A stretch of 64,000 nucleotides of DNA from Forficula auricularia (lineage: Eukaryota; Arthropoda; Insecta; Dermaptera; Forficulidae), in assembly GCA_024734495.1 (NCBI GenBank), contig JALMQS010000099.1:103136019-103200018 (forward strand), in the 5' to 3' direction. Both the position numbers and the translations under genes were made by a program. The notes below the pieces were generated by a model, which was not told where the DNA came from, did no database searches, and saw nothing but the letters and a program-made list of their open reading frames with translations. Shown piece by piece: positions 1 to 64,000 of the stretch; the stretch's first letter is position 1; each line of letters starts with the position of its first letter.

Positions 1-387
1 CAACAATTATGTATAGAATATAAATTTTGAAGAACAACATTAGCTTTCTTTTGAGATATTAAGCGTGTTTCTATTATTTATCGTTCTGTAGTTATGGCTC
101 CATATGTCAGCTTTTTGGCCAAAAATTTGGATTTTTTCAAACTTTGAGCGACGAGCGGCACGGGTTTACGTCGACCTCAAATTTCGGCTATCTGCCTCCA
201 CCCCCCCACTGTGGCTACGCCTCTGGGTATGAGTCACAAAACTTTTTACAGAAAAGGCCACACGTGAACATTGAAAACTATGGGAGGGCCAGATATAAAA
301 TAGGTATTATACGGAAATTATATTAATAATACGCTATTATATGGAATTAATATTTATTATAATGAATATTTGTTCATTAATACTGTA
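1..387. other. AT-rich flank, nothing recognised
   Basis: No coding region, RNA gene or repeat could be supported here. Short open frames have no family resemblance. Confidence 0.5.
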
Positions 388-457
388 GAAGCCGCGGGCC
401 GCATGAAAAAGCTTCAAGGGCTGGATTTGGCCCTCGGGCCGTGGTTTGGGGACCTCT
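388..457. repeat. hAT-type MITE relic
   Basis: GC-rich stretch in AT-rich surroundings with the wording seen at the ends of many arthropod hAT-derived MITEs: GCGGGCCGC followed by a GGCCCTCGGGCCGTGG block. A similar but weaker relic lies near 29395-29440. No terminal inverted repeat pair or target duplication could be placed, so this is a fragment only. Confidence 0.4.
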
Positions 458-577
458 GCTATATTGCATGACTATATGTCTAAATTTAGAATCACGAGAC
501 CGCGAAATTTTACAAATGAAGATACAATTTTGGAGTGAAATATTTAGCGCGTAACAAATTTCTGATGGCCTCACCTC

Positions 578-650
578 ACGGGGTAGTTATTTGGTCTGGG
601 TTGCTAGTTTTGGCACTCGGGTTCGATTCCAAAGGTGGTTGATATAAGCA
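578..650 (+). repeat. tRNA-derived SINE head
   Basis: Contains a good RNA polymerase III B box (GGTTCGATTCC at 620-630) about 40 bp after an A-box-like TGGTCTGGGTTG. The layout is that of a tRNA-derived SINE head, not a foldable tRNA gene: no convincing acceptor or anticodon stems are visible. AT-rich sequence follows. Confidence 0.45.
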
Positions 651-890
651 TTCTAAGATTTAATTAAAAATTAACCATTCGATCTTGATCTAGTACCTAG
701 ATGACAACCTCATATGATTTAAATATACTCCTATCGGCCATTTGAACACTTGTAATAAATTAATAGAAGATTCAGGTTTATTCAGCACATTTTTGAGGCC
801 TGATCATAAAAAATTACAAAATATAAATAATTTATTTCATTTTTTTTATATTGCTTATATTAATGTTAATTCTTATGATTTTCCTTCCAG

Positions 891-1157
891 ATTTATTTTA
901 ATAATTGCAAAACCAACGATTTCTGGATATTTTTAATGAATGATTCTATAAAAATTGATTTAACTTCAATTTATTTATCAATTAATTGCCGATATCTCAC
1001 TATCGTTCAATACCAAGAGATATATTATATATATGAAATTTTTAAATTGTCTTCAAACAGCGATATAAAAGTGAACAAAAATCAGCATTTTAAAGATTAT
1101 CCAAGTATTTTTTTAATTATCAACGGGGGTGAAGTAATGAGAGTGCGCTCTTTTTAG
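891..1157 (+). pseudogene. Orphan exon 3 of a third IR-like gene
   Basis: After a clean acceptor (TTCCTTCCAG, ending 890) the frame matches exon 3 of the two full IR-like genes: CK-N-DFWIFLMND, then TSIYLS-NCRY, QYQE-YY and EIFKLS. The match is lost after EIFKLS-SD, and the frame runs on through unrelated codons to a stop at 1157. None of the downstream exons 4-9 lie before gene A begins at about 1418, so this is a remnant of an upstream tandem copy. Confidence 0.7.
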
Positions 1158-1449
1158 TCCTATCTGAACTCAGTCCTTGTTTTGATTGTTAAAAGACACA
1201 TTTAACCAGAGTATAGTGCATATTGGACTGTATTTTCGAAAACCATGTGCAAATTGTCGTTTGCAAGAGATCTAATATAATAGTAAAATTCAATTAATTT
1301 TAATTATTGTGATTTAAATCAAGCTTTTAAGATAAAACTTACAATAATTTTCATTAAATATTTATCTATAAAATAACATTTTAAAATTACAATCTCATTA
1401 AGACTTCTCTATCAGTAATGTATCTCATAGTCTTCTTTTAATACTCCTT

Positions 1450-4237
1450 ATGATTTTGTCGCAAAATTTAGCTTTAGATATAAATAAAAGGGCTTCAATG
1501 TGTCATTTTATAGAAGCCTTTCAGAAACATCTCAACATTCAGTGTACATTTTTTATCCTATCTGATGACCATTTAAGTAAGAAGTTTAAGGCTAGGCACA
1601 CACAGTCGATTTTCAGTCGAGCGATACTTTAGTTGATGGACATAAATATATTAAGTTTAATTTAAGGGCATACACAACACAACTGCAGATCAACTCAATT
1701 ATTTAATCAAAATCGATCGATGAGCATTTTTGATAAAAAAATCGAGCTCAGTTAGTTAATTAGAGTTGGTTATAAATTGATAGATAATTCATCACGATTT
1801 CAAACCAACCCAACTAAATTGTTGGATCGACTGAAAATCGACTGTGTGTGCCTACCCTTAGTGAGAGACATCGATTGTACTTATGACACTATTGTCTATA
1901 AAAAATTGAACAAGAACGTCATAAACAAAAGGAACTGGTTAAAATTAAAATTTTTATACTAGTTATTCTTCTTTAAACAGAGAGAAAACGTCAGAACTAA
2001 AAATATAGTAAAATGTTCAGAATTAATATTTATTTTTAATATATTTCAAATTCAAACCAACCCAACTAAATTGTTGGGTCGACTGAAAATCGACTGTGTG
2101 TGCCTAGCCTGAGTATTGTTTTTAATAAATGATTAAATTTTTGAATAATATTAATGCCTATTTACATTTGATAAATTTTTTTATTGTAGATATAGAAAAA
2201 AATTTCATTTGTAATTTCATTGGCCAGTGGTTTAATTTAGATCGGTCATTATGTTCTTCAAAAAATACTGAATGTCTTTATGGAGGTAGATTATTCATAA
2301 TTGAGTCTTTGAATAAGAACCAGCTCAAAAAGGTAAAAGGAATTAAAATAACCTTTTGATCTTTATTTATTAACTATTTAATTATTTTTTATTTATTTCT
2401 GTTTGATTGACTGTTTGTGTTACATCTTTTTTTATATAATTTTTATTATTTATGAACGTTAAACATGGAGTAAAATCATTTTCAAGCATCGTGTGCGTAC
2501 TGCAAATGGCTTCACAGCAGTTAGTGGTTAAGGTCTCCCTATTTATGTGTTTGTATATCTGTCTAATTCTATTCCAAAAACAAAAATTTCATTAAAATTT
2601 TAATCGAATGATTATTTTGGGAAGGGTCATTTTTTGTGAGGTCTAAAATAAAAAATAGTTTTTATCATGGAGTATGAAATATCGCTGCAAAGATCTTTTT
2701 GAATAGAATTAAGTTTATTTTTTTTAATTTATTTCACTTGAAAATGATGGTGTTAGAGTGCCTCAATCATACAAGACTAATTTCAATCCAGTAATTGAAT
2801 TGTGAAATTTTTTTAAAAATAGTTTATTCTCTGTTTATAAACGATAAAGAGGATCAAATATATCCCAAGTATTTTGAAAGATATAATCATTTTTCTGCTG
2901 CAAGCAGGCCTCTGGGCTGTTCAATGTATTTAACTCATTACAGTCTGACTCGCTTTTATTATTATCACTTTAGTATTTTAATATAACTTGATCATGAATG
3001 TCACTTGAATGTTAAATTCTATTTAAAATATAAATTATTTTCTTCAGTAGTATATCTAACTGTAAATCAAATTTTTTTATATGAATAATTTTTACTTTAT
3101 CCAATGCGAAGCATGGGGAAAGTATTGTAATCGGTCTCGCGGCAAGCGCGACTTCAAAGGGTCTTCAGGTAAAGACTACGGAGCCCATTGCCTCAATCTA
3201 AGTCACAAATTGTAGTATTCATTTAGGTTGAATTTTAGCACGTGACGGTTGTGGCAAAAAGTAAATGGGGTCTCGTCGAGAGGCCAAAAAGTGCGATTTT
3301 TTCATGTAGTGCGTGCGGATGTATGGATGTATGTTATCGTTTTTTTGTCCCACGATTTTTTCCACACCGTTGCACCGATTGAAATGAAATTGAAAACCTA
3401 CCATTAGTTTAACAAAATGAAGTGCTGATTAGTTTTTGGTACATATCGGCCCACAAACATTAGTACTTTATTTTAGTACTTTTTTAGTTTTTTCTAAATA
3501 TATTGAAAATGACTTAACCAATTTTTTTTAGATAAATTTTAATAAATGTAAAAGCAACGACTTTTGGATTTTTTTAATGAATGACACGAGAGAAGTCAAC
3601 TTGGCTTCAATTTATTTATCAGTCAATTGCAGATATTTCACTATAAATCAATACCAAGAGACCTATTATATGAATGAAATTTTTAAATTGTCTGCTAGTA
3701 GTGATGTAACAAACATCTCGTTGGGATATTGGACCAAAAAGAATGGATTTTCATTTCAACGAATCCCAAATTATTATGAAAATAAAAATAATTTTGAAAA
3801 TAATTTGATGAAATCCTGTATCTATCATGTAAGGAATTTCATCACTTATTCATTTTAATTATTTTCCAATTCGGAAGTTTTTTGCGTTAGACCAGACTTG
3901 GTTAAATTGTGTAAAGATGTTGGAATTGCTCAGTCATTTATGAAGACTCTGATAATTATCGTACTTAAGTACTTTGATTTGAAGAGAGTTAGAATTAAGT
4001 CTATCAAATAGTTTTTGATTTATTCTTATAAAGTGAACAACTCGGCTAATTAGACTGTTTAGCTCAAAAAATCCTTCCAATAGAAAAACCATGACCATAA
4101 CTATAAAATAAAATCTTAATATAATGATTTCAGTTACCGCCTGCTTTTATCATTGAAAAAGGTCCTGATAATGAAACTAAATATGGAGGAACATTTTATA
4201 ATTTTTGGAATGTTATTTCTGCTTCGTTGAAGTTTAG
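1450..4237 (+). CDS. Gene A exons 1-4 (N-terminal half)
   Basis: Exon 1 encodes a shortened hydrophobic leader, then NKRASMCHF and ILSDDHL, ending at the donor A|GTAAGA (1577). Exon 2 (2190-2332, phase 1 to 0) contains GQWFNLD and CSSKNTECLYGG. Exon 3 (2190 family numbering continued at 3532-3828) is 99 codons with DFWIFLMND and FSFQRIPNYY. Exon 4 (4134-4237) contains FIIEKGPDNETKYGGTFYNF. The exons match gene B in length, except exon 1, which is shortened at its start and lacks one Leu codon at its end. Intron 1 carries a MITE, and intron 2 ends in a dispersed repeat that abuts exon 3. Confidence 0.82.
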
Positions 4238-5835
4238 GTAAACTTTTAATATATACCTATCTATGATATTTTTTTTTTTTTTATAAAGAATATACTTTAT
4301 GTTATAAAAAAAACATATTTTGAATTTATAAAAAAAATGTATTTTAAATTTATAAAAAAGAAGTATTTTGAATTTATAAAAATAATATATTTTAAATTAT
4401 ATAATTTATATATTAGAAGAATTATTAAATGAATATTATATTTTCTTAATATATTTGGGTTATACTCAGGGAAAGAGAGGGGTGTAGGTTTTAAGTGAAA
4501 CACAATGATATTTAAAAAGGAAGGGTAAATGAGAGGTATATTGTTACACAGTAGTGTAATAAAACAAAAAGTTTTCACAAATCCGATTTATTTATTTAAA
4601 ATAGATTTACAATAGATTTATTTAAAATAGATTTACAATGAATCCTGAATGTCTTCAGCAGGGGGAGGCAAATTTTCTTTTTTTTTCTCAGACGCTCTGA
4701 ATCTGAGCGAAGTAATTTTAGAATTTACAGCTTGCCCAAATTCAGCATCCGTAATTTTCCCGGGGAAAATTTTGTTGACGCTATCTAAAATTGGGATAAA
4801 AAATAAAATAAAACTTTTAAATTTGAGGAAACAAAAAAGAATAAGTATCAAATAAGACATTGATGTCTTATACCCACATTTCAAGGCATCAAGAATCTTC
4901 GGATCCAGGCGCTTTTTTGCCGAAATATTTTGCCCCAGTTTGTTTTTTGGGGCACCTCCTTTGTAATTGATCTCAAGGAGAACATCAATCTTAAACAGAC
5001 ATGGTAATAGGGCCTTTACCATGCCTATGGCATTGTTTCTGGAAATGGCGGACATCCATTCCAGTTCATCCACTTTGACACCGCTTCCAGATATGCCAAG
5101 TTCAACCTGTATATTATAATAGTATTAAAGTTCTTTTATTTTTTATATAAAGTTTAATTGTTTTTATTCACTTACCTGTCCCACGTGAAAACCGCCACTT
5201 TTATTTGGTGGAGGTGATATGTCTTTGCTTGTCGATTCATCCAATTTTTTTTGAATTTTCGATATAGCATCAAACATATATGCTATAGTCTCCGACAAAG
5301 CGGAAATAGACTTTTGCATGACATCTAATTCTGTAAACAAGTGAATTAGTTATTTCACATGCACATTTAAAAATATTAATAAAATTAACTCAGATTATGT
5401 ATGGTTTTTTACTTTTCGAAATCTCCCCGATGGAAGACTCTCCATTAACTTCAGGGGCGATGGTATCTGAACCTGCTATAAACAGATTGAGATCTGATTT
5501 GTCCTCATCCTCATATCCTACCTTAAAATTTAAATGGAAGACAAAAAAAGTAATTTAAAATAAATTCTAATAAATATATATCTAAATGTATAAAAATATT
5601 ATTATATATTTTTATATATAAAATACATTAAAAACTTTAAAGTAAGCGATATTTTTGATAAATTTACGATTTTAATAAATTACCATGTTAATTATTTCGG
5701 GGTTTTTATCTTGAGGTTTAGCGTTTTTTTTTTATTCAGATTTTTGCTTAAATTCACCTCTTGATTTTTTCTCTTTTAAAATAGATGTACTCTGCGAAAA
5801 ATATCATAAATTTTCATTAACATGTTATTTTTTTA

Positions 5836-5873
<38 letters not shown>

Positions 5874-8800
5874 TATATATACAGATATAAACCGGGTGAG
5901 TTTTTTATCTTGAGACAGTCTTATAACTCCAAAACAGTGCATTATATGAAAAAAGTTTCAAATAAAAGTTTTTTTATATCAAGGGAAAAATTAAACTACA
6001 CTATTTTTTGTCGACGTAGAACAAGCTTTCAAGAGTATTTTGAGGTCAAGTTCTGTTTTTTAAATAGAAACCTATATGTTTCTGTACATATTTTGAATCT
6101 ACCAAAAAAACTGAACAACTTTTATTAAAACTATTTTTTTTATACATTTTATACTGTTTAAAAAACAGAAGTTGACCTCGAAATACCCTTGAAAGCTGGT
6201 TCTAGGTCGACAAACAATAATTGTAGTTTAGTTTACCCTTGATATAAATAAACTTTTATTTGAAACTTTTTCATATAATGCACTGTTTTGAGTTATAAGA
6301 TTGTCTCAAGATAAAAAACTCACATATATATATTATATTAGGGTGGTGGGGGACTTATTTAGGAAATTTTCATATTTTTATGGTCCTAGTGGCTCATATT
6401 GGTTCGAAATAAGTAAATAATAAAAAAATATCCTCAAGTTTTAAGACTCTCTATATCACTAGATATCTTAACTTATGCTGAATGCACATTGATGTAAGTT
6501 TACCATTTAAATAGCATATGAGAAACTTATATAACTTTGCGGGTAGAGTTAAAATTGTCATAAAGATCTGAAACTTGGGGGATATATTTTTTATTTTGAA
6601 CCAATGTGAGCTTCTGGGAGCATCAAAATGAGAAAATACCTAAATAAGGACCACCTTATATATAAAACTTACCGGTTCTAGGCGCTTTTGCACACCTTGA
6701 TATAGGGCTAGTTTCTTTATCAGATTTTTTTAATGAAAGCCTATTTTGAATTTGCGAATCACCTTCACATATGGATAGTGTCTTATTCAGCGTTGACTTC
6801 TTATCTATTATTATTTAAAGTAGGAATTTAATAGATCAATATTTCAATTAAACATTAAATACAGGGTGATTCATACGTTCATTGGTACGTTAGACGTTTA
6901 TGGAAAACGGAGCGCAGGATTTTTCTGAAAATATAGCAACACATTTTAGCATAGCATACATTTTCTTACCTGTTCTATCGATCTAAAATATTTTCAGGAT
7001 TGCGACGTTTCGGCTTCCATCGAAAACTCGTATCAACTCTATTTTTTTAAATGGAACACCCCGTATATTAACACGTTTTTATAACCGCCTTTTATTAAAA
7101 TACTTTTTTCTTAATATTTTCCTATACCTTCGATGGAAGCCTAAACGTCGCAATGCTGAACATATTTTAGATCGATAGAACAGGTAAGGTGCTTTAAATT
7201 TTCAGAAAAATCCTGCGTTCCGTTTTCCATAAACTTCTAAAGGTGCCATCGACCGCGTGAATTACCATGTATAGAGGGCGAAATTTTTGAAAGAGTTTTT
7301 TCGGCAAAATTTAGGGGGTCGATCATATAATATTATTTGAAAGACTTCCCTTAATTTTTGGTAAAAATGTTCCGCCAAAATGCATTTTCTTAGGATTTTT
7401 TTGAAATTTATACAGATTATTATTTAAATACTTCTGCGTCGATTGGTGGCAAAATGAAATTTATGAACAATACAGTTCCGGAGATATTAAATTTCAAAAA
7501 TCGAATTTTTCAGGCTCTTTAACATTGCAGTGTACGGGATATCGGAAAATTTACATACATATTTAATTATAATTAAGTATCCGTTCTTACTATTTTTATA
7601 AAAAACTAAACCAACATTGAACTTTTGTCGCTTCCATCTTTTTGTTTTTTTCTTTTTTTCGACGAAAAAATCGATTTATAATGTGTCTTTCTAACCTAAG
7701 AGGTTTGTGAAATGACTATAAATGGTTGTGTTTCTAAAACATTTAATTTATTAAATTAAAATATGTTTACAAATGAGATTTACAATTAATTAAAATATCT
7801 TACCTAAAACAAATCGATTTTTATAGTCCATAATTATATATAGTTTATAACATTAATACAACAATTATACAATAGTGTGTTTTTGACATTTAGAAAAATT
7901 TGTCTTGGTAAGGTTATAACAAATAAATTTGGAATAAATCTAAATTGAGTAGAACGCGGGAAATACGAAAGTATTTTACATATATATATATATATATATA
8001 TATATTAAATTAACCATTGTGTATTACATTAATAAACTAAAAAAAAAATTTAAATGCCCTACTGTTAAAAATTTAGTATTTTGTATAAAAAAGATGTGAA
8101 GGTCGTTTATCAATAAATTATTTAATTAATTAATTAATAAAAATCTTTATTATTTATTTATCCCATACCATATCTATATTATCTATGTCATATAATATTA
8201 TTATAGATATATATTGAAGACTATAATATATACATTAACATATATTGCACCACGCTCATGTATGTAAACTCCGATGGTATATATTGGTTGTGTGTTATAT
8301 TAATAAACTAAAATAAATATATATTAGTTGATAATCTCAAAAAAGCTTATAATCATTTCAAAGATGCAAAGGGGGTTATTTTTATTTTGATGTTTTAACT
8401 CGGTTTATTTATTTTTTATTATACTTTTTTACTCTCTTATATTTATGCAATAAAGACTGATTATAAAATAAATAAATAAATAAAATAATTAATTTAATAA
8501 TTAATTAATTTTATTTTCATTACTGAAACCTATCTGAACGGATTTGAATATAATATAATATAATATATAATATATGTTATATTCAACGATGCGTTCGATC
8601 TGTATACAAATTTGGACCCCACCAGAAAAAATATAGCCTATATGTATGTTGTGATTTGTTTCAAATTTCATCAAAAATCATTTTTTGTTTTTGGACCCCA
8701 CCCAAAAAATATAGGCTATGTTTTTTTCTGTGAATCAAATTTCATAAAAAATCATTTTTTTTAAATTTTTTGTTGTTGAACCCCTCTTGGTCAAATTGGA

Positions 8801-11800
8801 CCCCATAAAAAATATAGGCTATGTTTTTTTCTGTGAATCAAATTTCATAATAAATCATTTTATTATAATTTTTTGTTGTTGGACCCCTCTTGGCCAAATT
8901 GGACCCCATAAAAAATATAGGCTATGTTTTTTTCTGTGAATCAAATTTCATAAAAAATCATTTTTTTATAATTTTTTGTTGTTGGACCCCTCTTGGTCAA
9001 ATTGGACCCCATAAAAAATATAGGCTGTGTTGTTCTGTGAATCAAATTTCTTAAAAAAATCATTTTTTATTTTGGGACCCCCTCAGCTAAATTTGACCCC
9101 ACCAGAAAAAATATTGGCCATCTGTATCAAATTTCATCAAAAATCATTTTCATCATTTTTATGGGACCCTCCAGCCAAATTGGACCCCACCATAAAAAAC
9201 ATATGCTATATGCTGTTCTGTGAATCAAATTTCATAAAAAATCATTTATCATTTTCTTATTTTGGGACCCCTCAGCCAAATTAAATACATATATTTATTT
9301 TTCAAATATCTTATTCAAAATATATCATTTAAAACAAAATTTATATAACCGATTCAGAATATATCTTTGAAATATATTTAAAAACATTAAAAAATTTATA
9401 CTGGAGAGATATAAAAATAATTTTATTTTAAAAACATATTTAAAACACATAAAATTTATATCGAATTCTGAATATATCGTTGAAACATAGTTACAAACAT
9501 TAAAAAATTTATACTAGAGAGATATAAAAATAATTATATTTTAAGAATATATGGAAAACATAAACTTTACATAAATTTAACACAAAATTTTTATATTTTT
9601 AATATATTTTCAAAAAATATATAAAAAACATATTTCGAAAATCTATTTATTTCCATACATTTTCCATAACTATAAAATAAAATCTTAATATAATGATTTC
9701 GGGTGCAACGCCTGCTTTTATCATTGAAAAAGGTCCTGATAATGAAGCTAAATATGGAGGAACATTTTATAATTTTGGAATGTTATTTCTGCTTCGTTGA
9801 AGTTTAGGTAAACTTTTGAATATATACCTATCTATGATATTTTTTTTTTTTTATTTATTTATTTATTTATCTTAACCAATTATTTCATAATTGACAAAAG
9901 ATTTGTTATTCACATACTTAAAGCACACTTTAGGAAAATATTTAACAAATATAATTCCTCACTTAACAATATATATACAATAATAAGATCAATATTATCC
10001 AAATGGAATAATTAATATAATTTGTTAACTAAATAGTTCATATGTTTTTCTTCTTTTTAGTCGACGAACATTATCATCAACGTTGAGCATTTGTTTCATT
10101 TCTTGATTTTCATGTTTGTGTAGACGTTGGTGGTGTCTAACGGCATATTTGTGGATTTCTTCTGTGACTGCATCGAGGTGTAGATCTCGGTGCAGGTCAC
10201 TATTTCTGATGTACCAAGGGGCATTTACAATACTTCTTAGGACTTTATTTTGAAATTTTTGTATAATTTCTATATTGGACTTTTTTGTACAGCCCCACAA
10301 TTGAATCCCGTAGGTCCATACGGGTTTCAAAATTTGTCTATAAATTAAAATTTTATTTCTCACAGACAGCTCTGAATTGCGTCCAAGTAGCCAGTAAAGT
10401 TTTCGAAATTTGATGTTAAGTTCTTGTTTTTTAATCTTCACGTGTTCTTTCCACTTTAGTTTTGCATCTAGAGTCATGCCTAGATACTTAGCTGTATTGG
10501 CATAAGGTATTCTTTGGTGATTAATTTGGATAGGAATAGTAACTATTTTCTTATAGGTAAAATTGATATGGGTTGACTTTGTTTCATTGAGCTTTATTCG
10601 CCATCGTTTGGTCCATTCGTTGATTTTGTTTATGGCACCTTGTAGCTTAGCTGTAACTTCATAAACATTTTCATCGACTGCAAGGAGTGCTGTATCATCA
10701 GCAAATGTAGCTATAGCAGCATTCTCATCAAGTGGAATGTCATTTGTAAATAACAAGTATAGAGTTGGGCCAAGAACACTGCCCTGAGGCACTCCAGCAG
10801 ATATTTGCTTTAGTTCAGAATGCTCATCGCCATGGCGAACTCGAAAGCGTCTATCTTTGATATAAGATTGCAATATTTCGAAAAACTGTTCAGGTAGATA
10901 CTCATGTAGTTTGACTAAAAGGCCTTCATGCCAAACTTTGTCGAAAGCCTGAGCAACATCAAGAAAAACTGCTGCACAGACTTTTTTTCTTCAAAAGCTT
11001 TTTCAATGATATTCGTTATGCGGTGTACTTGGTCAATTGTGGAGTGTTTATTTCTGAAGCCAAATTGGTGTGAAGGTATTAATTTCCTATGTTTTATAAT
11101 TTCCATAAGTCTCCCTAATAGTAGTTTTTCAAAGATTTTTGACAAAATCGGCAACAATGATATTGGTCGATATGAGGCCACTTCTGTAGGCTCCTTTCCA
11201 GGCTTAAGAATAAGTATCACTTCAGCAATTTTCCAGTGGTGAGGCACATACCTAAGTATAAAGCAAGCGTTTATGAGGTATTGTAGTTTATAAAGGGCTA
11301 CATCGGGAAGCTCTTTCATGATGTACCCAGTTATGAGGTCATATCCGGGAGCTTTCTTTGCATTTAAGTTATAGGAGATAGTATTCCTAACTTCTTTTAA
11401 GGTAACAAGAGGAATTTCTTTTTTGTCAGTTTTATGTATGAAGGTAGGATTATCATTAGAATTTAAAGGTGGATTAGGTGTAAAAACATTTTCTAAATAA
11501 TCAGCAAAAATATCCGATTTTTGTTTTGAACTCCTGGCCCAATTTCCATCTGGCATTTTCAAAGGGGAATCTTGAATTTTAGGTCTTCTAATTTTCTTGG
11601 TGGCTTTCCAAAGAGAATATTCAGTTTCTTTGTCAGGAGTTAATTTTTCAAGATATTCACTTATTGACTCATTTTTAAATTCTAAAATACGTTTTTTTAA
11701 TTGGCTATTTAAACGATTCAATATAGTTTTGTGATCGGGGTGTCTGGATTGTTGCCACTTTCTTCGAGCTTTCCGTTTTGACAAGATAAGTTCTTTTATA

Positions 11801-14800
11801 TCCAATGGATAAAATATTTTATGAGAAATATTTTCTCGTACTGATGGTGTGCTTTCCTCTGCTGCTTGTTGTATATCAGCTATGAATTGCTCAACTTCTT
11901 TATCAATTTGCTCTTTTGTCGTAAGTGGTATTTGGAGGTTTATAAACTGTTCGAGCTTTCTTCTAAATTCATTCCAATCAGTTTTTTTGTTGGTGAGGCT
12001 TGGAGGGATTTTCTTTTGCAGAACATTTTCGCTAAGTGTTAGGATTATCGGGGTATGATCTGATGATAGATCATTGCTACCTTCCACATGAATATATTTA
12101 TTTGAAATTCCTTTAGATATAAAAAAGTCAATCAAATCTGGAATTTTCGCAGGGTCGGTTGGCCAATAAGTGGGCAATCCTGAAGATAAAAATTCACATT
12201 TACAGGTTTGTGCTGCTTGATAAAGTTCTCTTCCTTTTGTTGTTATTAATCTTGATCCCCAGTGCGTATGCTTGGCATTGTAGTCACCTCCAATGAGAAA
12301 ATGATTTCCAAGGGTTTTAAACAGATTGGAATAAACATCTTTATTTAGACAATGCTTTGGTGGACAATAAATTGCTGAAATTTTCACGTCGTTATTTTTA
12401 GCACGTATTGAAACTGTTGTAACTTGCATAGAAGGATCTTCGATTTTTTGTTCTTCGTGATGTTGAATAATGCTTCTTATTAATATAGCCGAACCTCCTC
12501 TTGCCTTTTCAGATGGATGTGGACTGTGATAGAAGTTATAATCGCGAATTTTCACATAGGATTGTTTTGTGAAGTGTGTTTCGGAAATGAGACACATATC
12601 TATCTTTTTCGTTTCTTAGAAATATTTCTAATTCCGAAATATGGTGAAGTAGGCCATTTGCATTCCATGTAGCTATACATAATGTTGTCTACACTATCTA
12701 TGATATCAAACAATTTATATTTGAATGTATTTATTTTCATTTGAGAAAAAAAATATACAAGAGTTGATTGAACTAGAATATCTATTTACATTATTTATGT
12801 GAAATATACCTGGTCGTTTAATCAACTCTTATTTAAAATGTTTCAACTATAACTAGAACTGATACTAAGATGTTTCAAGATTAAAAAATTAAACATCCAA
12901 TCAAAATAAATAAACTAAGATGAAAATTCTTAAAAAACACTAATTTTATTCTTCGGTATCGTAGTTTTCAAAAAAAAACGATTATGAATTTTGAATAAAT
13001 TGGTTTTATTAATTAAAAGTTTAAATTACAATAGGTTATACTTGGAGATTGGAGGTCTCAAGTCGAACGTGATCAAGACAAGCCTTAATGTTCCCACTGG
13101 ACATCCGTCTTTATATACTAGATAACTGCTGAGTCTGTAACTCTCTCAGCGTGGGAATAGATAACAAAATATCCTGACGTGACTCCTCCTTCCTCCGGGG
13201 AGAAATTTCATTATTTTATGAAATTTCTTCACAATTTAGTTTTGCTCAAAATATTGAGTTTATGTTACAATCATTTATTTGAATCATTACATTTATATCA
13301 ATTATATTACAATCATTTGAATTATTTATTATAATCATTTAAATTTCCATATTATTTCTTAATTTATTACATTTTATTATATCAGCAATTTTCATTTTAT
13401 ATTTGTTTAATAAGTACAATATAATTAACAATATTATTATAATTATGATTATTATTATTATATATAAATCTACTTTGTCTGTTTGCTTTATTTTCAAATC
13501 ATTAAAATTAATCACTAATATTTCACTTTTCACTTTATTTTTCACTTTACAATATATATAAAATATTTTAACAAACATTTATAGGTAATTATACTATTTT
13601 ACTTGATATAGATATCTTAACAAATAATTATTTTATTTTATTCAATACACAATATGGATATTTTAATAAATTTCATTAATCATATTTATTCATTTAATAC
13701 ACATTACATGGATATTTTTATATTTTTATATTATTTCACTTGGTATTAGTTATTCTGACAAAAATTTCTCTTTATATTCTTAAAAGAATAATTATTTTAT
13801 TTTACAATAGTAAATCTTTTTATTTCGAGAATAAACAATTTCTACAGTTTCTTAATTCATTATTTAATTTTTTATTTATTATGAAATACTGGTAAAGGAA
13901 TAAATTGAATCACTGATGCGTTCATGTTTACATTGTTTACATTTCGGGTATTTTTAAAATTACGTCTACGAGTTCATTCTCAATTTTACAAATGGGTTTC
14001 ACGAACTGTGTGGTTTCCCAAAAATTCTCGAATTTTGATTACTATTTTATAATTATCAATTTGGTTTTTTCAAATCTCTATTAAAATTCATCATTGGAAT
14101 CCCAAAAATCTTTTTCATTTATACCTATAAAATATAACTGTTTATCAATCTATTTCCTTAAATTGTTTACTTCTATATTTTAAATTGCTATATTGCTAAC
14201 TAATTAAATTATTCATACTTGATTAACCTATAGTAGCTATCATTAAATATATTCTTACGCTTTGCATCTCTCGCTTTGATTATCCTTGACTTAAATCTTA
14301 GATTTCATTACCTCATCGCGTTATCAAGTGGGTCAGTAATATTATTTGTTCTCTCTTTCTGAAATAAACGTGGTCTTTTTAATCTATCAATACGATATTT
14401 ATTATTGCTCCTATCTATTACTTTTCCCTAAATTTTGATCATATTCTTTAAGTCTAATTTCCGAAAAATTTGGTGTTCCCTTAGGCTTTCTCTTCTTTCT
14501 TTTCAAAAATAAAGTATTAGGTAACTTAGAGGGGTTTTCCTCTCCTGACCTCTTTTTCTTATTTTCAATATTTGTTTTAATTAATTTAAACATTAAGTCT
14601 TTTTCCTGACTATATTGATTTATTACTTCCGAATCTATTATTTCGTTATTTATTTGTAAATTATCTCTCCCATATAAAACTTCAAACGGACTTTTTCCTA
14701 TTGTTGAATGAATAGTATTATTATACGCTTTCACTATTAAATTCATTTTTCTTTTTATGTTATAATTCTTACATTCAGTATTTTGATTAATTATTTGTAA

Positions 14801-17800
14801 ATGTTCTAAAATTGTAGAGTGTACCCTCTCTATCGGGGAATTCGATTTTGGGTTTTCGATGCATGTATAGTGGATTTCTATATTATTTGTTCTACAAAAG
14901 CTTTTAAGTAATTCATTATTGAATTCATTTCCGGCATCGGTAATTACTTTTTGGGGTAACGGAAATCTACTAAATATTCTTTCTATTTTCCTAACAATCT
15001 CAACTGCTGTTAAATTCTTTATATGTATTACTTCTACAAATTTCGAAAATTGGTCTACCATTGTTATGAACTTAGTTTTATATATCTCAAATACATCTAT
15101 ATTCACTATTTGAAATGGTTTACTCGGGGTTTCAGTTTTATTAATATTTTTAATTGGGTTTCTCTCGTATTTTGCCTTTAAACAAATTTCACAATTATTT
15201 ATATATTTCTGAATATCTTTCTTTATTGCGGGCCAATAATATTTTCTTTTTATTTCTAAATAATTTTCGGCTATACCTCTGTGATTAGTTATACCTTCAT
15301 GAATATCTTTCAATATTTTTAGCCTGTGTTCTAAATCCTCAATATCTTCTAAAATCTTACTACACTTGTAAATATTTAAACTATTGAATGTTTGCTGAAT
15401 TAAATTATTTAAGGGAATAAATAATGTTTCATCTTTAAAATAGATATAAAATTTTTCCTTGCTATGTATATATTCTAGTAATATTTTCGTCAGTTCGAAA
15501 TCTATTTCTTGTTTATTTATTGTAATCATTAATCTATTTTTATTATTGAATAATTTTAATTTTTCTACTTTTGTGTCATTATCATGTGAATCTAAAATAA
15601 TTTGGTTTTTGAAAATATTTACTGCTACATTTTCGAGAATTTTTATTCCTGCTACAGGGGATTCTTCCGCGGAATGTACTGTCTCTAAACCTTCATTATC
15701 ATCACCAGCTGTCGCTAAAATAGATTCTAACTCATTATTTATGATTTCATCGATTTCCATTTCGTTTATGTGTACTTCATATTTTAAATCCGACTTTAAA
15801 TTATTTATTGATTGATCGTTCAATGACACCTTACCCTCTGAATTTTTTCCATCTTTTACCCTATGTGAATACTGACATAAATTACCTATCTTTGGGGTAT
15901 TTTTAATGTCTTTCCTATTTTTAATTTTTACTCTTTGGTGTGTGGGTTGATGAATTAGTTTTTCATCCCTTAACATCTGATCTTTTGTTTTCGTTAACTG
16001 GCTAACATTCTTTACCTTACCTACGTATTTTTTATTAATTATTTTATTATTTATCTCAGGTTCATTGACCTTATCATTAGTTTTAATAACATCATTATCA
16101 GTTTTATCCTTGCTAAACTTTATTTGTTTATCTACGGGTTCATGTTTCTTTTTAACGTCTGTGGGCTCTAATTTATCATCTACTATTTCCTCTTTGTCTA
16201 GGCTACTAAGTGAATCACTGTTTGTATCATCACTTTTGTGGGAAAATTTTTTATCTATCTCGCTAATATGATATCTGAGTTTATATTTCGTATTCTCGTA
16301 TGTAATTATGTCGTTCTTAAAATCCCACTCAAATTCTAACTTTTTGATTGCGTCTAACCCTATTAAAATATCAAAATCCTTATGAAAATCAATTATTAGT
16401 GTTTTTATATATTCTTTTCCTAAAAATTTTACATATGTGTATTCAGTTATTTTTCTGGACCCATTAATAGATTTTATAAAATTATCCTCTTTAAACTTTG
16501 TATATAAATTAGCAATATTTGGTTTTATTAGATTTACAGTAGATCCTGTATCTATTAATACTTTTAAATTCCTCCACTCTAAATATGGTAATAATGATTT
16601 TTCGTTTATACTGTCCCTATATTCAAAATTATTATAATTAATTTGGGATGTTATGTAAGTTCGTTCTCTCGGGGGCCACTTCCTAAAAAATGATTTTCTC
16701 TTCTTTCCTGACCTGAATGATTCTGAATTGTTTGTGTGGACATTGGGGTTTGATTAAAATATTGTGGACGTGGGGGCCTGTAATTATTATGATTTCTATA
16801 ATTATTAGAGTTTTGATAACCATTTTGATAATTTTGGAAATGGGGTCTGGGTTGAAAATTCTGTCTAGGTTGAAAGTTCCTAGGTTGAAAATTTCTGTAA
16901 CTTGTATTATTATAATTATTATTATTTATTTTTGGTCTGCCCTCATTTGTTAGTGCATTCGTTCTATTGAGAATGTACTCATAAACCTCGTATACTGAAC
17001 CTAGATTTTGTGCTAAAACCTGGCTTGCTGTGGGTTCCTTTAATGTTTTTATAAAAATTTGTGTGGCATCTTTAGAAAATTCTTTAATTAATTCGGTTTT
17101 AATATCTGTTTCAATATTTCTGGCGTTTATTCTGGAATTATACTGGGTCATTAATTTATTTATTTCTACATAATTTTTCTCGATTCCTAGATTTTTATTC
17201 GTTAAGGAAAATAATTCTACTTTAATTGTATTTTCGTTCTTTGGCGATTTGAATAAGTTTCTTAATAAAATTACTAATTCGTCCCAATTTCTGACATGGT
17301 GGCCTAATATTTTATGCCTTGCGTCACCTATTATTTGATTTTTTATATGTAATAGAATTAAATTTTGTTGATCAATGGGGACTTCGCTAAAATTTCTTAC
17401 AATTGCCTCTGTATTTTCAATAAATTCCTCCAATAATTCAGGGGAACCGTTATATTTAGGAATCAATTTTAAAAGTTCGGAATGGGATAATGTAGCCATT
17501 GTTTATTCTTTTTAATTATTTATTATTTATTTAAATCTGTTAAGTCTTCCTCAAGCAATTACTATTATTTTATATTAGTATTATTTTATTTATAATATTA
17601 TTTATTTCAATTCATGCATTAACTTTATTCATTTACTTGTATTATTACTTTGTTTAACTTTCACAATTATTTTATTATTTTATTTCGTGCATTAACCTTT
17701 ATTTATTTATTTGTATTATTACTTTGCTTAACTGTCACAATTATTTCATTATTTTATTTATTTATTTAACAATTATTCACTTATTTCATGCATTAACCTT

Positions 17801-20800
17801 TATTTATTTCTTTATTTAACATTTATTTATTTATTTATCTCATGCATTAATCTCTTTTACAATTATTTATTCTATTTAATTATTTTTCACAATTTTTCAA
17901 TATTTTTAACAATTATTTATTTATTTTTAACGTTTAATTTATGGGCCGTGTAACAGTACGGTTGACCGGAAGGATGTCTGTTCGTTTCTAACCTTTGTGT
18001 TGTATTCTCCGCTGACGATGCTGACTGCGCCCTTGGGAAGTTTCGGCTGTATCTTCCTCAGTATTTGTGTGATGTCCCGCAGCTCGAAGTCCACTCCTCG
18101 TTAAGGCTGGTGGCTTCCTATCGCTCCGAATTGGTTGGCGATTGGCTGACGGTTGTCAACGGGTTGTCGTGGCAAGGCGACGATAGGTTTTTCGCTGGTA
18201 AACAGCTAAAAAGCTGACCGTTCGTTGGCACTGCGACACGAACGTCGTGCGATTCCCAAATCCGAAATTTTAGGTTTTGGCCTACCGAAATCCGGGGTTT
18301 TTGGGTTTTGTCCTACCGACTGCGCCAATTTTATTCTTCGGTATCGTAGTTTTCAAAAAAAAACGATATGAATTTTGAATAAATTGGTTTTATTAATTAA
18401 AGTTTAAAAATACAAGAGGTTATACTTGGAGATTGGAGGTCTCAAGTCGAACGTGATCAAGACAAGCCTTAATGTTCCCACTGGACATCCGTCTTTATAT
18501 ACTAGATAACTGCTGAGTCTGTAACTCTCTCAGCGTGGGAATAGATAACAAAATATCCTGACGTGACTCACTTTTTTACAATACAGTATTGTAATCGTGA
18601 ATAAAAAAATTGCTTTTTTTGCTTCGTTTTTTCGAAATATCTCAAAAACGGCTGAAACTCTCGTGACCAAAAAAAAAGGGGGAGGGGGTTCAAAAATCGA
18701 AGGAAGCTGATATTCCTAATAAAAAGGGGATATTATTAATTGCTAATTGACCGAAAAATTAAGATGGATTCTTTCTTAAATATGATAAATTATTTTATTA
18801 ATATTAAATATAAGAGAAGGGCCAGGTGATGTATGTTAAAGTCATGTGGATGGTCATATTAGTTTATTTTTAACTAGCTGCAAGGCCCGCCTTCGACGGC
18901 CCTCTTGCTAGCCAGGGGCACGCCCCCTGGACCCCCAACCCACGAATCCCACCCTCACACTACACTCCCCCGACCCATCCAGCACCCCTACCCCCGCACC
19001 ATGAAACCGTGCCCAACCCCCGCCCCCATACCACAGAACCCAAATCACCCCTCCCACTCCAACCCACCACACTCCCCGAAACCCACCCAGCACCCCAACC
19101 CCCGCCCCCACACCACCACCCCAACCCTCACCCCACCCACCTCGGGCCCCCAACACACGAACCCCAACCTCACTCCCCACTCCAACCCACCACACTCCAC
19201 GAAACCCACCCAGCACCCCAACCCCCGCCCCCACACCACCACTTCAACACTCTAACCTGCACCCCCACCTCGGACCCCCAATCCGTACCACCCCACTACG
19301 CCACTGGACCCTCACCTGAACCCCCCATCCACCAACCTTGCCCCCCCCCCCACACTCCGCCATACTCCCTCACTCCACCGCCATTCCACTCCGCGCATCC
19401 CATGCCCTAACCCACCCCCACTCCACCCCCGCACCCAGTTTTTGCATTTCTAGCCTTCTAGTGACCCACAGATTATGTAAACAAAATTTGGTTGAGTTTG
19501 GTCCAAGAGCAAGAATTTTCATTTTTTGACCCCCCCCCATTTTGGGTGGTTAGTTTTTGCATTTCTAGCTTTCTAGAGTCCCTCAGATTATGTATACAAA
19601 ATTTGGTTGAGTTTGCTCCAAGGGCAAGAATTTTCATTTTTTGACCCCCCCCCCATTTTGGGTGGTTAGTTTTTGCATTTCTAGCTCTCTAGAGGCCCAC
19701 AGATTATGTATACAAAATTTGGTTGAGTTTGGTCAAAGAGCAAGAATTTTCATTTTTTGACCCCCCCCCCATTTTGGGTGGTTAGTTTTTGCATTTCTAG
19801 CTCTCTAGAGGCCCACAGATTATGTATATAAAATTTGGTTGAGTTTGGTCCAAGAGAAAGAATTTTCATTTTTTGACCCCCCCACCCCCATTTTGGGTGG
19901 TTAGTTTTTTTTATTTCTAGCTCCCTAGAGGCCCACAGATTATGTATACAAAATTTGGATGAGTTTGCTCTAAGGGCAAAAATTTACATATTTTTCACCC
20001 TCCTCCCCTTTTTTGGGTGGTTTTTTGGGGGAATTTTTTTAAACAAAAGTTGTCAAAAATCATACCCCATACAACTTTGCTCATTGTAAAATTTGCCGTA
20101 GAGTTAATAGTTTAAGAGTTATTTGATAATTTTCATTCATGCGCCCGCCCCCCAAACACCCTTTTGGGGCTAAAATATCAAAACGTTATATAGCTAAAAA
20201 CGTAAGTTAGAAGACACCTGATACAAATATGAAATTTCATAATAATCCCTTCAGCCGTTTTGACGTGAATCGTGAGCAACTTTTCGCGGAAACCACTGAA
20301 ACAAACAGACAGACAGACAGAAATTTTGTTGAGGGCGTTTTCGTTCATAACTTTGCTTGAAACGTGTGCAACCAAAATTTGGCGTGATTTGGACCAATGT
20401 ACAGACAAAACCTTAATTTTATATATATAGATTTAATTTTTTTTGCTAATTAATATACCTTCAGCTATTTAAGACCCGTATCCACAGATACCTCAGGAGC
20501 TCATTTCTGATGATGAGTACGTGGTTGGCGACCATGGGGTTTTCCGAGCTGGGTCTGACATTGCTTCCACTTACTTATGTCAGGCTCCTTTCTGTTAACT
20601 TTCCTATCTGGCCTCCCTTGGCCAACTCTTGTTTCTTCCGACCCCGACGCTATTAGGTTTTCGAGGGCTAGGGGTCTTTTCATCCTTCATCTTCTACTCT
20701 TGGTTGGTGACACCTAAATTCACCTAGGAGAAGGAATACTCTGATTTCAAAACCAGGGGAGATAGGCCTCTATAGCCCAGTAAGGCAGCCAGTCTAGTGG

Positions 20801-23800
20801 AAGAAAACCACGAAAGAAAATTCCTGGTCCTCCAAGTTGGGGGTTTAGCGCAAAGCTAACAACCTTACCTTAGAAAAAATAAATGATGTTTTGAAAACTC
20901 GCGAAGCCTCGGAAAATAAAAATGGACAGATTAAACATACACGGACTGGCAAACGAAATAAGGACATGAGAATTGGATCTTGGAATATTCGGACACTATA
21001 TGCGGCAGGAACGGCCCAAATTCTGGAAAAAGAATGTAAGAGATACCAACTAGATATATGTGCACTGCAAGAAGTTAGATGGTTGGATTATGGTTCTGTG
21101 CTGATTGAAGATAGTACGTTGTACTATAGTGAGCATCCTAACGAACATAAGGGTGGGGTCGGATTTATGGTGAATAGCAGAACTCTGAGTAGTGTAAATA
21201 GACTTCCGCCCGTTTAATGAAAGAATATGTGTGTTGAGGATTAAGGGAAAATTTTATAACATATCATTTGTTAATATATATGCTCCTACGGAAGATAAGT
21301 CAGAAGAAGATAAGGAAGCCTTTTATCAAGATCTAGAATTCATATACAATCAACTTCCTCAGTATGATCTTAAGATTATCCTTGGAGATGCAAATGCGAA
21401 AATAGGTAGAGAAGAAATATTGAGACCCACAATCGGAAAGGAAAGCCTCCACCTTGATTCAAATGAGAATGGACTTAAGATGGTGGGCTTCGCTACTATG
21501 AACAACTTAATGGTGATGAGTACATATTTCCCTAGGAAAGACATATATAAACAAACATGGGTGTCGCCTGATGGCAATACAAGAAATCAAATAGATCACT
21601 TCCTGGTTGACAAAAGACACAAAACTAGTGTTAAAAATGTTCGTAGCTACAGAGGTGCCGAAATGGGGACTGACCATTTCTTGGTTGTTATGACGCTGGG
21701 AGTAAAAATTCGGAAAGTGATTCATACCACGGAGTCATTGAAGGGTTATAAATTTGACTTAGAAAAGATCAACATGCCAGGTATGAAAGAAAAATATCAG
21801 AGGGAAATCAGAAGGCATGGTGGCAATTATGAGGAAGATGGGTTGCCTGAAGTGGATGAACTATGGGAAGGGATGAAATGCACTATTAAAGAAGCGGCCA
21901 AGGAAGCTTTTGGAGAGGCTGAAAGAATTAAGAACAGGAAGCCATGGTTTGAAAAGGAATGTGTGGAGGCTGTTGAGAGGAGGAGAGAGATTCGTTTGAA
22001 ATACCTGGGTGGAGGAGAATCGTTAGAAAATTACAGAGGGGTCCAAAGAGGGGTGAGTAGGCTTCTGAGACGAAAGAAGAGAGAATTCTATAAAAGAAGG
22101 ATATCAGATTTAGAGCAAGCCTACGATCAAGATAGAATAAGAGATTTCTACCAGGAAATAAGACAAGAAAGAAATGGTTTCAAGGCCAGGTCGTGCATAA
22201 TTGCTGATATAAATGGTAATGATATAACAGAAAAAGATAAAATCATGGCTAGATGGATGAATTACTTCCAAGAGTTGTTAAATTTTACTCCTCCTAGAGA
22301 ACCCCTAGAGCACAGTATATATATTACGGCAGAGAACTATGTTGAAGTCCCCACCAGGAATGAGATAGCGGAGGCAATGCATCATCTTAAAAACAGAAAG
22401 TCACCTGGTATTGATCAAATCCCCTCAGAATTGTTGAAGGCGGGAGGTGATTCGCTGATGGACATGATGCATATCCTAATAACAAGAATATGGGATAGGG
22501 AGGAGAATCCTGGTGAGTGGAGAGAAGCATTGATAGTCCCAATACATAAAAAAGGTAATAAGAAGATCTGCGGGAATTATAGAGGAATCTCGCTTTTGAT
22601 AACAGCATATAAGATATTATCTCGTATCTTGCTGAGAAGACTAAGTCCCATCTCAGAGGAAGTTCTCGGGGAGTATCAGTGCGGTTTCCGTAAGGGTAGA
22701 TCAACATCGGACCAGCTGTTCAACATCCGACAACTAATGGAGAAGAGATGGGAATACGCCTTGGATATACACCATCTCTTCATTGATTATAAACAGGCAT
22801 ACGACATTGTATATAGGGAAAGCCTATGGACTATAATGGAAGAGTTTGGATTCCCCAAGAAATTAATCAGAATGAAGGTATGTGTGTGCGGATCAAAATC
22901 TAGAGTGAAGCTGGGTGGAAACTTATCTCAGCCTTTTGAAATTGGAACGGGTTTGAGACAGGGTGATGCCTTGTCACCATTGCTGTTCAATCTAGTTTTG
23001 GAGAAGATAATGAGGAGTGTAAAACGGGTTGACGCGGGCGTGCCTCTGGGCAGAGTACTGAGGGCCTTCGGAAATGCGGATGACATTGATCTTGTCTGCA
23101 TGAGTGAGGAAGGACTGAAGAGAATGTTCGGTGCGCTCGAGAAGGAAGGGAATGGGGTGGGTTTAGTTATAAGTGAAGAGAAAACCAAATACATGCTAAT
23201 GTCGAGATCCTTACCAAGCTGCACACCAATGAAAGTGGGGAACAGGGTTTTTGAGGGCGTAGCCAGGTTTAAATGTTTGGGCGCTATAGTGATGTCGGAT
23301 GCCAGAATAGACCAGGAAATAATCTCTCGAATACATGCGGGTGATAGAGCTTTGGCAAGTCTGAGTGGAGTACTTCGAATGAGAGTTCTATCACGAGAAA
23401 TAAAAATAAAAATATACAATACCTTAATAAGACCGGTTGTGATATATGGCTGTGAGTCGTGGACAATGACGCTACTTAACCAGAGGAGACTGATAAGTTT
23501 CGAGAACAAAGTTCTCAGGAATATATGTGGGCCTGTTCAAGATCTAACTTCTGGTGAATGGAGACGAAGATCCGAGGAAGAAGTCAGAGACTTGACAAAG
23601 CAGCCATATATCTCAAGTGTAGTGGGGAAAAGAAGATTAGAATGGGCCGGTCATGTGGTTCGTGCTCCGAAAACCAGGGACATAAAGAACCTCCACGAGA
23701 GCTACCCGCCTGGAAGAAGACCACCAGGCAGACCAAGACAAAGATGGCTGGATAATGTCGTCAGAGATCTGCAAGAGCTTCACGTGGGGGGCAGGATGGG

Positions 23801-26800
23801 AGGGATTGGCCCAGGATAGAGGGATATGGAGAGGCATCACGCGAGAGGCTCAAGCTCTACAAGGGCGATTTGGCCATCGGAAGTAAGTAAGTAAGTATCC
23901 ACAGATACCTTCGACCCCCGCCCAACCCATAAAATTCCTTCTTCTTCTTTTCACGATGGAGGGGCCAACCCAGGCCTTTAGGGGTTGCACCTTTTTGGTG
24001 TAAACCCTTCTCTCATCATTATCATAAAAAAAAATATTTTGTACCATATCAAATTCTACATTTTTCGTTTTTTTCTTCCAACCATATGAGGTTCACAATC
24101 GTTTTAATGATTTATTCGAAACCAGTTTTTAAAAATTTTCAATAATAATTGTTTTAAATTTTACAAAATTAAAATATATTTTTAGATCAATTTACATTGA
24201 ATTAGAAACTCGTTTTGGAGAACGATCGAAAAACGGAACTTGGTCCGGAGTCGTTGGCAAAGTCCAAAGTGGAACTGTTGATATTTGTGGACAATTAATT
24301 TTAATCCAGCAAGGAATGGATGCTATAAATCAATTAAGGCCATTGCTGACTGATAGGTAAGGTATATTTGGACAAGTATTTAAGGATGGGGTTATTAAAA
24401 ATGTATCTTGTTACCTAAATAAAAATATGGTGATTTTCTATTCTATGAATATCACACAATTGAAGTGAAATTCCAAAAGGGGGTGGCTTAGGTTTTGAAA
24501 TTATACACAAATTTAAATAATGAAACAATATTTAGGGTGTTCCAAAGAAAGAATATTTTTATTTAAGTATGAACTATTTTGACACCCTATAACTTAAAGC
24601 ATTTTTATTTTCAATAAGTCAAATAATTAATTTATTTTTTAGCAATACATCATTGTAGAACTCATTCAATTTTATTAAGAAAATAGCATAAATACTAATA
24701 TACCAGCTGTGAAGCCCGCCTTCGGCGAGCATCTTGCTGGCCAGGACGATACACCCCCTGAGCTCTGATATCCCCCTTCGGCACGCTACTGGTATTTTCA
24801 AAATTGAGAACTGGCCAAAATGTTTTTCTAATCATCCTCATGCCCGCCTCTAATAAAATAATTTATAATCCCTCCCTCCTTGGCATTAGGTTATAATAGT
24901 AATTACTTGAGAATTAATCTTAATATTTTTTTTAGGATTGTTCTAGCTATTCAGCATCCAGGTTTTATTGAAAATGGAATGAATTGGCAAGCCTTTTTAC
25001 TGCCTTTTGATTTAATGTCTTGGTTAACTATTTTGATAACTATGATATCATTTACCGCGATATTTAAACTTATGGGATATCTTAAAAGAAATAAATGTTA
25101 TCAGCTCTCCATAATTGGATATATTCTTGAAATAACTAGAGCATTATGTCAGCATGGTTTGTATCTTCAAATCATAAGGAATCAAAATTTAATTAGATAT
25201 AATTAATATTTTATAACTCAAAAGATAAACATTAAGCTTATTTTATTATCAAAAGCTAAGTAGACAGGTTACTCGTAACTACTCTAGAGTAAAGTGACCA
25301 GACATCCCGCGACGTTTTAAGAAAGTCCCGATTTTTGGAAAGAATGCTAAAAATGATATTTTTAATGAGGTATCATTATTAAAAAAATATATTGATAAGA
25401 TAAATCTTGGGCATCAGCAGCAATCACAACAGAGAACAAATGGTTAGAAACACTTCATCATTAAGAAAAAAAAAACATATTCCCTACTGAATTAAAAACT
25501 AACTAAGAGTGCTATAGACAAGTCATAGTTTGTTTATAGCAATAGAATTAGGAGAAATTTAAGAGTTTCTTATATGATTTCCATCTCAGGGACTGGGGAT
25601 TATAAGTCATAAGATTTAATTTATGACTCCTACCCTAATAGTTCAGTCAAATTGTGCTCAAATGGTGCCCTACGGGGAAAGTTTTGGAGTAGTTCTGATT
25701 TTTTGCATTTAAATGTTTTTTGGAGCGCTGAATCCAGATGTGATGTCTCCCACCAAAATTTCGTGACGCAACATTGTAGAAAATCCAATAAAAAATGAAA
25801 ATTTCATTTTTTTGTCGGTTTTTTGTTTATAACTAGAAAACTATCAACTTTTTGTAATTAACCTTCCTATTCAAAACGAAACTTCATAAAATTTCCTACA
25901 AATTAGATTATTTAGGTTTTATCTCCGACCAACCGTTCGAGATCAAGCGCAAAATTCAAGTTTTCGACTTCAGCACCCCCGCCAAGAATCGCCCAAAATC
26001 TCGCACTTTTTTCGATATTTTCCCATTTTGACCATGAAGGAGTACGTTTTCGACAAAGACCACTCTCTACATTTTAAAACTAGATTAAATTTGCTACAAT
26101 TTAAACAAAGTTTCATTTTAATTGGATAAATGGTAATTTATGCCGCAATGAGGTTGAAGTTTTGAAAAACTGCAATTTTTCCTTCATAAAATAAAAACCA
26201 CACATCCTAAAAACTTGATTCCTATCTCATTCTCTAGGAAATTTTATTGACTTGAACGTTTACTTGTTCCACTTTTTGTTACAACTCTTAGGTTTATAGA
26301 TATCCAATATTTTCCATAACCAAAAATGATTTATTTTTTCAAAAAATCGCAGTTTTTCCTTCATAAAATGAAAACCAGTTATCCTGAAACATGATTTCTG
26401 TCTCATTATCTAGAAAATTCTATTAATCTAAACGTATGCCTGAACTACTTTTTTGATAAAAGTCTTAGATTTATAGATATCCAGCATTTTCCATGACACT
26501 TCTGAAGATTCGGATCATATCCTGTCATGGACAATGCTGTATATCTATAAATCTAAGAGTTTCATCAAAAAAGTAGTCCAAGTAAACGTTCAAGGCAATA
26601 AAATTCCCAAGAGAATGAGATAGAAACGAAGTCTTTAGGATGAGTAGCTTTCATTTTATGAAGGAAAAATTGCAGTTTTTCAAAACTTCAACCTCATTGC
26701 GGCACAAATTACCATTATCCAATTAAAATGAAACTTTTTTTTAATTAAAGCCAATTTAATCTAGTTTAAAAATGAATAGAGTATTCTTTGTCAAAAAATA

Positions 26801-29800
26801 GTGAAGTGATACAAAGGGTCCCCCCATACCACTCATTTTCGGATTTTTTTAAGAAAATAAAGTTTTATTTTTAAAGAAATTTTAATTTATTCTAGTATTA
26901 TATTATATACAGAGCTCGAATATAATATTTATTTTTATATCTCTCCTAAAAATTAAATTTATTTATTTTTAATTTATTTTAATATTATATTATATACAGA
27001 ACTCGAATATAATATTTATTTTTATATCTCTCCTAAAAATTAAATTTAGGAAGCCTTCCAAAAATAGTGAAGTGATACAAATGGTCCCCCCTTACCTTTC
27101 ATTTTCGGATTTTTTTATGAAAATAAAGTTTTACTTTTAAAGAAATTTTAATTTATTTTAGTATTATATTATATACAGAGCACGAATATAATATTTATTT
27201 TTATAACTCTCCTAAAAATTAAATTTATAAACTTCTCATAAAATCCCGAAGTGATACAAATGGTCACTCTTACCTCTCATTTTCGGATTTTTATTATCAA
27301 ATATATGAATTTTTACAAAGATGAGTAAATACGTAAATTCATAAATAATAACAATTTTAATTAATGCGAGATCTGAGCTTGACGTGATGCACACATTTTT
27401 TTAATTCTGGGCGGAATATTGGAGAGGCACATTCTCATTTATTCTTCGATCGTTTGCAAACGTTCTCTTTTATTATTTTTGATGGACTTAAATAGCCAAA
27501 AATCAACATTCACACCAATATAAAGTCGAGGATTGCAATCATATTGTGATAGCTCTTTTAGCTAAGTGAGGATACCTAATCTGGCTTCTCAATATGTATA
27601 CAAAATTCATTAATATTCAATTCCTTATATTCCAGTTTTTAATTTGTTTGTGCCTAACTACTAGTTTATTTTTTTGAAAATATTTTCTTAATACTTTCTG
27701 TATAGATTTAGAATTTGTTGCTAGCTCAGAGATGAATAAATGTTCGTGGGCTGTATTTTTTAATAAAAAAGGCCATTTTGTATAATGATGTTATTTAATG
27801 AGATGAGATATATTTACATAAATAATGAGCTTCACCTGGTGCAATGATAAAAGAATATCCTATGGTTCGCTTTGTTTCTTATAAATTAGTATCTGTCCCT
27901 GGTTTGTGTTGTAATATTAAATTCGTTAGAAATTTTCAGAGTCTCGCGTGGGTCCTTCAAATGTGTATCAATCCAATAAAATCGTAGTCCAAAAGAGAGT
28001 TTTCCAATTGAGTAGCACGGTCAAATAGTGTTTAAATTCAATCAGAGCTTTTGTATATTTTCTTAATTAATAAGACGAAACAACAGAAGGTTAAAATACG
28101 CAAGAGGTCTTTTCACAAGTGGTATGTGTCGAACAGCAGAAAATGCTAGGCAGCACACGTATCGTTTCTATTGGCTAGACCAAAGTTCGGCCGGATAGAA
28201 ACCACCTATTTTGAATTTTATACACTTTCCTTTTCAAAACTCTGGAAACATATGAACGTGTTTGTCTCTCACATTCGTATTTATTGTTTGAGGGATTGAA
28301 CAAATCTGGGCAAGCCGAGTCTTTCTGCGCTGTCTTTGCGATGCTCTAAGAATCGAATGGACAACAATTTCTGCTGCGCGTATTTGGTTAACATGAAGAT
28401 ACTGGTGCAAAGTTTCTACAAGTTTTAAGTGTATTGCGACCACAAAGCGAATAGCCCACTACCTAGGTCAATTTTATGATATATACTAATTCAATTATTA
28501 TCTAATTATTTTAAATTTAAATATTATGTAATTGGCTGTAGTAAATAGAATAAAATAGTACATTATATTATAAAATCGCCACTTCGCTACTAATATTATA
28601 ATTCTGGAAATAAGTTTGTATACAAAACAGTAGTATACTGTCACTCTGTTTGTTATGTTTTCAAGTAAAAACTAAGTAACAAATCTATCTGTGTATCTAA
28701 ATTATTCCATTCATGGAAAACCAAAATTAAAGTCACGACCTGCTTAAATGAGATTCACTATCGTGGACCCCCATTTACCTCTCATAGACCCCCAATTTTT
28801 CTTTCATTGGCTTTGACCCCTTGCAGGTCATCGTGGACCCCTTTGGGAACCACTGCTCTAGACTCTAGACCATTTTTTTTTAAACAAGACCCCCCCCCCG
28901 GTCAATGCTCTCCCACTTCACCAATGTTAAAATCTGGTCACCTAACTCTGGCTTATAAACTTCCTTAAAATATTGAGATTTATACATATACTATGTAGTT
29001 CCAGCGAAAGACATAACAATTTGGCCTGATAATTTTGTTTCTGTAAAATAAGAAATCTACCGAAAATTTTTGAAAAATATGTGCTATTTTTAAATTTTGA
29101 ATCCGAACTAAAATTTAAGATTTCCCTATAAATAATCACCATTTCGGTCTATTTTCTACTCCATTTTCATTATTATATAACTGTTTTACTTTAAAACTTT
29201 CTGACACTTCAAGCCTTCAAAATCCATCATCACCTACATACGCCCATCCACCCTTTCTCTTGATCTTTTCCTCTTTCTTCTCGGTAATGCAGGGATCTTT
29301 CGAGATTCATAGAGATCGCATTTTCATAGGCCTCTTCTTGCATTCGATATGATAAAAAAAATAATATCTGGGGACCGAGACATTTTTTATTCTTCAAATC
29401 TGGCCCGTGTAAGCTAAAGGGTTGGACACCCCTGATCTAGAGGCTTCCAGCAGGGAGGAAAGCTATCATATTGGCACGTCATTCAGCGGCCTAGACCAAT
29501 TTTAAACAGAGATCGACAACATTCTAGTACATACGGCCCACTTTTCAATCTTTGTTGTAAAATTTCCTTACCGTACCATGGGGATGTAATAGCTCAATTC
29601 AGTTATACACCAAATTCAGTTCTTTGAAACGTTTGATCTTCTATCTTCCAAAATACTCCAAATATCAAATTCGTTCTTTGGCGTTTATATATATGTAGAT
29701 AGCAATAGAATTAATTGATTTTTTTATAAAACACTTATGAATTTCCCATCAAATGCCCACTTTAGCCCCTCTCAAACCTTCATTTTAAAATGAATTATAT

Positions 29801-32513
29801 TTAAAGAAAAAAAAAATAGTTTAATTCTACTTATGATAGTTCTTTCGCGACAATCCACACACAAAGTTTTAGCCTCGTAACCACTCTATAAATATGAACG
29901 GTGCTAAAATTTTAGGTTATGTTTTTTTAACGTGACTGTACTTTTCACACTACTATATCCTCTTTATGAATGGATGGCTTCCATTGATTTTATATCCCCT
30001 CTACTAAAAATAATCGCCCAAATATGTTTTTTTTTTATCAAAACTACGCAGTAAATAATTTTAATTTTTTTTTTAAGTTACTCCGAATATAGTATTCTAA
30101 CAAATATTAGTTTTTAATCAAGATGGTGAAAGTCCTTCAAATAAAAAAATAGAATAATGATCATTTTCATACCCTTTCCTATTCTACCATGTATGTATAA
30201 AATTTCATTTTTAATTGCAATTATTTCATGTTTGGTGTGGTAAATCGTCTTCAAATTTTAACAGTGTGTTTATTATGCTTTTAATGACTGTATAATTTTG
30301 CAATTTCCCTGATCATATGAAAATGAACTGAGAATAAATACCAAAGTAATCTTCTTGCTGGGCTGGGCAGCTGTGGCTAGAAGACCCTGGTTTAATTAAT
30401 GGAGTGGACTGTATTTCTTTAATTAAGATAAAGGAAGGTGTATTTCTCCTTCTTCAATGAATAAAAGGCAAAGATTTTTATATGTATATTAACAATGGTT
30501 TTAATGATAGAAATAATGGTTTTGTACATACGAATGAGATATAATACAAATGGCGTTGGCGTGGCGAATGCAGACGACTTTTGTGGCAATTCGGTTCACT
30601 TGGTTTTTTGTCCGATGATATGATATGGTATGATTCAAGTTTGGTTTCTTCTCCAAATTCAATTAATAGGTTAAGAGTAATTCTTAATCAATTCACGCTT
30701 TTCAATTTCTCAACTATCAACAACAAACTTCAATTCAATATTCAATTTACGATTCTCCTCCTCCACTCAATTCAACTATAATCAAATCAATCTGCTGGTG
30801 CAGTCATAAAAAAACCTTCAACTATCAACTACGAGGCGAGGAGCGAGAATGAGTCGCACTTGCCAAAGAGAGCTGATCTAGCCAGTTTCTCTTTTATTCC
30901 CTTAGAGGGCATCACTCGTCAATCTATCAATTCTAATTTATACAATGACTTATATTCCAAGTTTCGAAGACTTCTTGAATTTTTTCATTTGTGAAAGAAC
31001 TACATTAAAGAGATCTTTGGATGGATGCCTCACATTACATGGTAACAAAATCGTTTTTATTAACGATCTTTAAGAAAAATTCGACCATCTTCCAAATTAA
31101 TAATTCAACTAAAATTTCAATACGCGTTTTTATTTCGTGAAAGATAGATACATAAAGCTTTAAGCTTGTATCTTATTTAGTTTACGAGGTACAATACAAG
31201 CCATCAGACGAACAGATACAGATATTCAATCATATCTAATCTTAATTGCAGCTCTAATTATAAGACTTAATGATGAATGTAGAATGTTTTCAATACACAA
31301 TTTTGTCTGTGTACTACGAAATGAATACACAAAAGGTATGTCACTTCTCCCTTCAAATAGGTTAAAAATTCAGAACAGAGAAAAAACTCATTGACCACCA
31401 TGAAAGTTTTGAAACCAGGTTGACCACCTTTGGTTTAAAACCACGCCCATTTGGATAATCTCATTCAATTGATTTATTTGACTAAATAGTCTGTTGTTTT
31501 TAGTGATTTCTCACATCTCTCCAGAAGTTACGTCCAACCTATCTACATTACTAGCTTTGAGTCCCAGAGACGATCAACTTCATTTTTACTCCGGTGACTC
31601 TTGGTCTTCCACAAATAAATATTTAATAACATATTAAAAACTAATTTTTTTCAAAACTTTTATGAGTGTTAGATCATGGCATATTAAATAAGATTTCTGG
31701 ATGGGTCTTTATGCTATCAATCAATTTCTTTTTCTTTTTAATATATAGTTTTTATTCAGGAATCATTATATCCTTCTTAGTAAATACAAATGATACTCTT
31801 CTTCTTAATAGTATTGAAGATATTATGAATGCTAAGTATAAAATTGATTCCCATAAAGGTTCAATATTTCGTAGAATAGAGGTAATATTATTATTGAAAT
31901 TTAACATATTATTAAAAGATGATAATGAATTATAATAATCAAAATATATATTTTAGAAAAGTGTTAATCCACTTTATAGAAGACTCTATAAGGAATTTTT
32001 ATTATTTATTAAAAATAATGGACCTACATATTCACAAGCCTTTGAGATATTAAACGCGAATCCCAAATATGGATTTATAGGTCTTGAAAAGTCTTTAAAT
32101 TCATTATTTTATAATAAAAAAACTGAAATAGTGATGTTTCCGTTTTTATTTCCAAAACAATTTTTAATATTTGGCATGCCAAAATATCATCCCTATAAAA
32201 AATTCATCGAAATTAAGTAAATATTTATTTTTGAAATTGTAATCTAAAAATCGATTTGCTTTTTTGTAAATAAATAAAATACTAATTAATTTTTATTTTC
32301 AGAATACAAAGAATGAATGAAGTTGGAATTACAAATCGAATTTTAAGTCAGATCGAAAATATCAAGAAAAATGTTTATTCCAATACTTTCCTTCCTGTCG
32401 ATATTTATGGGCTTCTATTTCCTAACGTTATATTGTTAATTGGAATTATTTTGGCTATTGTTATACTAATTTTTGAACTAATTTTTTATTGTCATTCAAA
32501 GAGGAGGAAATAA
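1450..32513 (+). CDS. IR-like ionotropic receptor, gene A (nine exons)
   Basis: Predicted ligand-gated ion channel of the divergent ionotropic receptor (IR) family, acting in the plasma membrane of chemosensory neurons (role inferred from family). Exons: 1450-1576, 2190-2332, 3532-3828, 4134-4237, 24186-24356, 24936-25156, 31667-31881, 31957-32216, 32303-32513. They sum to 1749 nt, 582 residues. Exon 5 carries the S1 signature NGTWSGVVGKV; exon 6 holds TM1 and the start of the pore; exon 7 holds TM2; exon 8 is S2; exon 9 holds TM3 and a basic tail. Lesions relative to gene B: a 1-nt deletion after the ancestral ATG at 1418, so the first usable Met is 1450 with a shortened signal peptide; and a lost exon 7 acceptor with an in-frame AG 3 nt further on. 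It may be functional or decaying. Introns 4 and 6 are expanded by TEs. Confidence 0.8.
1590..2109. mobile_element. Composite MITE in gene A intron 1
   Basis: Ends are a perfect 31-bp terminal inverted repeat beginning GGCTAGGCACACACAG. A further copy of the right end lies inside (1801-1853), nearly identical to 2053-2105, so the element looks like one MITE followed by a second right half. The orthologous intron of gene B lacks it: there the flanks are directly joined. No transposase. A target duplication is not clear. Confidence 0.75.
3083..3522 (+). repeat. Dispersed repeat X, copy 1
   Basis: Begins ACTTTATCCAATGCGAAGC and ends near GACTTAACCAA. Homologous copies are at 33320-33750, 47860-48305 (reverse) and 50990-51157 (reverse, partial). 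It sits in the T-tract directly before gene A exon 3, whereas gene B has only a short native T-tract at the same place. No coding capacity. Confidence 0.75.
4096..4273 (+). repeat. Duplicated exon 4 segment, left copy
   Basis: From CCATAACTATAAAATAAAATC through exon 4 to a T-run. It is repeated almost exactly at 9663-9855, flanking about 5.4 kb that includes the BEN-domain gene. This copy keeps the acceptor and donor and is taken as the working exon 4. Confidence 0.75.
4274..4632. other. Simple AT repeats and hairpin-family fragment
   Basis: 4280-4430 holds imperfect iterations of TTTATAAAAAA-type units. 4470-4580 contains GTGTAGGTTTTAAGTGAAACAC, related to the terminal motif of the hairpin repeats at 49494-49776. 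No gene seen. Confidence 0.5.
4633..5686 (-). CDS. BEN-domain protein, antisense in gene A intron 4
   Basis: Four exons plus a start codon ending an upstream exon can be joined in phase: ATG 5684-5686, then 5413-5521, 5176-5330, 4878-5106, 4633-4784. Total 648 nt, 215 residues. The middle has a possible coiled-coil (SALSETIAYMFDAISKIQKK). The C-terminal third resembles a BEN domain, a DNA- and protein-binding fold of chromatin factors: MVKALLPCLF, then KRLDPKILDAL, VNKIFPGKI and a basic end. The intron 4785-4877 uses a GTGGGT donor. Upstream sequence 5687-5790 is open in the same frame except for one TAA near 5731, and another exon-like segment lies at 6673-6804, so the ancestral protein was probably longer. 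It could be a host gene or a TE passenger. Nuclear function is inferred only. Confidence 0.6.
5896..6323. mobile_element. Fold-back element 1
   Basis: Two arms of about 170 bp in inverted orientation (5896-6070 and 6150-6323), starting GTGAGTTTTTTATCTTGAGA. Between them lie about 80 bp. No transposase. It lies 5' of the BEN-domain gene, or in its first intron if the gene is longer. Confidence 0.75.
6861..7271. mobile_element. Fold-back element 2
   Basis: Inverted arms: ACAGGGTGATTCATACG and TATGGAAAACGGAGCGCAGG on the left, their complements at 7200-7271 on the right, plus an inner pair around 7000-7160 (GATCTAAAATATTTTCAG). Non-coding MITE-like unit. Confidence 0.7.
7272..8609. other. AT-rich, no gene; AT microsatellite
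   Basis: Contains a (TA)n microsatellite at about 7979-8006 (another lies at 5841-5872) and degenerate ATTTATTA repeats. No coding sequence could be supported. Confidence 0.5.
8610..9290. repeat. 103-bp tandem repeat array
   Basis: Units contain TTGGACCCCATAAAAAATA, CTGTGAATCAAATTTCATAA and GTTGGACCCCTCTTGG. The GGACCCC landmark recurs at 8798, 8901 and 9004, a 103-bp period, with more divergent units on both sides. Apparent open frames are repeat translations. Confidence 0.8.
9300..9662. repeat. AT-rich tandem duplication
   Basis: Two imperfect copies of a unit of about 120 bp with the landmark AAAAATTTATACTRGAGAGA at about 9390 and 9507. Non-coding. Confidence 0.6.
9663..9840 (+). pseudogene. 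Dead duplicate of gene A exon 4
   Basis: Near-identical to 4096-4260, but the acceptor CAG has become CGG, extra bases follow it, and one T is missing in the TTTTTGG run, shifting the frame. It ends in the 13-bp target duplication of the adjacent Jockey insertion. Confidence 0.75.
9841..12693 (-). mobile_element. Jockey-clade non-LTR retrotransposon, 5' truncated
   Basis: Flanked by a perfect 13-bp target duplication, CTATCTATGATAT (9828-9840 and 12694-12706). The 3' end is an A-rich tail seen as a T-run at 9841. Only ORF2 is present, starting within the endonuclease domain; ORF1 is absent, the normal result of incomplete target-primed reverse transcription. It lies antisense in gene A intron 4. 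Confidence 0.9.
10025..12690 (-). pseudogene. Jockey ORF2: endonuclease and reverse transcriptase
   Basis: The N-terminus is an APE-type endonuclease: WNANGLLHH, CLISETHF, IYCPPKH, GGDYNAKHTHWGS, SSDHTPIILT. Next comes the RT: KKAPGYD, RPISLLPILSKIFEKLLL, QFGFR, AQAFDKVWH, AGVPQGSVLGP and the catalytic FADD, then a C-terminal IQKFQNKVLR block. Two single-nucleotide frameshifts break it, near 12603 (extra G) and near 10985 (A-run); otherwise the frame is open to the stop at 10025. The element therefore died recently. Confidence 0.9.
12738..12937. repeat. Hairpin-family repeat, left half
   Basis: Matches 49380-49470 and 49745-49910 (AAGAGTTGATT, ATCAATCAAAATAAAT blocks). The copy is split by the LTR element; its other half resumes at 18573. 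Confidence 0.65.
12942..13184 (-). repeat. 3' LTR
   Basis: 243 bp, nearly identical to 18327-18568; small differences include one extra base in CGATTATG versus CGATATG. A polypurine tract (CCGGAGGAAGGAGG on the minus strand, 13185-13198) abuts it. Confidence 0.93.
13185..14410 (-). other. Non-coding 3' region of the LTR element
   Basis: Strongly AT-rich, without an env-like open frame. The only notable frame, 79 codons at 13339-13578, is a run of Ile and Asn codons and is not believed. Confidence 0.6.
14411..16690 (-). CDS. Pol of the LTR element: protease and integrase, no RT
   Basis: One uninterrupted frame of 759 codons, entered by a minus-1 shift from gag. It begins WPPRERTYITS and contains an aspartic protease (LIDTGSTVNLI near residue 48, DILIGLDA flap region). 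A Lys/Asp-rich spacer of some 160 residues follows, then ATAGDDNEGLETVHSAEE, which in mdg1/412-type elements lies downstream of RNase H. The integrase has its zinc-binding H-H-C-C region (NHRGIAENY to NNCEICLKAKY) and DDE core (NIDVFE, ITDAGNEFNN, PIERVHST). RT landmarks (LPQG, YxDD) and the RNase H catalytic block are absent. The element would need RT supplied by a related autonomous copy. Confidence 0.88.
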   Translation of the reverse strand, partial: FFRKWPPRERTYITSQINYNNFEYRDSINEKSLLPYLEWRNLKVLIDTGSTVNLIKPNIANLYTKFKEDNFIKSINGSRKITEYTYVKFLGKEYIKTLIIDFHKDFDILIGLDAIKKLEFEWDFKNDIITYENTKYKLRYHISEIDKKFSHKSDDTNSDSLSSLDKEEIVDDKLEPTDVKKKHEPVDKQIKFSKDKTDNDVIKTNDKVNEPEINNKIINKKYVGKVKNVSQLTKTKDQMLRDEKLIHQPTHQRVKIKNRKDIKNTPKIGNLCQYSHRVKDGKNSEGKVSLNDQSINNLKSDLKYEVHINEMEIDEIINNELESILATAGDDNEGLETVHSAEESPVAGIKILENVAVNIFKNQIILDSHDNDTKVEKLKLFNNKNRLMITINKQEIDFELTKILLEYIHSKEKFYIYFKDETLFIPLNNLIQQTFNSLNIYKCSKILEDIEDLEHRLKILKDIHEGITNHRGIAENYLEIKRKYYWPAIKKDIQKYINNCEICLKAKYERNPIKNINKTETPSKPFQIVNIDVFEIYKTKFITMVDQFSKFVEVIHIKNLTAVEIVRKIERIFSRFPLPQKVITDAGNEFNNELLKSFCRTNNIEIHYTCIENPKSNSPIERVHSTILEHLQIINQNTECKNYNIKRKMNLIVKAYNNTIHSTIGKSPFEVLYGRDNLQINNEIIDSEVINQYSQEKDLMFKLIKTNIENKKKRSGEENPSKLPNTLFLKRKKRKPKGTPNFSEIRLKEYDQNLGKSNR
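16651..17499 (-). CDS. Gag of the LTR element
   Basis: 282 codons from ATG. The N-terminal capsid-like part reads LLKLIPKYNGSPELLEEFI and continues with helical, Lys/Glu-rich sequence. The C-terminal 80 residues are Asn/Arg/Phe/Gln-rich (RNFQPRQNFQPRPHFQNY) with no CCHC knuckle, as in mdg1/412-group Gag. The last 13 codons overlap the pol frame. Confidence 0.85.
   Translation of the reverse strand: MATLSHSELLKLIPKYNGSPELLEEFIENTEAIVRNFSEVPIDQQNLILLHIKNQIIGDARHKILGHHVRNWDELVILLRNLFKSPKNENTIKVELFSLTNKNLGIEKNYVEINKLMTQYNSRINARNIETDIKTELIKEFSKDATQIFIKTLKEPTASQVLAQNLGSVYEVYEYILNRTNALTNEGRPKINNNNYNNTSYRNFQPRNFQPRQNFQPRPHFQNYQNGYQNSNNYRNHNNYRPPRPQYFNQTPMSTQTIQNHSGQERRENHFLGSGPRENELT
16684..16690 (-). 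promoter_or_regulatory. Minus-1 ribosomal frameshift site between gag and pol
   Basis: The minus strand reads T-TTT-TTA with TTT and TTA as gag codons, the X-XXY-YYZ arrangement. Slipping back one base enters the open pol frame. A downstream stimulatory structure was not evaluated. Confidence 0.7.
17500..18309 (-). other. 5' leader of the LTR element
   Basis: 17500-17940 is AT-rich with three or four imperfect copies of a unit around CATTAACCTTTATTTATTT. 17941-18309 is abruptly GC-balanced with no long frame, consistent with an untranslated packaging or translation-control leader (inference). Confidence 0.55.
18310..18327 (-). promoter_or_regulatory. Primer binding site
   Basis: Directly inside the 5' LTR the minus strand reads TGGCGCAGTCGGTAGGA. 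It starts with TGG, as expected for pairing with a tRNA CCA end, and resembles the PBS of 17.6/297-type elements. The tRNA was not identified. Confidence 0.75.
18327..18568 (-). repeat. 5' LTR
   Basis: 242 bp, partner of 12942-13184. Near its end the minus strand has AATAAA-type signals (GAAGAATAAAATT). TSD CACT follows at 18569. Confidence 0.93.
18573..18690. repeat. Hairpin-family repeat, right half
   Basis: Continues the copy interrupted at 12941. The empty-site equivalent is near 49915-49975 (CAAGTAATGTAATCGTGCAT). Confidence 0.6.
19060..19250. repeat. C-rich tandem repeat with G-quadruplex motifs
   Basis: Two copies of a unit of about 123 bp, nearly all C and A on the plus strand. On the minus strand each contains GGGGGCGGGGGTTGGGGTG followed by further GGG runs, meeting the G-quadruplex pattern. 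Long Pro-rich and Gly/Val/Trp-rich frames on both strands are products of composition. Confidence 0.7.
19437..20030. repeat. Tandem array of about 115-bp units
   Basis: Five units with landmarks TTTTTGCATTTCTAGC, CAGATTATGTA, ACAAAATTTGG and a CCCCCCCCATTTTGGGTGG block. The last unit is divergent. Confidence 0.8.
20494..23894 (+). mobile_element. RTE-clade non-LTR retrotransposon
   Basis: Flanked by a perfect 16-bp target duplication GTATCCACAGATACCT (20478-20493, 23895-23910). The 3' end is a short (TAAG)n repeat, as usual in the RTE clade. The 5' 400 bp are non-coding. Inserted in sense orientation in gene A intron 4. Confidence 0.9.
20891..23816 (+). pseudogene. RTE endonuclease-reverse transcriptase
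   Basis: The APE-type endonuclease comes first: MRIGSWNIRTLY, CALQEVRW, FVNIYAPTE, IILGDANAKIG, NQIDHFLVD, GTDHFLVV. The RT follows: NRKSPGIDQIPSELLK, WREALIVPIHKKG, YRGISLL, CGFRKGRST, FIDYKQAYD, TGLRQGDALSPLLFN. The C-terminus has VIYGCESWT, KRRLEWAGHV and GRRPPGRPRQRW. One extra base near 21200 splits the frame. The catalytic box reads FGNADD, not YADD, with one residue extra, so the copy is probably dead even apart from the frameshift. Confidence 0.9.
23911..24185. other. Gene A intron 4, 3' end
   Basis: Sequence from about 24050 resembles the equivalent part of gene B (56000-56085), so this is the native intron end. No gene. Confidence 0.6.
24186..25156 (+). CDS. Gene A exons 5-6 (S1 domain, TM1, pore)
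   Basis: Exon 5 (24186-24356) reads IYIELETRFGERSKNGTWSG and continues with DICGQLILIQQGMDAINQLRP, the lobe S1 pattern of iGluR/IR proteins. Exon 6 (24936-25156) has the TM1 stretch LTILITMISFTAIFKL and the pore entry ILEITRALCQH. Its donor is G|GTTTGT, weaker than the GTATGT of gene B. Confidence 0.85.
24712..24800 (+). repeat. Fragment of the 18873-20433 element family
   Basis: CCAGCTGTGAAGCCCGCCTTC and CTTGCTGGCCAGGACGATAC match the start of that element. Located in gene A intron 5. Confidence 0.6.
25157..26040. other. Gene A intron 6, first part
   Basis: 25290-25345 (GTGACCAGACATCCCGCGAC, then AAAGTCCCGATTTTTGG) looks like a hAT-MITE relic; a possible opposite end (AAATCTGGTCACC) is at 28930-28942. 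The rest is unrecognised. Confidence 0.4.
26040..26796. repeat. Inverted repeat with extra arm copy
   Basis: 26060-26310 is the inverse of 26510-26780 (landmark ATTGCGGCA, AACTTCAACCTCATTGCGGC), and 26330-26510 is a further partial copy. MITE-like, non-coding. Confidence 0.65.
26797..27310. repeat. Tandem repeats in gene A intron 6
   Basis: Three units starting GAAGTGATACAAA (26803, 27067, 27251), each with a TATTATATTATATACAGA block that is itself duplicated in the first unit. Confidence 0.7.
27311..29390. other. Gene A intron 6, unresolved
   Basis: No gene supported. A minus-strand frame at 28234-28443 (69 codons) has basic sequence but no family signature. 28770-28860 has TGGACCCC-type repeats and a GGGAACCACTGCTCTAGA motif common at hAT-derived repeat ends. 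Confidence 0.4.
29820..31010. repeat. Dispersed repeat, interrupted by a solo LTR
   Basis: 29820-30288 plus 30945-31010 match 60450-60960 in inverted orientation, e.g. TTCGCGACAATCCACACAC and AAGTTTCGAAGACTTCTTGA. The solo LTR at 30289-30944 is missing from the other copy. Confidence 0.7.
30289..30944. mobile_element. Solo LTR
   Basis: 656 bp beginning TGTATAA and ending TTATACA (TG to CA with 7-bp inverted ends), flanked by a 5-bp target duplication ATGAC (30284-30288, 30945-30949). The empty site is preserved at about 60500. No internal coding region, so it is a recombination product or a LTR-only insertion. A 66-codon frame at 30581 is not believed. Confidence 0.8.
31667..32513 (+). CDS. 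Gene A exons 7-9 (TM2, S2, TM3)
   Basis: Exon 7 encodes VLDHGILNKISGWVFML and TM2 (FFFFLIYSFYSGIIISFL). Exon 8 (31957-32216) is the S2 lobe: YRRLYKEFLLF, NANPKYGF, FPFLFPKQF, MPKYHPYKKF. Exon 9 (32303-32513) has EVGITNRILSQ and TM3 (VILLIGIILAIVILIFELI), then CHSKRRK and a stop. Introns 7 and 8 are 75 and 86 bp. The canonical exon 7 acceptor is destroyed; the start given here uses the next AG. Confidence 0.82.
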
Positions 32514-33319
32514 ATTATATATTATTATTCTTGGACAAGTTTATATATTGACACAATTTATTTTATACTATTATATTTAGAAAAATTAAATTGTTTTAAG
32601 TAAATTGTTATTTGTGGACTGAATGATAAATTTTTAGGATGGCATAGAGAATATTATTTATCATAGTGTTCGAAGAGAAAAAAATATAACTTATAAAAAT
32701 AAGTCACAAAATATCAATAAATAATTGAAGCCTTCATTACTGTTTAAATCTAAGTCACGAATGCTACATCAACGAACGCACTTTCCACTACTCAAAAATT
32801 TGGCCATTTGTGTAGAAATACTAAATTTGTAAAATAAATTATATTTATTCCATATCTAGGTACATAAAATAAAAATTTCTTGGCTGCGAGAATTCTGACT
32901 TAAGTTGTCTTGCGGGAAAAATTCACATTTTGAATCACTATGAAGTTAAGTTGGCACCTCAATGGTATGTCTAAGTAAAGTTGATAGATCATGTTTTATT
33001 TTTATTAATTTAATTATATTTTGGCACAGTAATTCAAGTCGAAATGAAACGAAAATTCCAGAGATAAAGAGCTAGAACCAGCTGTAGATTGTGAAAATGC
33101 GGAGTATTTCAATTCTCCTAAGGCCGTAAAGCTTATAGACTATCTGTGCAAAATTAGGTCGAATTTTCATGTAAAGGGTAGTCGCTCGAATCGCTCGAAT
33201 CGAACTTGGCTGGGGCACTGCCGAGTCCACAGATATCACATAATATATAATTTTTTCGATGTTCTCTCATTGAGTTTTTTTGTATACCAAAATGGCATGG
33301 TTTCTCTGATTTTTTTTTT
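32514..33319. other. Intergenic, 3' of gene A
   Basis: No gene. Possible polyadenylation signals (AATAAAT near 32718) follow the stop codon. The rest is AT-rich unique sequence. Confidence 0.45.
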
Positions 33320-34600
33320 ACTTTATCCAATGCGAAGCATGGGGAAAGTATTGTAATCGGTCTCGCGCCAAGCGGGAATTCAAAGGGTCCTCAGGTAAAG
33401 ACTACGGAACCCATGGAATCAATTAAGTTCACAAATTGTAGTATTCAATTAGATTGAATTTTAGCACGTGACTGTTTTGGCAAAAATTAGCTGGAGACTC
33501 GTCGAGAGGCCAAAAAGTGCCATTTTTTTGGAAGTGCGTGCGGATGAATGGATGGATGTTATCGTTTATTTCGTCCACGATTTTTTCCACACCGTTCCAC
33601 CGATTGAAATGAAATTGAAAACCTACCATTATTTTAACAAAATGAAGCGCTGATTAGTTTTTGGTACATATCAGCCAACAAACATTAGCACTTTATTTCG
33701 GTACTTTTTTAGTTTTTTCAAAATATCTTGAAAATGACTTAATCAATTTTGATGAATTTAATATCCTAATTAATTATCTTGGGGACAACAAAAAAGGTTA
33801 AATAAAGTTTTTAGTAAAATTATATTTTAAAGTACTTTACTCTAAAGTAAGATAGTACTTTTTTTAATTCCTAATTTTACCAAAAATTCTCTAAAATTTA
33901 TTCATTTTATGGGTTTAATATAGCTCATTTAATTGCTTAAGTAAGAATGGATAATCTACCCGCTGTGAAATGTTAAAAATTTGGTAACCATAGGAACTGC
34001 GTTGTTTTTTTATCCGTTACCTTTGATGAAGTCATAGAGGAATCAACTTAAAATCAAAAATAGCGATTGATTCTGATGTAATACTTGAGGAATAACAATT
34101 CTTCTTGGATTTTTGACGTTTCGGTTTTTATTGGTAACAATTGTTGAAGACATAGAGGAATTAATTTAAAATCAAAAATAGTGATTGATTCTCATCTAGT
34201 ACTTCAGGAAAAACCATTCTATATTAGATTTTTGACGTTTCGGTTTTTATTGGTAACCATTGTTGAAGACATAGAGGAATAGTGATTGATTCTGATGTAA
34301 TACTTGAGGAATAACAATTCTTCTTGGATTTTTAACGTTTCGGTTTTTATTTGGTAACCATTGCTGAAGACATGGAAGAATCGATTTAAAATCAAAAATA
34401 GTGATCGATTCTCATCTAATACTTGAGAAATAACAATTCTACATTAGGTTTTTGAAGTTTCGATTATTATTGGTAACCATTGCTGAAGACATGAAGGAAT
34501 CGAGTTAAAATCAAAAATAGTGATCGATTCTCATTTAATTCTTGAGGAATAACAAGCTTGAGTTGTTTACCAAAAAAGAATTTAGTCTTTTTGATTTTAA
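33320..34600 (+). repeat. Composite repeat: X plus tandem array
   Basis: Repeat X (33320-33750) continues into a spacer with the TTTACTCTAAAGTAAGATAG block (33750-34030), then about 4.5 units of a 118-bp tandem repeat with landmarks TTGACGTTTCGG, GAAGACATRGARGAAT and TAAAATCAAAAATAGYGAT. The same order occurs, inverted, at 47220-48305 and 50480-51157. Confidence 0.75.
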
Positions 34601-34708
34601 GTCGATTCTTCCATGTTATCAGTAGAAGTTGCTATTAATAGTCAAAACATCAAAACGGAATGCAATAAGGTTATTCCGCTAATATTAGATAAGAATCGGT
34701 CGTTATTT

Positions 34709-35410
34709 TTAACCGACTTCAAAAAAGGAGGAGGTTCTCTATTCGACTGAATTTTTTTTTTTTTTTTTTAGCTTTATGTTACCTCATATCTCCGCCAATT
34801 GTCAACCGATTTTGAAAATTTTTTTTGCATTGGGTCCGGTCTAGCTTCCGATTGGTCCCATTATTTTTCCTTTTTTTTCATAGGTATTAGACCTTTTTTA
34901 TTAGGTTTGTTTAGACCTAACGTCTTTGTTTATGAACCGATTTCGATGGTTCTTTTTTTATCCGAAAGAGGGTGTCTTAGGGATGGTGTCATATTAATTT
35001 GGTCAAGTTCTGATGATATGATCACTATTAATAACATCACTAAAAAGAGAAAAATAAAAATAATTTTAAGAAAAAATGATTTCAAAAAATAAATAAAAAA
35101 TACACTAAAAAGGTATAAAATAATTATTATCTTATTTAGTTACTACTAAACGACGAAATATTAACATGGAATTACTTTGAAGTTAAGCTAAACATATACC
35201 TACCTTTTTATGAATCGCACTCGACGGATCTTACTTAGTACTTTTGGCGGGTACGCTCGCTTATAGGTATAGTTTGTTTGGTACCGACTTCAAAAAGTAA
35301 TTTCATGTTAATATTTCGTCGTTTAGTTGTAACTAAATAAGATAATAATTATTTTATACCTTTTAGTGTATTTTATTTGTTGCATTTAATTTTTTGAAGT
35401 CGGTTTTTAT
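34709..35410. mobile_element. Element with ACCGACTTCAAAAAA / TTTTTTGAAGTCGGT ends
   Basis: Terminal inverted repeats AACCGACTTCAAAAAA and TTTTTTGAAGTCGGTTTT; inner arms at 35096-35195 and 35290-35390 (AAACGACGAAATATTAACATG). A relative sits at 61410-61995. The start (GGAGGAGGTTCTCTATTCGA) is a wording I know from repeats of many insects, especially Lepidoptera. The apparent ORF 34799-35092 is not believed. Confidence 0.7.
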
Positions 35411-35429
35411 TTTTTTTTTTAAAAAAATT

Positions 35430-35690
35430 ATTTTTTGATTTTAAGTTGATTTCTCCATGTCTTCAGCAATGGTTACCAATAATAATTGAAAAGTCAAAAA
35501 CCTAATGTAGAATTGTTATTCCTCAAGTATTAGATGAGAATCGATCGCTATTTTTGATTTTAAGTCGAATCCTCCTTGCCTTCAGCAATGGTTACTAATA
35601 ATAACCGAAATTTCAATGTAGAATGGTTATTCCTAGACTATTAAATGAGAATAGATCATTATTTTTTACTTAAAGTCAATATGAACTGCA
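35430..35690 (-). repeat. 118-bp tandem units, reverse orientation
   Basis: Two units of the same tandem family as 34030-34600, in the opposite orientation, directly beyond the TIR element. Confidence 0.7.
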
Positions 35691-36079
35691 AATTGCAAGT
35701 GATATCTGATTAATAATAAAGGAATAAACATATTAATATTTAAAGTAAATTTGGATAAAGTTTAGTAACGATCCGTTGCAGTTTATTTTTTAATGAAAAT
35801 AGTTTCAGCCGTTTTTGTGATCATTTGAAAAAACCAAGCAAAATAACCACTTTTTTATGCACGATTACAATAATTATCCATACCCTGTATGGTAAAGTAA
35901 AAAGAAATGATTACTCATTAATGGACTGTTTTTATATTGAGTAAGAAATGTCTCTGCTGAGGGTAATTAATTAATCAAATTAATTAAACATATATATAAT
36001 ATTTACCAAATATTTAAATTAGACATTTACGCCACTCAATATTACTTAAGCATATCTGGCTAATGCTTTAGCTATTTTT
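35691..36079. other. AT-rich spacer
   Basis: 35700-35780 resembles 47130-47220 in inverse orientation (AACGATCCGTTGCAGTTTAT). No gene. Confidence 0.45.
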
Positions 36080-37642
36080 ATTTTATTAATAATATTAGAT
36101 AGGTGGAAATATACTAATGGATTTAATTCCATTTTATATCAAATATGCAATTAGAGAAATATAATTCAATTAGAGAGTGAAAATCGATTATAACCTTTGA
36201 ATAATATAAATATAAAAACAGGGTTCACGCCACAATCCCGAGAGCACAAATTCCCGACAGCCAAAATGCCGACAAGTCAAAATTCCGACGCTATTTTAAT
36301 ATTTTTTTAACCTTTTTAATATTGACAAAAATATATATGGTATATATATTTAACAAGATTAATCTAATTAACAGAAAAAAGTACACAATTCAAACATAAA
36401 TAATAAATAAATAAAATAAATTTTATCAATCTTTTTAATATTTCAAATAGTATAAATACATGATTACCCTAATTAAAACAAAAAGTACATAATTTAGAAA
36501 TAAATATTGTGTGGAATACCAAGGAGGTATTCCATGAGAGTTCTATTTGGGCGATTGATAATAATGGTCATTAGTATTTTTTCTCGATCAACTGTCATTT
36601 TTTTACGTTTGCGCATTGACTAGCCACGCACAAAGTTACTTTTCAAATATATTTTTTCTTGGGGTATAGAAAAAGGTTTCAAGAAACAAATTTTAATCGT
36701 CATTCAATGTTTCGTAGTTTAATTACAATTTAAAATTATTGGATAAAAATACTTGGTAGGTTTCACATTAAGATATAAAAAATAAAATGAATTTATTTTT
36801 GCACAATCTTTAATCTCCATATTTATATATTTCTTGTTACTTCCCAGTTACTTCGTTTTGTTGCTCCTGAAAATGGGTTAATCACCCGAAATATATATAT
36901 CGAAATTAAAGATTCTCCAAAAATAAATTCGTTTTATTTTTTATATCTTAATGTGAAACCTATCAAGTATTTTTTATCCAATAATTTTAAAAAATGTTTC
37001 ACCAAGTACCAACACCAAATTGCTTAACAACTTAGATTTTTTTGTGTTTTTCAGGTCATTGATTTTTTTTTTTTATTTATTTATTAGGTCATTTATATTT
37101 TTAATAAATTATTTCTAAGAGGACCTACATATCCCAAATACAACTTTTCAATTTTTTCCTTGAAAGGCTCGTCTGTCCTATAATCTGATCAGGTTTTTTT
37201 TATGAACTAATTGATGAGTATAATAATGATATCTATGAAATTGTATTAAAAAAATAAAAATAAAAATAAACAAAAAAAAACTAAATTATTGTAATTATGT
37301 TGCTACTTAATCAGTAAAAATATATTTGTATAAAAAAGGAATTAAGAATGACATGGTAGAGATGCGTTTAAGATTAAAACTTTAATTATATTATCAATTT
37401 TTTTTATTCTAAATATTGAATATTGCCAGTATGAGATTCTTTATAAGCAATTGTCTTCAGTTGTTTTATTTAGTCGTTTTTTATGATTGTAGACCAACAG
37501 TTCACAATAGGAAGTAATGCAAAAGTGACATTATGCCATTTTTAGAATCTTCAAAGAAAATCCCCAGCGTGCATTGTTCATTATTTATGATCTATGAGGA
37601 ATAAATTAACTAAAATCATTTAAAATTTTTATAAATACACTC
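36080..37642 (+). repeat. Partial duplicate of the gene B 5' flank
   Basis: Colinear with 41040-42330, including AGGTGGAAATATACTAATGG, AAAATCGATTATAACC, a TTCCGAC minisatellite and TGTCTTCAGTTGT. It stops at an assembly gap where the other copy continues to gene B exon 1. It contains a hairpin insertion (36728-37020) that the other copy lacks. Confidence 0.75.
36728..37020. mobile_element. Hairpin repeat with degenerate hammerhead-like core
   Basis: Inverted arms 36733-36830 and 36900-36995 (TTGGATAAAAATACTTG, AAAATAAAATGAATTTATTT). Near the centre: CTGAAAA (36867), a GGG-TTAATCA-CCC stem-loop, then GAAA (36888). The right end carries the family motif TTTCACCAAGTACCAACACC. Confidence 0.65.
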
Positions 37643-37652
37643 NNNNNNNNNN
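37643..37652. other. Assembly gap (10 N)
   Basis: Ten Ns; the true length is unknown. Confidence 0.95.
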
Positions 37653-38989
37653 TGCAAGCCAGCTTGGTCTTCAAGCTTTGAGGTTTTCTAATTGGAAGAA
37701 TTTTATATTACTTTCACTTTGACACTTTTAGCTGAAACTAAACGATGATTATTATAGATACAAATTGTTATAATAAATTATAAATGAATTTATTATCCTC
37801 AGAGCCCAAAAAGTGAACAAAAATCACCATTTTAACCATATATCCGCCAATGTTGCATTTTTGGAACACATTTTCAAATTTTTTTCTTTTAATAACTGCA
37901 ACTTCTAAATAAAATTCAGCCGATAAAATAATGAGATCATATGACGTGCTCCATGAAAGTATTAAAAAAATCATCAGTCTTTTTTAATTATAAATTTTAT
38001 TTTTCATGGGGTCAGTATCGCGTGGATATTGGAAATCTTTTCGCTCTTACTTAGCCAAAAGCCAGTTAGAATTCTAACATTTAAATTTCACCATTACTGC
38101 CTAACCATTTGAGGTACATCAAATTTATATAAGGACCTTTATTACCATTCTCTTGCCACGCTAAATGCAATTCAGAAGAGAGCAATTAAGCTATTAGCAT
38201 TCGCCCGATTAACGACTCCGTGTGAACCCATATAGGCCACGCCTGACAATGCAGCCCGCTCTTCCAACTGTTCAACTAGTAAGTAGGGGGGCTCTAAATC
38301 TTTCTAATTTAATTCATAGAACCCGGTAGATCGATCTTGTCATCATAATTATTTTTATAATCTAAAAACTGTATATTAATATTATTCATGTAAATTTTAA
38401 TGATTTTGTGCGTACAGGACTACTGGATATGTTTATTTTTAATTCATGATCAATAAAATTAATTAGCTTGTATCCAGTAATTTTTATTTATTTAAATTTT
38501 TACCTAAGCCACCTCTTTCTCAGTGGATACTGTGAAGTCAGACAAAGGCGAGTTAGTGGGTCCAAAAAATCATTAAATGCTTGATATTTACAGGTGTTAA
38601 AATTGAAATGTACTTACCGACCATCTCACCAATGCCAACCTCATCAGCTTACACAAACTAAACGAAAACACCCTGACATCCACTTGTTGATAATCACATT
38701 TAGTACCTATATACAATTATACATATTTACAATTTTCAAAGCATAAGATATCACATTATATTGCTAATATTCATTCACAACGAACAACAAAAAACCCAAG
38801 TGAAAAAATTATTAGATTTAATTACACTTGAATGATATACCTATCAATTATCTTTATTGATTAGAAAAGGTAAATGTCACCGACTCGCCCTATATCCACG
38901 TCATGACTACCCAAAGTATATTATTAAAAATTTTAAAATGTCTATTTTTTTTGTCAATTCAATTAAAATGTTATATTCCCTCATCAAAA
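37653..38989. other. Intergenic with a tiny non-LTR RT relic
   Basis: At 38158-38240 plus strand one frame reads TLNAIQKRAIKLLAFARL, typical of the C-terminal block of Jockey/CR1-type RTs. Nothing else recognised. Confidence 0.4.
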
Positions 38990-39270
38990 AACCTGTATCA
39001 ACCTTATAATTACAATATTTTCCAGGTTCTGATGGATAAGACATGATTCCTTGAAATATCGTTTTTCTCATTTTTTCAAAATTATCTTGAAATTGTCAAA
39101 GACAAAATTATGGCATTCCGCTGTTCGAACACTATTGTTTTCTTTTTTGATCACTCATCTTTTGTGTACATTTAAGTTTTTCCATTGGCCTGATTGTTGT
39201 GCCAAGGTAAATTTTATCACAATCAGTGCAAGTGATTTTATAAATCACATTAGGCTAGTGAATTTTTTCT
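38990..39270 (-). pseudogene. Penelope-like element: GIY-YIG endonuclease
   Basis: The minus strand encodes NVIYKITCTDCDKIYLGT, the GIY-YIG core in its Penelope-like form with the CxxC pair. After a frame change it reads FDNFKIILKK and KRYFKESCLIH, matching the usual C-terminus. Frameshifts and stops break it. The matching RT lies at 40680-41030 in the same orientation. Confidence 0.7.
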
Positions 39271-39309
39271 AATCAATCCTTATTATTAAATAATTGAGAC
39301 AAATTACAG

Positions 39310-40660
39310 GGTTCGGCGCTCGAAGTGTTACCATCTACCGTGTAAAGATTTTAAACGATGCTTTGTTACCTTGGGCAGTAAACAATTCGGAAGAAACGAT
39401 TGGACGTTTCAACAAGACTCGGCACCATCCCATAAAGTCCGTGAAACCCAACGTTTTATACAAAAAATAGCTCCTAGCTTCATTTATTTCTTATTTAACA
39501 ATGACCACCGAATTTCCCGGACTTAAACCCAATGGATTTTTCCGTATCGTCCATTCTTGAGGCCAAAGTATCAATTAAAATATATCAGACTGTCAACGCC
39601 TTAGAGATTGCTCTTCTCAAAATACCATCAGACGACAATCCTTATTGCCAATATTCGGTACTATTTTGAACATTTAAATCAATAACTTTCGCTTAGGATT
39701 TACAACCTTTAAATGTCATACCTTGTATCTTCCCGATTTGAGAATTTTCAATTTCATTTTTATCAATTAATACTGCCATTTTTATTTTAGTCAAGGTCTC
39801 AAGTATTATCTTTTTGAGTAATGATCAGGTGTAATTATTCTGACTAGCAATTTTCTTAAAAATGATATTATTTATCCAAAAGGTTTCATTATTTAATTTC
39901 AAGATTCCTCATAATAGACCCCTAATAATGTTGATTTTATTAGTGGGGGGGGGGGGGGCTACTATAATAGGGGACATTCATGATTTTCAATTTTTTTTAT
40001 ATTATTCTTTAAGCTGCCTATATACACCGAAAAATATTTAAAAATTAATTTGATGGCCCCAAAAGTATAAAAAAATTATTTAAAATGATCCCAGATAGCA
40101 AGTGGACTTGCCGCAAAATTGACTTTTGTTTGAATTTAAATTGTCACCTCAAATATGACAAGATAAGCTTGTGGTAATTTTACAGCAATCTTGAATGTTC
40201 AAGAGTGAATTATCAAGTTTGTTTCTAACTTGATACAAACTTGCTTACGTGCTTGTTCGTTGGTGCCATCTAGCCACAAATATATTAACGCCTTAGAGAT
40301 TGCTCTTCGCAAAATACCATCAGACGACATTCCTTATTGCTAATATTCGGTACTATTTTGAACATTTAAATCAATAATTTTCGCTTAGGATTTACAACCT
40401 TTAAATATCATACCCTGTATCTACCCGATTTGAGAATTTTCATTTTTATCAATTAATACTGGCATTTTCATTTTAGTCAAGGTCTCATGTTTTAACTTTT
40501 TGAGTAATGATGAGGGGTAATTATTCTGACTCTCAATTCTCTTAAAAATGATATTATCCATCCAAAATGTTTCATTATTTAATTTCAAGATTTCTCATAA
40601 TAGACCCCTAATAATGTTGATTTTATTAGTGGGGCGACTACTATAATTGAAATTACGCAA
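39310..40660 (+). mobile_element. Mariner relic inserted in the Penelope-like element
   Basis: 39400-39480 reads WTFQQDSAPSHKVRETQRF, the second-aspartate block of mariner transposase, followed after frame changes by the LNPMDF-type block. The 3' part (39590-39960) is repeated at 40285-40640. The N-terminal half is missing. A G-run lies at 39943-39958. Confidence 0.7.
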
Positions 40661-40679
40661 TACACCCTGGAATAGGTTT

Positions 40680-41030
40680 AAAAGTAAATTGTTTTTATTG
40701 TTAATATTTTCCATATCTAAGAACGGTAACCTACCATCAACCTCACCCTCTTATGAGAACTTAATGTGACTGTTGTATTTATTAATTTCACATGAGAAAT
40801 TATTGATATTATCTTTCTTGATGACTATTATAGCATCATCAACATACTGATAGAAAAAAAGAGTCCGAATTCGGCCTATCACCGTCACATGAAAATCGAA
40901 CATAATTAGATTAGCTAATGCTGTAGCCATACATATGGCCATACATAATCCTTCTTTCTGTTTATAATATCTACCACCATATCAAAAATAACGATTATTC
41001 AAACAAAACTCGATCATTTTTAGGAAATTA
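40680..41030 (-). pseudogene. Penelope-like element: reverse transcriptase fragment
   Basis: The minus strand reads YGGRYYKQKEGLCMAICMA, then ALANLIM, FYQYVDDAIIVI and IKFS, followed across a stop by LPFLDM. These are the GlpMGsp, YVDD and FLD blocks of Penelope-like RTs. In-frame stops include a TGA near 40983. The mariner insertion separates it from the endonuclease. Confidence 0.75.
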
Positions 41031-41039
41031 TTTATTTTT

Positions 41040-41954
41040 ATTTTATTAATATTATTATATGGGTGGAAATATACTAATGGATTAAATTCCATTAATCAAG
41101 ATTTTAATCAAACATGCAATTAGATATATATAATTTAAATAGAGAGAGAAAATCGATTATAACCTTTGAATAATATAAATATAAAAAATGGTTCATCTTT
41201 AAATCCTAATTATCAATATTACCACACCTCAAAATCACGACGGCCAAATTCCGACAGCACAAAATTCCCACACCCAAAATCTCGATATGTGAAAATTCAG
41301 ACGTTATTTTAATATTTTATTAACCTTTTTAATATTTACAAAAATTTATATAGTATGATATATATTTGACAAGATTAATCTAATTAATAGACAAGTACAG
41401 AATTGAAATATATATATAATAAATAAATAAAATAAATTTTATAAATTTTTTTAATATTTAAAAAAAAGATGGTCATTAGTCTGTTTTCTCGATCAGCTGT
41501 CGCATTTTTACGTTTGCGCATTATCTAGCCACAAACAAAGTGACTTTTCAAATAATTTTTCTAGTCATGTGGACAAAGGTTTCAAAAAAAAAAAAAATCA
41601 ATGTTCATTGAATATTTCATAGTTTTATTTCAACTTCCTTAACAACTTAGATTTTTTTGCTTTCAGGTCATTGATATTTTTAATAAATTTAAATTTGTAA
41701 TTTCTATGAGGACCTCCATATCCCAAAAACAACTAATAATTTTCTAATTATATTATTAAAAAAAAACGTTTCACCTTGAACCAGCACCTATCTCCTTAAA
41801 AGTTATCAATAATTTTCTTTTTATTTCCTTGAAATTCTTGTCTGTCCTTTAATCTGATCAGTTTTTTATGAACTAATTAATGAATATAATAATGATATCT
41901 ATGAAATTGAATTAAAATAAAAATTGTTTAAATAGAATATTGTAATTATGTTGG

Positions 41955-41985
<31 letters not shown>

Positions 41986-42330
41986 ATCATTAAAAATATA
42001 TTGCATGTATAAAAAAAGGAATAGAGAATGACATGGTAATGAAAGGTTTAAGATTAAAATTTTAATTATATTATTAATTGATTTTTTTTATTCTAAATTT
42101 TTAATATTGCTAGTTTAATCTTCTTTATATGTAATTGTCTTCAGTTGTATTATTTAGTCGTTTTTTATGATTTTAGCCCCAAGGTTCACTTTAGGGAGTA
42201 TAATGCAAAAGTTACATTATGACATTTTTAGAATATTTAAATAAAACGCCCAGCATCAATTGTTCATAATATCTGAGGAACAAATTAAAAAAAATCATTT
42301 AAAGGTTCTTCTATAAATACAGCCATGATA
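41040..42330 (+). repeat. Gene B 5' flank (duplicate partner of 36080-37642)
   Basis: Same order as the upstream copy. It carries its own insertion near 41740-41800 with the hairpin-family end motif TTTCACCTTGAACCAGCACC, and a (TA)n run at 41953-41983. The 100 bp before exon 1 resemble the region before gene A exon 1 (TTAATTATTGTGATTT). Confidence 0.7.
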
Positions 42331-42424
42331 CATATTTTTTCGAAAAATTAAATGACTTGATTAATTTTAATTATTGTGATTTTATTCAAGCTCTTAAGAT
42401 AAATCGAGAGTCCCTCTATCCGTA

Positions 42425-45400
42425 ATGAATCCCAATATTTTTCTTTTAATGCTCATTATGATTTTGTCGCAAAATTTAGCTTTTAATATAAATAAAAGGG
42501 CTTCAATTTGTCATTTTATAGAAGGCTTTCAGAAGCATCTCAACATTCAGTGTTCATTTGTTATCCTATCTGATGACCATTTGTTAAGTAAGACGTTTAA
42601 GTTTTGTTTTTAATAAATGATTACATTTTTATATCAATTAAATTTTAAAATAATAATAATGCCTATATACATTTGATAAATTTCTTTATTGTAGATATAG
42701 AAAAAATTTTCATTTGTAATTTCGATGTCCAGTGGTTTAATTTAGATTGGTCATTATGTTCTTCAAAAAATACTGAATGTCTTTCTGGCAATAGATTATT
42801 CATTATTGAATCTTTGAAGAAGAACCAGCTGGAAAAGGTAAAAGGAATTAAAATAACCTTATTATTGATCTTTATTTAGTTACTTTTTTTTTTTATTTAT
42901 TTTATTTATACTGTTTGTATTCCATCTTTTTTTTGTTTATAAACGTGAACCGTGGAATAAAATCATTTTTAAGCATCATATTGATGTGGCTGTATGATGT
43001 CTGCTTATCTGTTTTCTGGGATCAAGATACTCAAGTTAAATTCAGAACCAAAGATCGCTTCAGTGTCTAAACGAATAAGAAAACATGAAATTCTCATAAT
43101 TGAAAATAAAATAAAATTCTCTGCTTTTATGATCCTATATTCTAAAATATTGCATTTAAATGATACAAGTTCAAGATTTTGCGCTTTCTAATTTTAGTGA
43201 AATTGGACTCTATTTAATGTCTCTCTATCTATGTGACTGTATATCTGTTTAATTCTATCCCAAAAAAAAAAAAATTGAAATAAAAATTTAATCGAATGAT
43301 TATTTTTGGAAAGGTGTATTTTTTAAGAGGTCTAAATATTTTTTATCATTGAGTGTGAAATATCCTTGCAAAGATATTTTGAATAGAATTAGGTTTATTT
43401 TAAATTTATTTCACTTTAAAATGAAGATGTTAGAGTGCTTCACTAAAGTGACCGTTTTATTCAATCATACAAGACTGTAATTTAAATCAAGTAATTGAAT
43501 TGTAAATAATATTATAAAAATAGTTTATTCCCAGCTTATAAACGACAAAGAGGAACAAATATATCCCAAGTATGTTTAAAGATATAATTAGGGAGATTCG
43601 GGGAGAAGAAAATAAATGGAATTGGAATAATTATCGGAAAAGAGGTTTTGTTTATTTAATTAGTTTTTTCCTCTTATTAAAAACAAAGACTAAAAAGTTG
43701 ATCAAGGACACTCGATGGTGGAGAAGTAATCTCCGAAGTCGAAGCTCAAATACAATGTATACATTAATTCATGTAAAATAATTGGTTCAATAAAATTAAA
43801 AAAAAAAAAGATATAATTAGGTTCTTTTGCGTGCAGACCTCTGAGAGGATAAGGTCATTATTTTTGCAATTTATTACACAACACGAAATATGACCAATTT
43901 TTAAAAATAATTCTCTATTAATGCTGTTAAATATTTCCGGATTCTTTACTTTTTTCACCGCATAGTGCTTTGTTACCCCCACCAGGGAGTATGCACGGAA
44001 CCAATAGGTTATACATCAAATGAATATACTCATTTTTTAATCAGAAAAACATATATTTAGTATAAATAAAAAATATTCAAATTTATATAATTTTTTGTCG
44101 TAATTACGTTTTATTCCATTTAAATACCCAACTATTAAATTTAACTATTATATTATTTTACTCAAATAACACAATTTTCATAATTTAGTTATTGGTGATT
44201 GGTTCAAATAGAGACATCTTAACTATTAATATATCTAGAGTTTCTCCAAAAATTTGAGAATACTTAAAATACATATATTATTTATTTATATTGAACAGAG
44301 ATCAATTCGCCATAATTAACTTCATTATATATATTCATATCAAATATAATTTCTTAACTATAAATATATCGTTTTTTCTGTCTATATACAAGCCCCGTCC
44401 CATCTCAATTGGCCCACCAATATTTTTTCTTTTTAAATAAAATTATGCTAATTCACGGTAAATTTAATTTAAATATTTATTTTTATTTCCAAACTAATTT
44501 AATTGTAACATTTAACTTAAAATTATTTTTTAATTGTTAAAAAGATATTTTTATATAAAAAATAGATCTTTGCTTTTCACGAATTTTTTTTTTTTTTTTT
44601 TTTTTAAGAATCTTTGAATATGTGAAATAATCAAGTAGGCTTTGCCTTTTTCCAACAAAAGAAAGTTTGTTTTGTTTATTATTAGTAAAAACGACTCGTG
44701 GAAAAGTTGTTGATAAAAAAATTCGCTCAATTATTATCAATTTATTTAAAAAGGGAAAATCAAACACGGAAATTGGTGATCTAGTTAATTTATCAAAGTT
44801 TACTGTCAGAAATATTATTTGAGTTTATAAAACAACGGGTACAATAGCTACAAAACCTCGGTATGCGTCGAAATCCAAAATATCAAATGCTGATAGACGG
44901 GCATTGAAGAAGATTATTAGAAAAAACAGGGGTTCGAACTATGGTGAATTATCTGTTCTTTGGAGCGATGCTGTGGGGCGAAGTGTTTCAGGATCCACGT
45001 GCCATAGAGAAGCCCTTAAGTTAGGTTTTAAAACATACAAGGTAATTTTATTGCAACTTATTCCAAATTTTTTTTTTTGTAATTTTACTAATTTTTTTAG
45101 GCGAAAGAAAAGCCACTCTTGACATTAAAACAAAAGAAAAACCGGCTTAAATGGGCTAAAAGTCACATTAATTGGACGAGTATGAATGAAATAGTGTCCA
45201 TTGGAGTGATGAGTCTCGTTTTGAAGTTTGTGTTGGGGACAATCGAAGCAGAATTATTCGTCAGAAAAATCAAGCTTTCAATTCAGGTTGTTTAAAAAAG
45301 AAAGTAAAATTTCCTGCTTCAGTTATGGTATGGGGTTCAATGTCTGCTAGAGGTGTTGGAAAACTTCGCTTCATTGATGGAATTGTAAACACCAATAAAT

Positions 45401-47032
45401 ATTTAGAGGTTTTAAAAAAATTGTTACTTCCAACAATAGCAGATGCATTGCAGAATAATAATAATTTTGTGTTCCAACAAGACGAAGGCCTGCCATACAT
45501 CAAGAAAATCTTTAAAATGGCTTTCTGATCATAATGTTCCACTTTTGGAGTGGGTGGCAAACAGTCCCTACTTGTCACCAATAGAAACTCTTTGGCACAC
45601 AATGAAAAAGCTATTACGAATACAACCAGCTAGAAACGTAGTCGAATTAAAACACAAACTTCAAAATATTTGGGATACTTTCACTCAAGATGAGTGTCAA
45701 AACTTAATAAATACGTTGCCCAAAAGAATTCAAGCCGTAATTAAAAATAAAGGCGACGTCACACAGTAGTAAAGGGTTTGGATTTTGTATGTTTTCCTTG
45801 TTTTTAACAATTAAAAAATAATTTTAAGTTAAATGTTACAATAAAATGTTTTAAATTGATTAAAATGTTGTTCCAAATGATAATAAAAATAAATATTTAA
45901 ATTAAATTTACCGTGAGTTAGCATACTTTTATTTAAAAAGAAAAAATATTGGTGGGCCAATTGAGATGGGACGGGGCTCGTATAAACATTTTCGTAGAAT
46001 GCCAAAAATAATTTTTTGACAATTCCAAAATTAACTGAGTTAATTTAATTTATATTTCAAAGACTTGTCTTTATATTATTTAACTTTTCATTTTTACTTT
46101 TACTTTCTAATTTTTTCCTTGTTCTGGGGTGGGGGGCTTTAGCCCCCTTAGCCCCCCGTCCCCCACTCTCCATAGTTTCTCAACTGATCACTTTAGTATT
46201 TTGATATAAGCTTTCGTCATGAATACCATCAAAATTAAAATATATTTAAAATATAAATTATTTTCTTCAGTAGCATATCAAACCGTAATTAAAACCGTAG
46301 TACAACTATTATTTTTTAATTTAATAATTTTTTTCAGATAAATTTTTATAAATGTAAAACTAACGATTTTTGGATTTTTTTAATGAATGACACGAGAGAA
46401 GTAGACTTGGCTTCAATTTATTTATCAGTCAATTGCAGATATTTCACTATTCATCAATACCGAGAGACCTATTATATGAATGAAATTTTTAAATTGTCTG
46501 CTAGTAGTGATGTAACAAACATTTCGTTGGGATATTGGACCAAAAAGGATGGATTTTCATTTCAACGAATCCCAAATTATTATCAAAATAAAAATAATTT
46601 TGAAAATAATTTAATGAAAGCCTGTATCATTCATGTAAGGAATTTCAACACTTATTCATTTTAATAATTTTCTATTACAATTTGGAAGTTTTTTGTGTTA
46701 GACCAGTCATGGTCAAATTGTGTAAAGATAGTTGGAATTGCTCAGTCATTTATGAAGACTCTCTAATAAATACGTTGATTTGAAAGTAAGTCTATCAAAA
46801 CAGTTTTTGATTTATTCTTATAAATTGAACAACTCGGCTAATTAGACTGTTTAGCTCAAAAATACTTCCAATTTAAAAACCATGATCATGATTATAAAAT
46901 AAAATCTCAATTAATATAATGATTTCAGTTACCTCCTTCTTATATCATTGAAAAAGGTCCTGATAATGAAACTAAATATGGAGGAATATTTTATAATTTT
47001 TGGAATGTTATTTCTGCTTCATTGAAGTTTAG
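42425..47032 (+). CDS. Gene B exons 1-4 (N-terminal half)
   Basis: Exon 1 (to 42587, donor A|GTAAGA) has the leader and ASICHFIEGF; exon 2 has FDVQWFNLDWSLCSSKNT; exon 3 has DFWIFLMNDTREVDLAS; exon 4 has YIIEKGPDNETKYGG. A Tc1 element lies in intron 2 (42838-46337), which is 3.5 kb against 1.2 kb in gene A. Confidence 0.87.
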
Positions 47033-50000
47033 GTAAACACTTAATATATAAATAAGTACTATGGTATGAAATAATTTATATTTGAATGTATTTATTTTCA
47101 TTTGAGAAAAAAATTATATTATGAGAAATAAACTGCAACGGATCGTTGCTAAACTTTATCCAAATTCATTTGAAATATTAATATGTTTATTCCTTTATTA
47201 TTAATCAGATATCACTTGTGATTTGCAGTTCATCTTGACTTTAATTCAAAAATAATGATCGATTCTCATTTAACAGTCGAGGAATAACCATTCTACATTA
47301 GATTTTTGACCCTTTGATTATTATTGGTAACCATTGCTGAAGACATGGAGGAATCGACTTAAAATCAAAAATAACGATCGATTCTTATCTAATACTAGTG
47401 GAATAACCTTATTGCATTCCATTTTTGATGTTTTGACTATTAATGACAACCTCTACTGAAAACGTGGAAGCATCGACTTAAAATCAAAACGACTAAATTC
47501 TTTTATGGCAAACAACTCAAGCTTGAGTTGTTTACCAAAAAAGAATTTAGTCGTTTTGATTTTAAGTCGATTCCTCTATGTCTTCAGCAAAGGTAACGAA
47601 TAAGAAAACAACGCTGTTGATATGGTTACTTATAAAATTTCCTCCCAAATTTTTAGCATTTCACAGAGAGAAGCCTATCTATTCTTACTTAAACAAGGTT
47701 AAATGAGCTATATAAAACGATCAAATGAATAAATTTTAAAGAATTTAAAAAAGTACTATCTTACTCTAGAGTAAAGTATTTTAAAATATAATTTTACTAA
47801 AAACTTTATTTAAACTTTTTTGTAGTCCCCAAGGTACTTAATTAGGATATTAAATTTCATCTAAATTGGTTAAGTCATTTTCAAGATATTTAGAAAAAAC
47901 TAAAAAAGTACTGAAATAAAGTACTAATGTTTGGGGCCCGATATGTACCAAAAACTAATCAGCGCTTCATTTTGTTAAACTAATGATTGGTTTTCAATTT
48001 CATTTTAATCGGTGTAACGGTGTGGAAAAAATCGTGGGCCAAAAAAACGATAACATACATACATACATCCATACATCCATCCGCACGCACTAAATGAAAA
48101 AATCGCACTTTTTGGCCTCTCGACTAGACCCCATGTAATTTTTGGCTAAACCGTCATGTGCTAAAATTCAACCTAATTGAATACTACAATTTGTGACTTT
48201 AATTGAGTCCATGGGTTCCGTAGTCTTTACCTGAGGACCCTTTGAAGTCGCGCTTGCCACCAGACCGATTGCAATACTTTCCCCATGCTTCGCATTGGAT
48301 AAAGTAAAAATTATATTATATTTATAATCGCCCAGATTAATTTGCAGCAATGCTGCCGACAGGGGCGCTGATGCCGTCGGTATATTTGTGTTTTGAGTCG
48401 AGATAAACATGAAGTACATGTGATTGGCTCAGTTAACCTATAATCGGAGTGGGTGCTCATACTTGAGAGCGATCGCAGAATAAGTCGATCCAAACGTTGT
48501 ATTTTTATTGTATTTATTTGTTTGAATAAATAATTATAATTAATCATGTGTGATTTAAATAAAAATTCAAACTTTAATCAAATTAATCACAAAAATAAAA
48601 GCTTCAACAGCTTCATTACTAAAAACTATATATTTTTGATTTAGACTTTGTATCGAGATAATATTTTATTCATTTGAACTCAAATGAAAATGAAAAACAC
48701 CAATTGATTTTAAATTAAGAAACATTAAATATATTAACGTGGCAAATTTGAAATATAATTGTAATTTCGGATTTTAAACTGAAGGACTCGAATCGATTTT
48801 CATTAACTAAGCAGATTTGAAATATAATTGTAATTTGAGCTCGAATTTTGAAATGAAAGACTCCAATTGATTTTAAATTAAGAAACATCAAATATATTAA
48901 TAATTATTCCCCCCCCCCCCCACCCCCCAAAAATAAAAAATATTCTATTCTCTTTTTTTTGCCCACAGAAGAAGAAATTAATCACCTCTTAACTGATTTT
49001 ATATATTATTTGTTTATTTTTTGATAATTTGCCACTTTTTTATAATTTTTAAAAAATCTAAATTTCGTTATTCTTATTTTTTGATTTGTACAAAATTGAA
49101 CGACTTAAGACACGCATTGCCTAGTTTCTCATGGCAATACTGGAGCAGCCTGTCATACAAATAACACCTGATCTCTTTTAAATATTTGGAGCCTTATATC
49201 GATTATCGATCCCAAATTTTTAAAAAATGATATAATATAATTATCCTCCTCACACGATCCCACTTATTTAAATAAATTTATTTCCACACAAAAAATATCA
49301 CAATGCTGTAGATTATAGAAAAAAAAAATACTTCCAGATTCATATCTAGAGCCCAGGCACGCACGAAAAGCTCGTTATATAAGAGTTGATTAAACTATTA
49401 TATAGATTTCTATATTTATAATATGAAATATTTAGTAGCTAGTTATTTAATCAACAATCAATTTAAATTATTTTTTTTTTTTACTTAGAGAAAGTGGTGT
49501 AGGTTTTAGGTGAAACATGATATTAATTAATAAAGTAAAGGGTGTGTAGTTTCACAGTGAATGAAATAAAACTCAAATAGGTTTATACAAACTCAATATA
49601 TTTCGGATTATTAGTCCATCATCAGGAGTTTACAGGTTAAAACTGTTTTAACCTGTAAACTCCTGATGATGGACACCGAAATATATTGAGTTTGTACAAA
49701 CCTCTGAGTTTTATTTCATTCACACCCTTTAATTTATTGATTTTCAATTTAAAATGTTTCACCTAGAACCAACACCAAGATCCTTAAAGATTAAAAAACC
49801 AAACATTCAATCAAAATAAATGAATCTTCACTGGCAAAATGGGTTTTTCTCGATGCCAATAAATAAAAATAAAAAAATGAACTTACAACCAATTTGAAAA
49901 TTCTTTAAAAACTATTTTTACTTTACTACACAGGTTATGGTCAAGTAATGTAATCGTGCATTAAAAAAATTGTTTTTCTTTTACATGCTTTATATTAGTT

Positions 50001-53000
50001 TCACTTGTATCTATCTATGTATCTATCTATTTATCGATCAATGTGACAGACCAAGATCTCAGCGACCCCAGACCTATGTCAAAGTATAAAGCCTAAGATT
50101 TTTTCTATGGTAGGTACTATAGTAGGTTATAACGTATGGGTATTAGCTAACTTTGGTCAGGGGTCTTTGACAGATATCAGTTACCGAAAATGTGAAAAAA
50201 TGGGTTGATCTACGTCATACTAACAATGCTAGTTTTTTAATATGTCATACAGGATAATATTAGGGACCAACAATTACTATTGCCAGACGCTCTGGGCGGG
50301 TCCTTGCTGGAGCCAGACGCCTCAAAGATCAAAAAAAGTATAGTATCAAGGCTAAATTTTATATATTTTACTCAGAAGAAAATTATAATTGATAAAAATC
50401 TCTAAAAATTCTGAAAGATAGCTACACTTATAAGGATAAAGACTACAGAGTTTCAAAATTTTTGAACCATTACTTTGGTAAAAAAAAAATCACTATTTCA
50501 ATGCTAAAAACGATGGCTATTTTTGATTTTAAGTCGATTCCTCCATGTCTTCAGCAATGGTTACCAATAAAAACCGAAACGTCAAAAATCCAATATAGAA
50601 TGGTTATTCNNNNNNNNNNTCAAGTACTAGATGAGAATCAATCGCTATTTTTGGTTTAAAGTCGATTCCTCTATGTCTTCAGCAATGGTTACCAATAAAA
50701 ACCGAAACGTCAAAAATCCAATATAGAATGGTTATTCCTCAAGTATTTGATGAGAATCAATCGCTATTTTTGGTTTAAAGTCGATTCCTCTATGTCTTCT
50801 GCAAAGGTAAGGGATAAGAAAACAACGCAGTTGCTATGGTTACTTATAAAATTTCCTCCCAAATTTTTAGCATTTCACAGAGAGAAGCCTATCCATTCTT
50901 ATTTAAGCAAGGCTAAATGAGCTATATTAAAAGGTTCAAATGAATAAATTTTAAAGAATTTAAAAAATTAAAAAAGTACTCTCTTACTCTAGAGTAAAGT
51001 ACTTTAAAATATAATTTTACTAAAAACTTTATTTATCCTTTTTTGTGGTCCCCAAGGTACTTAATTAGGATATTAAATTTCATCAAAATTGGTTAAGTCA
51101 TTTTCAAGATATTTAGAAAAAACTAAAAAAGTACTGAAATAAAGTACTAATGTTTGTGGTCCTATCACAACATTGGATGATGTGCGCCGTTGTTTCAGTT
51201 CGTCTGCACCCAGCCCGGCACATCGGGGGCCCCTCCGGCCGTCTTCCCCTGCTGGTTCTTACGGCTGAAGGAAGGGACCCTGATCTCAGCCTACAAAATT
51301 CTATAAAAGTATTTATTGTTTTTAATTACACCTGGGCGCAGCATCCAATTATAAGAGTTCTTTGCTCCCGTGCACATCTCCAAATCCCGGCCATCGACAC
51401 TAGCGTATAGGTTCTCGCGCCAGTAAGCCGCAACACCCTCCACGCCGCCGAACTTACGCAAGACCCGTTCGGCCCAAGCTAACCTCCGAATGCATGTGAC
51501 CGAGTCAGCGGCCGCTCTGGCCGCCGGGTAGTCGGATTGCCTCATTCTACTGAGTCGGGCATGCACCAAGAGTGGGATCATGCTCCCCAGGGATGGCAGT
51601 CCGAGTCCGCCATCCCGTATTTTGGCGTGGAAGTATGCTTCTGGCGTGTCGCGGGGGAGTTTAAGGATCGATCTGACAAATGATCGAACCTTTTTGTCGG
51701 CCGTTGTCAGTTGACCGAATGTACTCCCCCCCAACACAAGGGGGTGAATAGCCGACGGGATGATATGAAGGCGCACGATCTCCAGCTTTTGCGAGGCCTT
51801 AAGAGGGGCCCCCCTCACCCTTCCCAGAAGTGGCTCCACCGACCACCCCGGGGTGACAACGCCCGAGCTGTCCAGGCGGACTCCAAGGTAGGGAAAGGAA
51901 TCACCCACCCCCAAAGGGGTAAGGCGTCCACCATCCACCCTGAAGTCGGTGTCTGTACTAACACGGATTCTCCTGCCCCCCGCAGGCACCAAAGAGAGCA
52001 CGACGGACTTGGCGGCATTAATCCGCATCCCCAGTGCAGCAGCAGCCGACTCGAAGGCGCGAAGCTGGGACCCCAATCCGCGAGAAGACGCCGCCACAAG
52101 AACGACGTCGTCAGCAAAGGAAAGGGATCCGACGCGTACACCCCCGAGGTCATAGCCGATGTCCGGGGACAACTGATCTAGTATGTGTTTTGCCGCCAAG
52201 TTGAAAAGAAAGGGAGAGAGAGGGTCCCCCTGCCTCACACCCCGGCCGGTCTTGAAGAGATCAGATCGTGAGCCCTCATGGAGGATAGATGTTGTTCCTC
52301 CTGTATACATCGACCTGACCACAGAGAAGAGAGAGGGGTCCAAGAGATCACCCAGGATATCCATAAGAGGCTGATGTTTAATCGTGTCAAATGCCTTCGA
52401 TATGTCCAGGGACGCGACGTGCAGCTCTTTAACCTGACACCTCGCATCCCTGATAACAGCCCCCAGGACCTGAGTGTTCTCAGCACAACCATCAGCTTTG
52501 ATGAAGCCCCTCTGGTCACCCCGCAGCTCAACAGTGCCCTCCAGTCTATGCAGGAAGACCCTGCTGAGCTGCCGAGCGACGACAGAGTTCACAGTGATTG
52601 GCCGATAATGTTGGGGAGAGGTCGGCGAGACTATTTTCGGAATAAGCACAGTGCGAGCGCGGGACAGAGCATGTGGAACCGTGCCCTCGAGGAGAATCGC
52701 ATTAAGCAGGGCGAGACGGTCAGCCCCAGGTAGTCTTTTCCAAGACGCCGAGGTCAGACCATCCGGCCCCGCCGCCGATTTGACCGGTCCGTCGGCACTC
52801 TTCAGCTCCTCGAGGGTTATCGGAAGAGGGAGAACCCAAGGACGGTCGGAAACGGCGTCGAGTTCGCCGCGACAGTCACCGAGGACTTTTCCCCAGTACT
52901 GCCACATTGCGGGGGAACTCCACGCCGCGATCCGGAACCCCCTCAAGTATCTCCCTCACGGCTAGATTTTTATTCCTATACCACATGCTCTGCATGCGGT

Positions 53001-56000
53001 TATAATCCGCGCGCTCTGCCCTGTGCCTTTCCAATCTGTTGGTCGGTTGGGGTCTGATGTAAGGACCCCTTGGTCTCACCACCCTCTCACCACAATCTGC
53101 AGGCCCCCTCCCCCACCTCCGCAGACAGGCATCAAGTAAACCATCCCATGGCCTCCCCTCTAAAGCACTGGCGACGATCCCCGCCACAGCAGTGTCACGC
53201 CTCGCGAATGTTAAATAAGCCTTAAGGGCAACGATCAATGGCGGGTCAAGGGCATCCACCTCACGCTCGCCTCCTCCGCCTCCGGGTGGTGGGTCTCCCC
53301 CCGAATCTTCCTCTTCGGTGTCCTCATCTTCTTCCGCGGGCTCGTCCTCCTCGAATTCTTCCGTCCCGATAGGATGCTGGGCGGCGCTGGTAGATGGTAT
53401 CGCCTGTTGCTGTCCACAGCCAACATCATCCTTCTTCTTCTTCGTATTGCCGGGTTTCGGAGCTGGTTCTGGTGGAGAGGAGAGCGACCGCGGGACAGAG
53501 CATGTGGAACCGTGCCCTCGAGGAGAATCGCTCAATTTTGAAATCGCTCACCATTTTCTTGTATGCGGCCTTCCTCCTCTGTCCCACAATCTCCGCGAGA
53601 GTCCTCCCCTCAAACTTCTCGAGGAGATATTTATTTATGAATTTAACCCTCTCCGGGGCCTCGGCTTCCGTCCGCGCTAGGATCCTCACCTCTTCTTGAC
53701 CACAGCGCGGCGACTTTTCGCTGATACCAATTGCGGCGTTGTGGGCCACTTTATGTTTAGTGGCCAAATGTATGCCGAGGCCCTTATTTTTACGAAATGC
53801 CCTGTTGCAGTGCGGGCACACGCATTTCGTATCTGTCATATTTGAGTATAGAAAGCGCAGGTCTAGCCCCCAGACTTATGGGCTGGGGGCTGAAAATGTG
53901 AATTCTTAAATTTGACCTGTCTTTTAAGGCCGAAGCCCCGCCAGAGCCCCCTTTTCGCGCTGAGGTTGGAGGTTGGCTTGCCGGTCTGAGTGCCCGCTCA
54001 GCCCGACCTTAGCGCTTCCTTAATAACTTAAAAAAATATATATATAGGCTGCGCACGTGACCGGGGGTGGGGATTACTTTGATCAAGGTTGCTTCACACC
54101 TCTGCGGCCCATCAGGGTGACTATGTAGGAGGGGGGGCCATAGGGTGTGGAAGTGTGAAATTAACCCAGGCCGTGCGCAGTCTTGTCCTTGTCGATTTAG
54201 TAAAAGATCGGGCCTCACAACGCTACCTAACTAATGATTTTAATGGATGTGTATGAGATGATTAAATAAATATCGAGTTATATGGAATGAGATGATTTAA
54301 TAAATAGTGGATTACTGTGATATGTATTAAAATGTTTTATGAAGTGAATAAATAAATAATGAAATGCAGAATGAATGAAATGATTTAATAAATAATGAAA
54401 ATAGCGCCGTGAGGTGTGTCAAGGAATAAATAAATATTAAAAGTTGTAATACAGTAATATATGCTGTATGTCAAATAAAATAAAAAAAAAGTAGAGTGGT
54501 GTTCCCGTTTTAACTTGTATGAACTGGGGAGGTTCTAGGAGGGGAGCACCCATAGAGCGGCACAAGAAGAGCTAATTATGGTAATATATATTTACGGTGT
54601 AGGGATGAGCTGGGGAGCCCTGGGGGGGGGGGGGGGAGAATGCCAAAAAGTAAGTTGAACGGGCTAAGAAATTGATTCGCCTAGTGTGTAGGCAGCCAAA
54701 CCACATTGGTGTTCATTGGCCACCGGATTGCAGAGGCAATCCAAACAAGCCCCTTGGAGTTAGGCAACCGAATACACATGTATGTATAAATTGGTTGCCC
54801 AGTGTCCAGGGGCAAAAATTGACTCCCCACTATATGCCCACTCTTGAATATTGGGCCCCTTCGACCACTTTTTACCCGCCCCTTATTTAGCTCTATTGAA
54901 GAACATCTCAAGTGTTTGAATTTGGCGGTAGCTGAGGCTTAGCGCTAGTTGAAGGAGATGGGATGACGTCAATCTTAACGTCATTCCTTTGTCTCAAAGC
55001 AGCCATCTCTAATTTTTTAGAAAATTTTTTAAAAAATGTCTTTGGAAGACTTTCCTGGGATCCTTTGAGTTAGAATTTTTGGGCCCATGTAGAAAAAAAC
55101 TTCGCTCGCCTAATGGGACTATGCCCCAGGCCCTAAGGCCAGAAATGTCCCCCCCATGGACAAATAAGTGTTATTGGGGGGAATTGCCCCCCATTAGGCG
55201 ACCCTTTGGGCTTGCGCCCTCGGGGACGCGGCCCCTAATAAGTGCCGCTCCAAGGTACTCACCCACAAATTTTCGGCCTTTAAAACGCCATATGTCCGAA
55301 CTTTTCAGGATCAGATGACGGGAGCCGTAGAAAGCATGTCTATTCGGCAGGAAGACACCAGCACTACTAGAAGACGCCGCCACAAGGGCATCCACCTCAC
55401 GCTCGCCTCCTCCGCCTCCGGGTGGTGGGTCTCCCCCCGAATCTTCCTCTTCGGTGTCCTCATCTTCTTCCGCGGGCTCGTCCTCCTCGAATTCTTCCGT
55501 CCCGATAGGATGCTGGGCGGCGCTGGTAGATGGTATCGCCTGTTGCTGTCCACAGGAACGGAAGAAGAAGAAACATTAAATATATTGATAATTATTCCGG
55601 GGGGGGGCCCCCCCCGGCCACCCCACAAATAAAAGAGGTGAAACTTTTAAGAGACTATGTATTTTCGGTAGTTTACGGGTATACATTTGGAGTGTGGTTT
55701 TTTAAGAGGAATAAAATTTTTGGACCGAGAAGCTGCTCGCCAGGGCACCAGCCCGGAGGGCCGAGCTTCGAGGGAGTGCCAAAGGCACGGACGAAAAGCT
55801 CGTTATTTTACTATATATTGCGATATCAAAGGGGATTCATCGCAATATATTATATAAGCACAGAATTTTTTTTCTCCATTCTTCTATAAAGTAAATTAAT
55901 AAATTCAGCTTAAAATGAAAACAAGTTTTTCATACAAGACCTCTTATTTAAATCAAATTCTACATATTTTTTGTTTTTTTCTTCTAAGCTTAAGAGGGTC

Positions 56001-58482
56001 ATAATCGTTTAAATGATTTATTTGAAAACCGTTTTTCAAAATGTTCTATTATATTAACTTTTACTGAAATAAAAGATATTTTTAGATCAATCTACATTGA
56101 ATTAGAAGCTTATTTTGGAGGACCATCGAAAAACGGAACTTGGTCCGGACTCGTAGGCCAAGTCCAAAATGGAACTGTTGATATTTGTGGACAATTACTT
56201 TTACTCCAGCAAAGAATGGATGTTATAAATCAATTAAGGCCATTGCTGACTGATAGGTAAAGTATATTTCAGCTAACGATGTAAGGATGAGGCTATTAAA
56301 AATAAATCTTTTTAATTAAAATATAATATAGTATTTTACTATTCTAGGAATATCATATCCCACGAGGGAAGTGAAATTTCAAAAGGGGCAGGCTTAGGTT
56401 TTGAAATAGTACACAAATTTAATTATTGAAAAAATATTTATGGTGTTCCATAAGAAAGCATATTTTTAATTAAGTACGCGTTATTTTGTAATCCAATAAT
56501 TTACATCAACCATGTTTTGAATAAGTAATTATTAATTACTTTTGTAACACTACACCATTGTTGAACTCATACAATTTAATTAAGAAAATAGAAAAAATAT
56601 TAATATATTTCAAAAATGTCAATAAATATAATTTGATTCTTAAGAGTTTTACACTATTGTAGTTTGATATATCGTCGGTTTAGAGTGCAAAGCTGCTAAT
56701 TCAATTTTTTATCATAAATGACATTAATACCGTTCGAAAGAAAAAGAAATGCAGCATCATCAAAGTAAAACTACTACCTAAAATTACGATAGCAAGTTGT
56801 AGAAAAAAAAATGTGAAAAATATTTTTTCCCATAACAGCTATTTTAAATTTTTTTTGTTTTTTTCTCTCCCCTGTAAAATTTCCTTGTTCTGAGTTTGCA
56901 GGTTTAGTCTCTAAGGAGACGATATTTAATTTTCCATCTGTATAAATGAGAATACAGCATACAGCATTTTTAGAATTGATATTTCATTATTTAGTACCGA
57001 CCTTGAAATTCTAGTTCATGTTGGTACAACCTATATAATATGGATAGAAGTAGATAAAAGTTAGAAATTTCAAATTTTCATGAATTAATGTAGAAGGCTG
57101 CTGGAATATATGAAAAACATGAGCCTTAGAGAATCCAATCAGATATTATAGTTATTTTTCAGAAAATCCTTAAGGTTAAATAAATAATTACTTGAGAATT
57201 AATGTTAATATATTTTTCAGGATTGTTCTTTCTATTCAGCATCCAGGTTTTATTAAAAATGGAATGAATTGGCAAGCCTTTTTACTGCCTTTTCATTTAC
57301 TCTCTTGGTTAACTATTTTGATTACTATGATATCATTTACCGGAATATTTAAGCTTATTGGATATCTTAAAAGAAATAAATGTAATCAGCTGTCCATGAT
57401 TGGATATATTCTTGAAATAACTAGAGCATTCTGTCAACAAGGTATGTTTTTTTTTTACTCTGGCGACTCTTTGTTGCCAGCATTGCAGGTATAATGCTCC
57501 ACTTTTTTTTTTACTGTCCTTTAATGAATCGTAGAATTCATTAGTGATTAAAATCTTACAAATATTCCACAAATAAATAGTTTTAATAACTTATGATAAA
57601 TAAACTAAATTTTTTTCAAAACTTTTAGGAGTGTTAGATCATGGCATATTAAATACGATTTCTGGATGGGTCTTTATGCTATCAATCAACTTCTTTTTCT
57701 TTTTAATATATAGTTTTTATTCAGGAATTATTATATCCTTCTTAGTAAATACAAATGATATTCTTCTTCTTAATAGTATTGAAGATATTATGAATGCGAA
57801 GTTTAAAATTGAATCCCATAAAGGCCCAATATTTCTTAGACTAGAGGTAATATTATTATTGAAATTTAACATATTATTAAAATATGATAATTAATTATAG
57901 TAATAAAAATAAATTTTTTAGAAAAGTGGTAATCGACTTTATAGAAGGCTCTATAAGGAATTTTTATTATCTATTAAAAATAAAGGACCTACACATTTGC
58001 AAGGTTTTGAGAGATTAAACGCGAATCCCAAATATGGATTTATAAGTCTTGAAAAGACTGTAAGCTCATACTTTTATAATAAAAAAACTGAAATATTGAA
58101 GTTTCCGTTTTTATTTCCAAAACAATTTTTATCTTTTTCTATGCCAAAATATCATCCTTATAAAAAATTCATCGAAATTAAGTAAATATTTGTTTTTTGA
58201 ATTGTAATTTACTATAATATTCAATTTGTTTTTTATAGATAAATAAAATAATAATTAATTTTTATTTTCAGAATACAAAGAATGAATGAAGTTGGAATTA
58301 CAAAGCGAATTTTAAGTCAGATGGAAAATACGAAGGAAAATGTTTATTCAAATACATTCGTTCCTGTCAATATATATGGATTTCTATTTCCTAACGTAAT
58401 ATTGTTAATTGGAATTCTTTTGGCTAGCGTTATACTAATTTTTGAATTAATTTTCTATTGGTATTCAAAGAAGAAGAAATAG
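42425..58482 (+). CDS. IR-like ionotropic receptor, gene B (nine exons, intact)
   Basis: Predicted divergent IR, a membrane cation channel for chemosensation (family inference). Exons: 42425-42587, 42695-42837, 46338-46634, 46929-47032, 56086-56256, 57221-57441, 57629-57846, 57922-58181, 58272-58482. Total 1788 nt, 595 residues, every junction GT/AG and in phase, no stops. Layout: signal peptide (FLLMLIMILSQ, residues 6-16); N-terminal region to about 200; S1 with NGTWSG near 252; TM1 about 318-340; pore about 345-377; TM2 about 378-404; S2 405-567; TM3 about 568-590 with a Lys tail. The length is typical for IRs, which lack the large amino-terminal domain of iGluRs. TEs fill introns 2 and 4. 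Start chosen because it gives the only full signal peptide. Confidence 0.88.
42838..44029. other. Gene B intron 2, 5' part
   Basis: Largely colinear with gene A intron 2 (2333-2880), so native intron. Frames at 42994 and 43572 are not conserved in gene A and are rejected as genes. Confidence 0.55.
44030..44386. repeat. Partial copy of the 58790-59484 MITE
   Basis: Shares AACAGAGATCAATTCGCC and TTCTTAACTATAAATATATC with that MITE's right arm. Its end is followed after a few bases by the Tc1 insertion. Confidence 0.65.
44389..45980 (+). mobile_element. Tc1-like DNA transposon
   Basis: About 1.59 kb with terminal inverted repeats of about 100 bp (CAAGCCCCGTCCCATCTCAA on the left) and TA target duplications (44387-44388, 45981-45982). 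Inserted in gene B intron 2. Confidence 0.92.
44690..45769 (+). pseudogene. Tc1 transposase (DD34E), broken
   Basis: N-terminal helix-turn-helix region (RGKVVDKKIRSIIINLFKKG) ends at a TGA near 44820. Then KKIIRKNRGSNYGELS, SDESRF (first Asp), VMVWGSMS, VFQQDEG (second Asp), and in another frame LSPIETLW (Glu). Frameshifts lie near 45190 and 45490. A segment 45042-45100 with GT and AG ends separates two blocks in one frame and could be an intron. Not functional as read. Confidence 0.85.
45983..46337. other. Gene B intron 2, 3' end
   Basis: Native intron end with a G/C-rich patch (GGGGTGGGGGGC near 46127) and the exon 3 acceptor TTTTTTTCAG (46337). No gene. Confidence 0.5.
47150..48305 (-). 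repeat. Composite repeat: tandem array, spacer, X
   Basis: Reverse-orientation copy of the 33320-34600 unit in gene B intron 4. Array 47220-47600, spacer with TACTCTAGAGTAAAG, X ending TTGGATAAAGT at 48305. Confidence 0.75.
47470..47573. repeat. Near-perfect palindrome within the tandem array
   Basis: Arms of about 50 bp around CAACTCAAGCTTGAGTTG, joining two opposite-facing array units. Confidence 0.8.
48306..49354. other. Gene B intron 4, unresolved and tandem repeats
   Basis: 48690-48900 holds a repeat of about 165 bp (GATTTTAAATTAAGAAACAT twice) followed by a C-run at 48911-48927. No gene supported. Confidence 0.5.
49589..49631 (-). ncRNA. Hammerhead-ribozyme-like motif, minus strand
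   Basis: Minus-strand order: AAACTC (stem I), CTGATGA, T, GGA-CTAATAA-TCC (stem II), GAAA, TATATT, GAGTTT (stem I). The conserved core is complete; stem III would be minimal, as reported for Penelope-like element hammerheads. The unpaired T after CTGATGA is atypical. Activity untested. Confidence 0.5.
49657..49693 (+). ncRNA. Hammerhead-ribozyme-like motif, plus strand
   Basis: AAACTC, CTGATGA, T, GG-ACA-CC, GAAA, TATATT, GAGTTT. Same core as the minus-strand copy in the other hairpin arm, but stem II is only two pairs. Confidence 0.45.
50470..51157 (-). repeat. Composite repeat copy 3, cut by the R2-like element
   Basis: Three array units (50510-50800), spacer, then X up to GTACTAATGTTTGTGGTCC, where the R2-like sequence begins. 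It contains assembly gap 50610-50619. Confidence 0.75.
50610..50619. other. Assembly gap (10 N)
   Basis: Gap inside the tandem array; flanks TGGTTATTC and TCAAGTACTAG fit the unit consensus with about one base missing. Confidence 0.95.
51158..54240 (-). mobile_element. R2-like non-LTR retrotransposon outside rDNA, 3' truncated
   Basis: GC-rich block in AT-rich surroundings, minus strand, within gene B intron 4. Order: 5' untranslated region (53840-54240), C2H2 zinc finger, acidic linker, RT, CCHC knuckle. The C-terminal endonuclease and 3' UTR are missing. No 28S rRNA sequence flanks it. Confidence 0.82.
51166..53839 (-). pseudogene. R2-like ORF: zinc finger, RT, CCHC
   Basis: The N-terminal frame starts at 53839 with a single C2H2 finger (CPHCNRAFRKNKGLGIHLAT). 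An acidic, Pro/Gly-rich linker sits in another frame (52876-53535). The RT frame (51291-52946) has AAGPDGLTSASWKRLP, RPITVNSVVARQLSR, RGFIKADGCAENTQ, LDISKAFDTI, GRGVRQGDPLSPFLFN, the catalytic FADD and YLGVRLDSSG. At 51166-51236 another frame has CRAGC-x7-H-x4-C, the R2 CCHC motif. A patch of AT-rich sequence (51290-51350) and a deletion separate RT and CCHC. A copied 43-bp segment interrupts the N-terminal frame at 53488-53531. Confidence 0.82.
54241..54480. repeat. ATGA/TAAATAA minisatellite
   Basis: Degenerate iterations of GAATGAGATGATTTAATAAAT. Non-coding. Confidence 0.65.
54481..55314. other. GC-richer unresolved block
   Basis: Contains a G-run (54624-54637) and several short frames with no family match. 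Base composition suggests TE-derived sequence; class unknown. Confidence 0.4.
55315..55810. repeat. Chimeric patch of R2-like and repeat fragments
   Basis: AGAAGACGCCGCCACAAG (as at 52083) is fused to a 170-bp block identical to 53241-53415, then to AACATTAAATATATTGATAA (as near 48890), a G/C run, and GGCACGGACGAAAAGCTCGT (as at 49357). Confidence 0.75.
55811..56085. other. Gene B intron 4, 3' end
   Basis: Native intron sequence similar to gene A 23990-24185, with the exon 5 acceptor at 56085. No gene. Confidence 0.55.
56086..58482 (+). CDS. Gene B exons 5-9 (channel half)
   Basis: Exon 5: PSKNGTWSGLVGQVQNGTVD (S1). Exon 6: TM1 LTILITMISFTGIFKLIGYL and ILEITRAFCQQ, donor GTATGT. Exon 7: canonical CTTTTAG acceptor, GVLDHGILNTISGWVF and TM2. 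Exon 8: S2 with YGFISLEKTVSSYFYNKKTE. Exon 9: EVGITKRILSQ, TM3 and YWYSKKKK, stop TAG at 58480-58482. Introns 6-8 are 187, 75 and 90 bp. Confidence 0.88.
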
Positions 58483-58789
58483 GTAAATTATATGATTATT
58501 GTTGGACAAGTATATATTGCCACAATTTATTTACTTAATACTCATGTTTAGAAAACCTAAATTGTTATTTGTAGACTTAATTATTCTTGGCGAATTTTAA
58601 CTTGGCTATCCACAAGATTTCATTTATTAATTCCCCTAACCCTAGAAAAGTGACAAATTTTAGCATTCTAGGCTTAAAATTTAACCTATCCATTCATTAT
58701 AGGGGTTGAAAAAGAGAAAGTCTAGATTTTTTGATTTTTCCTATATTAGTACCCCAAACTCCACCATTATGCAAAATTTTAGCATCCTA
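58483..58789. other. 3' flank of gene B
   Basis: No gene; AT-rich with no clear repeat. Confidence 0.45.
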
Positions 58790-59484
58790 CACTGAAAAAA
58801 CGATATATTTATAGTTAAGAAATTATCTTCAATATGAATAGATAGTGAACTTAATTATGGCGAAATCGATCTCTGTTCAATATGAATAAATGATATACGT
58901 ATTTTAAGTATTCTCATATTTTTGGAGCAACTCTAGATTTATTAATAATTAAGATGCTGCTATTTGAACCAAGAACCAATAAGTAAATTATGAATATATT
59001 GTTATTTGAGTAAAATAGTGGAATAGTTAAATTTAATAGTTGGGTATTTAAATGAAATAATAAGTAATTTCGTAATTACCACAATATCTATATAAACATG
59101 AATATATTTTATTTATAATAAATATAGGTATGTATTTCTAACTAGAAGATGAGTATATTCCTTTGATGTAGAATCTATATTCAATCAAATGAATTATATA
59201 AATATTTATTTTAATTATTCATTTGGTTGAATTAATATGATAAAAATTTGAATTAATTTTATATTTGATTAAGTTATAAAGTAATCTTTACTTATTGTTG
59301 CTTGGTTGGAATAGCGTCATCTTAATTATTAATATATCTAGAGTTGTTCCGAAATTATGAGAATCTTTAAAATACGTATATCATTTATTCATAGTGAACA
59401 GAGATCGATTTCGCAATAATTAACTTCACCATCTATTCATATCAAATATAATTTCTTAACTATAAATATATCGTTTTTTCAGTG
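58790..59484. mobile_element. 695-bp MITE with TA target duplication
   Basis: Ends CACTGAAAAAACGATATATT and complement, flanked by TA on both sides. Inverted arms extend about 150 bp (58790-58940 and 59330-59484). Tc1/mariner-type by TSD. Confidence 0.82.
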
Positions 59485-60424
59485 TACCAAGGGACCATAT
59501 TTTAGCATTTAATTAATTGGGTATCTCGACAGGACCAGATCTCTGGCACCAGCGAGTCAATTCATGAGATTTCTCTTCCATTTTAAACTTCTTCCGACCC
59601 AATATCAATGTATGCAGCGAGAGTAAAAATGTTAGACCTCAAACTTTTAAGAAATGAAAAAAACACTGGCCGGCGTGGCGGGAGCAATGTACGTAAGCTT
59701 TATTCTAAAAGTCCCGAAATGAACTCATTGTTCGGTGGGTGGAAATGGTTGTCTGTAATGCACTACATCATAGGCTCCTCTCACATTATGACGGGAACGG
59801 CAAATGAAATCATGAAGCCTATTTTATACATATTTTACCCACACGTGTAATGATTTCATTTGCCGGTACTGTATTTAAAATATCTGCCATTTTTGATATT
59901 TTATAAAAAGCTTTTTATCTTTCTCTCAATAAAATAAAGCTGAATTGTTTAAGTAAGCTTAAGTAGGCCTTTTACCCGACGCCATTAATACGATTTCAAA
60001 TATAAATTATTTTCGACTTTTTAGGTGCCCTTTGAAGTGATTTTTTTATTTTTTAAATTTATATGAGTAATATTTTTTTTAGTTACTATCTTCTAATTTT
60101 TAAGAATAATAAATAAATGATATGTTTTAATTTAAATAAATAATATTATTTATAAAAAGATGCAAGTAAAGATGCGAGTGATTACTCGCTATTGTAATTG
60201 AATTTGTCTTTAAATAGCAAATACAAATATCAATTTTTTTTAATATATGACAAAATATTTTTATGTATAATAATTATTTTTCAAAAAATGAAATATTAAA
60301 AATATATTGGTTAGAGAAAGCGAGGTTTTAGCCTAAAAAAAAAAAACAAAAAAAAAACTCAATTTTGTCTAACATTATATCTTGGCCCTGAAAAATATGA
60401 TTTTCCGCCCTGGTAAACAAATTA
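59485..60424. other. Unresolved 3' intergenic
   Basis: A 16-bp inverted pair (GGCAAATGAAATCAT, 59799 and 59848) flanks a short spacer. The 80-codon frame 59608-59850 has no family signature. No gene supported. Confidence 0.4.
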
Positions 60425-60449
60425 CTATTTCAGTTAAAGAGTTTAAGGT

Positions 60450-60960
60450 AGTTCTTTCACAAATGCAATAGTTCAAGAAGTCTTCGAAACTTAGAATATA
60501 AATCATTAAAAGCATAATAAACACAGTGTTAAAATTTAAAGAAAATTTACAACTCCAAACATTAAATAATTGTAATTAAAAATGAAATTTTTTACATATG
60601 GTAGATTGGAAAAGGGTGGGAAAATAATCATTATTTTATTTTTTTTCATTGAATGACTTTCACCATTTTGATGAAAAAATAATATTTGTTAGAATAATAT
60701 ATTCTGAGTAAAATTAAAATTATTTACCTAGTAGTTTTGATAAAAAAAAAAAAAAAAAATATTGGGCCGATTATTTTTAGTGGAGGAGATATAAGTTCAA
60801 TGGCTTGGAAACGATCCATTCATAAAGAGGATATAGTAGTGTGATAGTGTGATAAATACAGTCATGTTAAAAAAATATAACCTAAAATTTTAGCACCGTG
60901 CATATGTATAGAGTGGCTACGAGGCTAAAACTTTTTGTGTGGATTGTCGCGAAATAACTA
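60450..60960. repeat. Dispersed repeat, inverse of 29820-31010
   Basis: Carries the empty site of the 30289-30944 solo LTR and the block TTGTCGCGAAATAACTACC. Non-coding. Confidence 0.7.
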
Positions 60961-61149
60961 CCTTAAGAAAGATATGACTCAGCAAACAAAGTGTGAATTC
61001 AAATTATACTCTGAATTTTTGAATTATATATTTTTGTATATTGTTTGTATTATATAAAATATAATTTATAAATTAGATAAAATTATTATTAATTTGTAAA
61101 TATTGAAATTAAAAATAAATATCGAATAAAATGTATTAATATTTATTTA

Positions 61150-61300
61150 TTTATAACTTTTAAGGAGTTAGGTGTTGGTTCTAGGTAAAACATTTTAATA
61201 TAATAATAAAATTTGAGCAAGATGCGAGGTAGGTTTCACAAAAAATATATATTTTTGGTTTGCAGTGAATAAAGTAAAAAACAAAATCACATTAATAAAA
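61150..61300. repeat. Hairpin-family fragment
   Basis: TAGGTGTTGGTTCTAGGTAA at 61170 is the complement of the family end motif. Confidence 0.6.
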
Positions 61301-61409
61301 TGGAACTGAGGCAGCAAATGGGGATAACTCGAATGTTTAAATGGTAAACTCAAACTTTTCTATTCTCTACCTATTTAAAGCTTATGTAAAAATTATCGTT
61401 TGATACATA

Positions 61410-61995
61410 CTAATTAAAAAAAAATCGACTCCAAAAAAATTAAATGCAACAAATAAAATAATAAGAACTCAAAAATCAAATAAAATGCACTAAAAGCTAT
61501 AAAATAATTATCTAATTTAGTTACAACTAAACGACGAAATTTTTCCATGAAATCACTTTTTGAAGTCGGTACCAATCGAAGGGTGAACCGCGAACTAACA
61601 TTGTGAACACCTACTTCCACTTCCACTTTCATTTCCAAGTAGAAGACAATAGATGACAATTGATTATTATCTAATGAATTCCAAAGTAATTCCAAATAAT
61701 TCCAAAGACGATGTACACCTAATTCCAATCGCGGTTCACCCATCGGTGCCACTCAATACATTTTAGGAATCGCACTCGATGGATCTTACTACATTTGGCG
61801 TGTAATGAAGACAACATCGCAAGACAAGCTCGCTTATATAGTTTGTTTAGCACCGACTCCAAAAAGTGGTTTATTTGAAAAATGTTGTTGTTTAGTTGTA
61901 ACTAAATTAGTTAATTATTTTATACCTTTTAGTGCATTTTATTTGATTTTTCAGTTCAAATTATTTTTTTGTTACATTTAATTTTTTTGAAGTCT
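61410..61995. mobile_element. Second element of the ACCGACTTCAAA family
   Basis: Ends ATCGACTCCAAAAAAATTAA and TTAATTTTTTTGAAGTC; inner arms with AACTAAACGACGAAATT match 35096-35390. It hosts a smaller MITE at 61577-61742. A 112-codon minus frame across it is a chance read-through. Confidence 0.7.
61577..61742. mobile_element. Innermost MITE
   Basis: GGGTGAACCGCGA at the left and TCGCGGTTCACCC at the right; about 165 bp, absent from the related element at 34709-35410. Confidence 0.65.
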
Positions 61996-62919
61996 ATTTT
62001 TTTTCTAAAAATTATTTTTTTCATTCTTTAAATAAGAATTCATTGACTTTTTGGTGACTGACTGGTCGCTTCCGGTTCCTGATTTCACTAAAAGAAACTA
62101 ATGAGGAGAGGTGCTCCATACATTCATAATGACGAAATATCCTAACTTTGGCATCTTTTCATTTGGATAGTATAAACAATAGATAATAACAATAAGAAAC
62201 ATATTTAGTATTTTTCAGTGAATTTTTGAGCAAATTCAAAACTCCGGCCGGGTAGAGAACTTCACCCATTGGTCAGCGCAAAGAGTAATAATTTTTCATT
62301 TCATTTTATCGGCACTTAGCAGCCAGTTCTTTTATCTTTTACAATCACGAGTGAATAAATAATTGAATATTTTAGTTCTTGTCCGAACTCGAATTTGAAT
62401 TTGAATTATTTTTTTCATTTAGATTTTTTCAATAAATTCAATTTTTTAGCACTTATAATAAAAACATTTAATTTAGAAAAAAAAAAAGTGTACTAGTTAA
62501 TGTCCTCAAAATGTAGTCTGAATTTGAACTAGATTTGTGACGTTGGTCCGCCTGTGGTTAGGCAACAAATCGCGCGTAGAAGATTGAAAGCTGCGTAAGA
62601 GCTAGGCGAGTTCAGTCGTTGATTGAATGCTCCAGAGGTTATGGCATGTAAACCATCAAGTATGTATGAAAGGATGATTTTTACATAAGCTTTAAATAGG
62701 TAAAGAATAGAAAAGGTTGAGTTTACTATTTAAACATTCGAGTTATCCCGATTTTCTGCCTCAGATCGGCAATTCTAGTGTAACTGTGGCGCCGCGATCT
62801 GACGATGGAGTCTTATAGTGCTCACCGAAATAAAACGAAAATGAAGAATACCATTTTTCAAGATTTCGCTTAGTTTTCGAGATATCCAGTTTAAAAAATA
62901 TTTTTTTTGTATTTATTTT

Positions 62920-63510
62920 CTTTTATTTTTCATTTGTTTTTTATTGTAACCTTGGAAACCGTAGTATCACGGGTCCCGTGTGGCGCCGCAACTGACGACG
63001 GATTCATTTAGAAAATAATAAAAAATAATTAGTAAATGCCCGAAAAATTCGAATATGTAACAGTCGCTGCTGGTTCGGTTAAGATATATTCAGTCCGGCT
63101 CGGTTCAGCTCGTATATCTTCATCAACTAACGCCAACTTAATCGCCTGAAAACCAGCCCAAAATGAAGATATACGAGCCGAACCGGCCCGAACTGAATTT
63201 ATCTTAACCGAACCTTTCAAAGTTTGTTCGGGAACCCGTTTTTTTTATCTAAATGACCCGAGATGATGAATAGAACCGAACCTATGGAAAGTTCTAAAAG
63301 TGAAAATTGGAAACGCCTACTGGCGCTCACTTGATACAATTTGAGACATCACAGTCCATAAATTCAATTTCAGTTGAAATTTGTAGTTTAAAATTTTATT
63401 TTTACTTTCCTACTTATTTTGTCAGTTCTAAAAGAATCCGTCATCAGATAGCGGCGCCACACGGACACCGTGATACTAGGGTTTACAAGGTTTTAATAAA
63501 AAACAAATGA
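62920..63510. mobile_element. Fold-back element with nested hairpin
   Basis: Outer arms carry ACGGGTCCCGTGTGGCGCCG and its near-complement at 63448-63475. An inner hairpin 63073-63213 has arms around TTCGGTTAAGATA and TATACGAGCCGAACCGG. A third GGCGCCGCGATCTGACGATG arm lies at 62786-62810. Confidence 0.7.
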
Positions 63511-64000
63511 ACAAGTTCTTTTCTAAGGCTCAAATAGCAACACTAAAGAAATTTAATATTTTGAATATAGACTGATACAAATTGTCTTGGTGACGAAATT
63601 ACCTATTATCCAAATAAAAAAATAAATATTTACGAAAAATTATCTACTACTAGTAAAGTGCATTTGTGCCTGAGTCTGTGACTATGTCCGTCCTTAGCTG
63701 GTAGCCCAAACCACTAAATATAGAAAGATTAAATTTGGAGAGGATACTAGTTCTCTGACATATGGGCTAAGAAAGGATTTTTCGAAATTCGACCTCTTAA
63801 GGGGAATAAAGGTCCCAAAATTTGTTTTCAGAATTTTTCAACATCTCTTAAACCGAAACAGATATCGATATGATCTTTGCTTAGAAAAGAGAAGCATTAA
63901 AATACAAAAAAAAAAAATTTGAGTATTTTACACTATTTGCTTCTAAATGGGAGATACAGTCATTTGGGTATAAATCTTTGGAATTTTTAATGTCCTCTCT
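63511..64000. other. Right edge, nothing recognised
   Basis: No gene or repeat supported. Confidence 0.45.

What the first reader, a model, noticed from the sequence alone, without database searches (positions are those of the whole stretch)
12942..18568. Young LTR retrotransposon with an open gag-pol that has lost RT and RNase H in frame
Seen: near-identical LTRs, 4-bp TSD, PBS, PPT, intact 282-codon gag and a 759-codon pol that passes from protease to integrase without a stop and without RT or RNase H motifs. Known: gypsy/mdg1-type pol runs PR-RT-RH-INT. Inference: an in-frame internal deletion produced a trans-mobilised element that still makes Gag, PR and IN. Open frames in so young an insertion suggest a lineage still moving, and possibly interfering with or parasitising its autonomous parent.
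Basis: partly seen in the sequence, partly recalled or inferred. Interest (0 to 1): 0.88.

Follow-up and report, generated by a model that had tools for sequence, protein, structure and literature searches.

The report
Retrotransposon split into two complementary halves
A jumping gene in this animal genome seems to exist as two separate elements, one carrying the copying enzyme and the other the inserting enzyme, so that each probably needs the other to move, an arrangement that would resemble a virus with a two-segment genome.

Summary
At 12942-18568 (minus strand) lies an LTR retrotransposon with gag and an open pol that runs protease, linker, integrase (IN), without RT or RNase H. It is a family: the same genome (G000) lists at least 68 loci with this IN. 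The inferred autonomous parent was not found. The partner found is the mirror image: at least 38 loci carry the same gag and RT-RNase H; in the 10 read, the LTRs, PBS, PPT, protease and linker are also shared, pol stops after RNase H and IN is gone. In the capped listings 0 of 38 RT loci have an IN within 6 kb and 0 of 68 IN loci an RT; for other families 28 of 53 RT loci do. Of 91 gag loci 52 adjoin IN, 37 RT, none both, 2 neither. Both types have TSDs, copies with identical LTRs, the same target motif and strong purifying selection on their own enzyme; their shared 5' halves are intermixed. Best reading: a bipartite, mutually complementing Ty3/gypsy retrotransposon. Mutual dependence and co-packaging are inferred; a full-length helper outside the assembly, or in another family, is not excluded.

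The parts
12942..18568 (-). IN-type LTR retrotransposon, 5627 bp, RT-less half of the pair
18327..18568 (-). 5' LTR (element sense), AGTCAC...AAAATT
12942..13184 (-). 3' LTR
12938..12941 (.). target-site duplication CACT, left copy
18569..18572 (.). target-site duplication CACT, right copy
18310..18327 (-). primer binding site TGGCGCAGTCGGTAGGAC (tRNA-Ser type as recalled for 17.6/297)
13185..13203 (-). polypurine tract, ends GGAGGAAGGAGG
16654..17499 (-). gag, 282 codons (stop 16651-16653); Retrotrans_gag match below the curated cut-off
16684..16690 (-). -1 frameshift heptamer T TTT TTA in phase
14411..16753 (-). pol frame, 780 codons, protease-linker-integrase, no RT or RNase H
16247..16597 (-). 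aspartic protease, LIDTGST motif (pol 53-169)
15755..16246 (-). spacer (pol 170-333): the family's protease-RT linker, shared with RT-type elements
15728..15778 (-). deletion junction (about pol 326-342) where RT-type elements have RT-RNase H (1.4 kb)
15344..15754 (-). post-RNase H linker
14426..15343 (-). integrase: HHCC zinc domain and D,D35E core (spacing counted by hand)

Best explanation
This is one half of a bipartite Ty3/gypsy retrotransposon. A pol gene that in relatives reads PR-RT-RNaseH-IN has been divided by two reciprocal internal deletions between two element types that share LTRs, PBS, PPT, leader, gag, -1 frameshift site, protease and linker. The IN-type (this window) makes Gag and Gag-PR-IN. 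The RT-type makes Gag and Gag-PR-RT-RNaseH. Shown by sequence: the two structures, lower bounds of their numbers, no copy with both in the listings or among those read, recent insertion of both, selection on both enzymes, intermixing of the shared 5' parts, and shared target sites. Inferred: the frameshift works, both RNAs enter the same particle, RT from one and IN from the other serve both, and neither moves alone.
For: (1) 10 RT-type and 23 IN-type copies read: no RT match in L001-L028 or L045, L047; no IN match in the 10 RT-type copies (Pfam on 4 of their pols). (2) Listings: 38 RT loci and 68 IN loci of the family, 0 within 6 kb of each other, closest 54.6 kb; control, other families, 28 of 53 RT loci have an IN within 6 kb, Fisher p 4.6e-9. 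91 gag loci: 52 near IN, 37 near RT, 0 both, 2 neither. (3) The frames listed around the 38 family RTs reach at most 828 aa, but for C702 (1060, with 14 stops inside), which was read (L036) and has no IN match. (4) Both types young: LTR pairs without substitution 11 of 20 IN-type, 5 of 10 RT-type; matching TSDs 19 of 21 and 9 of 10. (5) omega between subfamilies: IN 0.10, linker 0.11, PR 0.20, gag 1-190 0.07; RT-RNaseH 0.03-0.06; binomial p 3e-13 for IN, 8e-34 for RT-RNaseH of L032 against L029. (6) Catalytic motifs present in 21 of 23 IN-type and 9 of 10 RT-type copies. (7) Shared gag-PR-spacer: types intermixed, one RT-type clade rejected at AU p 6e-11, one IN/RT pair identical; net divergence between types within 0.005 of zero in 100-column windows, apart from 0.024 in one, and 0.16-0.20 in the last full window at the junction. 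(8) Same target motif, about ARYRYRYT, for 19 IN-type and 9 RT-type sites, and IN- and RT-type copies at the same position of the same repeats.
Against: No transcript, particle or transposition data. The listings are capped. 28 of 38 RT loci and 45 of 68 IN loci were judged from listings only; 2 of 91 gag loci match neither enzyme and were not read. The 20 IN-type copies first read were picked from rows without stops: 22 of 30 near-full-length rows have no stop and 8 have. 4 of 10 RT-type copies read have a broken pol frame, 25 of 38 RT loci match over the whole query without a stop. A full-length copy may lie in unassembled sequence or in other individuals. A related full-length family (RT 67 %, IN 58 % identical, same PBS type) lives in the same genome and could supply enzymes. 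Nearest neighbours are not always across types: gag same type 15, other type 7, tie 11 of 33; 3'UTR same 22, other 11. Copies at one position of a repeat could also stem from duplication followed by conversion. Divergence of IN or RT could in part predate the split if modules were later moved by recombination.
Confidence: 0.74

Rival explanations
1. Two deletion derivatives, both parasites of a full-length helper of the same family that is missing from this assembly or is rare.
For: Deletion derivatives mobilised by full-length copies are documented: IAP 1-Delta-1 has a 1.9 kb deletion in gag-pol and causes most new IAP insertion mutations (PMC6466679, PMC7411935, passages). Both types here could come from such a source.
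Against: No joined copy in the listings, 0 of 38 RT and 0 of 68 IN loci. Parasites have little reason to keep omega 0.03-0.12 on an enzyme that a helper makes, though a cis advantage is possible. The same two junctions are found in both subfamilies.
Confidence: 0.13
2. RT and IN come from the related full-length family (L049, L050; RT 67 %, IN 58 % identical) or another gypsy family, and both types here are hitchhikers.
For: That family has one open PR-RT-RNaseH-IN pol of 1269-1339 aa and the same kind of PBS. In wheat, WHAM and Sabrina are thought to be moved by the distantly related Wilma (PMC9744471, passages).
Against: Its LTRs start with another sequence (AGTTATACC against AGTCACGTC) and three RT and four IN matches of it are listed. 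It would not explain conserved, complementary RT and IN in the two types.
Confidence: 0.08
3. Assembly artefact or collapse created the junction.
For: Repeats are prone to misassembly; a short repeat flanks RT-RNaseH.
Against: The junction is in all 23 IN-type copies read, on many contigs with different duplications and mostly different flanks, in two subfamilies; the reciprocal type is also many-copied.
Confidence: 0.01
4. A simple non-autonomous family whose frames are open only because the copies are young.
For: Young copies stay open for a while; for this copy the neutral estimate is 0.12 if indels are a tenth of substitutions (0.008 if three tenths).
Against: Non-synonymous changes between subfamilies are far too few (16 of 48 in IN where 82 % are expected, 20 of 93 in RT-RNaseH where 80 % are expected).
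Confidence: 0.04

Closest known systems
Mouse IAP 1-Delta-1 with full-length IAP (PMC6466679, PMC7411935; passages read)
   Different: full-length IAPs supply the proteins; no element with the reciprocal deletion is described in the passages seen
Wheat RLG_Cereba / RLG_Quinta and RLG_Wilma / Sabrina / WHAM (PMC11302176, PMC9744471; passages read)
   Same: partner elements with matching LTR ends, PBS and PPT; the defective partner keeps gag (some also protease); called mutualistic or a cooperative complex
   Different: one partner (Cereba, Wilma) encodes everything; in the passages seen RT and IN are not parted between two elements
Rice Tos17 (and BARE-2, named there) (PMC3977881; passages read)
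   Same: active element that lacks one essential gene and must borrow it
   Different: gag is lost and pol stays whole; the partner is taken to be a complete element
Ty3/gypsy elements of the 17.6/297 type (recalled; not compared by a call)
   Same: tRNA-Ser-type PBS, AGT... LTR start, 4-bp duplications, gag-pol overlap
   Different: there pol runs PR-RT-RNaseH-IN in one element; here it is split in two
Multipartite and segmented RNA viruses (recalled)
   Same: essential genes on separate segments with common ends
   Different: segments here are integrated LTR retrotransposons; co-packaging not shown

Membership tests
Ty3/gypsy LTR retrotransposon | LTRs, 4-bp TSD, PBS, PPT | tested here: met
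Ty3/gypsy LTR retrotransposon | gag and gypsy-type protease and integrase | tested here: met
Ty3/gypsy LTR retrotransposon | pol in the order PR-RT-RNaseH-IN within one element | tested here: not met
   IN-type lacks RT-RNaseH, RT-type lacks IN; the two together give the set
Deletion parasite of an autonomous parent (IAP 1-Delta-1 kind) | in-frame internal deletion with open frame | tested here: met
Deletion parasite of an autonomous parent (IAP 1-Delta-1 kind) | full-length parent of the same family in the genome | tested here: not met
   0 of 38 RT loci, 0 of 68 IN loci in capped listings of one assembly
LARD / TRIM | no coding capacity between the LTRs | tested here: not met
   gag and pol open
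Errantivirus | env open reading frame 3' of pol | tested here: not met
   longest sense frame in 13187-14410 of this copy is 79 aa
Bipartite (segmented) genome | essential functions divided between segments, none with all | tested here: met
   as far as this assembly and the listings go
Bipartite (segmented) genome | common ends and packaging region | tested here: met
   LTR, PBS, PPT; first 320 nt after the 5'LTR of the two RT-type copies compared differ by 0.9 and 2.5 % from their nearest IN-type copy
Bipartite (segmented) genome | segments meet in one particle (exchange of shared parts) | tested here: inconclusive
   intermixing of shared parts shown; the place of exchange not shown
Bipartite (segmented) genome | neither segment replicates alone | not testable with these tools
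   needs transposition data

The most novel reading that the evidence does not exclude
An obligate two-segment retrotransposon: the dimeric RNA genome of an LTR element has become a heterodimer of an RT-RNA and an IN-RNA, packaged together, homogenised by template switching, with no autonomous copy left; possibly the first reverse-transcribing element with a segmented genome.
Probability: 0.5. Interest if true: 0.97.

Novelty: new variant of a known kind. Interest (0 to 1): 0.92.

Why it matters
Retroelements are taken to carry RT and IN together. A pair in which each half keeps one enzyme under strong selection, with no complete copy found, would show that multipartite genomes can arise in retroelements by reciprocal deletion and be kept up by complementation. 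It makes testable why genomes split, how defective elements become partners instead of parasites, and whether particles carry mixed RNA pairs. It also warns that pipelines that demand RT plus IN in one element will call both halves dead or non-autonomous. Nine paper searches (open-access library only, titles and abstract starts of the listed papers seen) listed no such case.

Tried and rejected
RT hidden in the spacer: rejected. Captured host sequence as spacer: rejected, since the RT-type has the same spacer before its RT; a protein search with the spacer alone found nothing. Single odd copy: rejected. env: none in this copy. Relatives in viral contigs: none. Rfam on five loci: nothing. Alignment A1 forced RT of relatives onto the spacer and was not used; no structure job was run. 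A DNA search with the LTR did not complete, so solo LTRs are not counted. A mosquito protein with gag and IN but no RT (P0043) may be a gene model; not followed. The scripts stopped with an error part-way; 52 and 94 did the missing parts.

Against the reading or weakening it: the IN-type copies read first were chosen from rows without stops (8 of 30 near-full-length rows have stops); 2 of 23 IN-type copies read have a broken IN (L045, L047) and 4 of 10 RT-type copies read a broken pol frame; 5 of 21 IN-type copies do not have the plain 282-codon gag; L010 lacks a matching TSD; in the 3'UTR the nearest neighbour is of the same type in 22 of 33 copies and in gag in 15 of 33 with 11 ties.
Full report
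What is there. The element lies on the minus strand, 12942-18568. It has two LTRs of 242 and 243 bp that differ by 2 substitutions and 3 one-base gaps, a CACT duplication, a PBS that starts TGGCGCAGTCGG and a purine tract before the 3'LTR. gag (282 codons) and pol (780 codons) overlap in the -1 relation, with the heptamer T TTT TTA in phase. Pol has a protease (LIDTGST), a lysine- and aspartate-rich spacer, then the linker and integrase (IN) with its HHCC and D,D35E residues (the spacing of 35 was counted by hand). There is no RT or RNase H. Of 52 homologues listed, 50 bear RT and/or RNase H domains; P0043 and P0048 bear neither. In P0002, P0003 and P0004 the RT-RNaseH lies between the parts that match this pol's protease and IN; P0001 and P0007 gave no protease match.

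It is a family. A search of the window's own genome gave 57 loci for the whole pol and 68 for IN alone at 62 % identity or more; both are lower bounds. In one search, 22 of 30 near-full-length rows have no stop inside. I read 20 further copies (L009-L028), chosen from these 22. With the window copy that makes 21: pol is open over 780 codons or more in all, gag has 282 codons in 16 of 21, and in one more (L023) gag and pol lie in one frame; the frameshift heptamer is in phase in 16 of 21. 19 of 21 have a matching 4-bp duplication; L010 has none and in L017 one side is off the contig. 11 of 20 measurable LTR pairs have no substitution. No RT match in L001-L028 (L001-L008 are shorter stretches of eight of the same copies). 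Flanks mostly differ: 20 of 435 pairs of 5' flanks resemble each other.

The partner. The gag search listed many loci that the pol search had not. Of 12 of these read (L029-L036, L045-L048), 10 have gag, protease and the same spacer, then RT and RNase H and, where the frame is intact, a stop soon after RNase H; 2 (L045, L047) are IN-type with a damaged IN. Pfam finds RVT_1 and RT_RNaseH and no integrase in 4 of 4 RT-type pols scanned. Beyond the stop the RT-type keeps a short non-coding relic of the post-RNase H linker and rejoins the 3' region of the IN-type. So both types have the same ends and 5' half, and differ in the middle: about 1.4 kb of RT-RNaseH in one and about 1.3 kb of linker and IN in the other. 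The RT-RNaseH of L032 is 54 % identical to P0001 residues 57-523, and the window's IN part is 40 % identical to P0001 residues 663-1110: one pol, cut in two. RT-type LTR pairs: 5 of 10 without substitution; 9 of 10 have a matching duplication, and in L030 one side reads N.

No copy with both was found. The RT listing gives 38 loci of the family (78 % identity or more); the next family is at 67 %. Frames listed around these RTs reach at most 828 codons, but for C702 (1060, with 14 stops inside), which was read as L036 and has no IN match. The IN listing reaches down into other families. Crossing the listings: 0 of 38 RT loci have any listed IN within 6 kb and 0 of 68 IN loci have a listed RT; in other families 28 of 53 RT loci have an IN (a lower bound, as the lists are capped), Fisher p 4.6e-9. 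Of 91 gag loci of 81 % identity or more, 52 adjoin IN, 37 adjoin RT, none both, 2 neither (C209:917241 and C96:21880064, not read). The nearest unsplit family in this genome (L049, L050) has RT 67 % and IN 58 % identical in one frame of 1269-1339 codons and the same PBS type, but other LTRs.

Selection. IN-type subfamilies A (8 copies) and B (4 copies; for gag 3) were compared by Nei-Gojobori counts: omega 0.20 in protease, 0.11 in linker, 0.10 in IN, 0.07 in gag 1-190, 0.18 in gag 191-282, 0.89 in the spacer. Five of the ten RT-type copies: RT-RNaseH omega 0.06 (three A copies against L029) and 0.03 (L032 against L031), dS 0.20-0.36. Non-synonymous changes are 16 of 48 in IN and 20 of 93 in RT-RNaseH (L032 against L029) where about 80 % are expected. 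So each half seems to have kept its own enzyme working over the time in which the subfamilies parted. The IN-type junction is alike in both subfamilies and so is the RT-type relic, which suggests one origin for each type; recombination of modules could blur this.

Exchange between types. Over gag, protease and most of the spacer the two types are not distinct. In a tree of 33 copies, RT-type needs 8 changes (8.9 with shuffled labels), one RT-type clade is rejected (AU p 5.8e-11), and I_L028 and R_L030 are identical (the bootstrap had not settled). Net divergence is within 0.005 of zero in 100-column windows, apart from 0.024 in one A window, and then 0.20 (A) and 0.16 (B) in the last full window at the junction. 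I_L020 carries the RT-type end of the spacer and R_L029 an IN-type-like one. Nearest neighbours by gag are of the same type in 15, of the other in 7 and tied in 11 of 33 copies; by protease 2, 5 and 26; by 3'UTR 22, 11 and 0. This is what template switching between RNAs of the two types in one particle could give; gene conversion between genomic copies is not excluded.

Shared integration. In element orientation both types insert at sites like A-R-Y-R-Y-R-Y-T (19 IN-type, 9 RT-type sites). IN-type L010 and L015 and RT-type L033 and L036 share both flanks at the same position of one repeat (a LINE reading frame, by eye), with L020 sharing the right flank at 69-70 %; IN-type L017 and RT-type L031 share a right flank. 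The RT-type has no integrase of its own, so a common integrase is the simplest reading; duplication of an occupied site followed by conversion is another.

Mechanism, with its status. Shown by sequence: the parts above. Inferred: each type makes Gag and, by -1 frameshift, Gag-PR-IN or Gag-PR-RT-RNaseH; both RNAs, with the same leader and PBS, enter shared particles; RT from one copies both and IN from the other inserts both. Age in years, expression and the host species are not known; named hits among the relatives include beetles and flies, and nothing more was tested.

Compared with what is known. The passages on IAP 1-Delta-1, wheat Cereba/Quinta and Wilma/Sabrina/WHAM and Tos17 describe or assume a complete partner. 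I found no account of RT and IN on separate elements in nine searches of an open-access library; most subscription papers are not in it. I therefore file it as a Ty3/gypsy retrotransposon with a new, divided organisation.

Noticed in passing
window 10025-12615: LINE (Jockey-like by eye), endonuclease and RT in two overlapping minus-strand frames.
   Followed up: partly
window 21198-23819: LINE with an 873-codon open frame, endonuclease and RT.
   Followed up: partly
window 51291-53547: Pair of minus-strand frames in a G+C-rich stretch, one with an RT domain, R2-like by eye.
   Followed up: partly
window 37643-37652 and 50610-50619: Two runs of ten N, outside the element.
   Followed up: no
L010, L015, L033, L036 (and L020): A hotspot: copies of both types at the same position of one repeat, a LINE frame by eye.
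   Followed up: partly
L023: Copy with gag and pol in one 1070-codon frame and LTRs without substitution. Other fused frames are listed.
   Followed up: no
P0043 (Toxorhynchites rutilus): Annotated protein with integrase domains and a weak gag match but no RT; gene model or another split element.
   Followed up: no
P0001 residues about 540-650: Insert between RNase H and integrase that looks by eye like a macro domain; not listed by Pfam at E<=0.01.
   Followed up: no
L045, L047: Two IN-type copies with the same damage in IN and identical right flanks: probably a segmental duplication.
   Followed up: partly
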